Below are positions 1 through 47,365 of a DNA stretch of 47,365 bases, piece by piece (positions within the stretch are counted from its first letter, which is position 1; the number at the start of each line of letters is the position of its first letter). The DNA comes from Bacteroidota bacterium. GTDB taxonomy: Bacteria > Bacteroidota > Bacteroidia > Bacteroidales > VadinHA17. Location: the NCBI GenBank assembly GCA_011049175.1, contig DSCJ01000044.1, forward strand, positions 1-47,365, read 5' to 3'. The position numbers and the translations under genes were made by a program. The notes beneath the pieces were generated by a model. It was not told the origin of the DNA. It saw only the letters and a list, made by a program, of their open reading frames with translations, and ran no database searches.

Positions 1-1
1 C

Positions 2-118
2 GATCAAATCAAAGAAAGCGAGAAGGTTAAATTATGGTTCTGGCTGTCATTAAGTGTTGTAAATGCACTTGCTGAATTGAAAAAATTAAAAATGGGCACA
101 CCATATATTAGTACATAG
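2..118 (+). CDS. C-terminal end of an unidentified protein (partial)
   Basis: An open frame enters from the left edge and runs 38 codons to a TAG stop at 116-118. The peptide is charged at first (Lys/Glu-rich), then has a Trp/Leu/Val-rich stretch and ends in TPYIST. It looks like a real protein tail because the frame is open from the first base and has an amphipathic composition, but no family is recognisable. It is richer in A+T than the genes that follow. It converges with the large T9SS protein gene on the other strand. It could also be chance open sequence. Confidence 0.35.
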   Translation, partial: DQIKESEKVKLWFWLSLSVVNALAELKKLKMGTPYIST

Positions 119-120
119 CC

Positions 121-171
121 AGAAAACTACGTAGTATGCAACGTAGAAAACTACGTAGTATGCAACGTAGA
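121..171. repeat. Tandem 24-bp repeat containing CTACGTAG palindromes
   Basis: A 24-base unit at 122-145 is repeated exactly at 146-169. Each unit contains the 8-base palindrome CTACGTAG (127-134 and 151-158) and a partial second copy, AACGTAG. The array lies in the convergent gap between the gene tail ending at 118 and the minus-strand gene ending at 186. The first 16 bases, AGAAAACTACGTAGTA, recur exactly at 39758-39773. Function unknown. Confidence 0.9.
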
Positions 172-185
172 TACGGCCTGGGGGA

Positions 186-3100
186 TCATTCCAGAATCAG
201 TTTCAAATGAGCCAAAATATGCTGGTTGCCAACCCTTAGCAGATACATCCCTTCCGGGAGGGAGGTACTGACAGGGTAGGTGCCGTTTTCCCGGGGATGC
301 GGAATATTTAGCAGGTATACCTGCTTTCCACTCAGTGTATACACACTTACCGTAAGATAGTCTGTTTCAGGCAGGCCGTTCCATTGCAGGGTGAACGAAC
401 CCCCGGCAGGGTTGGGGTAAAGAATGATACGGCCTTTGTTTTCTTTTCCCGGTATATCGTAAATATCCAGCGGCGAATCATACAGGCTCAGGTAGAATAC
501 CCCCTCTACACCCCCAGCGCTGCCGTCAACCTGAACATAATAGGTTTTGCCGGGTACCAAACCCTCAATCGTCTCAATAGCTGCCGCATAAAATTGGTTT
601 TCCCCGTAATAATCGTCAAAGGCTGCGATCAGGGTGGCCTGGCCCTGGAGAATGTCATCACAGCTTTCGGCATCATACACGGCAATCTGGTTGTCGAATC
701 CCCTGGAGTCGATGGAAACGGTTCCTCCTGCAGGACCATCAAACAGGAACCAGACAGAATGTTGCAGGCCCCCTTCACTGCACCATTTCAGGGGGGTGGC
801 ACAGGCATTGGCGCCATCACTATCGGGGAAAGGTTCGTTTTCCTCCACGGTGGCACGGTGGTTATAGAAGGGACCGTTTTCACCCCATTCCAGACGCGTG
901 GCGTTGCACACACTGTCGTTTGGGTAGACAATGATCCTGACGGTTGCCTGGTCCTCGCACATCCCCTGGGTGCCCGTTACGGTGTACAGGGTTTCTGTAC
1001 CGGGCGAAGCATAAACCACGGGTTCTTCCGGATTGTCCAGCCCTCCGGTCGGGGTCCATACATACTGATCGGCTCCGCTCGCCTCGAGAGTGATCCCTGT
1101 CCCCAGCGGGATAATCCCTTCTTCAGGAAGCACATTTACCGTGATGTCGGTTACTGCCTTCACAAAGCCGGGTCGGGTTTCCGTAACCTGTTCCCCGTTA
1201 CGGTACACAGTCAGACTGATGGTTCTTATTCCTGCCGTGGGGTATGTTACATCTACTTCTCCCAGGGTAGAGGTGGGTGGCGAGGCATCCTGACCGAAAT
1301 CCCACCGCAGGCTGTCGATATCCCCGCTCGACTGGCTGGTGAAATGCATCGGACTTTCAGCACAGGAAGAAATCCGGTCGACAGCAAAGGCCGCGTACAG
1401 GGAGCCGCTGTTGTCGTGGTACAGATCCGATTCCCATAATCCCCTTCCGTAGGTGCCGGCCAGGATCTTACCCCGGGAGTAATCAATCTCCATTTCGTTC
1501 ACGATCACATTGGGCAAACCCTCGTTACAGGGAATCCATTCGTCCATCGATGCATTCCGGTAAAACACCCCGATATCGGTTCCCACATAGACAGCATCGT
1601 TGGAATGTTTTTCATATACCACGCAGTTAACGGGTACATCGGGAAGATTTTCTGAATAATTGAACCAGTTTTTTCCTCCGTTCCTGGTCATATACACCCT
1701 GCTTACGTAAAAGGGGTAATCATACCCTCCCAGGGTGATCCATGCCGCGTTGTGATCTTCCTGTGAAACCGTAATATAGGTAATCGGTTTGGACAATTGC
1801 TGCGGGAGGTTATTATTGATCAGATTCCACGATTCCCCTCCGTTTACCGTTCTCCAAACATCGGTCCGGTTGGCTGCATACACCACTTCGGGGTGAGCCG
1901 GGCACAGAGCCAGTGAATAGATCCTTTCATCGGCCGGAAGGAAATTCGACACCCTCTTCCAGGTCGATCCTCCGTCGGTTGTTTTGTATACCTCATCGTA
2001 TCCGGCATACAATACATCCGGTTTTTGGGGATTCATCACGAACGGGGTGATCCATGCGCCTTCGGGTGCTTCTGCAGGTTTGATGCTGTACCAGGTGATG
2101 CCCCCGTCATACGATTTGATCAGGTTTCCCCGCTGGAAAGAAGCATACAGGATCAGGGTATCCAGGGGATGAATAATGCATTCCATGCCGTCGCCCCCGA
2201 ACATTTCCGCCCAGGCGGCGGAAAAATTGGCAAAGGTTCCGTTGTCCTGGCTTCCTGTCATGATACGCCCGGGTGCAGAAAGGGAAGAGCCAATCCGGTA
2301 TATCTGGAGGATATGGAGGCCGTCGCTGAGGTCTTCCCAGGTTTCTCCGCCGTCGTTGGAACGGTAAATACCACCGTCGTTTCCGTTATACAGCACACCG
2401 GTGAGCGGGTGCCATTCCAGGGCATGGTGGTCTACATGAACATAGGGTTCGTCGGACTGTTCCCATTCGGGGTAACCGAAAGTAAGCAGTTCCCAGTGGT
2501 AACCTGCATTATCCGTTTTCCACAGATTGATCCCGCCAACATAAACGGTTTGCGGATCTTCCGGATCCACGGCAACAGACAGGTCATACCACCCCTGGCC
2601 TCCTTCACCCCGTCCCGACGGATCGTTCGACAGCAGGTTGATATCATCTCCCGAAGTGAGCCGGGTCCACTGACTGCCGAAGTTTGTGGAACGGTATAAC
2701 CCCAGGAACCCCCCGTCTGTTTTGGATACCACGGCAAACACCATGTTTGGGTTTGCAGGTGTAACGGCCAGCGCTATGCGCCGGGCATAGGTACTGTTGA
2801 TTACGGAAGAAGAAGATTCCAGGAAGTTTTTTCCTGCGTCGGTTGAGCGGTAGATCTGGGGAAAGCTTCCGTAACCTGCCGCCAGCACGATATCCGGATC
2901 ATCCGGTTTGAATTCCATATCTTTGATATGTTTGCCGGGAAGTACCGGGGTCCAGGCGGCACCGGCATTGCCGCTGAAATAAATCCCCTGATCGGTGGCG
3001 GCCAGAATGGTGTCGGGTTGCCCGGGCCGGATCAGCAGCCGGTTGACGGTTATTTTTTCATGCATTTCAAAGGAAAGCCCGGTGGTTTCCCAGTTAAGGC

Positions 3101-3728
3101 CACCGTCGGTGGTTTTCAGCACGCCTATTCCGTCCAGATCGGTAGCATCCCGGTCGCCCGTTCCTATATATATGATATCGGGGTCATCAGGATGGACCGC
3201 TATATCACCGATCCCGATCAGGGGGATCCGGTCGGTCAGGCAAGTCCAGGTAAGACCGTTATCGGTGGTTTTCCAGACACCTCCCGTTGGAGAGCCGATC
3301 CACCAGGTATCGGGATCGGACGGGTGAAAGGCTATCGCATCGATGCGCCCCATTCCGATGGGCTGGCCTGTGGCGGGGTTCCTGGGAACCACTGCCGGAC
3401 CGGTATAGGTCCAGGAGACTTCCCCCTTTGATTTCTTTGTGCCGGGGAGCGACCTTGCCGCGCTGGCTTTCCAGAGCATTTCGGGATGGTAATACCCTTC
3501 CGGGTCAATGCGGTTCTGCATAAACCATTCCCAGCGCTTGAACTGTTTATATCCCGGTCCGCCCGTGATCCCTTTTTCTTCATGGTAATCATTGAAGGCC
3601 TTCCGGTATTCGAAGAACCCGGCAGGGGCGGCTGACTTTTTCTCCGGAAGTTTGTCCAGCCAGGGTTGCGAGCCGGCAGGCAAGCGAAAAAAGATGCACA
3701 GCAGAAAGAGGCAAGCGGTTTTGTTCAT
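186..3728 (-). CDS. Secreted BNR/sortilin-repeat protein with PKD domain and T9SS type A sorting domain
   Basis: A 1,180-residue protein starting at the ATG at 3728, which places a hydrophobic signal peptide at the very N-terminus. A GTG seven codons upstream is also open. Residues about 150-690 hold roughly eleven BNR/Asp-box-like motifs of the form TTDxGxxW, for example KTTDNGLTW and KTTDGGSTW, as in sortilin/VPS10-type beta-propellers. A PKD-like domain with WDFG follows at about 770-860, then a second Ig-like segment and a pre-C-terminal-type beta-sandwich. The last 80 residues, with YPNPAGG near 1103, form a T9SS type A sorting domain, so the protein should cross the outer membrane and be surface-attached or released. 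BNR motifs occur in sialidases, but they are also common in non-enzymatic propellers, and no catalytic set is evident. Substrate unknown. It is divergent from secA. Confidence 0.88.
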   Translation of the reverse strand: MNKTACLFLLCIFFRLPAGSQPWLDKLPEKKSAAPAGFFEYRKAFNDYHEEKGITGGPGYKQFKRWEWFMQNRIDPEGYYHPEMLWKASAARSLPGTKKSKGEVSWTYTGPAVVPRNPATGQPIGMGRIDAIAFHPSDPDTWWIGSPTGGVWKTTDNGLTWTCLTDRIPLIGIGDIAVHPDDPDIIYIGTGDRDATDLDGIGVLKTTDGGLNWETTGLSFEMHEKITVNRLLIRPGQPDTILAATDQGIYFSGNAGAAWTPVLPGKHIKDMEFKPDDPDIVLAAGYGSFPQIYRSTDAGKNFLESSSSVINSTYARRIALAVTPANPNMVFAVVSKTDGGFLGLYRSTNFGSQWTRLTSGDDINLLSNDPSGRGEGGQGWYDLSVAVDPEDPQTVYVGGINLWKTDNAGYHWELLTFGYPEWEQSDEPYVHVDHHALEWHPLTGVLYNGNDGGIYRSNDGGETWEDLSDGLHILQIYRIGSSLSAPGRIMTGSQDNGTFANFSAAWAEMFGGDGMECIIHPLDTLILYASFQRGNLIKSYDGGITWYSIKPAEAPEGAWITPFVMNPQKPDVLYAGYDEVYKTTDGGSTWKRVSNFLPADERIYSLALCPAHPEVVYAANRTDVWRTVNGGESWNLINNNLPQQLSKPITYITVSQEDHNAAWITLGGYDYPFYVSRVYMTRNGGKNWFNYSENLPDVPVNCVVYEKHSNDAVYVGTDIGVFYRNASMDEWIPCNEGLPNVIVNEMEIDYSRGKILAGTYGRGLWESDLYHDNSGSLYAAFAVDRISSCAESPMHFTSQSSGDIDSLRWDFGQDASPPTSTLGEVDVTYPTAGIRTISLTVYRNGEQVTETRPGFVKAVTDITVNVLPEEGIIPLGTGITLEASGADQYVWTPTGGLDNPEEPVVYASPGTETLYTVTGTQGMCEDQATVRIIVYPNDSVCNATRLEWGENGPFYNHRATVEENEPFPDSDGANACATPLKWCSEGGLQHSVWFLFDGPAGGTVSIDSRGFDNQIAVYDAESCDDILQGQATLIAAFDDYYGENQFYAAAIETIEGLVPGKTYYVQVDGSAGGVEGVFYLSLYDSPLDIYDIPGKENKGRIILYPNPAGGSFTLQWNGLPETDYLTVSVYTLSGKQVYLLNIPHPRENGTYPVSTSLPEGMYLLRVGNQHILAHLKLILE

Positions 3729-3884
3729 GACGGAAGGCCGGGAAATCACCCATTGAATTTCGTGAATCTAAAAATACGGACTTTCCACCGATTTGGAAAA
3801 TTCCGGAATATATTTATGTAAAATATTGATAATCAGACCGATTAATTTAATCCTGTTTTCCCTGTATTTTGTTTCAAAAACCTT

Positions 3885-3892
3885 TAACTTTG
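3885..3892 (+). promoter_or_regulatory. Candidate -7 promoter element for secA
   Basis: TAACTTTG matches the Bacteroidetes sigma-ABfr -7 consensus TAnnTTTG exactly and lies 40 bases before the secA start. A TTTG at 3868-3871 is closer than the usual -33 spacing, so the upstream element is uncertain. Confidence 0.45.
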
Positions 3893-3932
3893 CATTTTAA
3901 ATCCTGTCAGGCTATATAGATAAATTGAAAAT

Positions 3933-6900
3933 ATGAGTATTGTCAATAAAATTCTGGGGAAATTCCTGGGCAACAAATCGGAAAGGGATATTAAAGAGAT
4001 CATGCCGGTGGTGGAGAAGATCCTGGAAGAATACGATAAATTGCAGCATCTCAGTAACGATGAATTGCGGGAACGTTCCGCCCGGTTAAAAGAGCATGTA
4101 AGGGGGGCGATCCGTGATCTGCAGGATGAAATCGACCGGTTGAAGGAGCAGGTGGAAGATCCGGAGATGCCGGTGGATGAAAAAGAAACATTATACCAGA
4201 ATATCGACCGCCTGGAGAAGGAGATCAACGACAAGGTGGAATCGGTTCTGAACGAGGTTCTTCCCGAAGCCTTTGCCATTATGAAAGATACGGCCAGGAG
4301 GTTTTATGAGAACGAAAACCTGGAAGTGACGGCTCAGCCGTTTGACCGCGACCTGGCTGCCACCCGCGATAGCATCAAGGTCAAGGGAGACAAGGCTGTG
4401 TGGATGAATTCATGGATTGCCGGCGGAAACCGGATTACCTGGGATATGGTGCATTATGATGTGCAGTTGATCGGAGGGGTGGTGCTTCATCAGGGAAGAA
4501 TTGCCGAGATGGCTACCGGCGAGGGGAAAACCCTGGTTGCTACCCTCCCCGTTTTTCTGAACGCCCTGGCAGGCCGGGGAGTGCATATTGTGACGGTGAA
4601 CGATTACCTGGCCAGGAGGGATTCGGAATGGATGGGCCCACTGTATGAATTCCACGGCCTTTCCGTGGATTGTATCGACAAGCACCAGCCCAACTCGGAG
4701 GAGCGGAGAAAAGCATACCTGGCCGATGTTACTTTCGGAACGAACAATGAGTTCGGGTTCGATTACCTGCGCGACAACATGGCCCGCAATCCCGAGGATC
4801 TGGTACAGAGAATGCATCATTATGCCATTGTGGATGAGGTGGATTCGGTACTGATTGACGATGCCCGTACCCCCCTGATCATTTCCGGGCCGGTTCCCAA
4901 AGGAGAGAATCAGCAGTTCGAAGAGCTCAAGCCCAAGGTGGAGGTGCTGGTGAACGCCCAGCGAAAACTGATCACCCAGGTGCTGGCCGAAGCCAAAAAA
5001 CTGATTGCCGGGGGGAACACGGAAAAAGGAGGATTCATGTTGCTGAGGGCCCACAAGGGGTTGCCCAAGAACAAGGCCCTGATCAAATTCCTGAGTGAGG
5101 AAGGGAACAAAAGTCTCCTGCTCAAAACCGAGAATTATTACATGCAGGAGAATTCGAAGAACATGCACCTGGTGACCGACGAGCTGTACTTCGTGATCGA
5201 TGAGAAGAACAACAGCATTGAACTGACCGACAAGGGCATCGACCTGGTCACCACCTCGGCGGAAGAAGCCGATTTTTTCATTCTTCCCGATATCGGTTCG
5301 GAAATTGCCGAGATCGAGAAGTCAGGTCTTTCCGAAAGGGAAAGGCTGGAAAAGAAAGACAGGCTGCTGCAGGATTATGCCGTGAAATCGGAACGGGTTC
5401 ATACGGTAAACCAGCTTCTGAAAGCCTATACCCTGTTCGAAAAGGATGTGGAGTATGTGGTGATGGACAACAAGGTGAAGATCGTGGACGAACAAACGGG
5501 CCGTATTCTGGAAGGAAGAAGGTATTCCGACGGCCTGCACCAGGCCATCGAGGCGAAGGAAAGGGTGAAAGTGGAAGCGGCCACACAGACCTTTGCCACC
5601 ATTACCCTGCAGAATTATTTCCGTATGTACCACAAACTGGCCGGGATGACCGGTACTGCCGAGACGGAAGCCGGGGAATTCTGGGATATCTACAAACTGG
5701 ATGTGGTAGTGATCCCCACGCACAGAAAGGTGATCAGGGAAGACCGGGAAGACCTGGTTTATAAAACCAAGCGGGAGAAATACAATGCGGTGATCGATGA
5801 GATTGTCAGCCTGGTGAAGGCCGGCCGGCCCGTGCTGGTGGGTACCACCTCGGTGGAGATATCGGAATTGCTGAGCCGTATGCTCAAGATCAAGGGCATC
5901 AAGCACAATGTGCTGAATGCCAAGCTGCACCAGAAAGAGGCGGAAATCGTGGCACAGGCCGGAAGAACGGGAGTGGTTACCATTGCCACCAATATGGCCG
6001 GCCGCGGAACGGACATAAAACTTTCTCCCGAGGTGAGGGAAGCCGGAGGTTTGGCTATTGTGGGAACGGAAAGGCATGAATCGCGGCGGGTTGACAGGCA
6101 GCTAAGGGGAAGGGCCGGCCGCCAGGGTGACCCGGGAAGTTCCCAGTTCTTTGTATCGCTGGAGGATGACCTGATGCGATTGTTCGGTTCCGACCGGATT
6201 GCCAGCCTGATGGACCGTATGGGGTTGAAAGAAGGCGAAGTGATCCAGCATCCCATGATCAGCCGGTCGATTGAGCGGGCACAGAAAAAAGTGGAGGAAA
6301 ACAATTTCGGTATCAGGAAACGCCTGCTGGAATACGACGATGTAATGAACTCGCAGCGGGAGGTCATATATACCAAAAGAAGGCATGCCCTGTTCGGGGA
6401 GAGGCTGAAGGTGGATATTGCCAATATGATGTCGCATACCATTGAGAACCTCGTGGATCTGTATTACGGAGGCAGCCTGGAAGAGTTCAATTTCGAACTG
6501 ATCCGTTCCTTCTCCGTGGGAGCTCCGATAACGGAAGATGAGTTTATGAAACTTGACCGGCAGGAGATCATCGACCGCATTTACCATCTTGCGCTGGAAA
6601 CATACAAACGGAAGGAAGCCGACATTGCCCGCCAGGCATATCCTGTGATCAAAGATGTATATGAACGCCAGTCGCATGTGTATGAAAACATTGTGGTGCC
6701 GATATCCGACGGCCAGAAAGTGTACCAGGTGATCACCAATCTGAAAAAAGCAGCCGAGACGGAAGGGAAGGAGCTGGTGAAATCGTATGAAAAGACGGTG
6801 ATCCTGGCCAGCATTGACGATGCCTGGACCGAACATCTGCGGGAACTGGATGATCTGAGGCAATCGGTGCAGACCGCTACCTACGAGCAGAAAGACCCCC

Positions 6901-7268
6901 TGCTCATATACAAGCTCGAATCGTTCGAATTGTTCAGGAACATGGTGAACGATATGTACAAGCAGGTGGTTGCCACCCTGATGAAAGGACATATTCCGGT
7001 ACAGGATCCGAAACAGGTACAGGAAGCCCGTGCACGCAGGAAACTGGATATGAGCCGGTTCGAGACCAGCAAAACCGATGTTCCCTCATACACCGAGGGG
7101 CAGTCTACACAGGGAGGCCCCCCGCCTCCGCAGCAGAAAACCCAGCCCGTGCGGGTGGATAAGAAAATTGGCCGGAATGATCCCTGTCCGTGCGGCAGCG
7201 GTAAAAAATACAAAAATTGCCACGGCCGGCAGGTGGCGGCTACCCCGCCGCCCCGCCCCGGACCGTAG
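3933..7268 (+). CDS. secA: Preprotein translocase ATPase SecA
   Basis: A 1,111-residue SecA, the cytoplasmic motor that drives unfolded preproteins through SecYEG using ATP. The Walker A motif MATGEGKT lies near residue 193 and the DEAD-like VDEVDS near 300. The helicase motif NMAGRGTDI and the arginine-rich [13 protein letters not shown] segment follow in the second nucleotide-binding fold. The C-terminus has a Pro/Gln-rich linker and a SEC-C zinc motif, [14 protein letters not shown], near 1085. It is about 200 residues longer than E. coli SecA. Much of the excess is a charged insert at about 320-430 after the DEAD motif, which is usual for Bacteroidota SecA. The ATG at 3933 gives a conventional N-terminus. 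It is monocistronic, with a terminator shared with ppdK. Confidence 0.98.
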
Positions 7269-7343
7269 AATGCATGGCTTCTCTTCTTCGCAGAGTGAGC
7301 TCATTCTGTTATCCGGCTTTTTAATTTTTGCCGGAATATGAGC

Positions 7344-7378
7344 AAAAAAAAACTGCCCGGGCACCGGGCAGTTTTTTT
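7344..7378. terminator. Bidirectional intrinsic terminator between secA and ppdK
   Basis: A 9-bp GC-rich stem, ACTGCCCGG with CCGGGCAGT, closes a 3-base loop (7352-7372). A run of A precedes it and a run of T follows, so it works as a Rho-independent terminator in both directions. It sits between the convergent genes. Confidence 0.9.
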
Positions 7379-7395
7379 GAAATACCAGGTTTTAT

Positions 7396-10113
7396 TTATT
7401 TGCTTTCCTTCACGGCAGCCTGAGCGGCAGCCAGGCGTGCGATGGGAACGCGGTAGGGAGAGCAGCTCACATAGTTCATTCCCACGCGGTGGCAGAATTC
7501 CACCGATGAAGGTTCTCCTCCGTGCTCTCCGCATATCCCCACTTTCAGATCGGGATTGGTTTTCCTGCCTCTTTCCACGCCCATTTCCACCAGTTGTCCG
7601 ATCCCTTCCTGGTCGAGGATCTGGAACGGATCGTGTTTCAGGATGCCTTTCTCGAGGTAGACCGGGAGGAATTTCCCGGCATCGTCACGCGAGTATCCGA
7701 ATCCCATCTGGGTGAGGTCGTTGGTGCCGAAAGAAAAGAACTCGGCCGATTTGGCGATCTCATCTGCTGTAATGGCGGCCCGCGGGATTTCGATCATGGT
7801 TCCCACCATGTATTCGATCCTGTCTTTTCTTTCCTCAAAAACCTTTTCGGCAGTATTTCGGATGATTTCTTCCTGAAGCTCCATTTCTTTCAGGGTTCCG
7901 GTCAGCGGAACCATGATCTCGGGAATGGCTTTGATTCCCCTGGCTTTCAGGTTGAGGGCGGCCTCGATGATGGCCCGGGCCTGCATTTCCGTGATCTCGG
8001 GATAGGTATTGCCTAGGCGGCAGCCGCGGTGTCCGAGCATGGGGTTGAATTCATGCAGGGAATCCACCTTGGCCTGGATCTCCTCAACGGAAATGCCCAT
8101 TTCCTTGGCCATTTCCTGCTGGTTTTCCTCTTCGTGGGGAACAAATTCATGCAGAGGCGGATCGAGCAGACGAACGGTTACAGGCAGATCCTGCATGGCT
8201 TCGAAAATACCTTCGAAATCGCTCCGCTGGATGGGCAGGAGTTTTTCCAGGGCTTTTCTGCGTCCTTTTTCATCATCGGCCAGGATCATTTCTCTCATGG
8301 CTTTGATCCTTTCCCCTTCGAAGAACATGTGTTCGGTACGGCACAGCCCGATCCCCTTTGCTCCGAATTCGCGTGCCACGGTGGCGTCGTGCGGGGTGTC
8401 GGCGTTGGTACGCACGCTCATGCGGGTGTGTTTTTCAGCCAGTTCCATCAGCTTGCCGAAGTCGCCGCTCAGCTCGGGGTCGATGGTCTTGATCTTGCCT
8501 TCATATACTTCACCGGTCGTTCCGTTCAGTGAAATCCAGTCGCCTTCCTTGAAGGTTTTCCCCCCTGCGGTGAAGCTTCTGTTCTTATAATTAATGGAGA
8601 TCTTACCGGCTCCTGAAACACAGCATTTACCCATTCCCCTGGCCACCACGGCGGCATGGGAGGTCATTCCCCCGCGGGCGGTCAGGATACCCCTGGCCAC
8701 ATTCATTCCTTCCAGGTCTTCCGGAGAAGTTTCAATCCTTACCAGAATGGTCTGCTCGTATTTTTTGGCCTCGTCGGCGAAAAATACGATCTGGCCTGTG
8801 GCGGCGCCGGGCGAAGCGGGCAGTCCTTTACCCACCACAGTGGCTTTTTCCAGGGCTGCTTTTTCAAAAACCGGGTGCAGCAATTCATCCAGCTTGTTGG
8901 GTTCCTGCCTGAGCAGGGCGGTTTTCTCGTCGATTTTTCCGTCGTGCAGCAGGTCCATGGCAATTTTCACCATGGCGGCGCCGGTGCGTTTTCCGTTCCG
9001 GGTTTGCAGCAGCCACAGCTTACCTTCCTGAATAGTGAACTCCAGGTCCTGCATGTCTTTGTAATGATCTTCCAGCTTTTGCTGTATATCGTCCAGCTCT
9101 TTGTAAACCTCAGGCATCACTTCCTCCAGGGAAGGATATTTTGCTTTCCGTTCTTCTTCGGAAATTCCGGCCAGTTTGGCCCATCTTACCGAACCTTCTT
9201 TGGTGATCTGCTGAGGCGTTCGGATCCCGGCCACCACATCCTCTCCCTGGGCATTGATCAGGTATTCTCCGTTGAAAATATCTTCGCCTGTGGCTGCGTC
9301 GCGGGTAAAAGCCACGCCGGTTGCAGAACTCTCGCCCATATTGCCGTACACCATGGCCTGAACGTTTACGGCCGTACCCCATTCTTCGGGGATGTTATTC
9401 AGCTGCCGGTATACTTTTGCCCGGTTGTTGTTCCAGCTGTCAAAAACTGCCAGAACGGCTCCCCAGAGCTGCTCCCATGGATCGGTCGGGAAATCATGAC
9501 CGGTATTGTCTTTCACGGCTTTTTTGAAAAGCTTCACCAGCTCTTTCAGGTCGTCAACCGTAAACTCGGTATCGAGTTCGTAGCCTTTTTCTTCTTTTAC
9601 GCGGTCCATGATATCCTCGAACGGATCGTTGTCTTCCTTCGATGCCGGCTTCAGCCCCAGTACCACATCTCCGTACATCTGTACAAAACGGCGGTACGAA
9701 TCCCATGCAAACCGTTCATTGTTGGTTTTCCTGGCAAGCCCTATTACGGCTTCGTCGTTCATTCCCAGGTTCAGTACGGTATCCATCATACCGGGCATGG
9801 ATACCCTGGCCCCTGAACGGACCGATACCAGGCAGGGATTTTCTTTGGAGCCAAAACCGGTGCCCATGATCTTTTCGATATGTGCAATCCCGTTTTTTAC
9901 TTCATCCCTGAGCAGTTCAACAATCTTATCCTTTCCCAGTTTGGTGTATTCGTTACATGCTTCAGTAGTAATGGTGAATCCCGGAGGCACGGGCACTCCT
10001 ATCAAATTCATCTCCGCCAGGTTCGCGCCCTTGCCGCCCAGCAGATTCTTCATGCCGGTGCTTCCTTCCGCTTGTCGGTTCCCGAATGTGTAAACACGTT
10101 TTTTCTCGGCCAT
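7396..10113 (-). CDS. ppdK: Pyruvate, phosphate dikinase
   Basis: A 905-residue enzyme that reversibly interconverts pyruvate, ATP and Pi with phosphoenolpyruvate, AMP and PPi in the cytoplasm. The N-terminal ATP-grasp domain opens with the GGKGANLAEM signature. The phosphohistidine domain carries GGMTSHAAVVARG, with the catalytic His near residue 486. The C-terminal PEP/pyruvate TIM barrel ends with GICGEHGGEP, the region of the catalytic Cys. Length matches bacterial PPDK of about 880-910 residues. The ATG at 10113 (MAEKKRVYTFG) is preferred, and an in-frame ATG two codons upstream at 10119 is equally possible. It is transcribed divergently from rlmN. In anaerobes PPDK often serves glycolysis or gluconeogenesis, and nothing here ties it to arabinose use. 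Confidence 0.97.
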   Translation of the reverse strand: MAEKKRVYTFGNRQAEGSTGMKNLLGGKGANLAEMNLIGVPVPPGFTITTEACNEYTKLGKDKIVELLRDEVKNGIAHIEKIMGTGFGSKENPCLVSVRSGARVSMPGMMDTVLNLGMNDEAVIGLARKTNNERFAWDSYRRFVQMYGDVVLGLKPASKEDNDPFEDIMDRVKEEKGYELDTEFTVDDLKELVKLFKKAVKDNTGHDFPTDPWEQLWGAVLAVFDSWNNNRAKVYRQLNNIPEEWGTAVNVQAMVYGNMGESSATGVAFTRDAATGEDIFNGEYLINAQGEDVVAGIRTPQQITKEGSVRWAKLAGISEEERKAKYPSLEEVMPEVYKELDDIQQKLEDHYKDMQDLEFTIQEGKLWLLQTRNGKRTGAAMVKIAMDLLHDGKIDEKTALLRQEPNKLDELLHPVFEKAALEKATVVGKGLPASPGAATGQIVFFADEAKKYEQTILVRIETSPEDLEGMNVARGILTARGGMTSHAAVVARGMGKCCVSGAGKISINYKNRSFTAGGKTFKEGDWISLNGTTGEVYEGKIKTIDPELSGDFGKLMELAEKHTRMSVRTNADTPHDATVAREFGAKGIGLCRTEHMFFEGERIKAMREMILADDEKGRRKALEKLLPIQRSDFEGIFEAMQDLPVTVRLLDPPLHEFVPHEEENQQEMAKEMGISVEEIQAKVDSLHEFNPMLGHRGCRLGNTYPEITEMQARAIIEAALNLKARGIKAIPEIMVPLTGTLKEMELQEEIIRNTAEKVFEERKDRIEYMVGTMIEIPRAAITADEIAKSAEFFSFGTNDLTQMGFGYSRDDAGKFLPVYLEKGILKHDPFQILDQEGIGQLVEMGVERGRKTNPDLKVGICGEHGGEPSSVEFCHRVGMNYVSCSPYRVPIARLAAAQAAVKESK

Positions 10114-10150
10114 AATCATATGAGTTTAAAATTGTTTTCAAAAAGTCGCC

Positions 10151-10158
10151 CAAAAATA
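10151..10158 (-). promoter_or_regulatory. Candidate -7 promoter element for ppdK
   Basis: Read on the minus strand this is TATTTTTG, an exact match to TAnnTTTG, 37 bases upstream of the ATG at 10113. No clear -33 TTTG is seen at the usual distance. Confidence 0.45.
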
Positions 10159-10259
10159 ATAATAATTATGGAATTCCTGAATGTATTCTTTACCGATTTT
10201 CCGGAATAAGGCACGGGGCGTCTTTTCCGGAGAATTGGCCGGGTTACTTCGGGAAATTG

Positions 10260-10267
10260 TATCTTTG
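10260..10267 (+). promoter_or_regulatory. Candidate -7 promoter element for rlmN
   Basis: TATCTTTG is a full match to TAnnTTTG. It lies 85 bases before the ATG at 10353. Because it overlaps the extended open frame that begins at a TTG at 10257, it supports the downstream ATG as the true rlmN start. Confidence 0.5.
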
Positions 10268-10352
10268 CAGGGGGTACCGTGCAGATGAAAAATGCCTTCC
10301 CGTAAGGCTGATCAGTACCCACCGTAATCTTATACAACCCGGAAATACGGCC

Positions 10353-11381
10353 ATGAATGAACTACCTGCCCTGTTCGGATTAACACTGGATGAACTGGAG
10401 GCTCTGGCTGCAGAGAACGGCTGGCCCCGGTATTCCGGAAAGCAGATAACCCAGTGGCTTTACAGGCAACAGGTGGACCGTATAGACCGGATGACCAACC
10501 TGCCGATGCGCATGCGCGAAACCCTTGGGCACCGTTACAGGTTGGGTGTGTCCCTTCCGGAACATGTGCAGATTTCCCGCGACAGAACAAGAAAATATCT
10601 TTTTCCCGCAGGAGAAAAGCGTTTTGTGGAAGCCGCCTATATACCCGATGAAAAGCGAAATACCCTCTGCCTTTCCTGTCAGGTGGGATGTAAAATGGGC
10701 TGCAGCTTCTGTATGACCGGCAAACAGGGATTTCACGGGAACCTGCCGGCAGGTGAGATCGTGAACCAGTACCGCAGCCTGCCCGAAAGAGACAGGGTAA
10801 CCAATATTGTGTACATGGGCATGGGGGAACCGTTGGATAACCTGAACGAAGTTCTGAAGAGCACACAAATATTCACGGCTGAATGGGGTTATGCCATGAG
10901 TCCCCGGCGGATCACTGTTTCCACCATAGGATTGACCGGCCCGCTGCACCGCTTCCTGCATGAAAGCCAGTGTCACCTGGCTGTCAGTCTGCATTCTCCC
11001 TTTGAGGAAGAAAGAAGGCAACTGATGCCCCTGGCCTCCCTCCATCCTTTGAAAGAACTGATTGCTGAGCTTCGGAGTTTTGATTTTGGTAGGCAGCGAA
11101 GACTTTCGTTCGAATACATTATGTTCCGGGATGTGAATGATACCCCCCGGCATATCAGGGAAATGACCAGGCTGCTCAACGGCCTGCGTTGCCGCGTAAA
11201 TCTGATTCGCTTCCATCCTGTCCCCGGCATTTCCCTTGAAAGTTCCAATGAACGCACCATAGAAGAATTTATGGTGAGCCTGAACCGGAAAGGGATCAGA
11301 ACCACCATCAGGGCATCCCGTGGACAGGACATTTCAGCGGCATGTGGAATGCTTTCCACGGCAGAACAGATGAAACGTTAG
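10353..11381 (+). CDS. rlmN: 23S rRNA (adenine-2503-C2)/tRNA (adenine-37-C2) methyltransferase RlmN
   Basis: A 342-residue radical-SAM enzyme that methylates C2 of A2503 in 23S rRNA and A37 in some tRNAs, tuning decoding accuracy. The [4Fe-4S] cluster motif CKMGCSFC gives cysteines 113, 117 and 120. C106, seven residues before the cluster, and C331 near the end (SAACGML) match the two conserved catalytic cysteines of the RlmN/Cfr mechanism. The GMGEPLDN motif binds SAM. The ATG at 10353 gives the usual N-terminus; the frame is open further upstream, but only from a TTG inside the likely promoter. RlmN is the housekeeping choice over the resistance enzyme Cfr because of its chromosomal context and N-terminal sequence. 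Confidence 0.95.
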   Translation: MNELPALFGLTLDELEALAAENGWPRYSGKQITQWLYRQQVDRIDRMTNLPMRMRETLGHRYRLGVSLPEHVQISRDRTRKYLFPAGEKRFVEAAYIPDEKRNTLCLSCQVGCKMGCSFCMTGKQGFHGNLPAGEIVNQYRSLPERDRVTNIVYMGMGEPLDNLNEVLKSTQIFTAEWGYAMSPRRITVSTIGLTGPLHRFLHESQCHLAVSLHSPFEEERRQLMPLASLHPLKELIAELRSFDFGRQRRLSFEYIMFRDVNDTPRHIREMTRLLNGLRCRVNLIRFHPVPGISLESSNERTIEEFMVSLNRKGIRTTIRASRGQDISAACGMLSTAEQMKR

Positions 11382-11406
11382 AAAATCAGAGCATTGACCA
11401 TCCGGC

Positions 11407-11444
11407 ACCGGGTACGTTACGGGTAGCACATCCCCGGGATTTTT
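11407..11444 (+). terminator. Possible weak terminator after rlmN
   Basis: A 5-bp stem, CCGGG (11407-11411) with CCCGG (11432-11436), has a 20-base loop and is followed by a run of six T. The stem is short for its loop, so the call is tentative. Confidence 0.35.
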
Positions 11445-11603
11445 TCCTGTTTGTATGCCTTTTTGATTGTTGATTCCTGACTTTAAATTTCCGGGAAAAG
11501 TGTAAAAAATACAATTAAAATTTGTACATTGTTTTGTTTTCAGGGTGGCTGAGTGTGCTACAAACTGATCTTCAATGTATTACAACCAACAGAACCCGTT
11601 ATT

Positions 11604-13871
11604 ATGAAAATCCGTGATGTTTCTTGTTTCCTGTTCTGTGCCGTTCTTCTGACGGCAGGACTTATGTATTCTACCCACGCCTTTGCACAACCGGTATACG
11701 AGAGGGAAATGCTCGGGATACTGCCGGGAGGCGAACAGGTGGTTGCGATGCGGACTTCCTCGGCCGATGGCTGGGGCATTGCCGTGTACCGGAATAATGT
11801 GCAGATGGCATATCAGCCCAGGCCACTGGAGATACAATATTCCGGAGTTGAAAAACAGATGACCGTTCTGGAGGGATCCTATGCCTCCGTTGACCATGCC
11901 GAAGGGAGTATGATTTGTAAGGGCGCCCTGTCGCAGGGGAACGGTGCCGAATTTTTGTTCGAAGACACCTGGAATATTCGGAATGGTACCCTGAATCTGA
12001 GCCGGAAAGTGCGGGTGCATGGCCAGGCTAACGGTGGTTTCACTTCCGCCATATCCATGCCTCTTCGCCGGGATTACGCTTTTCCCGGGCTGAAGCTGTT
12101 TGCTCCGGGAATGTCGTACGGAACACCTGAATTTCTGTCAAACTGGGCCCCGGCCGGTCCACTGAACTACGAAGCCGGCCGGTTTACGGCCAGGGAGGAG
12201 GATTTCCCTGTTCCCGTGTGCGGGATATGGTTCGGCGACAGCACGTCCGTTTCTCTTTTCAACCCTTCCCCGAAAGGGAACACCACGGCTGCCGAGACAC
12301 GTGACCGGCGTTCCACCCTGATCGACAGCAGATTCCGGTTCGGAATCCTGGGAGCGAATAACCGGCTCAGCGGCGGCACTGTTCTCTTGTACCGGTATCC
12401 GGGGTGGAACAGCCGGCGGCCACGTTTTCATCCCTGTGAAGACGGGCTCGAGCAGACCTACCATATTTCTTTCCGTTTTTCAGGCGGGGAATCTTTTCAT
12501 GAATATTATACGGCTACCTGGCGGTGGGCATGGAATGAACTGAATCCTGCCCTGGATTTGTATGATATGGATGTGATGCAGCGTTCCCTGGTGGATCACC
12601 TGGCCGGGCTGGTATATAAGAAAGATGACCGGACCGGCATTCCGTTCTGGACTTCCATGGTTACCGGAAAGAATTTCGGCGACGGAGGATTGCGCGACCG
12701 CGACGCCATTATGGGGTTTGTGGGAAAAGACCTGGAAGGTGCGGTCATGCTGATCAGGGCTTCATACGAAGACCGTTCGTCGCGGGGGAAAAAATATTAT
12801 CAACTGGGCACTGACATCATCGAATCGATGATAAGATATGTGGAAGTATCCCCGCCCAGTGGAACGGGATTTAATATCGATACCGGCGAACCCTCGCTTA
12901 CCAACTGCAAACCCAACCATGTACCCTGCTGTAACGGCCGGATGTACCTCAGGGCCTTTACCGACGATATGCGCTGGTTGCTGACCGCCTACCAGTGGGA
13001 GCTGGCCAGAGGCCGGGAACATTACGACTGGTGGAGGTGGTGTGTGGAATTTGCCGAGTGGCTGTTGTGGCAGCAGAAACCCGACGGCAGTTTTCCGCGC
13101 TCATGGTATCCGGGCACCGATTCCGTTTATGATGACAATTACCAGAGTACATACAATGCCATGGCATTCCTGGTAAAAGTGACCGAGGTGACCGGCGACG
13201 ATTTCTGGACCGCCCACGGGGGCAGGTTCCCTTTTTTGAGAGCGGCCGAACGGGCCGGTGATTTTATATGGGAAAACCACCACCGGATGGAACAGTGGGT
13301 TGGCGGAACCCTGGATAATAACAATATCCAGGACAAGGAGGCCGGTACCCTGTCACTGGAAGGATACCTGGCCCTTTATGAACATACCGGACATGCCAAA
13401 TGGCTGGAAAGAGCCAGAGCTGCCAGTGATTATGCCGAAACCTTTATCTATGGCTGGAATGTTCCCATGCCCGATGATCAGGACAACAGCGAATTGCAGT
13501 GGAAAAAGGAGGCCTCCACCGTGGGAGTGAACAAGATCAGTACCCACGGCAGCGGGGTAGACCAGTGGATGGCCGGCGATGCGGACGAATATGCACGTCT
13601 TTATAAATATACAGGTGATCCCCATTACAAAGAGATTGCCCGCATCCTTCTGCACAACACGAAAAATATGGTGGCTCTCCCGGGCAGGCTGTACGACCTG
13701 TACGAACCCGGAGCCCAGCAGGAACACTGGGGCATTTCGTCGAACAGGGGTCAGGCCCGTCACCGCGGAGCCCTTCCCTGGGTAACGGTGAACCACATTA
13801 CCGGTATTTTCGCTCTGAAGGATTTTGATATGGACCTGTACCGCGAACTGGCCGGGGCCGCCAGCCAATGA
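11604..13871 (+). CDS. Secreted six-hairpin glycosidase-like protein of unknown specificity
   Basis: A 755-residue exported protein. The ATG at 11604 gives a signal peptide of about 29 residues ending in AFAQ with no lipobox, so a periplasmic or secreted soluble protein is expected. An upstream open start at 11553 would bury the signal. The N-terminal 320 residues look like a beta-sandwich. The C-terminal 400 residues are rich in Trp, Tyr and acidic residues, with repeated helical patterns such as WWRWCVEFAEWLLWQQKPDGSF and ALYEHTGHAKWLERAR, typical of (alpha/alpha)6 toroid glycosidases. I do not recognise the exact family and cannot name catalytic acids. It stands just before the arabinose operon with its own 222-bp upstream region, which suggests a role in arabinose-containing glycan breakdown. 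That role is inference. Confidence 0.8.
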   Translation: MKIRDVSCFLFCAVLLTAGLMYSTHAFAQPVYEREMLGILPGGEQVVAMRTSSADGWGIAVYRNNVQMAYQPRPLEIQYSGVEKQMTVLEGSYASVDHAEGSMICKGALSQGNGAEFLFEDTWNIRNGTLNLSRKVRVHGQANGGFTSAISMPLRRDYAFPGLKLFAPGMSYGTPEFLSNWAPAGPLNYEAGRFTAREEDFPVPVCGIWFGDSTSVSLFNPSPKGNTTAAETRDRRSTLIDSRFRFGILGANNRLSGGTVLLYRYPGWNSRRPRFHPCEDGLEQTYHISFRFSGGESFHEYYTATWRWAWNELNPALDLYDMDVMQRSLVDHLAGLVYKKDDRTGIPFWTSMVTGKNFGDGGLRDRDAIMGFVGKDLEGAVMLIRASYEDRSSRGKKYYQLGTDIIESMIRYVEVSPPSGTGFNIDTGEPSLTNCKPNHVPCCNGRMYLRAFTDDMRWLLTAYQWELARGREHYDWWRWCVEFAEWLLWQQKPDGSFPRSWYPGTDSVYDDNYQSTYNAMAFLVKVTEVTGDDFWTAHGGRFPFLRAAERAGDFIWENHHRMEQWVGGTLDNNNIQDKEAGTLSLEGYLALYEHTGHAKWLERARAASDYAETFIYGWNVPMPDDQDNSELQWKKEASTVGVNKISTHGSGVDQWMAGDADEYARLYKYTGDPHYKEIARILLHNTKNMVALPGRLYDLYEPGAQQEHWGISSNRGQARHRGALPWVTVNHITGIFALKDFDMDLYRELAGAASQ

Positions 13872-14154
13872 CCCTGATGAACAACGGAACACAATGGTGC
13901 CATATCCTTCCCGTGTTTTATGAAAGGATTAAAAGCATGCCGCACTAGGCTGTTTGTGATCTGAAAAAACTGCTGAAGAAGTTTTGATGGAATATGTTGT
14001 CAAACATATATTTGTTCTGATCGGTTGACAGGTGGGGGATATTGGTGAGGCGATCGGTAGTTTTTTGCCTTTATGGCATTGATCTTCCGGTTATTTTTAT
14101 GAATTCCCGGTTTTGAAGCAGAAAAGTGGGTAGGGAAGAGCGAAACCGCTGATT

Positions 14155-14182
14155 ACTTAAATTCAGTATAAATAATTTAAGT
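14155..14182. promoter_or_regulatory. 9-bp inverted repeat, candidate operator of the arabinose operon
   Basis: ACTTAAATT (14155-14163) is matched perfectly by AATTTAAGT (14174-14182) across a 10-base spacer. It ends 26 bases before the best -7 element, so a bound regulator would cover the -33 region. AraR, encoded third in the operon, is the obvious candidate ligand-responsive repressor, but the site assignment is inferred from position and symmetry only. Confidence 0.4.
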
Positions 14183-14208
14183 GTAATTAGTACATTAAAG
14201 TTTTTCTA

Positions 14209-14216
14209 TATATTTG
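14209..14216 (+). promoter_or_regulatory. Candidate -7 promoter element for the arabinose operon
   Basis: TATATTTG matches TAnnTTTG exactly and would give a 5' leader of roughly 145 bases before the transporter ATG at 14368. Confidence 0.5.
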
Positions 14217-14367
14217 TTAAGTGATTGTAAAATCATGCGGGGGTCTTCCTGTAAATTAACTGGCAGTCAGTGTAATATAACGCTGATCGGCAAGCTTTCC
14301 GGCAGGCGTGGCCCTTTGTGTACTCTGATCTGTTCCCTTATTATTAACCACCTTAAAGAAACGTTCT

Positions 14368-16020
14368 ATGACAATTGTTGATTGGATTGTTCTGGGAATT
14401 TTCTGTATGGTTCTGGTAGGCGTGATCGTATGGGTTATACGCCAGAAAAAGGATACCAGTACAGATTACTTTCTTGCCGGCAGGGATGCAACCTGGATTG
14501 CCATCGGTGCATCCATTTTTGCTTCGAATATAGGTTCGGAACATCTGGTAGGGCTGGCTGGTGCCGGCGCTTCAAGCGGTATGGCTATGGCCCACTGGGA
14601 AATGCATGGATGGATGATCCTTCTGCTGGGATGGTTGTTTGTACCATTTTATGAGCGAAGCGGGGTATTTACCATGCCCGAGTTTCTCGAAAGAAGGTAT
14701 AACAAGCAATCCCGGTCTTTTCTGTCAATCATCTCCCTGGTCAGTTATGTGCTCACCAAAGTGGCTGTGACGGTTTATGCCGGCGGTATTGTGTTTAAGC
14801 AGGTATTCGGCATCGAATCGATGTTCGGGATTGATTTCTTCTGGATCAGTGCCATCGGACTGGTGATCCTTACGGGAATATATACGGTGCTGGGCGGTAT
14901 GAAAGCCGTATTATGGACATCGGTAATTCAAACTCCTGTACTTCTGGTCGGTTCACTGGCCGTTCTGGTGATCGGGCTTATCAAGCTCGGCGGATGGAGC
15001 GAAATGATGGAAATATGCCGGGCCGTTCCCGTAAATGATTACGGCGACAGCATGACCAATCTGATCCGATCGCCGAAGGACCCGGACTTCCCATGGACCG
15101 GGGTGCTCCTCGGGTCGGCTATCATCGGTTTCTGGTATTGGTGTACCGACCAGTATATAGTTCAGAGGGTACTTTCCGGCCGTGATCAGAAGCAATCCAG
15201 AAGGGGAGCCATTTTCGGCGCTTACCTGAAACTTACACCGGTCTTTATCTTCCTGATTCCCGGGATGATTGCCTATGCCCTGAATGAAAAAGGTCTGATG
15301 CCCCTGGAACATTCCGACGCCGCTTTTCCGACCATGGTGAGGGAATTATTGCCTATCGGATTCAAAGGGATTGTGGTGGGAGGTATACTGGCTGCCCTGA
15401 TGAGTTCGCTGGCATCGCTGTTCAATTCATCCGCCACCCTGTTTACGGTGGATTTCTATAAGAAATACCGTCCCAATGCTCCGGAAAAAGAGCTGGTGAG
15501 AGTTGGACGTATTGCCACAGCCACCGTGGTGGTTCTGGGGGTACTGTGGATTCCCGTTATGAAAGGACTTGGCAAGGTGCTTTACGAGTACCTGCAGGAT
15601 GTGCAATCCCTGCTGGCTCCGGGTATTGCCGCCGCGTTCCTCCTGGGGATCCTGTCCAAGAAAACCACGCCGGCTGCCGGTATTACAGGCCTGCTGGTAG
15701 GATTTGTCCTGGGTATGACCCGCCTGATAATGAATGTTTTCGAATCGGGAATGAATCCCGATACATTGATATACAAAGTGTTTGTCGCCCCCAACTGGCT
15801 GCATTACGAGATCATTCTGTTCGGCCTGATCATCCTGGTGATGCTGGTGGTTTCCTTCTTCACGGAAAGAAAGAACGAGGCTTCTATTGAGGGACTTTAT
15901 CTGGGCTCTGCCACCGGAGTACAGAAAGCCATTACACGGGCCAGCTGGAACAAATGGGATGTCATCCATTCGTTTATCATACTGGGCGTTATTGTGGCAT
16001 TTTATATCTATTTCTGGTAA
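14368..16020 (+). CDS. Sodium/solute symporter (SSS family), probable L-arabinose transporter
   Basis: A 550-residue, highly hydrophobic protein with about 13-14 membrane segments, the size of SSS/SLC5 sodium-sugar symporters. The early TDYFLAGRDATW and SIFASNIGSEHLVGLAGAGA segments are the typical first-helix region of the family. The protein would use the sodium gradient to bring a monosaccharide across the inner membrane. It is the first gene of a five-gene operon, 27 bases ahead of araA, so L-arabinose is the inferred substrate. The same transporter type occupies the equivalent position in the Bacteroides thetaiotaomicron arabinose locus. SSS proteins also carry many other solutes, so the substrate rests on context. 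Confidence 0.93.
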   Translation: MTIVDWIVLGIFCMVLVGVIVWVIRQKKDTSTDYFLAGRDATWIAIGASIFASNIGSEHLVGLAGAGASSGMAMAHWEMHGWMILLLGWLFVPFYERSGVFTMPEFLERRYNKQSRSFLSIISLVSYVLTKVAVTVYAGGIVFKQVFGIESMFGIDFFWISAIGLVILTGIYTVLGGMKAVLWTSVIQTPVLLVGSLAVLVIGLIKLGGWSEMMEICRAVPVNDYGDSMTNLIRSPKDPDFPWTGVLLGSAIIGFWYWCTDQYIVQRVLSGRDQKQSRRGAIFGAYLKLTPVFIFLIPGMIAYALNEKGLMPLEHSDAAFPTMVRELLPIGFKGIVVGGILAALMSSLASLFNSSATLFTVDFYKKYRPNAPEKELVRVGRIATATVVVLGVLWIPVMKGLGKVLYEYLQDVQSLLAPGIAAAFLLGILSKKTTPAAGITGLLVGFVLGMTRLIMNVFESGMNPDTLIYKVFVAPNWLHYEIILFGLIILVMLVVSFFTERKNEASIEGLYLGSATGVQKAITRASWNKWDVIHSFIILGVIVAFYIYFW

Positions 16021-16047
16021 ACCGAAAAAATCAATTCGCAAAATATT

Positions 16048-17541
16048 ATGGAACATTACAAGAACAAGGAGCTGTGGTTTGTGACGGGTAGTCAGCATTT
16101 GTACGGGGAAGAAACACTGAAGCAGGTGGATGATGATTCCCGGGTGATCGCCAAACATCTGGATTCATCGGAAGTCATTCTCCTGAGGGTGGTATTCAAA
16201 CCGGTGCTGACCAGTTCTGAAGCCATTCATAGCCTGTGTCAGGAAGCCAACAGCAGTTCTTCCTGTGTTGGTTTGATCACATGGATGCATACCTTTTCAC
16301 CGGCCAAAATGTGGATACACGGACTGAGCATATTGCAGAAGCCCTTCCTCCACTTTCACACCCAGTTCAACCGGGATATACCATGGAAAGAGATTGACAT
16401 GGATTTCATGAACCTGAACCAGTCGGCTCACGGAGGACGCGAGTTCGGATTCATGGTTACCCGGATGCGGCTTAACCGGAAAGTGGTGGCCGGACACTGG
16501 AAAGATGAAAAAGCCCTGTTGAGGATCGGCACCTGGGCCCGTGCGGCGGTTGCCTTCGATGATGCCAGAAAGCTCAGGATTGCCCGTTTCGGCGATAATA
16601 TGCGCGATGTGGCCGTGACCGAAGGCAACAAGGTTTCCGCCCATATCAGGTTGCACTATTCGGTGCACGGATACGGGGTGGGCGACCTGGTGAAGGAAGT
16701 GGAACAGGTGGAAGATGCGGCGGTTAAGAAACTGATCGATGAGTATGCCGAAACGTATCAGATGGATGCGGGAGTGAAGGATACGAAATTTCTCCATGAT
16801 GCAGCCCGCATTGAGCTGGGATTGCAGACTTTCCTGGAGAAGGGTGGATTCGGAGGATTCACCACTACATTCGAAGACCTGTACGGATTGCCCCAGCTTC
16901 CGGGTATCGCCGTTCAGCGGCTGATGGATAAGGGATACGGTTTCGGCGCGGAAGGCGACTGGAAAACAGCTGCTCTGGTGCGTTCGATGAAAGTAATGGC
17001 CGAGGGTTTGCCCGGAGGTACCAGTTTCATGGAAGATTATACCTATCACCTGGAACCGGGGAACATGGCCGTACTGGGGGCTCATATGCTGGAAGTCTGC
17101 CCCTCGGTGGCAGAAGAGAAACCCCGGCTGGAGATTCATCCTCTTTCCATTGGTGGAAAAGAAGATCCACCGCGCCTGGTTTTCAAAGCCGGTCCGGGAA
17201 AAGGACTGAACGCCTCGGTGGTGGATCTGGGGAACCGGTTCCGGATGCTGGTGAATACGGTGGAAGTGATACCGTGTCCTGACATGCCCAAACTGCCGGT
17301 TGCCAGTGTGCTGTGGAAACCGATGCCTGATCTGAAAACGGCTGCTGAAGCCTGGATCATGGGTGGCGGCGCTCACCATACCGGTTTTACCAAAGCCCTG
17401 AATACGGAACACCTGGAAGACTTTGCCGCCATGGCGGGTATTGAATTCTTCCTGATTGATGAAAATACAACCCTGGCCGGGCTGAAAGATCAGATCAAGC
17501 TTCATGAGATTTATTATCTGATCGCCGGCGGTTTCCGGTAA
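16048..17541 (+). CDS. araA: L-arabinose isomerase
   Basis: A 497-residue cytoplasmic enzyme converting L-arabinose to L-ribulose, the first catabolic step. It opens with [15 protein letters not shown], the family's characteristic N-terminus. The metal-site regions are visible: GFGAEGDWK and MEDYTYHL supply the two acidic ligands, HMLEVCPS one His, and GGAHHTGF the later His. Length is close to that of E. coli AraA (500). The ATG at 16048 is 27 bases after the transporter stop. The next gene, araR, starts 51 bases after its stop. Nothing is truncated or missing. Confidence 0.98.
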
Positions 17542-17592
17542 GAAAGAAGTATCTTGCCGCCACCTTTAAGTAACCGGAAAAACAGCATAATA

Positions 17593-18297
17593 ATGACAGG
17601 ATATTACCAGATTGAAGGACGACATCTTGTTGCTGTTGACTGTATCATTTTCGGGTATGACATCAGGGATAAAGACCTGAAGTTATTGCTGGTAAAGAGA
17701 AATATGGATCCGGGGAGGGGGGAGTGGAGCCTCCCCGGTGGTTTTGTGAAAGAAGGTGAAGGGGTGTTCGAGGCGGCATGCCGTGTGCTCAATCAGCTGA
17801 CCGGACTGCAGAATGTATACATGGAACAGTCGTTTGCATACGGAGATGTCAATCGCGATCCCGGAGGGCGGGTTATTTCCATTACTTATTTTGCCTTGAT
17901 CAAGTATCTCGACATTGACCCCGTGAAGCAAAAAACAACCGGGGCTCAGTGGAGGTCGATCAAAGAGCTTCCCATACTGGTATTTGATCACCGCAAAATG
18001 GTTGACCGGGCCCTGCGGCAGCTCAGGGAGAAAGTAAAGATCAAACCCGTTGGATTTGAACTGCTGCCTGAAAAATTCACCCTGGTTCATCTCCAGGACC
18101 TGTATGAGGCCATTTACCAGCGAAAGGTCGACCGGCGGAATTTTCGCAAGAAGATCCAGTCGATGAACCTGCTGGAAAAACTCGAAGAGAAAGAAAAAGA
18201 AACTTCAAAGCGGGGAGCTTTTTACTACCGCTTTCTTCCCGCCAATTATGAAGAATTTACCAGGCAGGGATTCTATTTTAACCTGGATGTCAGTTGA
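17593..18297 (+). CDS. araR: AraR-type Nudix-fold transcriptional regulator (NrtR family)
   Basis: A 234-residue protein with an N-terminal Nudix-like domain (about 1-150) and a C-terminal winged-helix domain (about 155-234). The ATG at 17593 (MTGYYQIEGRHLVAVDC) is the family-like start; an upstream open stretch would add 13 unlikely residues. The Nudix box near 48-71, GGFVKEGEGVFEAACRVLNQLTGL in outline, keeps the Gly and hydrophobic frame but has RV where enzymes have RE and NQ where they have EE. The metal-binding glutamates are therefore gone and hydrolase activity is unlikely. The Bacteroides thetaiotaomicron homologue lies in the same operon position and is a known arabinose-responsive repressor. 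It probably controls this operon, perhaps through 14155-14182. Confidence 0.92.
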   Translation: MTGYYQIEGRHLVAVDCIIFGYDIRDKDLKLLLVKRNMDPGRGEWSLPGGFVKEGEGVFEAACRVLNQLTGLQNVYMEQSFAYGDVNRDPGGRVISITYFALIKYLDIDPVKQKTTGAQWRSIKELPILVFDHRKMVDRALRQLREKVKIKPVGFELLPEKFTLVHLQDLYEAIYQRKVDRRNFRKKIQSMNLLEKLEEKEKETSKRGAFYYRFLPANYEEFTRQGFYFNLDVS

Positions 18298-18367
18298 AAT
18301 GCACGCTGACCAGGGATTTGTCCGGGGCTATTGCCCTTTCAGCCAGGAACGGTAAAAACCGAATGCA

Positions 18368-19057
18368 ATGAAGGAACTGAAGGAAATGGTGTGGAAGTCA
18401 AACCTGGACCTGATGCGAAGCGGTCTGGTGGTTCTCACCTGGGGAAATGTCAGTGGTTTCGATCCCGAAAGGCATCTCATGGTGATCAAGCCTTCGGGCG
18501 TGGATTACGAACTGATGAAACCCCGCGATATGGTGGTGGTCGATATGGAAGGAAAAACGGTGGAAGGGAAACTCCGTCCTTCCTCTGATACACCCACACA
18601 CCTGGAACTGTACCGCAGGCTGGGAGGCCTGGGCGGTATTGTACATACCCATTCAAGGTACGCTGTTTCATGGGCACAGGCCGGAAAGGATATTCCCGCC
18701 ATGGGCACTACCCATGCCGATCATTTTTACGGCAGTATTCCCTGTACACGTAAACTCACACAGGAAGAGGTGGAAAAGGATTACGAGCTGAATACCGGCC
18801 GGGTGATTGTGGACCGTTTCCGGGATCTGGATCCCCGCGCTGTTCCCGGAGTGATCGTTAACGATCATGGTCCGTTTGCCTGGGGAAAAGATCCCGAAGA
18901 TGCCGTTAAAAATGCCATTGTCCTTGAAGAAGTGGCTGCCATGGCTTTCAATACGGTGCTTCTGGGAGCAGGAGATCCGGTGGAGCAGTATCTTCTTGAC
19001 AAGCATTATTTCAGGAAACACGGAAAGGATGCTTATTACGGTCAAAACGAAGACTGA
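18368..19057 (+). CDS. araD: L-ribulose-5-phosphate 4-epimerase
   Basis: A 229-residue class II aldolase-family enzyme that epimerises L-ribulose 5-phosphate to D-xylulose 5-phosphate, delivering arabinose carbon into the pentose phosphate pathway. The signature GNVSG, the PSGVDYE phosphate loop, [11 protein letters not shown], the zinc-ligand HTHS and the later His in NDHGPFAWG are all present. Length equals the E. coli enzyme (231). The start at 18368 lies 70 bases after araR. The closely related UlaF and SgbE epimerases act on the same substrate, but the araA/araB context settles the assignment. Confidence 0.97.
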
Positions 19058-19126
19058 TTTTCCCGGTCGTTCTGCAATGGAAGAAGTTTGTATCTGACAG
19101 TAGAAATCAAATAAAAAGCACTGGTT

Positions 19127-20791
19127 ATGAGTAAATATGTAATTGGAGTAGATTTCGGCACATTATCCGGACGGGCGGTGATCGTCAATGTGGAAACAGG
19201 AGAAGAAGTGGCTACCAGTATTTATGATTATCCTCACGGGGTAATGGATGAAAAACTGCCCGACGGCACTCCTCTGGGGCTCGACTGGGCTCTGCAGCAT
19301 CCCGATGATTACCTGGAGGTTTATGCCAATACCATTCCCGAGGTGATGCGCAAATCGGGAGCAAAACCTGAGGAGGTAATCGGCGTGGGAATTGATTTCA
19401 CGGCCTGTACGGTTCTCCCGGTAAAAGCCGACGGCACGCCCCTGTGCAAACTGGATAGGTTCGCATCGGAGCCAAATGCCTGGATTAAGCTGTGGAAACA
19501 TCATGCCGCCCAGCCCGAGGCTAATAAACTGAACGAAATTGCCGAAAAAAGAGGGGAAAAATTCCTTTCCCGCTACGGGGGTAAGATCTCATCGGAATGG
19601 CTGATCCCCAAAATCTGGCAAACCCTGAATGAAGCACCTGAAATATACGCAGAAGCCGACCGGTTTATTGAGGCTGCCGACTGGGTGATCTGGCAGCTTA
19701 CCGGAGTGGAAAAAAGAAATTCCTGTACGGCCGGATACAAGGCCATCTGGCATAAACATGACGGGTATCCTTCACCCGATTTTTTTGCCGCCCTTGATCC
19801 ACGATTGAAAAATGTCGTAAAGGAGAAACTGTCTGCAGAAATTTATCCGGTCGGAACCAAAGCTGGAGAAATTACCGAAAAAGCAGCAAAACTTACCGGA
19901 CTGAAACCGGGAACCGCCGTGGCCGTGGCAAATGTCGACGCCCATGTATCGGTACCTGCCGTGGGGATCACCACCGCCGGAAAGATGCTCATGATCGTGG
20001 GAACTTCTACATGCCATATGGTACTGGGGGAAAAGGAAAAAACCGTGCCGGGTATGTGCGGGGTGGTCGAAGACGGGATCATCGAAGGCTTTTTCGGATA
20101 CGAGGCCGGCCAATCATGCGTGGGCGATCATTTCCAGTGGTTCGTGGAAAATTGCTGCCCGGAAGAATACATGAAGGAAGCACGGGATAAAGGGATGGAT
20201 ATTCACCAGCTGCTGACAGAGAAGGCATCGACCCTCAAACCGGGAGAATCCGGGCTGCTGGCCCTCGACTGGTGGAACGGAAACCGCTCGGTGCTGGTAG
20301 ACGTTGACCTTACCGGAATGCTGCTGGGGGCTACCCTGGCTACCCGTCCGGAAGAGATTTACCGTGCCCTGGTGGAAGCCACCGCTTACGGTACGCGTAT
20401 CATTATCGATACCTTCCATGAAAACGGTGTACCCGTTAAGGAACTGTATGCGGCCGGTGGTATCGCAGAAAAGAACCCCATGATCATGCAGATTTATTCC
20501 GACGTGACCAACCGCACGATCAAAATATCGGGTTCTCCCCAGGCTCCTGCACTGGGTTCGGCCATGTTCGGCGCCGTGGCAGCAGGCAGGGAAAGAGGGG
20601 GATTCGATTCAATTATGGAGGCCGCTCGTGTTATGGGCAAGGTCAAAGAGCAGGAATACACCCCCAACCCGGAAAATGTGGAAGTGTATGAAAAACTGTA
20701 TGCGGAATACAAAATACTGCACGATTATTTCGGAAGGGGAGACAATGATGTGATGAAACGACTGAAGGAGATCAAACGGTACGTGAAATAA
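19127..20791 (+). CDS. araB: Ribulokinase
   Basis: A 554-residue FGGY-family carbohydrate kinase that phosphorylates L-ribulose to L-ribulose 5-phosphate with ATP. The N-terminal nucleotide-binding motif [14 protein letters not shown], the substrate-side [20 protein letters not shown] and the C-terminal adenosine motif [10 protein letters not shown] fit AraB, and the length is typical (about 550-570). It is the last gene of the operon, 69 bases after araD. Two hairpins follow it at 20810-20829 and 20855-20886. The catalytic region appears intact. Confidence 0.97.
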
Positions 20792-20809
20792 AATACCGTT
20801 AGATACCTG

Positions 20810-20829
20810 AACCGGAAAAATTTCCGGTT
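20810..20829 (+). terminator. Hairpin after araB, possible terminator
   Basis: AACCGGAAA (20810-20818) pairs with TTTCCGGTT (20821-20829). The two-base spacing means the real loop includes part of the A/T run. It lies 18 bases after the araB stop. No good T tract follows. Confidence 0.4.
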
Positions 20830-20854
20830 CTCATATAAATTTCTTAAATTTCGA

Positions 20855-20886
20855 AGAGGGATTATCCGCTGTGCGGTAATCCCTCT
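20855..20886. terminator. Second hairpin downstream of araB
   Basis: AGAGGGATTA (20855-20864) pairs perfectly with TAATCCCTCT (20877-20886), and an inner CCGC/GCGG pairing extends it across a 3-base loop. There is no T tract, so it may be a transcript-end stabilising structure or a protein site rather than a classic terminator. It lies in the 282-bp araB-HTCS gap, where no exact TAnnTTTG is visible. Confidence 0.4.
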
Positions 20887-21073
20887 GTGCACTCAGGCTC
20901 TGTCATACAGGTTCCCTCATCAGTTGAAAAGGGAGAGGCTGATTTGAGCCGGAAAATATTGCATGGGATCTTCTGCCAGTTGCACGTCTCTGGAAATGAA
21001 CAGAGCAAGAATTGAAGGGCTCCCATGACCCTGATTAAAGGATATTTTGTTGTACTACCGGGTATTGGTCAAC

Positions 21074-24000
21074 ATGAAGTATCCTGCTGGATATTGCCCA
21101 TGCATACCCGCCAAACGGCCGGGAAGAGTGCTTGTTTTTCTGTTTTTTCTTCTTTTCTTCCTTCCGGGCACCATGCCTGCCCAGAAAAAATCCATTCGTT
21201 TTCAGCATATTACTTCCGATGCCGGCCTGTCGCAGAACATGATCGATTGCATCCTTAAAGATCATAACGGGTTTATGTGGTTTGGCACGTGGGACGGGCT
21301 GAACCGTTTCAACGGATATTCGTTCGATGTATACCGGCATGATCCTTCCGATCCGAACAGTATATCCAGCAATTTTGTGTATACCATGGATGCCGATACC
21401 TCGGGGAATATCTGGATCGGAACCCGGAACGGCCTCAATGTTTTTCATTATGCCGGGAACCGGTTTTACCGTTATCTTTCGGAAAATGGGGAAGATATTT
21501 CCATCTGTTCCAATATTGTTCAGGCAGTGCTTTGCGACAGGAACGGAAATGTCTGGGTGGGAACGGATAAAGGCCTGGATAAGCTTATCCTACGCGAAAA
21601 CGGTTATGAGATCCGGAAGGTGGTACATGTTTCCCTGCATCCCGGCTTTTCTTCCACCGGAACCAGCAATATTACCAGCCTTTATGAAGACCGCAAGGGG
21701 CAGGTATGGATAGGGACCGGAGACGGTCTGTATGTGTATCGTGAAAACCGTAACGAATTCATGCATTTCCGGAATGATCCGGAAGATTCGAATACACTGA
21801 GCAACAATGTGATACATTGTGTATACCAGGACCGTGCGGGTATTTACTGGGTAGGAACCCAGAGCGGCCTCAACCGGTACGATGCGGAAACACATACATG
21901 GAAAGGATACAGTCACCAGCCGAACGACCCTTCCAGCCTGGTCCATAACTATGTGATGAGTGTGACGGAAGACCTGTTCGGCAACATGATCGTGGGAACG
22001 CTGGGCGGTTTGAGCATATACCGGGAAGAAACCGACGGTTTTTCGAATTACAGGCGCCGGCTGAATATTGACTGGGGGCTGAATAATGATTTTGTCAACT
22101 GCCTGTATGCAGATGAATCGGGCAATGTATGGGTGGGAACGGAGCGGGGAGGAGTGAACCGGTACAATGTTTTCCAGGAAAGGATAGGGTTTTTTGTGAA
22201 TGAACCCGACGATCCGAACAGTTTGAATCACAATACAGTCAATTCAATATATGAAGATGAAGCCTATATATGGATAGGGACTGCTGGAGGAGGATTAAAC
22301 CGGTATAACAAGAAAACGGGTACTTTCAGGTTTTACCGGGGCGATCCGGATAAGCCCGGTGCGCTGGGCAACGATTTCATTACATCCATGATCTGGGACC
22401 TTCAGGGGAACCTGTGGATCGGAACCTGGGGTGAAGGACTGTTCAAACTGACCCCCGGGAATGTTTCCACGGGCATTTTTATTCGGTACGGAGAGTCAGA
22501 AGAAGAAAATGGTCAATTGATCTCTGATTTTATTTCTTCTCTGGTGACAGACGACCGGGGGAACCTGTGGGTGGGCACCCTGGGGGGGCTCGACCGGTTT
22601 GATCCGGAAACGGGTACCTTTACCCATGTGGGTCGCGATTCATTGTCTGTTGTGATCGATCAGGTTGGGTGCCTGGAATTTGACAATGAAGGAAATCTCT
22701 GGGTGGGAACACGTATCGGGTTGCACAGGATAAGTCCGGAAGAAGATGGTGTGCTTCGTGGCAGACGGAACAGTATAACCACCTTTGTACACAATCCGGA
22801 TAATCCCTCTTCCCTGGGCGGAAATTATGTTATTTCCATACACCGGGGAAACGACGGGACCATGTGGTTCGGAACATACGGGAACGGGCTGGATAAAATG
22901 ATCTTACCCACAGCACATGACACTCCGCAGTTCATTCATTTTACCACCGACCACGGCCTGTCAAATAATATTGTATACGGTATTCTGGAGGATGACAACG
23001 GATGCCTGTGGCTAAGTACCGATCATGGATTATCAAGATTTGATCCGGAAAACGAAAGATTTTTCAACCTGTTCGTTTCCGACGGTTTGACAAGCAATCA
23101 GTTTTACTGGATGGCTGCTTACCGGAATGCAGAGGGAAGAATGTATTTCGGCAGCATGAACGGATGTATGGCATTTTATCCTGACAGTGTTTCATTTTTC
23201 AGCAAACCGCCCCGGGTGGTGCTGACCGATTTTAAAATTTTCAACCGTCCTGTGGAAGTGGGCTTGGAATACGGGAGCCGGGTGGTTCTGCAGAAAAATA
23301 TCACCCTTGCCGACCAGGTTCTGCTTTCATACCGTCAAAAAGAATTTTCCTTTGAATTTTCTGCCCTCGAATACAGTCAGCCGGAAAAGGTGGAATATGC
23401 ATACCTGATGCAGGGCTTTGATGAGGAATGGAAATATGTTGATCACAGTCACCGCCTGGTAAGCTACACCAATCTGCGGGGAGGCGAATACTTCTTCCTG
23501 GTAAAGGCCGGTGTGAACGGACAATGGACGGAACCTCCCCTGAAGATCAAAATTACCGTGATACCGCCTTTCTGGGTACAGTGGTGGTTCAGGATTCTGG
23601 TAGCGGTAGTCGTGATTATGGGTATCATGCTGTATATCCGCTGGCGAACCTTTTCTCTGGAGCGCCAGAAGAAGATACTCGAAGAACTGGTTAAACGCCG
23701 TACGGCAAAAATTGAGGAACATGAGAGGACTCTGCTGAAAAAAACCGAACAGCTCAGAAATGCATACCTCCAGACCCAGCTCCGCCAGGAAAAGATTGAA
23801 GAACAAAAGGAAGAACTTGTTTCGAGAAACATCGAGATACTTCAACAAAGGAACAAGCTGGTGGATATGAACAAGCGGATCCAGGAGATCAACCAGAAGC
23901 AATTGCGTTTCTTTACACAGATATCCCATGAATTTAAAACTCCCCTGACCCTGATCATTACCCCTCTAACACACATTATCAATCAGCTGGAGGCCCATCA

Positions 24001-25624
24001 TCCTTTACGCAACAGGCTCATGCTGATACATAGAAATGCCAGAAGGCTTCTGCATCTGATCAATCAATTGATGGAGATCAGAAAGATCAAAACCGGCCAT
24101 ACCGATTTCAAACCTGATCGTGCTGATCTGCCTGCCTTTGTCGAAAGCCTTTCCCGGTCTTTTTCCGAGCTGGCACGACAGAAAAAGATCACCTTTGTGG
24201 TGAATAATGCCGTAGGTTCCTGCAGAACAACCTATGACCGGGATAAGATGGAGATCATTGTTTCCAACCTGCTGTCGAATGCCTTTAAAAATACCCCGGA
24301 AAACGGAAAAATTACGGTTTCTGTCAGTATAACAGGTCCCCGGGTGATGGAAGAAGAAATACAGATTCTTGGAAAACGAATGATCAGACAGGGTGAACCG
24401 GAAGAATTTCTGGAAATCCGGGTGCAGGATACCGGGATCGGGATAGATACACAATACCTGAAAGACATTTTCCAGAATTTCTACCGTATTTCCGGCCGTC
24501 AGGAAGGTTCTTCGGGCGGGACGGGAATCGGCCTGTTCCTGACCAAGGAACTGGTTAAAATCCACAGGGGTTTGTTGTATGTAAAGAGTGCCCCCGGCCG
24601 GGGAACCACATTTCGTGTACTGATTCCCAGAGGGAATGAGGAACTTGTATACGGTGAATATTTCAGGAAGCAGGATGATCTTCTTGTGGAAAAGCATGGA
24701 GATGCATGGGTTCCTCATTTTGTGCCGAAAAAAGAAACCCTGCCGTCAAACTGGAAGGTTCAGAAAGCAGAGGCCGGACCATCGGATGAAAAACACAAAC
24801 CCTTGCTGCTGTTTCTGGATGATGACGAGGATATGGTAGGATGCATGATCGATTTCTTCACACCTTCTTTCCGGATGTTGACGGCCGGAAATGCCACCGA
24901 CGGGATGGCTCTGGCCGAAAAATTCAGCCCCGATATCATTATTTCCGATATTATGATGCCCGGCACAGACGGGATTGAGTTTGCCTCTCGGATCAAATCC
25001 AACCTGCTCACCTCTCATATTCCGGTAATTCTGTTGTCTGCCCGTTCAGAAGTGGAGGATTTTGTCGAAGGACTGGAGTCGGGCGCCGACGATTATATTT
25101 CCAAACCCTTCCATCTTGAAATCCTGGAGGCCAAAATAACCAGTTTGCTCTCCAACAGGCGCAAGCTCCAGAAGATCTTTTCGGGAAGCCTGGTTTCCGA
25201 CCCGGGCGATATTGCCACGTCAGCTACAGACCGGGAGTTTATCGGAAAAATCCTGAACATTGTGGAAGGCAACCTCACGGATCCGGAATTCGGAGTACAA
25301 AGGCTGGCTTTTGAGATGTGTGTCAGTCGCAGCCTGCTGCATAAAAAACTTAGTGCCATAGCGGGAATGTCGGCCAATGATTTTATTACCACCCTGAGGT
25401 TAAAGAAGGCTGCCCGGCTTCTGCTGCAGGGCGGTTTAAACATTACCGGTGTGGCGTTTGAGGTGGGATTCAACGACCCGAAATATTTCAGCCGTTGTTT
25501 CAGAAAATATTTCGGCAAATCACCCACCGATTATATCCAGGATTCCGGCAGGGACCCCCTCCCGGGAACACATGCTTCCTTCACTTCTTTCCGCTCAGGG
25601 GAAAGGGGTTCAAAAGAACCATAA
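21074..25624 (+). CDS. Hybrid two-component system regulator (HTCS) of the arabinan PUL
   Basis: A 1,516-residue one-protein sensor-regulator. The ATG at 21074 gives a signal peptide of about 37 residues; an upstream open TTG at 21047 is less likely. The periplasmic part contains two-component regulator propeller repeats such as GNIWIGTRNGLN and GNVWVGTDKGLD (about 30-770) and a Y_Y_Y domain (about 780-840). One membrane segment follows near 837-857, then a coiled coil. The kinase core has H952 in QISHEFKTPL and ATPase boxes NLLSNAFKNTP and GGTGIGLFLTK. The receiver domain has D1292 in SDIMMPG and a KPF motif. The C-terminus is an AraC-type helix-turn-helix (about 1400-1500). It directly precedes susC on the same strand, so it should activate this PUL on binding arabinan-derived oligosaccharides. 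The ligand is inferred. Confidence 0.97.
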   Translation: MKYPAGYCPCIPAKRPGRVLVFLFFLLFFLPGTMPAQKKSIRFQHITSDAGLSQNMIDCILKDHNGFMWFGTWDGLNRFNGYSFDVYRHDPSDPNSISSNFVYTMDADTSGNIWIGTRNGLNVFHYAGNRFYRYLSENGEDISICSNIVQAVLCDRNGNVWVGTDKGLDKLILRENGYEIRKVVHVSLHPGFSSTGTSNITSLYEDRKGQVWIGTGDGLYVYRENRNEFMHFRNDPEDSNTLSNNVIHCVYQDRAGIYWVGTQSGLNRYDAETHTWKGYSHQPNDPSSLVHNYVMSVTEDLFGNMIVGTLGGLSIYREETDGFSNYRRRLNIDWGLNNDFVNCLYADESGNVWVGTERGGVNRYNVFQERIGFFVNEPDDPNSLNHNTVNSIYEDEAYIWIGTAGGGLNRYNKKTGTFRFYRGDPDKPGALGNDFITSMIWDLQGNLWIGTWGEGLFKLTPGNVSTGIFIRYGESEEENGQLISDFISSLVTDDRGNLWVGTLGGLDRFDPETGTFTHVGRDSLSVVIDQVGCLEFDNEGNLWVGTRIGLHRISPEEDGVLRGRRNSITTFVHNPDNPSSLGGNYVISIHRGNDGTMWFGTYGNGLDKMILPTAHDTPQFIHFTTDHGLSNNIVYGILEDDNGCLWLSTDHGLSRFDPENERFFNLFVSDGLTSNQFYWMAAYRNAEGRMYFGSMNGCMAFYPDSVSFFSKPPRVVLTDFKIFNRPVEVGLEYGSRVVLQKNITLADQVLLSYRQKEFSFEFSALEYSQPEKVEYAYLMQGFDEEWKYVDHSHRLVSYTNLRGGEYFFLVKAGVNGQWTEPPLKIKITVIPPFWVQWWFRILVAVVVIMGIMLYIRWRTFSLERQKKILEELVKRRTAKIEEHERTLLKKTEQLRNAYLQTQLRQEKIEEQKEELVSRNIEILQQRNKLVDMNKRIQEINQKQLRFFTQISHEFKTPLTLIITPLTHIINQLEAHHPLRNRLMLIHRNARRLLHLINQLMEIRKIKTGHTDFKPDRADLPAFVESLSRSFSELARQKKITFVVNNAVGSCRTTYDRDKMEIIVSNLLSNAFKNTPENGKITVSVSITGPRVMEEEIQILGKRMIRQGEPEEFLEIRVQDTGIGIDTQYLKDIFQNFYRISGRQEGSSGGTGIGLFLTKELVKIHRGLLYVKSAPGRGTTFRVLIPRGNEELVYGEYFRKQDDLLVEKHGDAWVPHFVPKKETLPSNWKVQKAEAGPSDEKHKPLLLFLDDDEDMVGCMIDFFTPSFRMLTAGNATDGMALAEKFSPDIIISDIMMPGTDGIEFASRIKSNLLTSHIPVILLSARSEVEDFVEGLESGADDYISKPFHLEILEAKITSLLSNRRKLQKIFSGSLVSDPGDIATSATDREFIGKILNIVEGNLTDPEFGVQRLAFEMCVSRSLLHKKLSAIAGMSANDFITTLRLKKAARLLLQGGLNITGVAFEVGFNDPKYFSRCFRKYFGKSPTDYIQDSGRDPLPGTHASFTSFRSGERGSKEP

Positions 25625-25726
25625 TGCTCCTGCCTTTCCGGGGGTTGTACATTCCTTGTGGCAAAATCATCTTTTTCACCGGGAAAAGGAATCTTTTCTC
25701 ATGATCTTTTACACATTCGTCCACCA

Positions 25727-25740
25727 TAAATACGTATTTA
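25727..25740. promoter_or_regulatory. 14-bp perfect palindrome upstream of susC
   Basis: TAAATACGTATTTA is fully self-complementary and lies 66 bases before the susC ATG, in the 181-bp gap after the HTCS gene. Three copies of ATCTTTT also occur nearby at 25669, 25691 and 25704. Either could be a regulator site. No exact TAnnTTTG is present. Confidence 0.4.
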
Positions 25741-25805
25741 TCCACCTCAGGCCGCCCATCTTGTTATAATTTTTCACATAAGCTTAACCCTAAAATCTAA
25801 CATCT

Positions 25806-28800
25806 ATGAACAAAAAACTCATTTATTGTCTGTGCAGAAGCATATTTCTTCTTCTGCTATGGACAACGGGAATCGTTTTTGCGCAGGAATTTACGATCAC
25901 CGGCACCATTACCGACCAGACCACCGGTGAGCCATTGCCGGCTGTCAATATCCTGGTCAAAGGCACTCAAACGGGGACCATTTCCGGTGCCAACGGGATT
26001 TATTCCATCACGGTGCCCGGACCAGACGCCGTGCTGGTGTTTTCTTTTGTGGGGTATACCACGCTGGAGGAGCCTGTGAACGGAAGAAACCGGGTTGATG
26101 TGGTAATGGAAGAAGACATCCTGGCCCTGGAAGAACTGGTGGTGATTGGGTACGGTACCCAGAAGAAATCAGACCTTACCGGGTCAGTTACTGTGGTGGA
26201 TGTGCAGGAAATGTCAAAAATGGCTACTCACGATGTGACAAAAGCCCTGCAGGGGAAAGTGCCGGGCGTTAGTGTGCAGAGTGGTGGAGAACCGGGAGCC
26301 AGTCCGCAGGTCCAGATCCGCGGGATTGGAACCTTCGGGAACAATGATCCGCTGTATATTATCGACGGAGTGGTAGCTCCCATACAAGACTTTCCCCTGT
26401 CACAGATTGAATCCATTCAGGTACTGAAAGATGCCTCGGCCAGTGCCATTTACGGATCGCGGGCTGCCAACGGGGTGGTGATCATTACCACCCGCCGGGG
26501 AACAAAAGGCAAACTGAAGGTGGATTACCAGGGATATTACGGTATGCAAAATGTGACGGGACGCTATGATGTGTTGAACCGGGAACAGTACCAGATGCTG
26601 GTGAACGAAGCCTGTTTGAATGCAGGCGAACCCCTGGTGCTGGGCAATGACCCCACTTCGACCGAATTTATCGATGACATTGATACCGACTGGCAGGAAG
26701 AAGCCCTGACCACCGGGGGGATTACAGAGCATATCCTGAACATTTCCGGAGGAACGGAAAGTTCCACTTTCCATGCGGCCCTGAGCTATTTCGACCAGAC
26801 CGGGACCATGCAAGGCCCGGCTCCCCGGTATACCCGTTACTCGGTTACCGTAAACTCCGACCATAAAAAAGGCCGTTTCAGTTTTGGCGAATCCATTCAT
26901 TACACCTCGGCCGACCAGGTAAGAATGACCCACCTGCATGTCGGGAACCCGATATGGGACATGGTAAAGGCAATCCCCACCATGCCGGTGTACGATGAAA
27001 ATCGGCTGGGCGGCTTCGGTGGAGCCGACAACCAGATCCACAAAGCCATTACCCTGAATGTGATCGGAGTGAATAACCTGTTGGAAGCAAACACAGTAAG
27101 AAACCGTTTTCTGGGGAATGTATACGGCGACTATGAATTCTTCGAGGGCCTGAACTATAACCTCAGCCTAAGTTACGAACGGGTTGACTGGCGAGATTTT
27201 TACTTCGTGCCGGAATATGACCTGGGCTGGTTTTTCCAGAATACCGTGTCGAAGCTGGATGACTGGAGAGGATTTGGTTTTACCGGAACCCTCGAACAAA
27301 CGATTACTTTCGACAGGTTCTTTGGCGATCATCACGTCACCGCCATGGTGGGGAATACCGTGCTGGATGCCCAGGTGAAGCGTATCGAGGGCCATGCGGA
27401 AGAACTGCCCAGGCCGTATTCCAAAACCCTGAGCAACGGTACCTCCGGGATTAGTGTCACGAGCTGGGAAGGTCAGAACAGACTGCTTTCCTACTTTGGC
27501 CGTGTGATATACGATTATGATAACCGGTATTATCTTACCGCTACCCTGAGGCGCGACGGTTCTTCCCGATTCAGTGAAGATTACCGCTGGGGGAACTTCC
27601 CCTCGGTAGCTCTGGCATGGAAGGTTCATAACGAAAGTTTCATGCGCGATAATCCCACCATCAGCCAGTTAAAGCTCCGCTTCAGTTACGGGGTGTTGGG
27701 AAATCAGGAAATCGGGAATTACCTGTACAGTACCTATGTGAATCCTTATGCCCATGCCGTATTCAACGGCATACTGGCTCCGGGGATCATTCCGCTGGAA
27801 TTCGGAACCCCCGATATCCGCTGGGAAGAGAAAAAATCGACCAATTTCGGTGTGGATATGGGTTTCATGAATAACCGGATCTACCTTACCGCCGAGTATT
27901 ATGACAATACCACCGACGATATGCTGGTCAGTGTGCCAATTCCAGAATCCACAGGGGTTTACAACTGGAAATCCCCTACGGTGAACGGGGCATCCATCCG
28001 GAACAGCGGGTTTGAATTTAACCTGGGATACCGGAAGTCGAGGGGTGAATTTACTTTCGATGTCAGCGGGAACCTGACCACTCTGAACAATGAAGTGCTT
28101 TCGCTCGGATACGGCGACCGGCCCATTTACGGTACCATGACCCGCACCGCCGTGGGCAGCGAAGTAGGCCAGTTTTACGGCTTCATTATTGACGGGATAT
28201 TCCAGACACAGGACGAGATTGATGCCCTGAATGCCGCTTCGCCAACCGGTTTCTACCAGCTTTCGGGTACGTCTCCCGGCGACTTCAAATTCAGGGATAT
28301 CAATGGAAGAAATGCTGAAGGCGAACTGACCGGGGAGCCCGACGGAAAAATCGACGACGACGACCGTACCTACCTGGGAAGTGCCATTCCTGATGTGATG
28401 TTCGGTTTTAATCTGAGCGCTGCCTACCGTCATTTTGATTTTACTGTCAGCGCTCACGGCGTGGCCGGAAACATGATCCTCAATACCATCAGGGGTACGC
28501 TCGAGAACGGGGGCGATTACAACAACATGTCGACCCGGATGCTCGACCGCTGGACACCTACCAATACCGATACCGATATCCCCAGGGTTGTGATCGGCGA
28601 TCCCAACCAGAATGCACGGGCTTCGGCCAGATTCCTTGAACCGGGTGATTACCTGAAAATTGATAACGTGCAACTGGGATATACCTTGCCGGCAGACCTG
28701 GTCGGACGTGTCGGAGTGGCAGGTGTGCGGGTGTATCTTCAGGCGCAGAACCTGATTACTTTCACCAAATACACGGGTTTTGACCCCGATTTTGGGTATG

Positions 28801-28919
28801 ATGTGCTGTGGGACCGCGGAGTGGACCATCCCACCTATCCCAACAAGCCCTTTACCCGGTTTATGGGAGGACTTCCAAACCCCAGAACCCTGATGGCCGG
28901 TGTACAGGTCAGTTTCTAA
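25806..28919 (+). CDS. SusC-family TonB-dependent outer-membrane transporter
   Basis: A 1,037-residue TonB-linked outer-membrane protein. A signal peptide ending near FAQ is followed by a carboxypeptidase-D-like regulatory domain (about 25-110: GTITDQTTGEPLPAVNILVKG), a plug domain with VIGYGTQKKSDLTGSV, and a large beta-barrel ending in VQVSF. With SusD it forms the bin-like importer for oligosaccharides, powered by TonB. The susD ATG lies 13 or 40 bases beyond its stop, depending on which start is used. By context the cargo is arabino-oligosaccharides released from arabinan. Length and domain order are normal for the family. Confidence 0.97.
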   Translation: MNKKLIYCLCRSIFLLLLWTTGIVFAQEFTITGTITDQTTGEPLPAVNILVKGTQTGTISGANGIYSITVPGPDAVLVFSFVGYTTLEEPVNGRNRVDVVMEEDILALEELVVIGYGTQKKSDLTGSVTVVDVQEMSKMATHDVTKALQGKVPGVSVQSGGEPGASPQVQIRGIGTFGNNDPLYIIDGVVAPIQDFPLSQIESIQVLKDASASAIYGSRAANGVVIITTRRGTKGKLKVDYQGYYGMQNVTGRYDVLNREQYQMLVNEACLNAGEPLVLGNDPTSTEFIDDIDTDWQEEALTTGGITEHILNISGGTESSTFHAALSYFDQTGTMQGPAPRYTRYSVTVNSDHKKGRFSFGESIHYTSADQVRMTHLHVGNPIWDMVKAIPTMPVYDENRLGGFGGADNQIHKAITLNVIGVNNLLEANTVRNRFLGNVYGDYEFFEGLNYNLSLSYERVDWRDFYFVPEYDLGWFFQNTVSKLDDWRGFGFTGTLEQTITFDRFFGDHHVTAMVGNTVLDAQVKRIEGHAEELPRPYSKTLSNGTSGISVTSWEGQNRLLSYFGRVIYDYDNRYYLTATLRRDGSSRFSEDYRWGNFPSVALAWKVHNESFMRDNPTISQLKLRFSYGVLGNQEIGNYLYSTYVNPYAHAVFNGILAPGIIPLEFGTPDIRWEEKKSTNFGVDMGFMNNRIYLTAEYYDNTTDDMLVSVPIPESTGVYNWKSPTVNGASIRNSGFEFNLGYRKSRGEFTFDVSGNLTTLNNEVLSLGYGDRPIYGTMTRTAVGSEVGQFYGFIIDGIFQTQDEIDALNAASPTGFYQLSGTSPGDFKFRDINGRNAEGELTGEPDGKIDDDDRTYLGSAIPDVMFGFNLSAAYRHFDFTVSAHGVAGNMILNTIRGTLENGGDYNNMSTRMLDRWTPTNTDTDIPRVVIGDPNQNARASARFLEPGDYLKIDNVQLGYTLPADLVGRVGVAGVRVYLQAQNLITFTKYTGFDPDFGYDVLWDRGVDHPTYPNKPFTRFMGGLPNPRTLMAGVQVSF

Positions 28920-28959
28920 GTCAGTAAACCAAATGAAAAAGAACAAAAACGTGGAAAAT

Positions 28960-30495
28960 ATGAAAACGATAAAATACCTTGTCATGGTGGCTGTTCTGAT
29001 GGTACTGGCTCCTTCCTGCAGCGAGGATTTCCTGGAGCTGACCAACCCGAACAGACCCGACGTGGATAATTTCTTCAAAACAGAAGAGGATTTCTGGTAT
29101 GCTACCAATGCCATTTACCAGACCCTGTATTATGACGGCTCTTATATGCGATTCTGCCAGCTGGCTCTCGACCTTCGGGGCGATGACGTCAAAGGTGACA
29201 GCCCCTGGGATGTGATACACAATACCGGCCGGTTCAGCCTGCCCAATAACTCTATTATGCAGGAATGGTTGTGGGTGGTGTTCTTCGGAGGGGTTCACCG
29301 GGCGAACCATGTGATTACCCGGATAGACGATATCGAGTGGACCGACCAGGAAATGCACGACCGGTTACTGGGACAGGCCAAATTCCTGAGAGGCCTTTAC
29401 TACATGCACCTGGTGAAGTTTTTCAGAAACATCCCCCTGATCCTGGAACCCTACCAAAGTGCGGATGAATTTTATCAATCGCAGGCAGATCCCGAACTGG
29501 TGTGGGACCAGATCTATGCCGATTTCTCCGATGCGGCCGACCTGCTTCCGGTGCAGTGGGAAAATGCTAAGGATATCGGTCGCGCCACCCGGGGAGCCGC
29601 CCTGGCATACCTAGGAAAGGCGTATCTGTTCAATCATAGGTATGGAGATGCAGCCGATCAGTTCGAGGATGTTTTTGACCTCGGTATTTACGACCTGATG
29701 GAAAATTACGGCGATAATTTCACTGAAGAATTCGAAAACAACCAGGAATCGATCTTCGAGGTGCAGTTCGACCGGGATGTTGGCGGTACCGTTCTGGGAT
29801 GGGTGGATGAGCCGGCAGCCAACTGGAGTAAAACCACGGCCCGGGCCATTACTTATGGCCCCGAGAATTTTGGTTTCTCCGACGTGCTGCCAACCCGTTA
29901 CCTGTTCGAACAGTTCCAGATTGAACAAACCGTGGGCGGAGAGGTGGATCCCAGGCTGAGGGAAACCATTATCTATGATTACCCGGGATGTACCCTGTAC
30001 GGTGTGGCTTTCCGGGATGCATACCCCGATCATACCAAGATCTTCCCGAAAAAATACCAGAATGACCAGAGCGGGATAGAAAATGAGTTCGACTGGCGTT
30101 CAGGCATCAACGAAAGGTTGATGCGCTATGCCGATGTGCTGCTGATGTATGCCGAGTGCATGATACAGCTAGACCAGCCCGGGGTTGCCGCTCAGTACAT
30201 GCAGATGGTAAGAGACCGGGTGGATCTTCCCGACCGCGAAATGGAATTTGCAGCCTATACGAAAGACCAGCTGATGGAGCAGCTTGCCCACGAGCGGTTC
30301 CTGGAATTTGCCCTGGAGGGACACCGGTTCGATGATATCGTCCGCTGGGGATGGCTGTATGATCCGGACAAACTGGCTGAGCTCAAGGTGAACGATCCTG
30401 AGTTCGAAGCATATGTTCCCGGACGTGAGTACTTCTCCATTCCACAGCAGGAAATCGATACAAACGAAAATATCCGGCAAAATCCGGGGTATTGA
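28960..30495 (+). CDS. SusD-family glycan-binding lipoprotein
   Basis: A 511-residue lipoprotein, the surface lid of the SusC channel. The start at 28960 (MKTIKYLVMV) gives a standard lipoprotein signal with lipobox LAPSC at residues 16-20. An in-frame ATG at 28933 would lengthen the n-region by nine residues. The SusD/RagB fold is shown by the early NRPDVDNFF segment, helical TPR-like repeats such as QAKFLRGLYYMHLVKFF, and the C-terminal ERFLEFALEGHRFDDIVRWG motif. Its partner is the adjacent SusC. No SusE/SusF-like surface glycan-binding protein follows. Confidence 0.96.
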   Translation: MKTIKYLVMVAVLMVLAPSCSEDFLELTNPNRPDVDNFFKTEEDFWYATNAIYQTLYYDGSYMRFCQLALDLRGDDVKGDSPWDVIHNTGRFSLPNNSIMQEWLWVVFFGGVHRANHVITRIDDIEWTDQEMHDRLLGQAKFLRGLYYMHLVKFFRNIPLILEPYQSADEFYQSQADPELVWDQIYADFSDAADLLPVQWENAKDIGRATRGAALAYLGKAYLFNHRYGDAADQFEDVFDLGIYDLMENYGDNFTEEFENNQESIFEVQFDRDVGGTVLGWVDEPAANWSKTTARAITYGPENFGFSDVLPTRYLFEQFQIEQTVGGEVDPRLRETIIYDYPGCTLYGVAFRDAYPDHTKIFPKKYQNDQSGIENEFDWRSGINERLMRYADVLLMYAECMIQLDQPGVAAQYMQMVRDRVDLPDREMEFAAYTKDQLMEQLAHERFLEFALEGHRFDDIVRWGWLYDPDKLAELKVNDPEFEAYVPGREYFSIPQQEIDTNENIRQNPGY

Positions 30496-30579
30496 TAAAA
30501 ATTCACCCTGATTTGACGGGTTAGATTGATAAGGTTAGGTTTAGTTGATTGCGCATGAGGAAGAATGGAGTGCCTGTAA

Positions 30580-30641
30580 CTGCCAGTGAACGAAAATTGC
30601 ATGTTTCAGCAAGCATTTTTAACGTTCATTGGCAGCTTTTT
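30580..30641 (+). terminator. Large hairpin between susD and the GH43 gene
   Basis: CTGCCAGTGAACG (30580-30592) pairs with CGTTCATTGGCAG (30623-30635) with one G-U-type mismatch in 13. Partial inner pairing between an AAAATTGC and a GCATTTTT segment extends it, and CTTTTTA follows directly. It lies 84 bases after susD and 44 before the GH43 ATG. It could stop or attenuate transcription from the susCD promoter. Confidence 0.6.
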
Positions 30642-30685
30642 ATCTATTTTCAAAGTTTTAACACACCAGAAGGAAAGCGCTGGAA

Positions 30686-32113
30686 ATGGTAAAAAAAATA
30701 TCCATGCGATGGATCCTCTGGATCGGGATGATGACCCTTTTGTGTGTTTCCTGCAAGAATCATGAACCCGATCCCAACGGAAACGAAGAACCGGATCCCT
30801 ATGATCCGATGATTGCCGACGATTACAGCTCGGTGGCACATATCAGTAATTCATCTTACTGGGGGCCCTATAACCTGCACGATCCCACCATGATCAGGCA
30901 CGGAGAATATTATTATATATTTTCCACCGATGTGATGTACGGATACCCCGTTGAAAAAAAGGGGACGATGTTCAGACGGTCGAAAGACCTGGTGCACTGG
31001 GAGTTTCTCGGCTGGGCCTTTGACGAAATCCCGCAGACCGCCCTGCAGTATATCCTCGATGAATCGGGCGGAGGAGAACCCAACGGGATATGGGCTCCTT
31101 ATATTCTGAAAGTGGGGGATACCTTTCGCCTCTATTATTCCGCCTCCATTTTCGGACGGAAAATTTCGTGTATCGGACTGGCAACCGGCAATTCGCCCGA
31201 AGGCCCCTGGGAAGACCAGGGGATTGTCATAGCTACCAGCGAGGAGGACGAGATCAACTCCATCGATCCTACGGTGGTTGTGGATGCGGAAACCGGTCAG
31301 CACTGGATGGCCTATGGTTCCTATTTTGCCGGAATTTACATGGTGGAACTGGACCCGGCTACCGGCATGCTCCTGAACCCCGGCGATATGGGGAAACGCA
31401 TTGCTTTCAGAAACCAGTACATGGATGCGATCGAAGGCCCCGAGATACTGTATCATCCCGGAAGGCAGCAGTACTATTTGTTCGTGTCATATGGTTGGCT
31501 GGAAGACAGCTATAACGTGCGTGTGGGCCGGTCTGACAGTCCCGATGGTCCGTACTATGACATTTATGGAAATGATATGGCCCAGCCGGGAGATAACATG
31601 CCCATGATCACCGCACAATATCAATTCGATTACCACTCGGGCTGGCAGGGAGTGGGCCATAACGGAGCGCTCAGTGATGGGGAAGATTATTATTTTGTGA
31701 GCCAGGGCCGGCTCGGTAGCAATAAATACCTGATGAACCTCCATCTGAGGAAAATGTTTTTTACCTCCTCGGGATGGCCCGTTGTTTCTCCCGAACGTTA
31801 TGCGGGAGTGCCGCAGACCACTATTTCGGAAGCCGACCTTGCGGGGAAGTGGGAGCATATTGACCTGGCGAATACAGAAGCGAAAAACGAATCGGTGATG
31901 ATTGAGCTCAATGAAGGCGGATCCATAAGCGGAAAGAACCAGCCGTTCTGGACGTATACCGACGGGGTTCTTACACTCAGCCTGAATAACGGCGATACCG
32001 TGTACGAGGCCATTGTGCTGAACGGGTGGGATTGGGAAAGACGAACCCGTACCATCCTGTATACAGGTCTTACCGAAGAAGGTCTGGCAGGCTGGGGAAA
32101 GAAAGTGGATTAG
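30686..32113 (+). CDS. GH43 endo-alpha-1,5-L-arabinanase, surface lipoprotein
   Basis: A 475-residue enzyme predicted to cut alpha-1,5-linked arabinan backbones internally. The N-terminus carries a lipoprotein-like signal ending in CVSC, so it is probably membrane-anchored, perhaps at the cell surface. The five-bladed propeller covers about 45-355. The three expected catalytic acids are visible: D66 in NLHDPTMI (base), D194 in SIDPTVV (pKa modulator) and E250 in DAIEGPEI (acid). Residues about 365-475 form the extra beta domain known as GH43_C in extracellular arabinanases. It follows susD by 190 bases, separated by a hairpin. Endo rather than exo action is inferred from resemblance to known arabinanases. 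Confidence 0.92.
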   Translation: MVKKISMRWILWIGMMTLLCVSCKNHEPDPNGNEEPDPYDPMIADDYSSVAHISNSSYWGPYNLHDPTMIRHGEYYYIFSTDVMYGYPVEKKGTMFRRSKDLVHWEFLGWAFDEIPQTALQYILDESGGGEPNGIWAPYILKVGDTFRLYYSASIFGRKISCIGLATGNSPEGPWEDQGIVIATSEEDEINSIDPTVVVDAETGQHWMAYGSYFAGIYMVELDPATGMLLNPGDMGKRIAFRNQYMDAIEGPEILYHPGRQQYYLFVSYGWLEDSYNVRVGRSDSPDGPYYDIYGNDMAQPGDNMPMITAQYQFDYHSGWQGVGHNGALSDGEDYYFVSQGRLGSNKYLMNLHLRKMFFTSSGWPVVSPERYAGVPQTTISEADLAGKWEHIDLANTEAKNESVMIELNEGGSISGKNQPFWTYTDGVLTLSLNNGDTVYEAIVLNGWDWERRTRTILYTGLTEEGLAGWGKKVD

Positions 32114-32195
32114 GAATGGTAAAATAATTAATAATTGTTATTATTACACTTTATCGAAAATAAATTAAGGATAACCACTATTAAAAACAGAGAAG

Positions 32196-33785
32196 ATGAG
32201 CAAAAGAAAACTTTTTCGAACATTTGTTTTGGGACTTGTCCTGGTTGGAACTCCCTGGGCTTTTCTGCAAGGGCAGAATGCGAAGATAAAAATTGATATA
32301 GACCGGACCGTTGGCAAGGTGAATCCGATGATCTACGGCAATTTTGTTGAACACCTTGGCCGGTGTGTTTATGGCGGCATCTATGATCCCGGATCCCCAC
32401 TGGCTGATGAGGATGGTTTCAGGAAAGATGTGCTGGAAGCCGTGAAGGACCTGAACATCCCTATTATCCGGTACCCCGGCGGAAATTTTGTTTCCAATTA
32501 TCACTGGCTCGACGGGGTGGGACCGGAGCGTGTCCCCAGGATGGAGCTGGCCTGGCACAGGCTGGAAACCAATGAATTCGGCACCAATGAGTTCATGAAA
32601 TTCTGTGAAAAGGTCGGTGCCGAGCCCTATTTTGCCGTGAACATGGGAACGGGTACCATCGAGGAGGCCCAGCGCTGGCTGGAGTATACCAATGTAGAGG
32701 AAGGACCTTATTATGCCGAACTGAGGAAAAAGCACGGTTTCCCCGAACCCTATGATATTAAATACTGGAGCCTGGGTAATGAAATGGACGGGTTCTGGCA
32801 GATGGGACACCTGAATGCTGAAGACTATTCAAAAAAAGCACGGGAAACAGCCAAGCTGATGCGGCTTACCGATCCCGATATCAAGCTGATCGCCGCAGGT
32901 TCTTCCAACTACCGCCCATGGGCCGATCCTGATGCCTGGAACCAGACCATCCTGCACGAACTGAAGGATGTGATCGATTATATTGCCCTGCATATTTATG
33001 TAGGGAATCCCGACGATAATTATTACAATTTTATGTCTACACCCCACGTTATGGACCAGCGGACCCAGATCGTCAGGGGAATGATCCTGGAAGTGATGCA
33101 GGATGCCGACCGGGCAGGCAAAGACCCCATCTACATTGCCTGGGATGAGTACAATGTATGGTACCGGGCACGCACGGGAGATAACATGCGGGGTGATCGT
33201 GCCCTGGAAGAAATATACAACCTGGAAGATGCCCTGGTGATTGCCTCCTTCCTGAACGGCTTTATCCGGAATGCCGACATCGTGAAAATGGCCAATATGG
33301 CACAGCTGGTGAATGTGATCGGGCCTATCTTTACCAGCGAAACCGATATGTTCAAACAAACCATCTACTATCCTTTCCAGTTGTTTTCGAAGTATGCCCA
33401 CGGAACAGCCCTGGATATCTTTGTAGACTGCGATACCTATGATACCGATGAATTCTTTATCGGTCTGGGCGAAAAAACCACCCGTCAGACAGACGTTCCT
33501 TACCTGGATGTGTCTTCTGTTTATGAAGACGGAAAAGTGGTGATCGCTGTGGTGAACCGGCATAAAGACCAGCCTATTGAAACTGAAATTATTTCTCAGA
33601 CCGGCAGGTTCAGGGGAAATATCGAGGTGTACGAAGTGAACGGACCGGATGTGAAAGCCCGGAACGACTTCGGCAAAACCCTGGTGAAAACCGAAACCAA
33701 ACCATCGGTCAGAGCTTCGGGAGATAAATTTACCTATACTTTTCCGCCTCACTCGTTCACCATGCTGATAGGCGAAATCAAATAA
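32196..33785 (+). CDS. GH51 alpha-L-arabinofuranosidase
   Basis: A 529-residue exported enzyme that removes alpha-L-arabinofuranose units from arabinan oligosaccharides. A signal peptide of about 27 residues ends near LQGQ with no lipobox, which points to the periplasm. The TIM barrel holds the acid/base E196 in SLGNEMDG and the nucleophile E318 in AWDEYNVW. The N-terminal GNFVEHLGRCVYGGI motif is characteristic of GH51, and a beta-sandwich closes the protein. It starts 82 bases after the GH43 gene and is followed by a strong terminator, so it appears to be the last gene of that transcript. Confidence 0.95.
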   Translation: MSKRKLFRTFVLGLVLVGTPWAFLQGQNAKIKIDIDRTVGKVNPMIYGNFVEHLGRCVYGGIYDPGSPLADEDGFRKDVLEAVKDLNIPIIRYPGGNFVSNYHWLDGVGPERVPRMELAWHRLETNEFGTNEFMKFCEKVGAEPYFAVNMGTGTIEEAQRWLEYTNVEEGPYYAELRKKHGFPEPYDIKYWSLGNEMDGFWQMGHLNAEDYSKKARETAKLMRLTDPDIKLIAAGSSNYRPWADPDAWNQTILHELKDVIDYIALHIYVGNPDDNYYNFMSTPHVMDQRTQIVRGMILEVMQDADRAGKDPIYIAWDEYNVWYRARTGDNMRGDRALEEIYNLEDALVIASFLNGFIRNADIVKMANMAQLVNVIGPIFTSETDMFKQTIYYPFQLFSKYAHGTALDIFVDCDTYDTDEFFIGLGEKTTRQTDVPYLDVSSVYEDGKVVIAVVNRHKDQPIETEIISQTGRFRGNIEVYEVNGPDVKARNDFGKTLVKTETKPSVRASGDKFTYTFPPHSFTMLIGEIK

Positions 33786-33818
33786 TCCGCAAACATATCC
33801 TTACCGCCAAATGATTGT

Positions 33819-33857
33819 AATCCGGGCAGGAAAAGCCTTCATGCCCGGATTTTTTTT
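33819..33857 (+). terminator. Intrinsic terminator after the GH51 gene
   Basis: A 10-bp perfect stem, AATCCGGGCA (33819-33828) with TGCCCGGATT (33842-33851), closes a 13-base loop and is followed by a run of T. It implies that the downstream GH127/146 gene has its own promoter; a near-match -7 element TATATTCG is seen at 33892-33899. Confidence 0.88.
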
Positions 33858-33929
33858 ATTGACCGGGCTGGAAATAACCTTTCAACATCAGTATATTCGC
33901 GAAAAAAATTCTGCGTAAAATTGAATACA

Positions 33930-35861
33930 ATGAGAAAAATTGTGTGGATAATGGCTGTTGTCGTCCTGGCAGGCTGCAGCGAACAACCTGCCGGCGAAAT
34001 GAAATCATTTCCCCTGTCAGATGTAAAACTTGCCGAAGGAAGTCCCTTTTACAGGGCACAGCAGGCCGATATGCATTATATGCTGGCCATAGATCCCGAC
34101 CGGTTGCTGGCTCCTTATCTGACGGAAGCCGGATTATCCCCCCGGAAAAAAGGATACGGAAACTGGGAAGGTACAGGCCTGAACGGACACATTGGAGGTC
34201 ATTACCTCAGCGCCCTGGCGTTTATGTATGCTTCCGCCGGGAATGAAGAACTGCTTGAACGCCTGAACTATATGATCGACTGGCTGGGAAAATGCCAGGA
34301 AGAGCACGGGAACGGATACGTGGGTGGCGTTCCGGGATCCGAAGCCCTGTGGGAACAAATTGCCGCCGGGAATATTCAGGCCGAACCGTTTTCCCTGAAC
34401 GGGGCATGGGTTCCCTGGTATAACCTGCATAAAGTATTCGCCGGATTGCGCGATGCCTGGGAAGTGACCGGGATTGTAAAAGCAAGGGATATTCTTACCG
34501 GCCTGGCCGACTGGTGTTACCGACTTACCGAAAATCTGACTGACGAACAGATGCAGGATATGCTGCGGTGTGAGCATGGCGGGATGAATGAAGTGCTGGC
34601 TGATGTGTACCGGATTACCGGCGATGAAAAATACCTTGCCCTGGCCAGGAAGTTTTCCCACAGGGAAATACTTATTCCCCTGATGGAAGGGAAAGACGAA
34701 CTGACCGGGAAACATGCCAACACCCAGATCCCCAAAGTAATTGGTTACCGGCGTATCGCCGAACTCGGCAACGATACAGCCTGGGCACAGGCAGCGGAAT
34801 TTTTCTGGCAAACCGTGGTGCGGAACCGAACTTTTGTCATTGGAGGAAACAGCAACAACGAACATTTTCATGCACCCGGCCGCTTCGAAAGGGTGATGCA
34901 TTCTACCACCGGGCCGGAAACCTGCAATACCTACAATATGCTGAGGCTGACCGGCATGCTGTATCTTGCACAGCCCGATGCCCGGTACATGGATTTCTAT
35001 GAAAGGGCCCTGTATAACCACATTCTTACAACCCAGCATCCCGACGGGGGTTTTGTTTATTTTACCCCCCTGAGGCCACGGCATTACCGTGTGTATTCCC
35101 GCCCCGATTCCTGTTTCTGGTGCTGTGTGGGATCAGGACTCGAAAATCACGGGAAATACGGGGAGATGATCTATGCCCATAATAATAAGGAATTGTATGT
35201 TAATCTCTTCATTCCTTCCACTCTGCACTGGAAGGAAAAGGACCTGGTTCTGGAACAGGTAACGGATTTTCCCCTGGAAGATCAGACCGAGCTCAGATTT
35301 TCCCTGAAAAAGGATACACGCTTTGTTCTGTATATCAGAAATCCGCGCTGGGTGAGATCGGGTGAGCTGGCAGTGCAGGTGAATGGCGAACCGGTGGCCA
35401 CGGAATGGCTGAACTCATCATGGGTGGCTATTGACAGAAATTGGAAAAATAACGATGTGGTCAGTGTGTACCTGCCCATGCATACGTATTATGAGACCCT
35501 TCCCAATACAAGAAACTGGATTGCTTTTTTACACGGGCCGCTGGTGCTGGCTTCCGTGACCGATACGACCGATCTGGAAGGGTTGTTTGCCGGATCGGGA
35601 AGGAACGATCACATGCCGTCAGGGCCACGGTATCCTCTGGAAGAAACCCCTACCATTGCCCCGGTTTCTCCAGGTTTTATCTCGGAAGTGAAGCCGGTAG
35701 AGGGGAAACCCCTTACTTTCCGTATGCCCGGATTGATTGAACAGGAAGAATACCGCAACCTGGAACTGGTTCCGTTTTATACGGTGCACGAGGCGAGATA
35801 CATGATCTATTGGCCGGTTTCCCGTTCGTCGGTTATGAACGAACTGCCCGCCAGGGAATAA
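33930..35861 (+). CDS. GH127/GH146-type beta-L-arabinofuranosidase, lipoprotein
   Basis: A 643-residue lipoprotein with lipobox VLAGC at residues 13-17. The ATG at 33930 is chosen over a TTG three codons upstream. It belongs to the former DUF1680 group: an (alpha/alpha)6 barrel followed by beta domains. The zinc/cysteine catalytic centre known from GH127 is recognisable as E330 and C332 in GPETCNTYN and C398-C399 in FWCCVGSGLENHGKYG. The ETCNTYNML and CCVGSGLENHGKYG forms resemble GH146 members of Bacteroides arabinan PULs. The enzyme would remove beta-L-arabinofuranose caps, for example from pectic arabinan. It follows a terminator and is convergent with the GH2 gene 35 bases away. Confidence 0.92.
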   Translation: MRKIVWIMAVVVLAGCSEQPAGEMKSFPLSDVKLAEGSPFYRAQQADMHYMLAIDPDRLLAPYLTEAGLSPRKKGYGNWEGTGLNGHIGGHYLSALAFMYASAGNEELLERLNYMIDWLGKCQEEHGNGYVGGVPGSEALWEQIAAGNIQAEPFSLNGAWVPWYNLHKVFAGLRDAWEVTGIVKARDILTGLADWCYRLTENLTDEQMQDMLRCEHGGMNEVLADVYRITGDEKYLALARKFSHREILIPLMEGKDELTGKHANTQIPKVIGYRRIAELGNDTAWAQAAEFFWQTVVRNRTFVIGGNSNNEHFHAPGRFERVMHSTTGPETCNTYNMLRLTGMLYLAQPDARYMDFYERALYNHILTTQHPDGGFVYFTPLRPRHYRVYSRPDSCFWCCVGSGLENHGKYGEMIYAHNNKELYVNLFIPSTLHWKEKDLVLEQVTDFPLEDQTELRFSLKKDTRFVLYIRNPRWVRSGELAVQVNGEPVATEWLNSSWVAIDRNWKNNDVVSVYLPMHTYYETLPNTRNWIAFLHGPLVLASVTDTTDLEGLFAGSGRNDHMPSGPRYPLEETPTIAPVSPGFISEVKPVEGKPLTFRMPGLIEQEEYRNLELVPFYTVHEARYMIYWPVSRSSVMNELPARE

Positions 35862-35896
35862 CCGGATCATCCTCTATCTCCGGGGAACTGCCGGGG

Positions 35897-38317
35897 TTAT
35901 TCCATTCGCACCTCCGCCACGGCCGGCTGAAGCCAGGGGGATGTAAAGGTAATGCGGGCAGTACCCGCTTCCCCGGTGGCCTGAATGTAGGCCAGCATTT
36001 TGCCCTGATACACCCGCTGCACAGGATCGGTATAATTGCCCATGTCGCGGGGATCGCTTGCTTCCAGTCCCAGCAGCCTGGCAGGCCCTTCCACGGTGCA
36101 GGTGATCTCGTTGTCGGAAAGGAAAACGGGGTTCCCGTCCTCATCCATGATCCGGATTTTGATATGTGCAATCCCTTTTTCGCGGGCAACCACCGGATCG
36201 AGCACCTCGGCACGAATGGCGTGCGGGCGCTTGCTGGTGACCAGGGTAAAACGGGCTGCTTCCCTGCCATTCTTGATCCCTACGGCCTCCAGCTTCCCGG
36301 GTTCAAAGGGAATATCCCAGGATATGATCCCGGTCTGGTCGTCATAGGCCCGGATCTCTCCGGCCTGTTTCCCGTTCAGCAGCAACCTGGCCTCGGGGCA
36401 GTTGGTATACGCCACTACCCGGATGGTATCGCCGGCACGGTAGTTCCACAGAGGCGGTGCATCGATGGAAAGGTAATCTTTGCGTCTGCCGCGCGGGACG
36501 GGATAAGTGCCCAGGTAGATCATGGGATCATCCGTCCAGAGGCTCTTTCTGAACCAGGCCCGCGGTTTGATGAAACCGGCCAGGTCGAGCAGTCCGGAAG
36601 TGAATCCGCGGGATGGCCAGGCATGGGATTCGCCCAGATAATTGATACCGGTCCACAGGAACTGGCCGAATATGTAATCATTGTCGCGTACGGATTTCCA
36701 GGCGTCCATCGAATGTCCTGTTTCACTTCCGTAGAGAATCCTTTCGGGATACGTGGTATGATCCAGCTCGTAGCGGTATTCGTTATAATTGTATCCCACT
36801 ACATCCAGGGCGGAGGGGTAATCGGTCTCGTTCGACATGACGGGACCGGCCAGTCCTGCGGTTACCGGCCTGGAAGGATCGTGGGTTTTTATCACGGCTG
36901 CCAGCCGGTGGGCAATGTCGCCCAGCCTCCGGGCATCGGGCTGGTCGGGCAGGTACCCGTGGGTGTGCTGCTGCCTGATGCCCTCCTGGTCAAGGATGGG
37001 GTGGGAGTATGGATCGTTCGGGTAATCCACTTCGTTTCCAATGCTCCACATGAATATCGAAGGATGGTTCCTGTCGCGCAGGATCATGTCTCTCAGGTCT
37101 TTTTCTCCCCATTCGTCAAAAAATTCCGAGTGGCCCTGAAACCCGGGTTCTCCCACATTCCAGCCGTCCAGCCATTTTTTCTTGGGGAACTCCCATTCGT
37201 CAAAGGCTTCGTTCAGTACCAGCAGGCCCAGCTCATCACACAGATGGTACAGATCGGGCGCCTGGGGGTTGTGGCTGGTACGGATGGCATTGCAGCCGAG
37301 CGATTTCAGTATGAGCAGGCGGCGTTTCCATACTTCTTTCGGAACGGCTGCACCCAGGCAGCCGGCGTCGTGGTGCAGGCACACCCCTTTTACCTTCATG
37401 TTCTGTCCGTTCAGAAAGAATCCCCGGTTAGGATCGAATGCCAGGGTGCGGATGCCTGTGGGTTGCTCCGTATGGCCTATCTGTTCGTTTCCCAGGTAAA
37501 GTTCAGTGTGCAGGGAATAAAGATACGGGTTGTCAACCGACCACAGCCGGGGTTGTTTTACTTTCAACTGCCGGGTGAACGTGGCAGATTCACCTGCGGG
37601 GATCCGGACCCTGTCCGAGGCGCTGGCCACGGTTTTTCCCTCAGGGGTTTCCAGTCGGTGGACGATGCGCAGGGTTTCGTCGCGTGCGGTTGTGTTTTGC
37701 AGGGTGGTCTGTATTTCCATCACGGCCTCTTTTCCGGTAACCGAGGGGGTGGTGATATACAACCCCCAGGGACTGATATGCACCGGATGGGCATATACCA
37801 GGTATACGTTTCGATAGATACCCGACCCGGTGTACCAGCGGGAATCGGCATATTTGCTGTGGTCTACCCTTACGGAAAGGGTGTTTTCCTCCCCGAAACG
37901 GATGTGCGGGGTTATATCATAGTAATGCGAAATATATCCGTTTGGCCTCATTCCCAATGGTTTTCCGTTAACAAACACCTCGCCGTTCCGGTATATTCCT
38001 TCAAAATAAAGGTATACTATATTGCCGGTATGATTTTCCGGAATGTGCAGGGTTTTTCGGTACCAGGCTATTCCACCGGGCAGGTAACCTGTAGCGCTGG
38101 CCAGGTCGGGGCTGTATGGACCTTCCACACTCCAGTCGTGCGGCAGGTCTACCGTTATCCACCGGTTATCGTTAAACTCGGGGAGAGCCGCTTCCGTATG
38201 GTCGCCTTTTCTGAATTTCCATTGGTTATTAATCTTTTCATGAATGCCGCTGTGTATCTGAGCGGATGACTGAAAAAAAATAATCTGAAAAAGAATCAGG
38301 GTAAAAAAATATTTCAT
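35897..38317 (-). CDS. GH2 family glycoside hydrolase (beta-galactosidase-like)
   Basis: An 806-residue exported enzyme. The ATG at 38317 (MKYFFTLILFQ) begins a signal peptide ending near SSAQ; the open frame extends 12 codons upstream. Domain order is jelly-roll sugar-binding (LPHDWSVEG, YRNGEVFVNG), Ig-like, TIM barrel and further beta domains, as in GH2. The acid/base is E429 in WSIGNEVDY and the nucleophile E532 in YGSETGHS. The motif GVCLHHDAGCLGAAVP is typical of Bacteroidota beta-galactosidase-like GH2 proteins. It could remove galactose from arabinogalactan or pectic side chains, but other GH2 specificities are possible. It runs opposite to the PUL and has its own promoter region with palindromes. 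Confidence 0.93.
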   Translation of the reverse strand: MKYFFTLILFQIIFFQSSAQIHSGIHEKINNQWKFRKGDHTEAALPEFNDNRWITVDLPHDWSVEGPYSPDLASATGYLPGGIAWYRKTLHIPENHTGNIVYLYFEGIYRNGEVFVNGKPLGMRPNGYISHYYDITPHIRFGEENTLSVRVDHSKYADSRWYTGSGIYRNVYLVYAHPVHISPWGLYITTPSVTGKEAVMEIQTTLQNTTARDETLRIVHRLETPEGKTVASASDRVRIPAGESATFTRQLKVKQPRLWSVDNPYLYSLHTELYLGNEQIGHTEQPTGIRTLAFDPNRGFFLNGQNMKVKGVCLHHDAGCLGAAVPKEVWKRRLLILKSLGCNAIRTSHNPQAPDLYHLCDELGLLVLNEAFDEWEFPKKKWLDGWNVGEPGFQGHSEFFDEWGEKDLRDMILRDRNHPSIFMWSIGNEVDYPNDPYSHPILDQEGIRQQHTHGYLPDQPDARRLGDIAHRLAAVIKTHDPSRPVTAGLAGPVMSNETDYPSALDVVGYNYNEYRYELDHTTYPERILYGSETGHSMDAWKSVRDNDYIFGQFLWTGINYLGESHAWPSRGFTSGLLDLAGFIKPRAWFRKSLWTDDPMIYLGTYPVPRGRRKDYLSIDAPPLWNYRAGDTIRVVAYTNCPEARLLLNGKQAGEIRAYDDQTGIISWDIPFEPGKLEAVGIKNGREAARFTLVTSKRPHAIRAEVLDPVVAREKGIAHIKIRIMDEDGNPVFLSDNEITCTVEGPARLLGLEASDPRDMGNYTDPVQRVYQGKMLAYIQATGEAGTARITFTSPWLQPAVAEVRME

Positions 38318-38348
38318 GCTAAAATGGTTTTGATCAAATTCCGTCTTA

Positions 38349-38366
38349 CTCATCCTGAAGGATGAG
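38349..38366. promoter_or_regulatory. 18-bp palindrome near the GH2 transcription start
   Basis: CTCATCCT (38349-38356) and AGGATGAG (38359-38366) are perfect inverted arms around GA. It lies 31 bases upstream of the GH2 ATG and just downstream of a consensus -7 element, so it would overlap the start of transcription. An adjacent 8-base palindrome, GACATGTC, covers 38366-38373. It could be an operator or a 5' leader hairpin. Confidence 0.4.
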
Positions 38367-38372
38367 ACATGT

Positions 38373-38380
38373 CAAACATA
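38373..38380 (-). promoter_or_regulatory. Candidate -7 promoter element for the GH2 gene
   Basis: On the minus strand this reads TATGTTTG, an exact TAnnTTTG match, 56 bases upstream of the ATG at 38317. Confidence 0.45.
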
Positions 38381-38381
38381 G

Positions 38382-38422
38382 AAAAATAAATAAAAACCGC
38401 CTGCCGGTTTTTATTTATTTTT
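38382..38422 (-). terminator. Bidirectional-type terminator with 18-bp perfect stem
   Basis: Bases 38382-38399 pair without mismatch with 38405-38422 around a 5-base loop. The core is ACCG/CGGT, flanked by long A and T tracts. It overlaps the last codons and stop of the 38411-39445 gene and should end its transcript before the GH2 promoter. Confidence 0.85.
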
Positions 38423-39445
38423 CCCGGAAATAAAATTCACGCTGAGACCGATGCGGTATGATCCGTAGATATGAAACCCTCCGGCATCGCCGTAATCCTC
38501 ATAATTCCAACCTTCGTGCAAACAGTTTTCGATGGTATAATCCTGTGCTATTGGTGCGCCTCCTTCAAAAAACAGGCTTGCCCCGAAGCTTTTCGATTTG
38601 TCCCAGAAATCCACGCCAAAATTCATGAATAAAGGCCCGTGAACATCCAGGGAGGTATTTCCGTAGGTTTGTTCTTTGCTGTCGTTATAAATCCCCACAT
38701 TGATCGAATAGTAACCGTAATAGATACCTATCCATGGCTGTAACTGGTTTTTGTTCAGGGGATAAATCCTGGCGCCCAGCCGCATGCCGGTGGTATTGAT
38801 ATTGTAATTGGCGTTTTCAGTGAACGGGCCCATGATATCGCTTTCCCATCCGGTCATTTCGTAAATCCAGCTACTGGTGGCATACCCTCCTGTGTAGGCA
38901 ACCGGGGTGGAACTGCTGAAATTGCTGATATCGAAATAAACGGAAATGAAAGGAGCCACCCTGTAGAAAATATTGACCCCGAATCCGAGTCCGGTGTAAG
39001 GATCGCCTCCGGCAGGGGTGAATTCACCTCCCTGTGGCCTGGCCGGTACATTGCCCCCGTATATGCCGTGGTGGGCGAGCACTTGAAATCCTCCCCCCAG
39101 ATATGGTTTGAAAACCGGGTATTCTTCCGCTCCGGCCCCGGTTTCAGAGGTATCGGTTTCGGCGGCCTGTGGTTCCTTTTCTGCAGCATTGAAAACATCT
39201 TCCGTTCCGTTTTCATACCTGATCCTGACAATTTCTGAAATTTCGAGCACATAGGAAGGACCGTTCAGGTTATCATACCTTTTGTATGTAACCTTATCGG
39301 ATCCGACCTCCGTAACCCGGGCCTGGATTTCTTCGCCCGAGCGCTTCAGGATGATGTCCTGGGAATAGGTGTAGGATGCAATGCTGTACAGGATCAGGCA
39401 CCACAGGGCTACCGGTCCGGTAAATGGAATGCGGCTATTTTTCAT
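38411..39445 (-). CDS. Predicted outer-membrane beta-barrel-type protein of unknown function
   Basis: A 344-residue exported protein with a signal peptide of about 29 residues ending near YSQ. Residues about 30-85 (DIILKRSGEEIQARV, then VTYKRYDN and SEIVRIRYENG) form a small beta domain common at the N-terminus of Bacteroidota envelope proteins. An acidic, Ala/Glu/Thr-rich linker follows (about 88-112). The rest has alternating aromatic and polar beta strands such as FISVYFDISNF and GIYYGYYSINVGIY, ending in IGLSVNFISGKNK, which suggests an outer-membrane barrel. I cannot name the family or its role. It is co-directional with xerD but 471 bases away, with its transcript closed by the 38382-38422 hairpin. 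Confidence 0.8.
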   Translation of the reverse strand: MKNSRIPFTGPVALWCLILYSIASYTYSQDIILKRSGEEIQARVTEVGSDKVTYKRYDNLNGPSYVLEISEIVRIRYENGTEDVFNAAEKEPQAAETDTSETGAGAEEYPVFKPYLGGGFQVLAHHGIYGGNVPARPQGGEFTPAGGDPYTGLGFGVNIFYRVAPFISVYFDISNFSSSTPVAYTGGYATSSWIYEMTGWESDIMGPFTENANYNINTTGMRLGARIYPLNKNQLQPWIGIYYGYYSINVGIYNDSKEQTYGNTSLDVHGPLFMNFGVDFWDKSKSFGASLFFEGGAPIAQDYTIENCLHEGWNYEDYGDAGGFHIYGSYRIGLSVNFISGKNK

Positions 39446-39916
39446 GGATAGGAAGTTGGTTCATTTAAAACGGGTAATTGAAATTTTTTTTTCGGTAATT
39501 TAATACCGAATACTATATGTTGTACTCACCTGAAGCAGATTTTTTCATATTATTTTCTCACTTTCCATTTTTCTTCCCAATTTTTCAATGAAGAGAAAAA
39601 ATGGGGTGGTGGGATGGATATCCTCATTGAATAAAATATTCAGAAAAATCGTGCTATTCACCTGATGGGTGAAAGCATATATTCAGTATATGACTGAATG
39701 ACAGAATGATATGAAATATCGGAACCGGCCGGTGATTTTGACGAAGTACTTGTCCGGAGAAAACTACGTAGTAAACTACGTAGATAACTACGTAGGTAAC
39801 TACGTAGTTAGATATTAAATATATATCAGAATAACAAAATAATAATCTTCAATATTTTCGCAAAACGAGCAAAGAGTATTTACAGAAAAAGTACAAACCC
39901 GGGAGAATCAATTGGT
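39446..39916. other. 471-bp gene-free region between xerD and the outer-membrane-type gene
   Basis: It is A+T-rich with no credible open frame or RNA fold recognised. It contains a T run with the inverted repeat TTCGGTA/TACCGAA (39491-39497, 39504-39510), a second inverted repeat ATTCAGT/ACTGAAT (39681-39687, 39693-39699), and the CTACGTAG array at 39758-39810. Confidence 0.6.
39758..39810. repeat. Four-copy CTACGTAG array with 12-bp period
   Basis: CTACGTAG occurs at 39764, 39776, 39788 and 39800, exactly 12 bases apart, each preceded by AA. The last copy sits in the 14-base palindrome TAACTACGTAGTTA (39797-39810). The first 16 bases are identical to the array at position 121. A 12-bp period is a little over one helical turn, so a multimeric DNA-binding protein could read it. 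Function unknown. Confidence 0.9.
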
Positions 39917-40828
39917 CTAAACATTCCTTCCTCTGGGATGGAAGCTGATGATGGCTTCCCGCAGGTATTCCCTGTCGAGGTGGGTGTAAATTTCAGTTGT
40001 GAGGATGGATTCATGTCCCAGCATTTCCTGTACTGCCCTGAGGTCGGCCCCTCCGTCGATGAGGTGGGTGGCAAAGGAGTGGCGGAAAGTGTGGGGACTG
40101 ACATTTTTTTTGATTCCCGCCCTGGCCGCCATGTCTTTTACGATTTCAAACACCATGGCCCGGGTGAGTCTGTGGCCCCTCCGGTTCAGGAACACCATGT
40201 CTTCTTCCCCGCGCCTGATGTCCATCATCCCGCGGCGGATCTCCATCCATAGGCTGATCTCTTTCATGGCTTTGCTGCCGATGGGGACCATTCTTTCCTT
40301 ATTGCCTTTTCCCTCGATCCGGATGAATCCCTGCTTAAGGTACAGATTCGACATTTTCAGGTTCACCAGTTCCGATACGCGCAAACCGCAGCTGTACATG
40401 GTTTCGATCATGGCTTTGTTTCGCTGGCCTGTGGGGCTGCTAAGATCAAGGGTGTCAAGCATGGCATCGATCTCGTGCACGGTGAGCACCTCGGGCAATT
40501 TCCGTCCTGTTTTCGGAGCTTCCAGCAGGGCTGAAGGATCGGAGGGAATTTTATCATCCAGCAACAGGTAACGAAAAAACGACCGGATACCTGAAACAAT
40601 GCGTGCCTGCGAGCGGGCCCCGATGCCCAGGGAAGACAATTGTCCCAGGTATTCCTGCAGGAGTGTCAGGTCAACTTCTTGCGGCGGGCGGCCGGGGTAC
40701 TGACGTTCCAGCCAGGAGGTAAATCCCCGCACATCCCTTTCGTAGGCTTTCAGGGTATTCGGGGAAACCGATTTCTCGAGACGCAGGTAACTCAGGTACG
40801 ACCGGATATGTTCCTGCCAGATGCTCAT
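39917..40828 (-). CDS. xerD: Tyrosine recombinase XerD
   Basis: A 303-residue site-specific recombinase of the size of XerC/XerD, which resolve chromosome dimers at dif with FtsK. The N-terminal SAM-like core-binding domain (about 5-90, with YLRLEKSVSPNTLKAYERD) is followed by the catalytic domain. The active-site set is present: Arg in YSCGLRVSEL, His-x-x-Arg in HTFRHSFATHL, His in LGHESI and Tyr in TEIYTHLD. Length and sequence point to the housekeeping enzyme and not a phage or transposon integrase; no att sites or mobile genes are seen. It is divergent from aroQ across 103 bases. XerC versus XerD cannot be settled with certainty from one gene. Confidence 0.92.
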   Translation of the reverse strand: MSIWQEHIRSYLSYLRLEKSVSPNTLKAYERDVRGFTSWLERQYPGRPPQEVDLTLLQEYLGQLSSLGIGARSQARIVSGIRSFFRYLLLDDKIPSDPSALLEAPKTGRKLPEVLTVHEIDAMLDTLDLSSPTGQRNKAMIETMYSCGLRVSELVNLKMSNLYLKQGFIRIEGKGNKERMVPIGSKAMKEISLWMEIRRGMMDIRRGEEDMVFLNRRGHRLTRAMVFEIVKDMAARAGIKKNVSPHTFRHSFATHLIDGGADLRAVQEMLGHESILTTEIYTHLDREYLREAIISFHPRGRNV

Positions 40829-40931
40829 AACAGACGGATTCTTCCCGAAATTAATGAAAATTCGCCGACCGTTGCATTTTCTGGCGGCAAGTTCTTATTT
40901 TTAATGCCAGGAAAGCCAACCCTTACATGCC

Positions 40932-41360
40932 ATGAAAATCATGATCATAAACGGTCCCAACCTGAACCTACTGGGAAAGCGGGAACAGGAGAAGTACGGA
41001 ACCCGTTCGTTCGAAGAATATCTAAAGCTATTGAAGGAACTGTATCCTGCCTATACCATCGATCATCTGCAGTCGAACGTGGAGGGAGAACTGGTTACCC
41101 ATATCCAGGAAGCCGGTTTTGCTTACGACGGAATGGTGATCAACGCCGGCGGATACACCCACACATCGGTGGCCCTGGCCGATGCGGTGGCGGCTGTACC
41201 CGCGCCGGCCATCGAAGTGCATATTACCAACCTGCTGACCCGCGAACCCTTCCGTCATACCTCCCTGATTGGCCGTTCATGCCGGGGGTCGATTATGGGT
41301 CTGGGTCTGGATTCCTACCGCCTGGCCATCGAAGCCCTCCGCGTGATCAGGCAAAAATAG
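40932..41360 (+). CDS. aroQ: 3-dehydroquinate dehydratase, type II
   Basis: A 142-residue enzyme of the shikimate pathway that dehydrates 3-dehydroquinate to 3-dehydroshikimate by the type II, enolate mechanism as a dodecamer. The N-terminal INGPNLNLLGKRE and the catalytic Tyr in EKYGTRS near residue 22 are present. NAGGYTHTSVALADAV, the His in EVHITNL and GRSCRGSIMGLGLDSY complete the family pattern. Length is typical (about 140-150). It is divergent from xerD. The start at 40932 (MKIMIING) leaves no extension. Confidence 0.97.
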   Translation: MKIMIINGPNLNLLGKREQEKYGTRSFEEYLKLLKELYPAYTIDHLQSNVEGELVTHIQEAGFAYDGMVINAGGYTHTSVALADAVAAVPAPAIEVHITNLLTREPFRHTSLIGRSCRGSIMGLGLDSYRLAIEALRVIRQK

Positions 41361-41444
41361 ACCATTCCCACCGCATCCCTACCAGCTCACACCTTTGCTC
41401 CTCCGAATTTTCCCCGCCGGTTCCATAATTGTAATAATTTATTG

Positions 41445-41452
41445 TAATTTTG
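41445..41452 (+). promoter_or_regulatory. Candidate -7 promoter element for the 41485 gene cluster
   Basis: TAATTTTG matches TAnnTTTG exactly, 32 bases before the ATG at 41485. Confidence 0.5.
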
Positions 41453-41484
41453 GATGGACAGAAGCTTAAGGAATAGCGGGGAAT

Positions 41485-41976
41485 ATGCTGAAGGGATTGT
41501 TGTGGATCTTGTTTTTTCAGGTCTTTCTGGCCCATCCGGTACACGTATCGGTCACCCACATTGAATACGATGGGGAATCAGGGAAATTCCGGATATCCTT
41601 CAAGGTATTTACCGACGATTTCATGGATATTATCCTGAAAAAGTACGGATATGCACTGGATCCCGGACTGGACTGGAATGATAGCAACGACCAGGAGATT
41701 ATTTCAAGATATATTAACGAGAGCTTTGCACTGCGTGCAAACGGGAAAAAGGATCTTTCGCTGGTTTTTACCGGGATGAAAAACAATGAAGAGGCGGTAT
41801 GGCTGGAATATGAAACTTCGTCGACCAGAAATCCGGCAGAATTGCTGATTGTGAACAGGATTTTGCTCGACATGTTCCACGACCAGACCAACCTGGTGAT
41901 CCTGGGAGTGGATGCTTTTGAGAGGGGATACCGGTTTTCCCACCAGATGCAGGAAACCCGTGTTATCCTGAAATGA
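41485..41976 (+). CDS. DUF6702-like small exported protein
   Basis: A 163-residue protein with a short signal peptide (about 17 residues) ending before HPVHVSVTHIEYD, the characteristic start of the mature region in the DUF6702 group of Bacteroidota. The remainder alternates short strands and polar loops, with conserved-looking FRISFKVFTDDF near 33-44. Function of the family is not known to me. It is the first gene of a co-directional trio with the T9SS type B protein (13-base gap) and the TPR protein, which suggests an envelope role. Confidence 0.75.
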   Translation: MLKGLLWILFFQVFLAHPVHVSVTHIEYDGESGKFRISFKVFTDDFMDIILKKYGYALDPGLDWNDSNDQEIISRYINESFALRANGKKDLSLVFTGMKNNEEAVWLEYETSSTRNPAELLIVNRILLDMFHDQTNLVILGVDAFERGYRFSHQMQETRVILK

Positions 41977-41989
41977 ATTGGTTCGGCCT

Positions 41990-44650
41990 ATGAAAATGCA
42001 CAAAATACTGTTGGTTTCTGCCATGCTGTGGCTCATTCCGGTGATCCAGGCTTTTTCAACCCATAACCGGGCCGGGGAGATCACTTACCGGCAGTTGTCG
42101 GGATTTACTTTCGAGTTTACCATTACCACCTATACCTATACGAAAAGTCCGGCTGATCGCAGCCAGCTGGAAGTGCAATGGGGAGACAATACCACTACCA
42201 TAGCTCCGCGGATACCTCCTCCGCTGATCCTGCCCAACGATTATCAGAAAAATACTTACAAAGCCACCCACACATTCCCCGGGCCGGGTGTTTACGAGGT
42301 GGTGGTGGAAGACCCCAACCGGAACTACGGGGTGATCAACATTCCAAGTTCGGTGAATGTGGTGTTTTCCATCAAAACCGTTTTGCTGGTGAATCCACAG
42401 GTGGGGCAAAACAATACACCCATTTTGCTGAATCCCCCGTATGACAAGGCCGCTGTGGGGCATCTTTTCGTCCACAATCCGGCAGCCTATGATCCTGACG
42501 GCGACAGCCTGTCATACCGACTGGCCATCTGTACCCGGGAGGGGGGAGAACCCATTTCAAACTATACGTTCCCAACAGCCAGCGATACCTTTTATGTGGA
42601 CGAGGTAACGGGGGATCTGGTATGGAAAAATCCCGTGAAGGAATGGCAGAAGAACGGCGAATTCGACCGGGGGATTTACAATGTAGCCATGAATATAGAC
42701 GAATGGCGGAACGGGATTAAAATCGGGACCATCCACCGGGATATGCAGATCGACGTGTATAAAACCGAGAACGATCCGCCGGTGAACGGGCCGTTGAACG
42801 ACCTGTGTGTAGTGGCCGGAGATTTCATCAGTTTCGAAGTGACGGCCACCGACCCCAACAACGATATGATCACCCACTGGGATACGGGAGGGGTGTACCA
42901 GGTTTTGGAATCCCGGCCTGTGTTTACCACGGTTTCTTCCGATTCGGGAACCATTACCTCCCGCTTTGAGTGGCAGACCACATGCAGCCATGTGCGGGGA
43001 GTTCCGTACAACTGGCTGGTGAAAGCGGAAGATGTGAACGAGGATATTTCCCTGGTGGATATTGACAACATCAATATCCGGGTGATCGGTCCACCGCCCG
43101 GTCCACTGGAGACCATCCCTTCCCACCGGTCGATTCTGCTGAAATGGTCACCGTGTGCTTGCGATAATGTGGTGGGCTATGATGTGTACCGCAGGACAGG
43201 TAATACCGGTTATATTCCCGACTCATGCGAATACGGGGTGCCCGCCTACCTGGGTTATCACAAAATCGGGAGTACTTCTTCCTGGCAGGATACCGTTTTT
43301 GTAGATGACAATCATGGCGACGGGCTGCTGCAGGGTACGGAATACTGTTACCTGGTGGTGGCTGTTTATCCCGATGGTACTCCCGGGATAGCTTCCAATG
43401 AAGCATGCGGTATTCTGGTGCAGGGAACCCCCGTCATAACCAATGTGAGTGTGACCGATACCGATCCGGCTGCCGGAAGCATCTACCTGGCCTGGGTCAA
43501 ACCCCGTGATCTCGATACTATCCCCGCTTACGGACCCTATGAATACCGCATCTACCGTGCCGAAGGGATATGGGGAACGGATTTTACACAAATACACAGC
43601 TTTTCAACGGCCGATCTGGAAGACACGACATATCATGATTTAAATATCAATACACAGGATTTCGCATACCACTACCGGGTGGAACTCTACAACGATGAAC
43701 CCGGCAACCGTTTTATGATCGGCGAGCCCGGTACCGCTTCCAGCCTTTTTCTGCACCTGGTTCCGGGGGATAATAAAATGAAGATCTTTTTCCGGAAAAA
43801 CGTCCCATGGCTGAATACCCGGTATGTAGTTTACCGGCAGAACCACTCCACCCTCCTGTTCGACTCCATCGGGGTGGTTTCCGATTCGGTGTATGTGGAT
43901 ACCGGCCTGGCTAACGGAGCAGAATTCTGCTACCTGGCCAAGAGCATCGGTACATACAATCAGCCGGGGATCCCCGACTCGTTGATCAATTTTTCCCATG
44001 AAAACTGTGGCACGCCGGTAGACCTGGAACCTCCTTGTCCGCCTGATCTGACCGTTTATTCCGTTTGCGACAGCTTCTACAATGTGCTGCATTGGGCTAT
44101 TCCTGAGGGAGAATGCGGAGAAGACATTGTGAAGTATAACCTGTTCTATACCCCGCTGTACAACGGCACCCTGCAGCCGGTCGGAACGGTAGAAGAGCGG
44201 GAAACCACTGTTTTTTACCATTACCCTGAAGAAACCATGGCCGGATGTTATGCCATGACGGCGGTCGACTCTTTCGGAAATGAAAGCGCTCTGTCGGCCC
44301 GCATTTGTATTGATGAATGTTCCTATTTTGAGCTGCCCAATGTGTTCAGTCCGAATAATGACGGTGACAATGATTTCTTCCGGCCGAAAGCCTACCGCTT
44401 TGTCAAAGCGGTGGATATTCAGATATTCAACCGCTGGGGGGAGCTTGTTTTTGAGGAATCGTACGATGATCCTTCGGAATTTATCTGGAACGGGCAGATC
44501 AGGAATACCGGAAAAATCGTTTCCCCGGGAGTGTACTATTATATTTGTGATGTGACCGAGCAACGACTCACAGGGGAGGAAATCAGGAATATAGTTGGAT
44601 TTGTGTATGTGTTCACCGAAAAAAATCCGCCGGTACATGTGGAAAAATGA
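41990..44650 (+). CDS. Large adhesin-like protein with T9SS type B (gliding-motility-associated) C-terminal domain
   Basis: An 886-residue secreted protein; the ATG at 41990 gives a signal peptide ending near IQAFS. Cadherin/Ig-like segments with YDPDGDSLSYRL and ATDPNNDMITHWD occur in the first 380 residues, and fibronectin-III-like units such as ILLKWSPCACDNVVGYDVYRR follow (about 385-780). The C-terminal 90 residues begin LPNVFSPNNDGDNDFF and contain IQIFNRWGELVFE, the signature of the gliding-motility-associated (type B) T9SS sorting domain. It should be exported and attached to the cell surface or to a partner. The role could be adhesion or matrix. The next gene starts before its stop, so the two are probably translationally coupled. 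Confidence 0.9.
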   Translation: MKMHKILLVSAMLWLIPVIQAFSTHNRAGEITYRQLSGFTFEFTITTYTYTKSPADRSQLEVQWGDNTTTIAPRIPPPLILPNDYQKNTYKATHTFPGPGVYEVVVEDPNRNYGVINIPSSVNVVFSIKTVLLVNPQVGQNNTPILLNPPYDKAAVGHLFVHNPAAYDPDGDSLSYRLAICTREGGEPISNYTFPTASDTFYVDEVTGDLVWKNPVKEWQKNGEFDRGIYNVAMNIDEWRNGIKIGTIHRDMQIDVYKTENDPPVNGPLNDLCVVAGDFISFEVTATDPNNDMITHWDTGGVYQVLESRPVFTTVSSDSGTITSRFEWQTTCSHVRGVPYNWLVKAEDVNEDISLVDIDNINIRVIGPPPGPLETIPSHRSILLKWSPCACDNVVGYDVYRRTGNTGYIPDSCEYGVPAYLGYHKIGSTSSWQDTVFVDDNHGDGLLQGTEYCYLVVAVYPDGTPGIASNEACGILVQGTPVITNVSVTDTDPAAGSIYLAWVKPRDLDTIPAYGPYEYRIYRAEGIWGTDFTQIHSFSTADLEDTTYHDLNINTQDFAYHYRVELYNDEPGNRFMIGEPGTASSLFLHLVPGDNKMKIFFRKNVPWLNTRYVVYRQNHSTLLFDSIGVVSDSVYVDTGLANGAEFCYLAKSIGTYNQPGIPDSLINFSHENCGTPVDLEPPCPPDLTVYSVCDSFYNVLHWAIPEGECGEDIVKYNLFYTPLYNGTLQPVGTVEERETTVFYHYPEETMAGCYAMTAVDSFGNESALSARICIDECSYFELPNVFSPNNDGDNDFFRPKAYRFVKAVDIQIFNRWGELVFEESYDDPSEFIWNGQIRNTGKIVSPGVYYYICDVTEQRLTGEEIRNIVGFVYVFTEKNPPVHVEK

Positions 44651-45878
44651 TCTGTCATTCTGCCTATGCAGGAGCTTGATCCTGTTACTGATGGTGCTGG
44701 CAGGTCTGGTCAGACCGGCAGCCGTATTTCCGCAGGAGCGGAACGATGCCCTGATCCGGGGCATGCTGGAAATGGAACGTTCCAAATACGGACGGGCTCT
44801 GGACGAGCTGGCCCGGGCCGAAGAGGCAGGAACGGAACTGGCACAGGTTTTCAGGCTGCGTGCCCGGGCCTGTATGGCCCTGAACCGCATGGACGAAGCC
44901 GCCGGTGAACTGGAAAAACTGGAATCATTGGATCCGGTGCGGGCTGCCTATGAATGGGCCAGGTATTATGCCCTGACGGGAAACGATTCCCTGGCGGTCA
45001 CTTCACTAAGAACCTATCTGGGATTCCGGGATAAGCTTCCGAGAAAGGAAATCATGACCGATGAAGCTTTTCGCCGTCTGGAAAGAACCCGGTTGTGGGT
45101 TTCGCTGTGGCAAACCGACTGGTATGGTGAAGCCGGTGAGGTGCTTACAGAAGCCGAATACCTGTATTCACGGGGTATTTACAGTGAGGCCCTGCAGGTG
45201 GCCGATGATGCTATCCGGCAGGGAATGGACGATGCCCGTTTGTACCTTGTCAGGGCCCGCTGCCATGAGCATCTTTCCAACAACCGGGCTGCTTCCGGCG
45301 ATTATACTACGGCTCTGGCAAAATCGGGAGGAAAGTCTTCCTTCTTCCGGGAAAGAGGGTTGTTTTATTTCCGCACAGGCGATCTTTCCTCCGCGCTGAA
45401 CGACCTGAACCGTGCCGTCTCGGCCGATCCGCACGACCTTAGCCTGATGATCGACCGGGCTGGAGTGCTGGCTTCCATGGGACGGTATGATCAGGCAAAG
45501 AATGATTATGATGCGGTGTTGTTGTTCAGGGAAAACGATACAGAACTGATCAGAAAGGCAGGCAGAACCATGCTGGAGGCGGGGCAGGCCCTGAAAGCCC
45601 TGGAATATTTTAACCGCAACCTTGACCTCGACCGCAGCCGGCCCGAATTATTCATCGACCGGGCCGAGGCCTATATGGCCACCCAAACGTGGAAGAATGC
45701 CTATGAAGATTTTTCACAGGCCCTGGATCTGGATCCGAACATTGGCCGGGTCTATCTTAACCGCGGGAAGGTCCGCCTTTCCATGAACGATCCGGAGGGC
45801 GCCTGTTACGACTGGAACAGGGCAGCCCGTATGGGAGAAAGGGAGGCTGTGCTGCTGTTGCAGCAACATTGCCGGTAA
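44637..45878 (+). CDS. Exported tetratricopeptide-repeat protein
   Basis: A 413-residue protein with a hydrophobic signal segment (about residues 8-33) ending near VFPQE. The ATG at 44637 overlaps the preceding stop by 14 bases. From about residue 40 to the end it is helical, with TPR units such as ALEYFNRNLDLDRSRPELFIDRAEAY and FSQALDLDPNIGRVYLNRGKVRL in outline, which suggests a protein-protein scaffold in the periplasm. No enzymatic domain is seen. Coupling to the T9SS type B protein suggests that it helps its export, assembly or retention, which is inference. Confidence 0.88.
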   Translation: MWKNDLSFCLCRSLILLLMVLAGLVRPAAVFPQERNDALIRGMLEMERSKYGRALDELARAEEAGTELAQVFRLRARACMALNRMDEAAGELEKLESLDPVRAAYEWARYYALTGNDSLAVTSLRTYLGFRDKLPRKEIMTDEAFRRLERTRLWVSLWQTDWYGEAGEVLTEAEYLYSRGIYSEALQVADDAIRQGMDDARLYLVRARCHEHLSNNRAASGDYTTALAKSGGKSSFFRERGLFYFRTGDLSSALNDLNRAVSADPHDLSLMIDRAGVLASMGRYDQAKNDYDAVLLFRENDTELIRKAGRTMLEAGQALKALEYFNRNLDLDRSRPELFIDRAEAYMATQTWKNAYEDFSQALDLDPNIGRVYLNRGKVRLSMNDPEGACYDWNRAARMGEREAVLLLQQHCR

Positions 45879-45885
45879 ATTCTCG

Positions 45886-46653
45886 TCAGAACCCGTAAAT
45901 GCTGAATCCTCCGTCTACCGCAAGGGTTTGTCCGGTAATGTACGATGCAGCCGGCATGCACAGAAAGGCCACTGCAGCAGCCACTTCTTCGGGTTTTCCA
46001 ATCCGTTTCATCGGGGTTCTGTTCAGTACTTCCTGCAGATAATCCAGGTTTTTCAGGACCTGCCGGGCCAGAGGCGTGTCAATATACCAGGGAGCCACGG
46101 CATTGACCCTGATTCCGTGGGTAGCCCATTCAACCGACAGGTTGCGGGTCATCTGGACGATGGCCGCCTTGGTCATTCCGTACACTACCCCCGTGCGGAT
46201 GTGGGTCAGGCCCGCAACAGAGGAAATGTTGACCAGGCTGGCTTCGCCCGACCGTTTTAACAGGGGGTGAACTTCGCGGGCCAGGCTGAATGCGGAATAC
46301 ATATTGGTTTCCATGATCTGCCGGATTTCCTGTTCGGAGTATTCCAGGGCTTTTTTTCTGATATTCATCCCCACATTGTTGACCAGGATATCCAGGCGGC
46401 CCCATTTTTCTTCCAGTATACTGACCAGGGCTTTGCGTTCACCGGGAAGCGTAACATCGGCTGCCATTCCTTCTACCGGGTATTTACCGGCGAGTTCGTC
46501 TGTCAGATGGCGGATGTCTTTTGGATTCCTGGCTATCAGGAACACCTCGGCTCCCAGTTCCAGGAACATGTCGAGAATGGCCCTCCCGATCCCTCTGGTG
46601 GCACCGGTGATCAATGCCTTTTTTCCAGTCAGGTTCCAGTTTTTCTGTATCAT
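45886..46653 (-). CDS. Short-chain dehydrogenase/reductase (tropinone-reductase-like)
   Basis: A 255-residue classical SDR, an NAD(P)-dependent oxidoreductase. The Rossmann motif TGATRGIG is near residue 17-24, NNVG near 90 and the catalytic Ser in VNISSVAG. The YGMTK motif supplies Tyr and Lys, and a C-terminal GQTLAVDGG loop closes the fold. The RNPKD after the second strand suggests NADP preference. The substrate cannot be told from the sequence. It begins 12 bases after the papain-like gene and probably shares its transcript. It ends 7 bases from the convergent TPR gene. Confidence 0.93.
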
Positions 46654-46665
46654 AGTGTTTGCTTT

Positions 46666-47163
46666 CTATTCGGTTACCGGCCGGTAGAAGGAGATTTTCC
46701 CCCGGATCACATGGTCCAGGTTGAGGGGACTGATCCCCACTTTTTTCCCTGAGAATCCGGTATTCTGATGCGCCAGTTCGAACCGTCCTCTTCCTTTAAC
46801 ACGGTACACAATGGCGGTATGATGATCGTAATTTTCTGTATAGGTGGTAAGACCTTCGGTATACCGAACCACCACTTTTTCGAACTGGACGATATCACCC
46901 GGCAGAACTTTCTCTTTCCGGTGTTTCACCACCTTTCCGAAACCGTAACTTCCGTCCCAGCTGGCTTCGCTGTGCTCCAGGGCCTGCCTGGCCAGGTCCC
47001 AGCATTCTCCGCGGTCGACCCGGGTTCCCACCACACTTTCCACATATTGGAGAACATGGTGGTTCAGGGGGGGAAGCCGGTCGGTATTTTGAGGATAGAG
47101 GGGGCCGGCAAAAACTGTGACCAGGAACAGAAACAGCATCGATGCCCGGATCCGTGTTCTCAT
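46666..47163 (-). CDS. Small exported papain-fold (NlpC/P60 or CHAP-like) protein
   Basis: A 165-residue protein with a signal peptide of about 24 residues ending near LYPQ. The mature part has a Cys in RGECWDLARQAL at the start of a helix, a His in DHHTAIVYRV on a strand, and a polar residue in LAHQNTGF, in the order Cys-His-polar expected of NlpC/P60 or CHAP cysteine peptidases/amidases. The LPGDIVQFE segment between them is also typical of these folds. It could cleave cell-wall peptides or act on another amide. The assignment rests on motif order only. Its ATG overlaps the stop of the upstream receiver-domain gene (ATGA), so they are translationally coupled. Confidence 0.65.
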   Translation of the reverse strand: MRTRIRASMLFLFLVTVFAGPLYPQNTDRLPPLNHHVLQYVESVVGTRVDRGECWDLARQALEHSEASWDGSYGFGKVVKHRKEKVLPGDIVQFEKVVVRYTEGLTTYTENYDHHTAIVYRVKGRGRFELAHQNTGFSGKKVGISPLNLDHVIRGKISFYRPVTE

Positions 47164-47365
47164 GATTCGAGGACTTTCACGATTTTCGAATAAAGCTCGC
47201 CGGGATTGAAGGGTTTGAGTATGAGGTCGTTCATCCCCGAAGTAATGATCTTTTCCTGCACCTCGTTCATGAGGGAAGCTGTCAGGGCCACAATAGGGAT
47301 GGTTTTGCCGCTTGGCATGGACGAACGGATAAGCCGGGTAGCTTCGTAGCCGTCAATAACCGGCA
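47160..47365 (-). CDS. Receiver domain of a response regulator or hybrid histidine kinase (partial, C-terminal end)
   Basis: The frame enters from the right edge and ends at a TGA at 47160-47162. The 67 visible residues are the second half of a CheY-like receiver: PVIDGYEATRLIR after the phospho-acceptor loop, the conserved Thr/Ala strand IVALTAS, and GMNDLILKPF with the conserved Lys. The phosphorylated Asp lies just outside the window. The protein ends right after the receiver, as in hybrid sensor kinases with a C-terminal receiver, but a single-domain regulator is also possible. It is the first visible gene of a coupled run with the papain-like protein and the SDR. Confidence 0.9.
   Translation of the reverse strand, partial: PVIDGYEATRLIRSSMPSGKTIPIVALTASLMNEVQEKIITSGMNDLILKPFNPGELYSKIVKVLES

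Follow-up and report, generated by a model that had tools for sequence, protein, structure and literature searches.

The window analysed here, a whole stretch of 47,365 nucleotides from contig DSCJ01000044.1 of a Bacteroidales genome of the VadinHA17 lineage (GenBank GCA_011049175.1, referred to below as G000), carries a ladder of four identical short palindromes between two genes of the minus strand, downstream of a xerD-type gene and upstream of the next gene. The features at this locus are the following.

38411..39445, minus strand: 344-aa predicted protein, outer-membrane-type according to an earlier note, its start codon 318 bp from the array
39762..39809, no strand: the array as four abutting 12-bp units NNCTACGTAGNN, family consensus AxCTACGTAGxT
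39764..39807, no strand: four exact CTACGTAG palindromes with period 12 and linkers TAAA/ATAA/GTAA, from an exact unit search
39764..39783, minus strand: terminator-like 8-bp stem with TTTA loop and TTTTCT tail, 3' of xerD (1 found versus a mean of 0.3 in shuffles)
39917..40828, minus strand: xerD-type tyrosine recombinase (Pfam Phage_integrase, E 2.7e-49), 109 bp from the array

An exact search of the window for CTACGTAG places the units of this array at 39764, 39776, 39788 and 39800. The four palindromes on an exact 12-bp ladder, described in the earlier note from the letters of the window, are confirmed, with an exact core of 39764-39807. The dinucleotides TA, AT, GT and TT, which the same note gave as varying linkers, are indeed the two bases after each unit, but the linkers themselves are 4 nt long. 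The exact unit occurs six times in the whole window versus 0.15 expected, and a count of at least six was reached in 0 of 100 dinucleotide shuffles. The whole reported array folds at -26.4 kcal/mol (z -7.0), and its terminator-like hairpin may have a secondary role on the xerD strand. The protein of 38411..39445 gave zero matches in a Pfam search at E 0.001. A short 21-bp tandem repeat lies inside xerD at 40208-40247 (Tandem Repeats Finder, 84% matches).

A dispersed family of tiled palindromes

In the window's own assembly G000 (3.24 Mb, 139 contigs), exact pairs of the form CTACGTAG-N4-CTACGTAG number 59 versus 0 in the reversed control, and pairs with at most two mismatches number 100 versus 1. 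Among the genomes of the family, pairs were found in 15 of 117, belonging to 7 of 15 genera (59 in G000, 69 in G011, 24 in G003, 17 in G004, 41 in G005, 47 in G006, 53 in G007, 60 in G008, 39 in G009, 17 in G012, 15 in G027, 9 in G026, 5 in G024, and 1 each in G021 and G033). The sites are missing from the other 102, and any such system would therefore be lineage-specific. A scan of GTDB species genomes returned 99 stretches with three copies in register, in records titled Bacteroidales, Bacteroidetes, Bacteroidota, Chlorobiota or uncultured bacterium, and the two-copy pattern was seen in 5 IMG/VR (phage) stretches, as a raw count. Judged by these counts and by the alignments described below, the reported array belongs to a set of dozens of chromosomal sites that are nearly identical and mostly conserved in position. 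A published description of a CTACGTAG array was absent from the matches listed in searches of open-access text for the 8-mer and for regularly spaced chromosomal motifs. An RNA-family search gave four matches up to E 1, all to eukaryotic families and far below gathering scores.

For the anatomy of the repeat, 149 arrays were collected with at most one mismatch per unit, of which 87 hold three units, 30 four, 27 two and 5 five. Consecutive exact units less than 100 bp apart are separated by 12 bp 295 times, by 24 bp 7 times and by 84 bp once, on a viral contig with different repeats; most loci were fetched by a 12-bp pattern, so that first pairs are ascertained and the count is full only for further units. 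Isolated exact units, element-tip half-arrays included, number 39 in 1.82 Mb against an expectation of about 28 (one per 65,536 bases); as this excess is not large, what stands out is the tandem arrangement. Slippage as the sole origin of the repeat is out, since the linkers vary within and between arrays while the palindromes stay the same. Gene conversion between arrays should homogenise the linkers too, yet these vary by locus.

Beyond the palindrome, T stands at the second position outside the array in 97-100% of cases in G005, G008 and G012 and in 60-77% in the other groups, and the linkers favour N-T-A-N. On these base preferences, constraint reaches past the 8-bp palindrome to an abutting 12-bp unit, AxCTACGTAGxT, an extension that is weaker in G000 (77% and 58%). 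The sites of G006 and G007 have mostly two units, with G+C-rich linkers that are often GCGC. In four loci from ERR599159 bins 42 and 108 (L116, L172, L175, L186), three-copy arrays carry a uniform GTAT/ATAC linker pair that is variable elsewhere.

The arrays show little regard for transcription units. Placement was counted for 110 arrays, the other 39 of the 149 being dropped because they are on short loci or near a locus end, and as raw counts from mechanically called open reading frames, 49 lie in tandem, 21 in convergent and 18 in divergent gaps, 18 overlap a reading frame and 4 are at an edge. Several of the 18 overlapping arrays are in real genes by Pfam, and the arrays as a whole are mostly intergenic. 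The nearest neighbours within less than 450 bp present their 3' end 111 times and their 5' end 101 times, with 21 overlapping, and these counts contain no preference for positions upstream of genes (promoters) or at 3' ends. In the protein clusters listed, no gene families recur beside unrelated arrays except sulfatase and GH3-type paralogues.

The earlier note had likened the array to cooperative operator arrays. A local operator for xerD or its neighbour is not supported, as members of the family occupy gene gaps of all three orientations and can also lie within genes. A local xerD operator is also rejected on direct comparison, as an exact unit was found in 0 of 10 xerD orthologue loci with fetched flanks of up to 1.5 kb. 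In G008 an array lies about 2.1 kb downstream of its xerD, and in G011, the other genome of the window's own genus, no close xerD orthologue was found (best 32% identity). We treat xerD as a neighbour of the array. The likeness to iterons drawn in the same note, taken as those of plasmids, is not supported either, since the sites of G000 are dispersed over many contigs (59 pairs) and not clustered at one origin.

Conservation between genomes

The conservation of the arrays was assessed with coding anchors beside 19 G000 arrays, searched in the congener G011; arrays at the tips of contigs C4, C8 and C18 were left out, and about seven of the 19 already had a known syntenic congener array. Anchors were found for 13 and not for six, the window's own array among the latter, and two of the 13 run off the contig before the array, leaving 11 assessable arrays. 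At least two exact units in register are present at the orthologous place in 8 of these 11. The other three tell against the reading favoured below: array C8b is partly eroded in G011 (one exact unit and one with one mismatch), C2b, inside a gene, has degenerate units only, and C34 has no units.

Ten loci could be aligned (poorly so, by the automatic method, for C8b and C11), and across them identical bases make up 231/246 (94%) of the palindromes, 46/84 (55%) of the linkers and 746/1140 (65%) of the 60-bp flanks. With C34 added the figures are 241/278, 46/96 and 815/1260. Without C13 and C6 they are 192/207 (93%), 37/72 (51%) and 636/917 (69%), flank identity being lowered at these two loci because one G000 flank is a mobile-element end. 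The palindromes and period are kept while the linkers drift between congeners, which supports the selection on palindrome and 12-bp phase that the earlier note had read from a single array. The alignment of relatives that it proposed also bears it out: copy number varies at orthologous loci of the family (4 vs 3, 5 vs 4, 2 vs 4) and the period stays at 12. Between G000 and G011 the copies are 4 vs 3 at C27, 3 vs 4 at C6 and 2 vs 4 at C13, where an insertion sequence sits in G000.

Over longer distances, 30 two-sided syntenic pairs were found among the 149 arrays, several with flanks only 67-78% identical; as they were found by pattern, they show positional conservation, and their identity is not unbiased. 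Among the 15 arrays of the JAMOUS genome, six could be paired with an array in JALVJE or WFRO by synteny on both sides, and one more (L196) by synteny on one side. These alignments show that array positions are often kept between species and sometimes between genera. An orthologous neighbour is shared across genera by 11 of 63 genus-g1 arrays versus 7 of 71 control points, a comparison in which the control points overlap and have about twice the genes each, and the G000 and G011 loci are partly the same; cross-genus sharing of neighbours is suggestive only.

Some arrays are kept within genes, at loci found by exact pattern, so that eroded relatives would be missed. In a gene for a LuxC-like acyl-CoA reductase (Pfam LuxC, E 2.3e-6) the array runs in frame, as an NYV-type repeat, in three metagenome-assembled genomes (MAGs), namely JALVJE, WFRO and JAMOUS. 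Its three palindromes are the same in 3/3 of these, the linkers differ, and the flanks are 74% and 79% identical between JALVJE and JAMOUS. In a glycosyltransferase gene the stop codon falls within the first palindrome in 3/3. In such aligned loci the palindrome and its period are shown to be constrained at the DNA level, even within coding frames. At two further loci (L019:4978-5060 and L157:262-400) the array forms N-terminal codons, as LRS/LRR repeats, of a predicted MGH1-like/trehalase-like glycoside hydrolase reading frame; the two species differ in unit number (5 versus 4), and the frame is maintained by the 12-bp period.

An insertion sequence at the arrays

The first bases of the window hold a second ladder, absent from the earlier note, beside the end of an insertion sequence.

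1..120, plus strand: right end of a multicopy insertion sequence (...ACATAGCC), with ends repeated at G000 contig tips
121..128, plus strand: putative 8-bp target duplication AGAAAACT, across a linker, from insertion-sequence flank comparison
127..170, no strand: second array, CTACGTAG, CAACGTAG, CTACGTAG, CAACGTAG, with period 12, adjoining the insertion-sequence end

The units of the second ladder are CTACGTAG at 127 and 151 and CAACGTAG at 139 and 163. The element was recognised by its ends, its terminal reading-frame fragment, imperfect inverted ends (GGCT[AT]TGT...) and target duplications. Window bases 2-115 plus the stop encode the last 38 aa of its putative transposase, a peptide with zero matches in Pfam, NCBIfam and plasmid searches. 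The element may be IS1595-like, going by its 8-bp duplication and GGC ends. In G000 its right end was found at 21 contig tips and its left end at 25, and the element body is absent from that assembly as searched.

Beyond the element end, AG-N4-CTACGT[AT]G or a near form follows at 22 of 25 left and 17 of 21 right tips of G000 (strict pattern). Two of the seven misses, L091 (left) and C81 (right), are arrays with a degenerate unit, and the remaining five lie outside arrays (L093, L096, C42, C9 and C70). Right and left flanks have exact 8-mers in common, uniquely so in the case of AATTCCAG, AAACGGAT and TGATAACT, which shows 8-bp target duplications. Inside arrays the duplication is AGNNNNCT, with insertion as CTACGT^AGNNNNCT^ACGTAG, so that the element enters the 4-bp linker. 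At two paired insertion sites outside arrays (AATTCCAG and AAACGGAT), ACGT stands directly 5' of the duplication, as derived by hand. The transposon prefers palindrome arrays as insertion targets, and a diverged relative of it in G026 is at two array-type sites as well. The occurrence of arrays at mobile-element ends in G000 is thus explained by insertion of the element into arrays, and we estimate that element-interrupted arrays are roughly as many as intact ones in this genome, a tolerance that tells against the reading favoured below. Among drafts, which may lack the element, its C-terminal peptide was found in 1 of 295 genomes of the order and its left end in 4 of 14 array-bearing genomes, two of these being short weak matches.

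At the tips of G000 contigs C8 and C6, arrays adjoin the end of another repeat (GGTTTGCTGATTTTC...); it lies at L033:1-119, at G000:C12:4-122 and at the end of L032. As the C8 tip sequence is present twice in the genome, a second element may use the arrays too. An element that targets a conserved family of chromosomal sites is a clear added case of such insertion preference, and it shows how short-read assemblies become fragmented, since it breaks the G000 assembly at its own targets.

Spacing of the sites and their possible role

Along the chromosome, the sites are probably spread more evenly than chance, a lead that has support from several genomes. In G007, the best-sampled genome (41 longest contigs, 2.04 Mb, 33 arrays, about one site per 62 kb), they are under-dispersed (chi-square 16.3 vs 40.0 simulated, P=5e-5), with 1 interval below 20 kb vs 7.2 expected. 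In G006 (C1-C85 of about 130 contigs, 27 arrays) the chi-square test gave P=0.03 and intervals below 20 kb numbered 1 vs 4.0 (P=0.06), with no deficit of same-contig pairs (7 vs 7.8 expected). In G000 (C1-C20, exact pairs only; element tips without an exact pair were left out because contigs end there, as was the degenerate C5 array) the chi-square test gave P=0.20, and there were 0 intervals below 40 kb vs 3.3 (P=0.01), a limit picked after the intervals were seen. Five MAGs in the three-copy scan had 0 same-contig pairs vs 6.3 expected (P=0.002, with the JAMOUS genome size assumed). These tests are not fully independent, as the idea arose from the positions in G000, G007 and G006, and all the genomes are drafts. 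On G000 contig C1 (114.8 kb, L428-L433) the sole exact unit is the element-tip unit at the contig end; its GC skew changes sign near 90 kb and is -0.28 at 70-80 kb, in a draft of unordered contigs.

Several known kinds of repeat resemble these sites. A REP/BIME-like repeat, that is, a small mobile palindrome that a transposase has spread and whose activity, if it has any, is that of a DNA or RNA hairpin, would also be dispersed and mostly intergenic, and the three arrays tested fold strongly (z -7 to -11). Facing linkers are reverse-complementary more often than in shuffles (10 of 30 four-copy arrays vs 2.0 and 13 of 87 three-copy arrays vs 3.5, related loci being counted separately), and at one locus they change in a compensatory manner between species, from CTGG/CCAG to GCAG/CTGC. 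Template-switching at hairpins during replication could give such an excess without selection, and the facing linkers are not perfectly complementary in 20 of the 30 four-copy and 74 of the 87 three-copy arrays. A Y1 (RAYT-type) transposase is lacking in 4 of the 14 array-bearing genomes, the window's own included (PF01797 is in 10 of these drafts and absent from G000, G004, G009 and G026), and of 38 Y1 matches in all, 30 loci were read, 4 of which have exact units in their fetched flanks, two of the four being sub-cut-off. REPs are defined, in the account of PMC3733652, by a stem-loop with an unpaired terminal GTAG or CGTC, the GTAG type being transposase-linked and CGTC types occurring without a dedicated transposase too. 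Here such a terminal tag is absent, as GTAG and CTAC form the palindrome itself. REPs are entered at a fixed point, in some cases the symmetry axis, by ISPsy8, ISPpu9/10, ISRm22 and other insertion sequences, with duplications of 0, 2, 3 or 6 bp among those described in PMC1525189. The arrays are likewise dispersed palindromes and insertion hot spots. They are mostly but not strictly intergenic (18/110 overlap a mechanical reading frame), the duplication is 8 bp, no RAYT gene is consistently present, and array positions are conserved between species, sometimes genera, and at times in coding frames, which together make a REP origin unlikely.

The resemblance to protein sites raises the operator array of a global transcription factor that regulates the flanking genes: the palindrome, constant spacing and constrained flanking bases would suit it, and some arrays are less than 150 bp from mechanically called start codons. 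Cooperative operator arrays and plasmid iterons or centromere repeats are tandem protein-site-like repeats at constant period, and the arrays are alike in this respect; here, in contrast, there are dozens of dispersed short chromosomal arrays with no promoter preference. Upstream positions are not enriched (101 5' vs 111 3' neighbours), convergent gaps are as common as divergent ones (21 vs 18), arrays occur inside genes or across a stop codon, and recurrence beside unrelated arrays is limited to the two paralogue families among the clusters listed, so that we consider this role distinctly unlikely. The stable hairpin, with its terminator-like match and TTTTCT tail on the xerD strand, could instead speak for a bidirectional transcription terminator or an mRNA-stability hairpin, to which we give a small chance in view of the divergent and intragenic arrays and the want of a general T-tract, T being strong only at the first two outside positions in most groups. 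That the arrays are a by-product of the insertion sequence, through repeated target duplication and excision, is hardly credible, even with the element at arrays in G000 and its diverged relative likewise in G026: the duplication is 8 bp and not 12, element ends were not found in most array-bearing genomes (drafts, which may lack the element), and at C13, a site of the element in G000, all four units of the array are intact in the congener G011. An element-borne repeat is rejected on the same 8-bp duplications and intact orthologous array. The REP, promoter-operator and iteron readings all fit worse than dispersed protein sites.

The palindrome ladder, the extra constrained bases, the indifference to transcription and the in-frame conservation point to duplex DNA read by a predicted dimeric protein. 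We therefore favour, at slightly less than even confidence, dispersed multi-dimer sites for a predicted chromosome-acting protein of the SlmA/Noc kind. Each site consists of 2-5 copies of AxCTACGTAGxT (core CTACGTAG) tiled without gaps; one dimer of a sequence-specific protein is predicted to bind each palindrome, and adjacent dimers on the ladder would bind cooperatively. A period of 12 bp is about 1.14 turns by our own arithmetic, and neighbouring dimers would lie next to each other, rotated by about 50 degrees, a geometry compatible with cooperative binding. Such a protein may work at the scale of the chromosome, in its organisation, its segregation or the control of the division site, and not at one promoter, and the insertion sequence would exploit the sites by entering the linker.

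As summarised in PMC4726725, SlmA sites in E. coli number about 24-52 and Noc sites in B. subtilis about 70 per chromosome, both palindromic and both under-represented near the terminus, and SlmA occupies its site as a dimer of dimers. The chromosomes studied here likewise carry palindromic sites that are dispersed and number in the tens; the differences are the 2-5 palindromes tiled at exactly 12 bp and the apparently rather even spacing. An equivalent site system in Bacteroidota was absent from the titles and abstract starts of the matches listed in searches on nucleoid occlusion and nucleoid proteins.

If the sites are as they look, they could serve directly as bait, with a mutant series already included, in the search for a chromosome-acting DNA-binding protein of the Bacteroidota. 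It is possible, though on balance doubtful, that an uncultured Bacteroidales lineage marks its DNA at chromosome scale, with tens of selected, evenly spread tiled-palindrome sites through which a predicted oligomerising protein would organise or segregate the chromosome or police its division.
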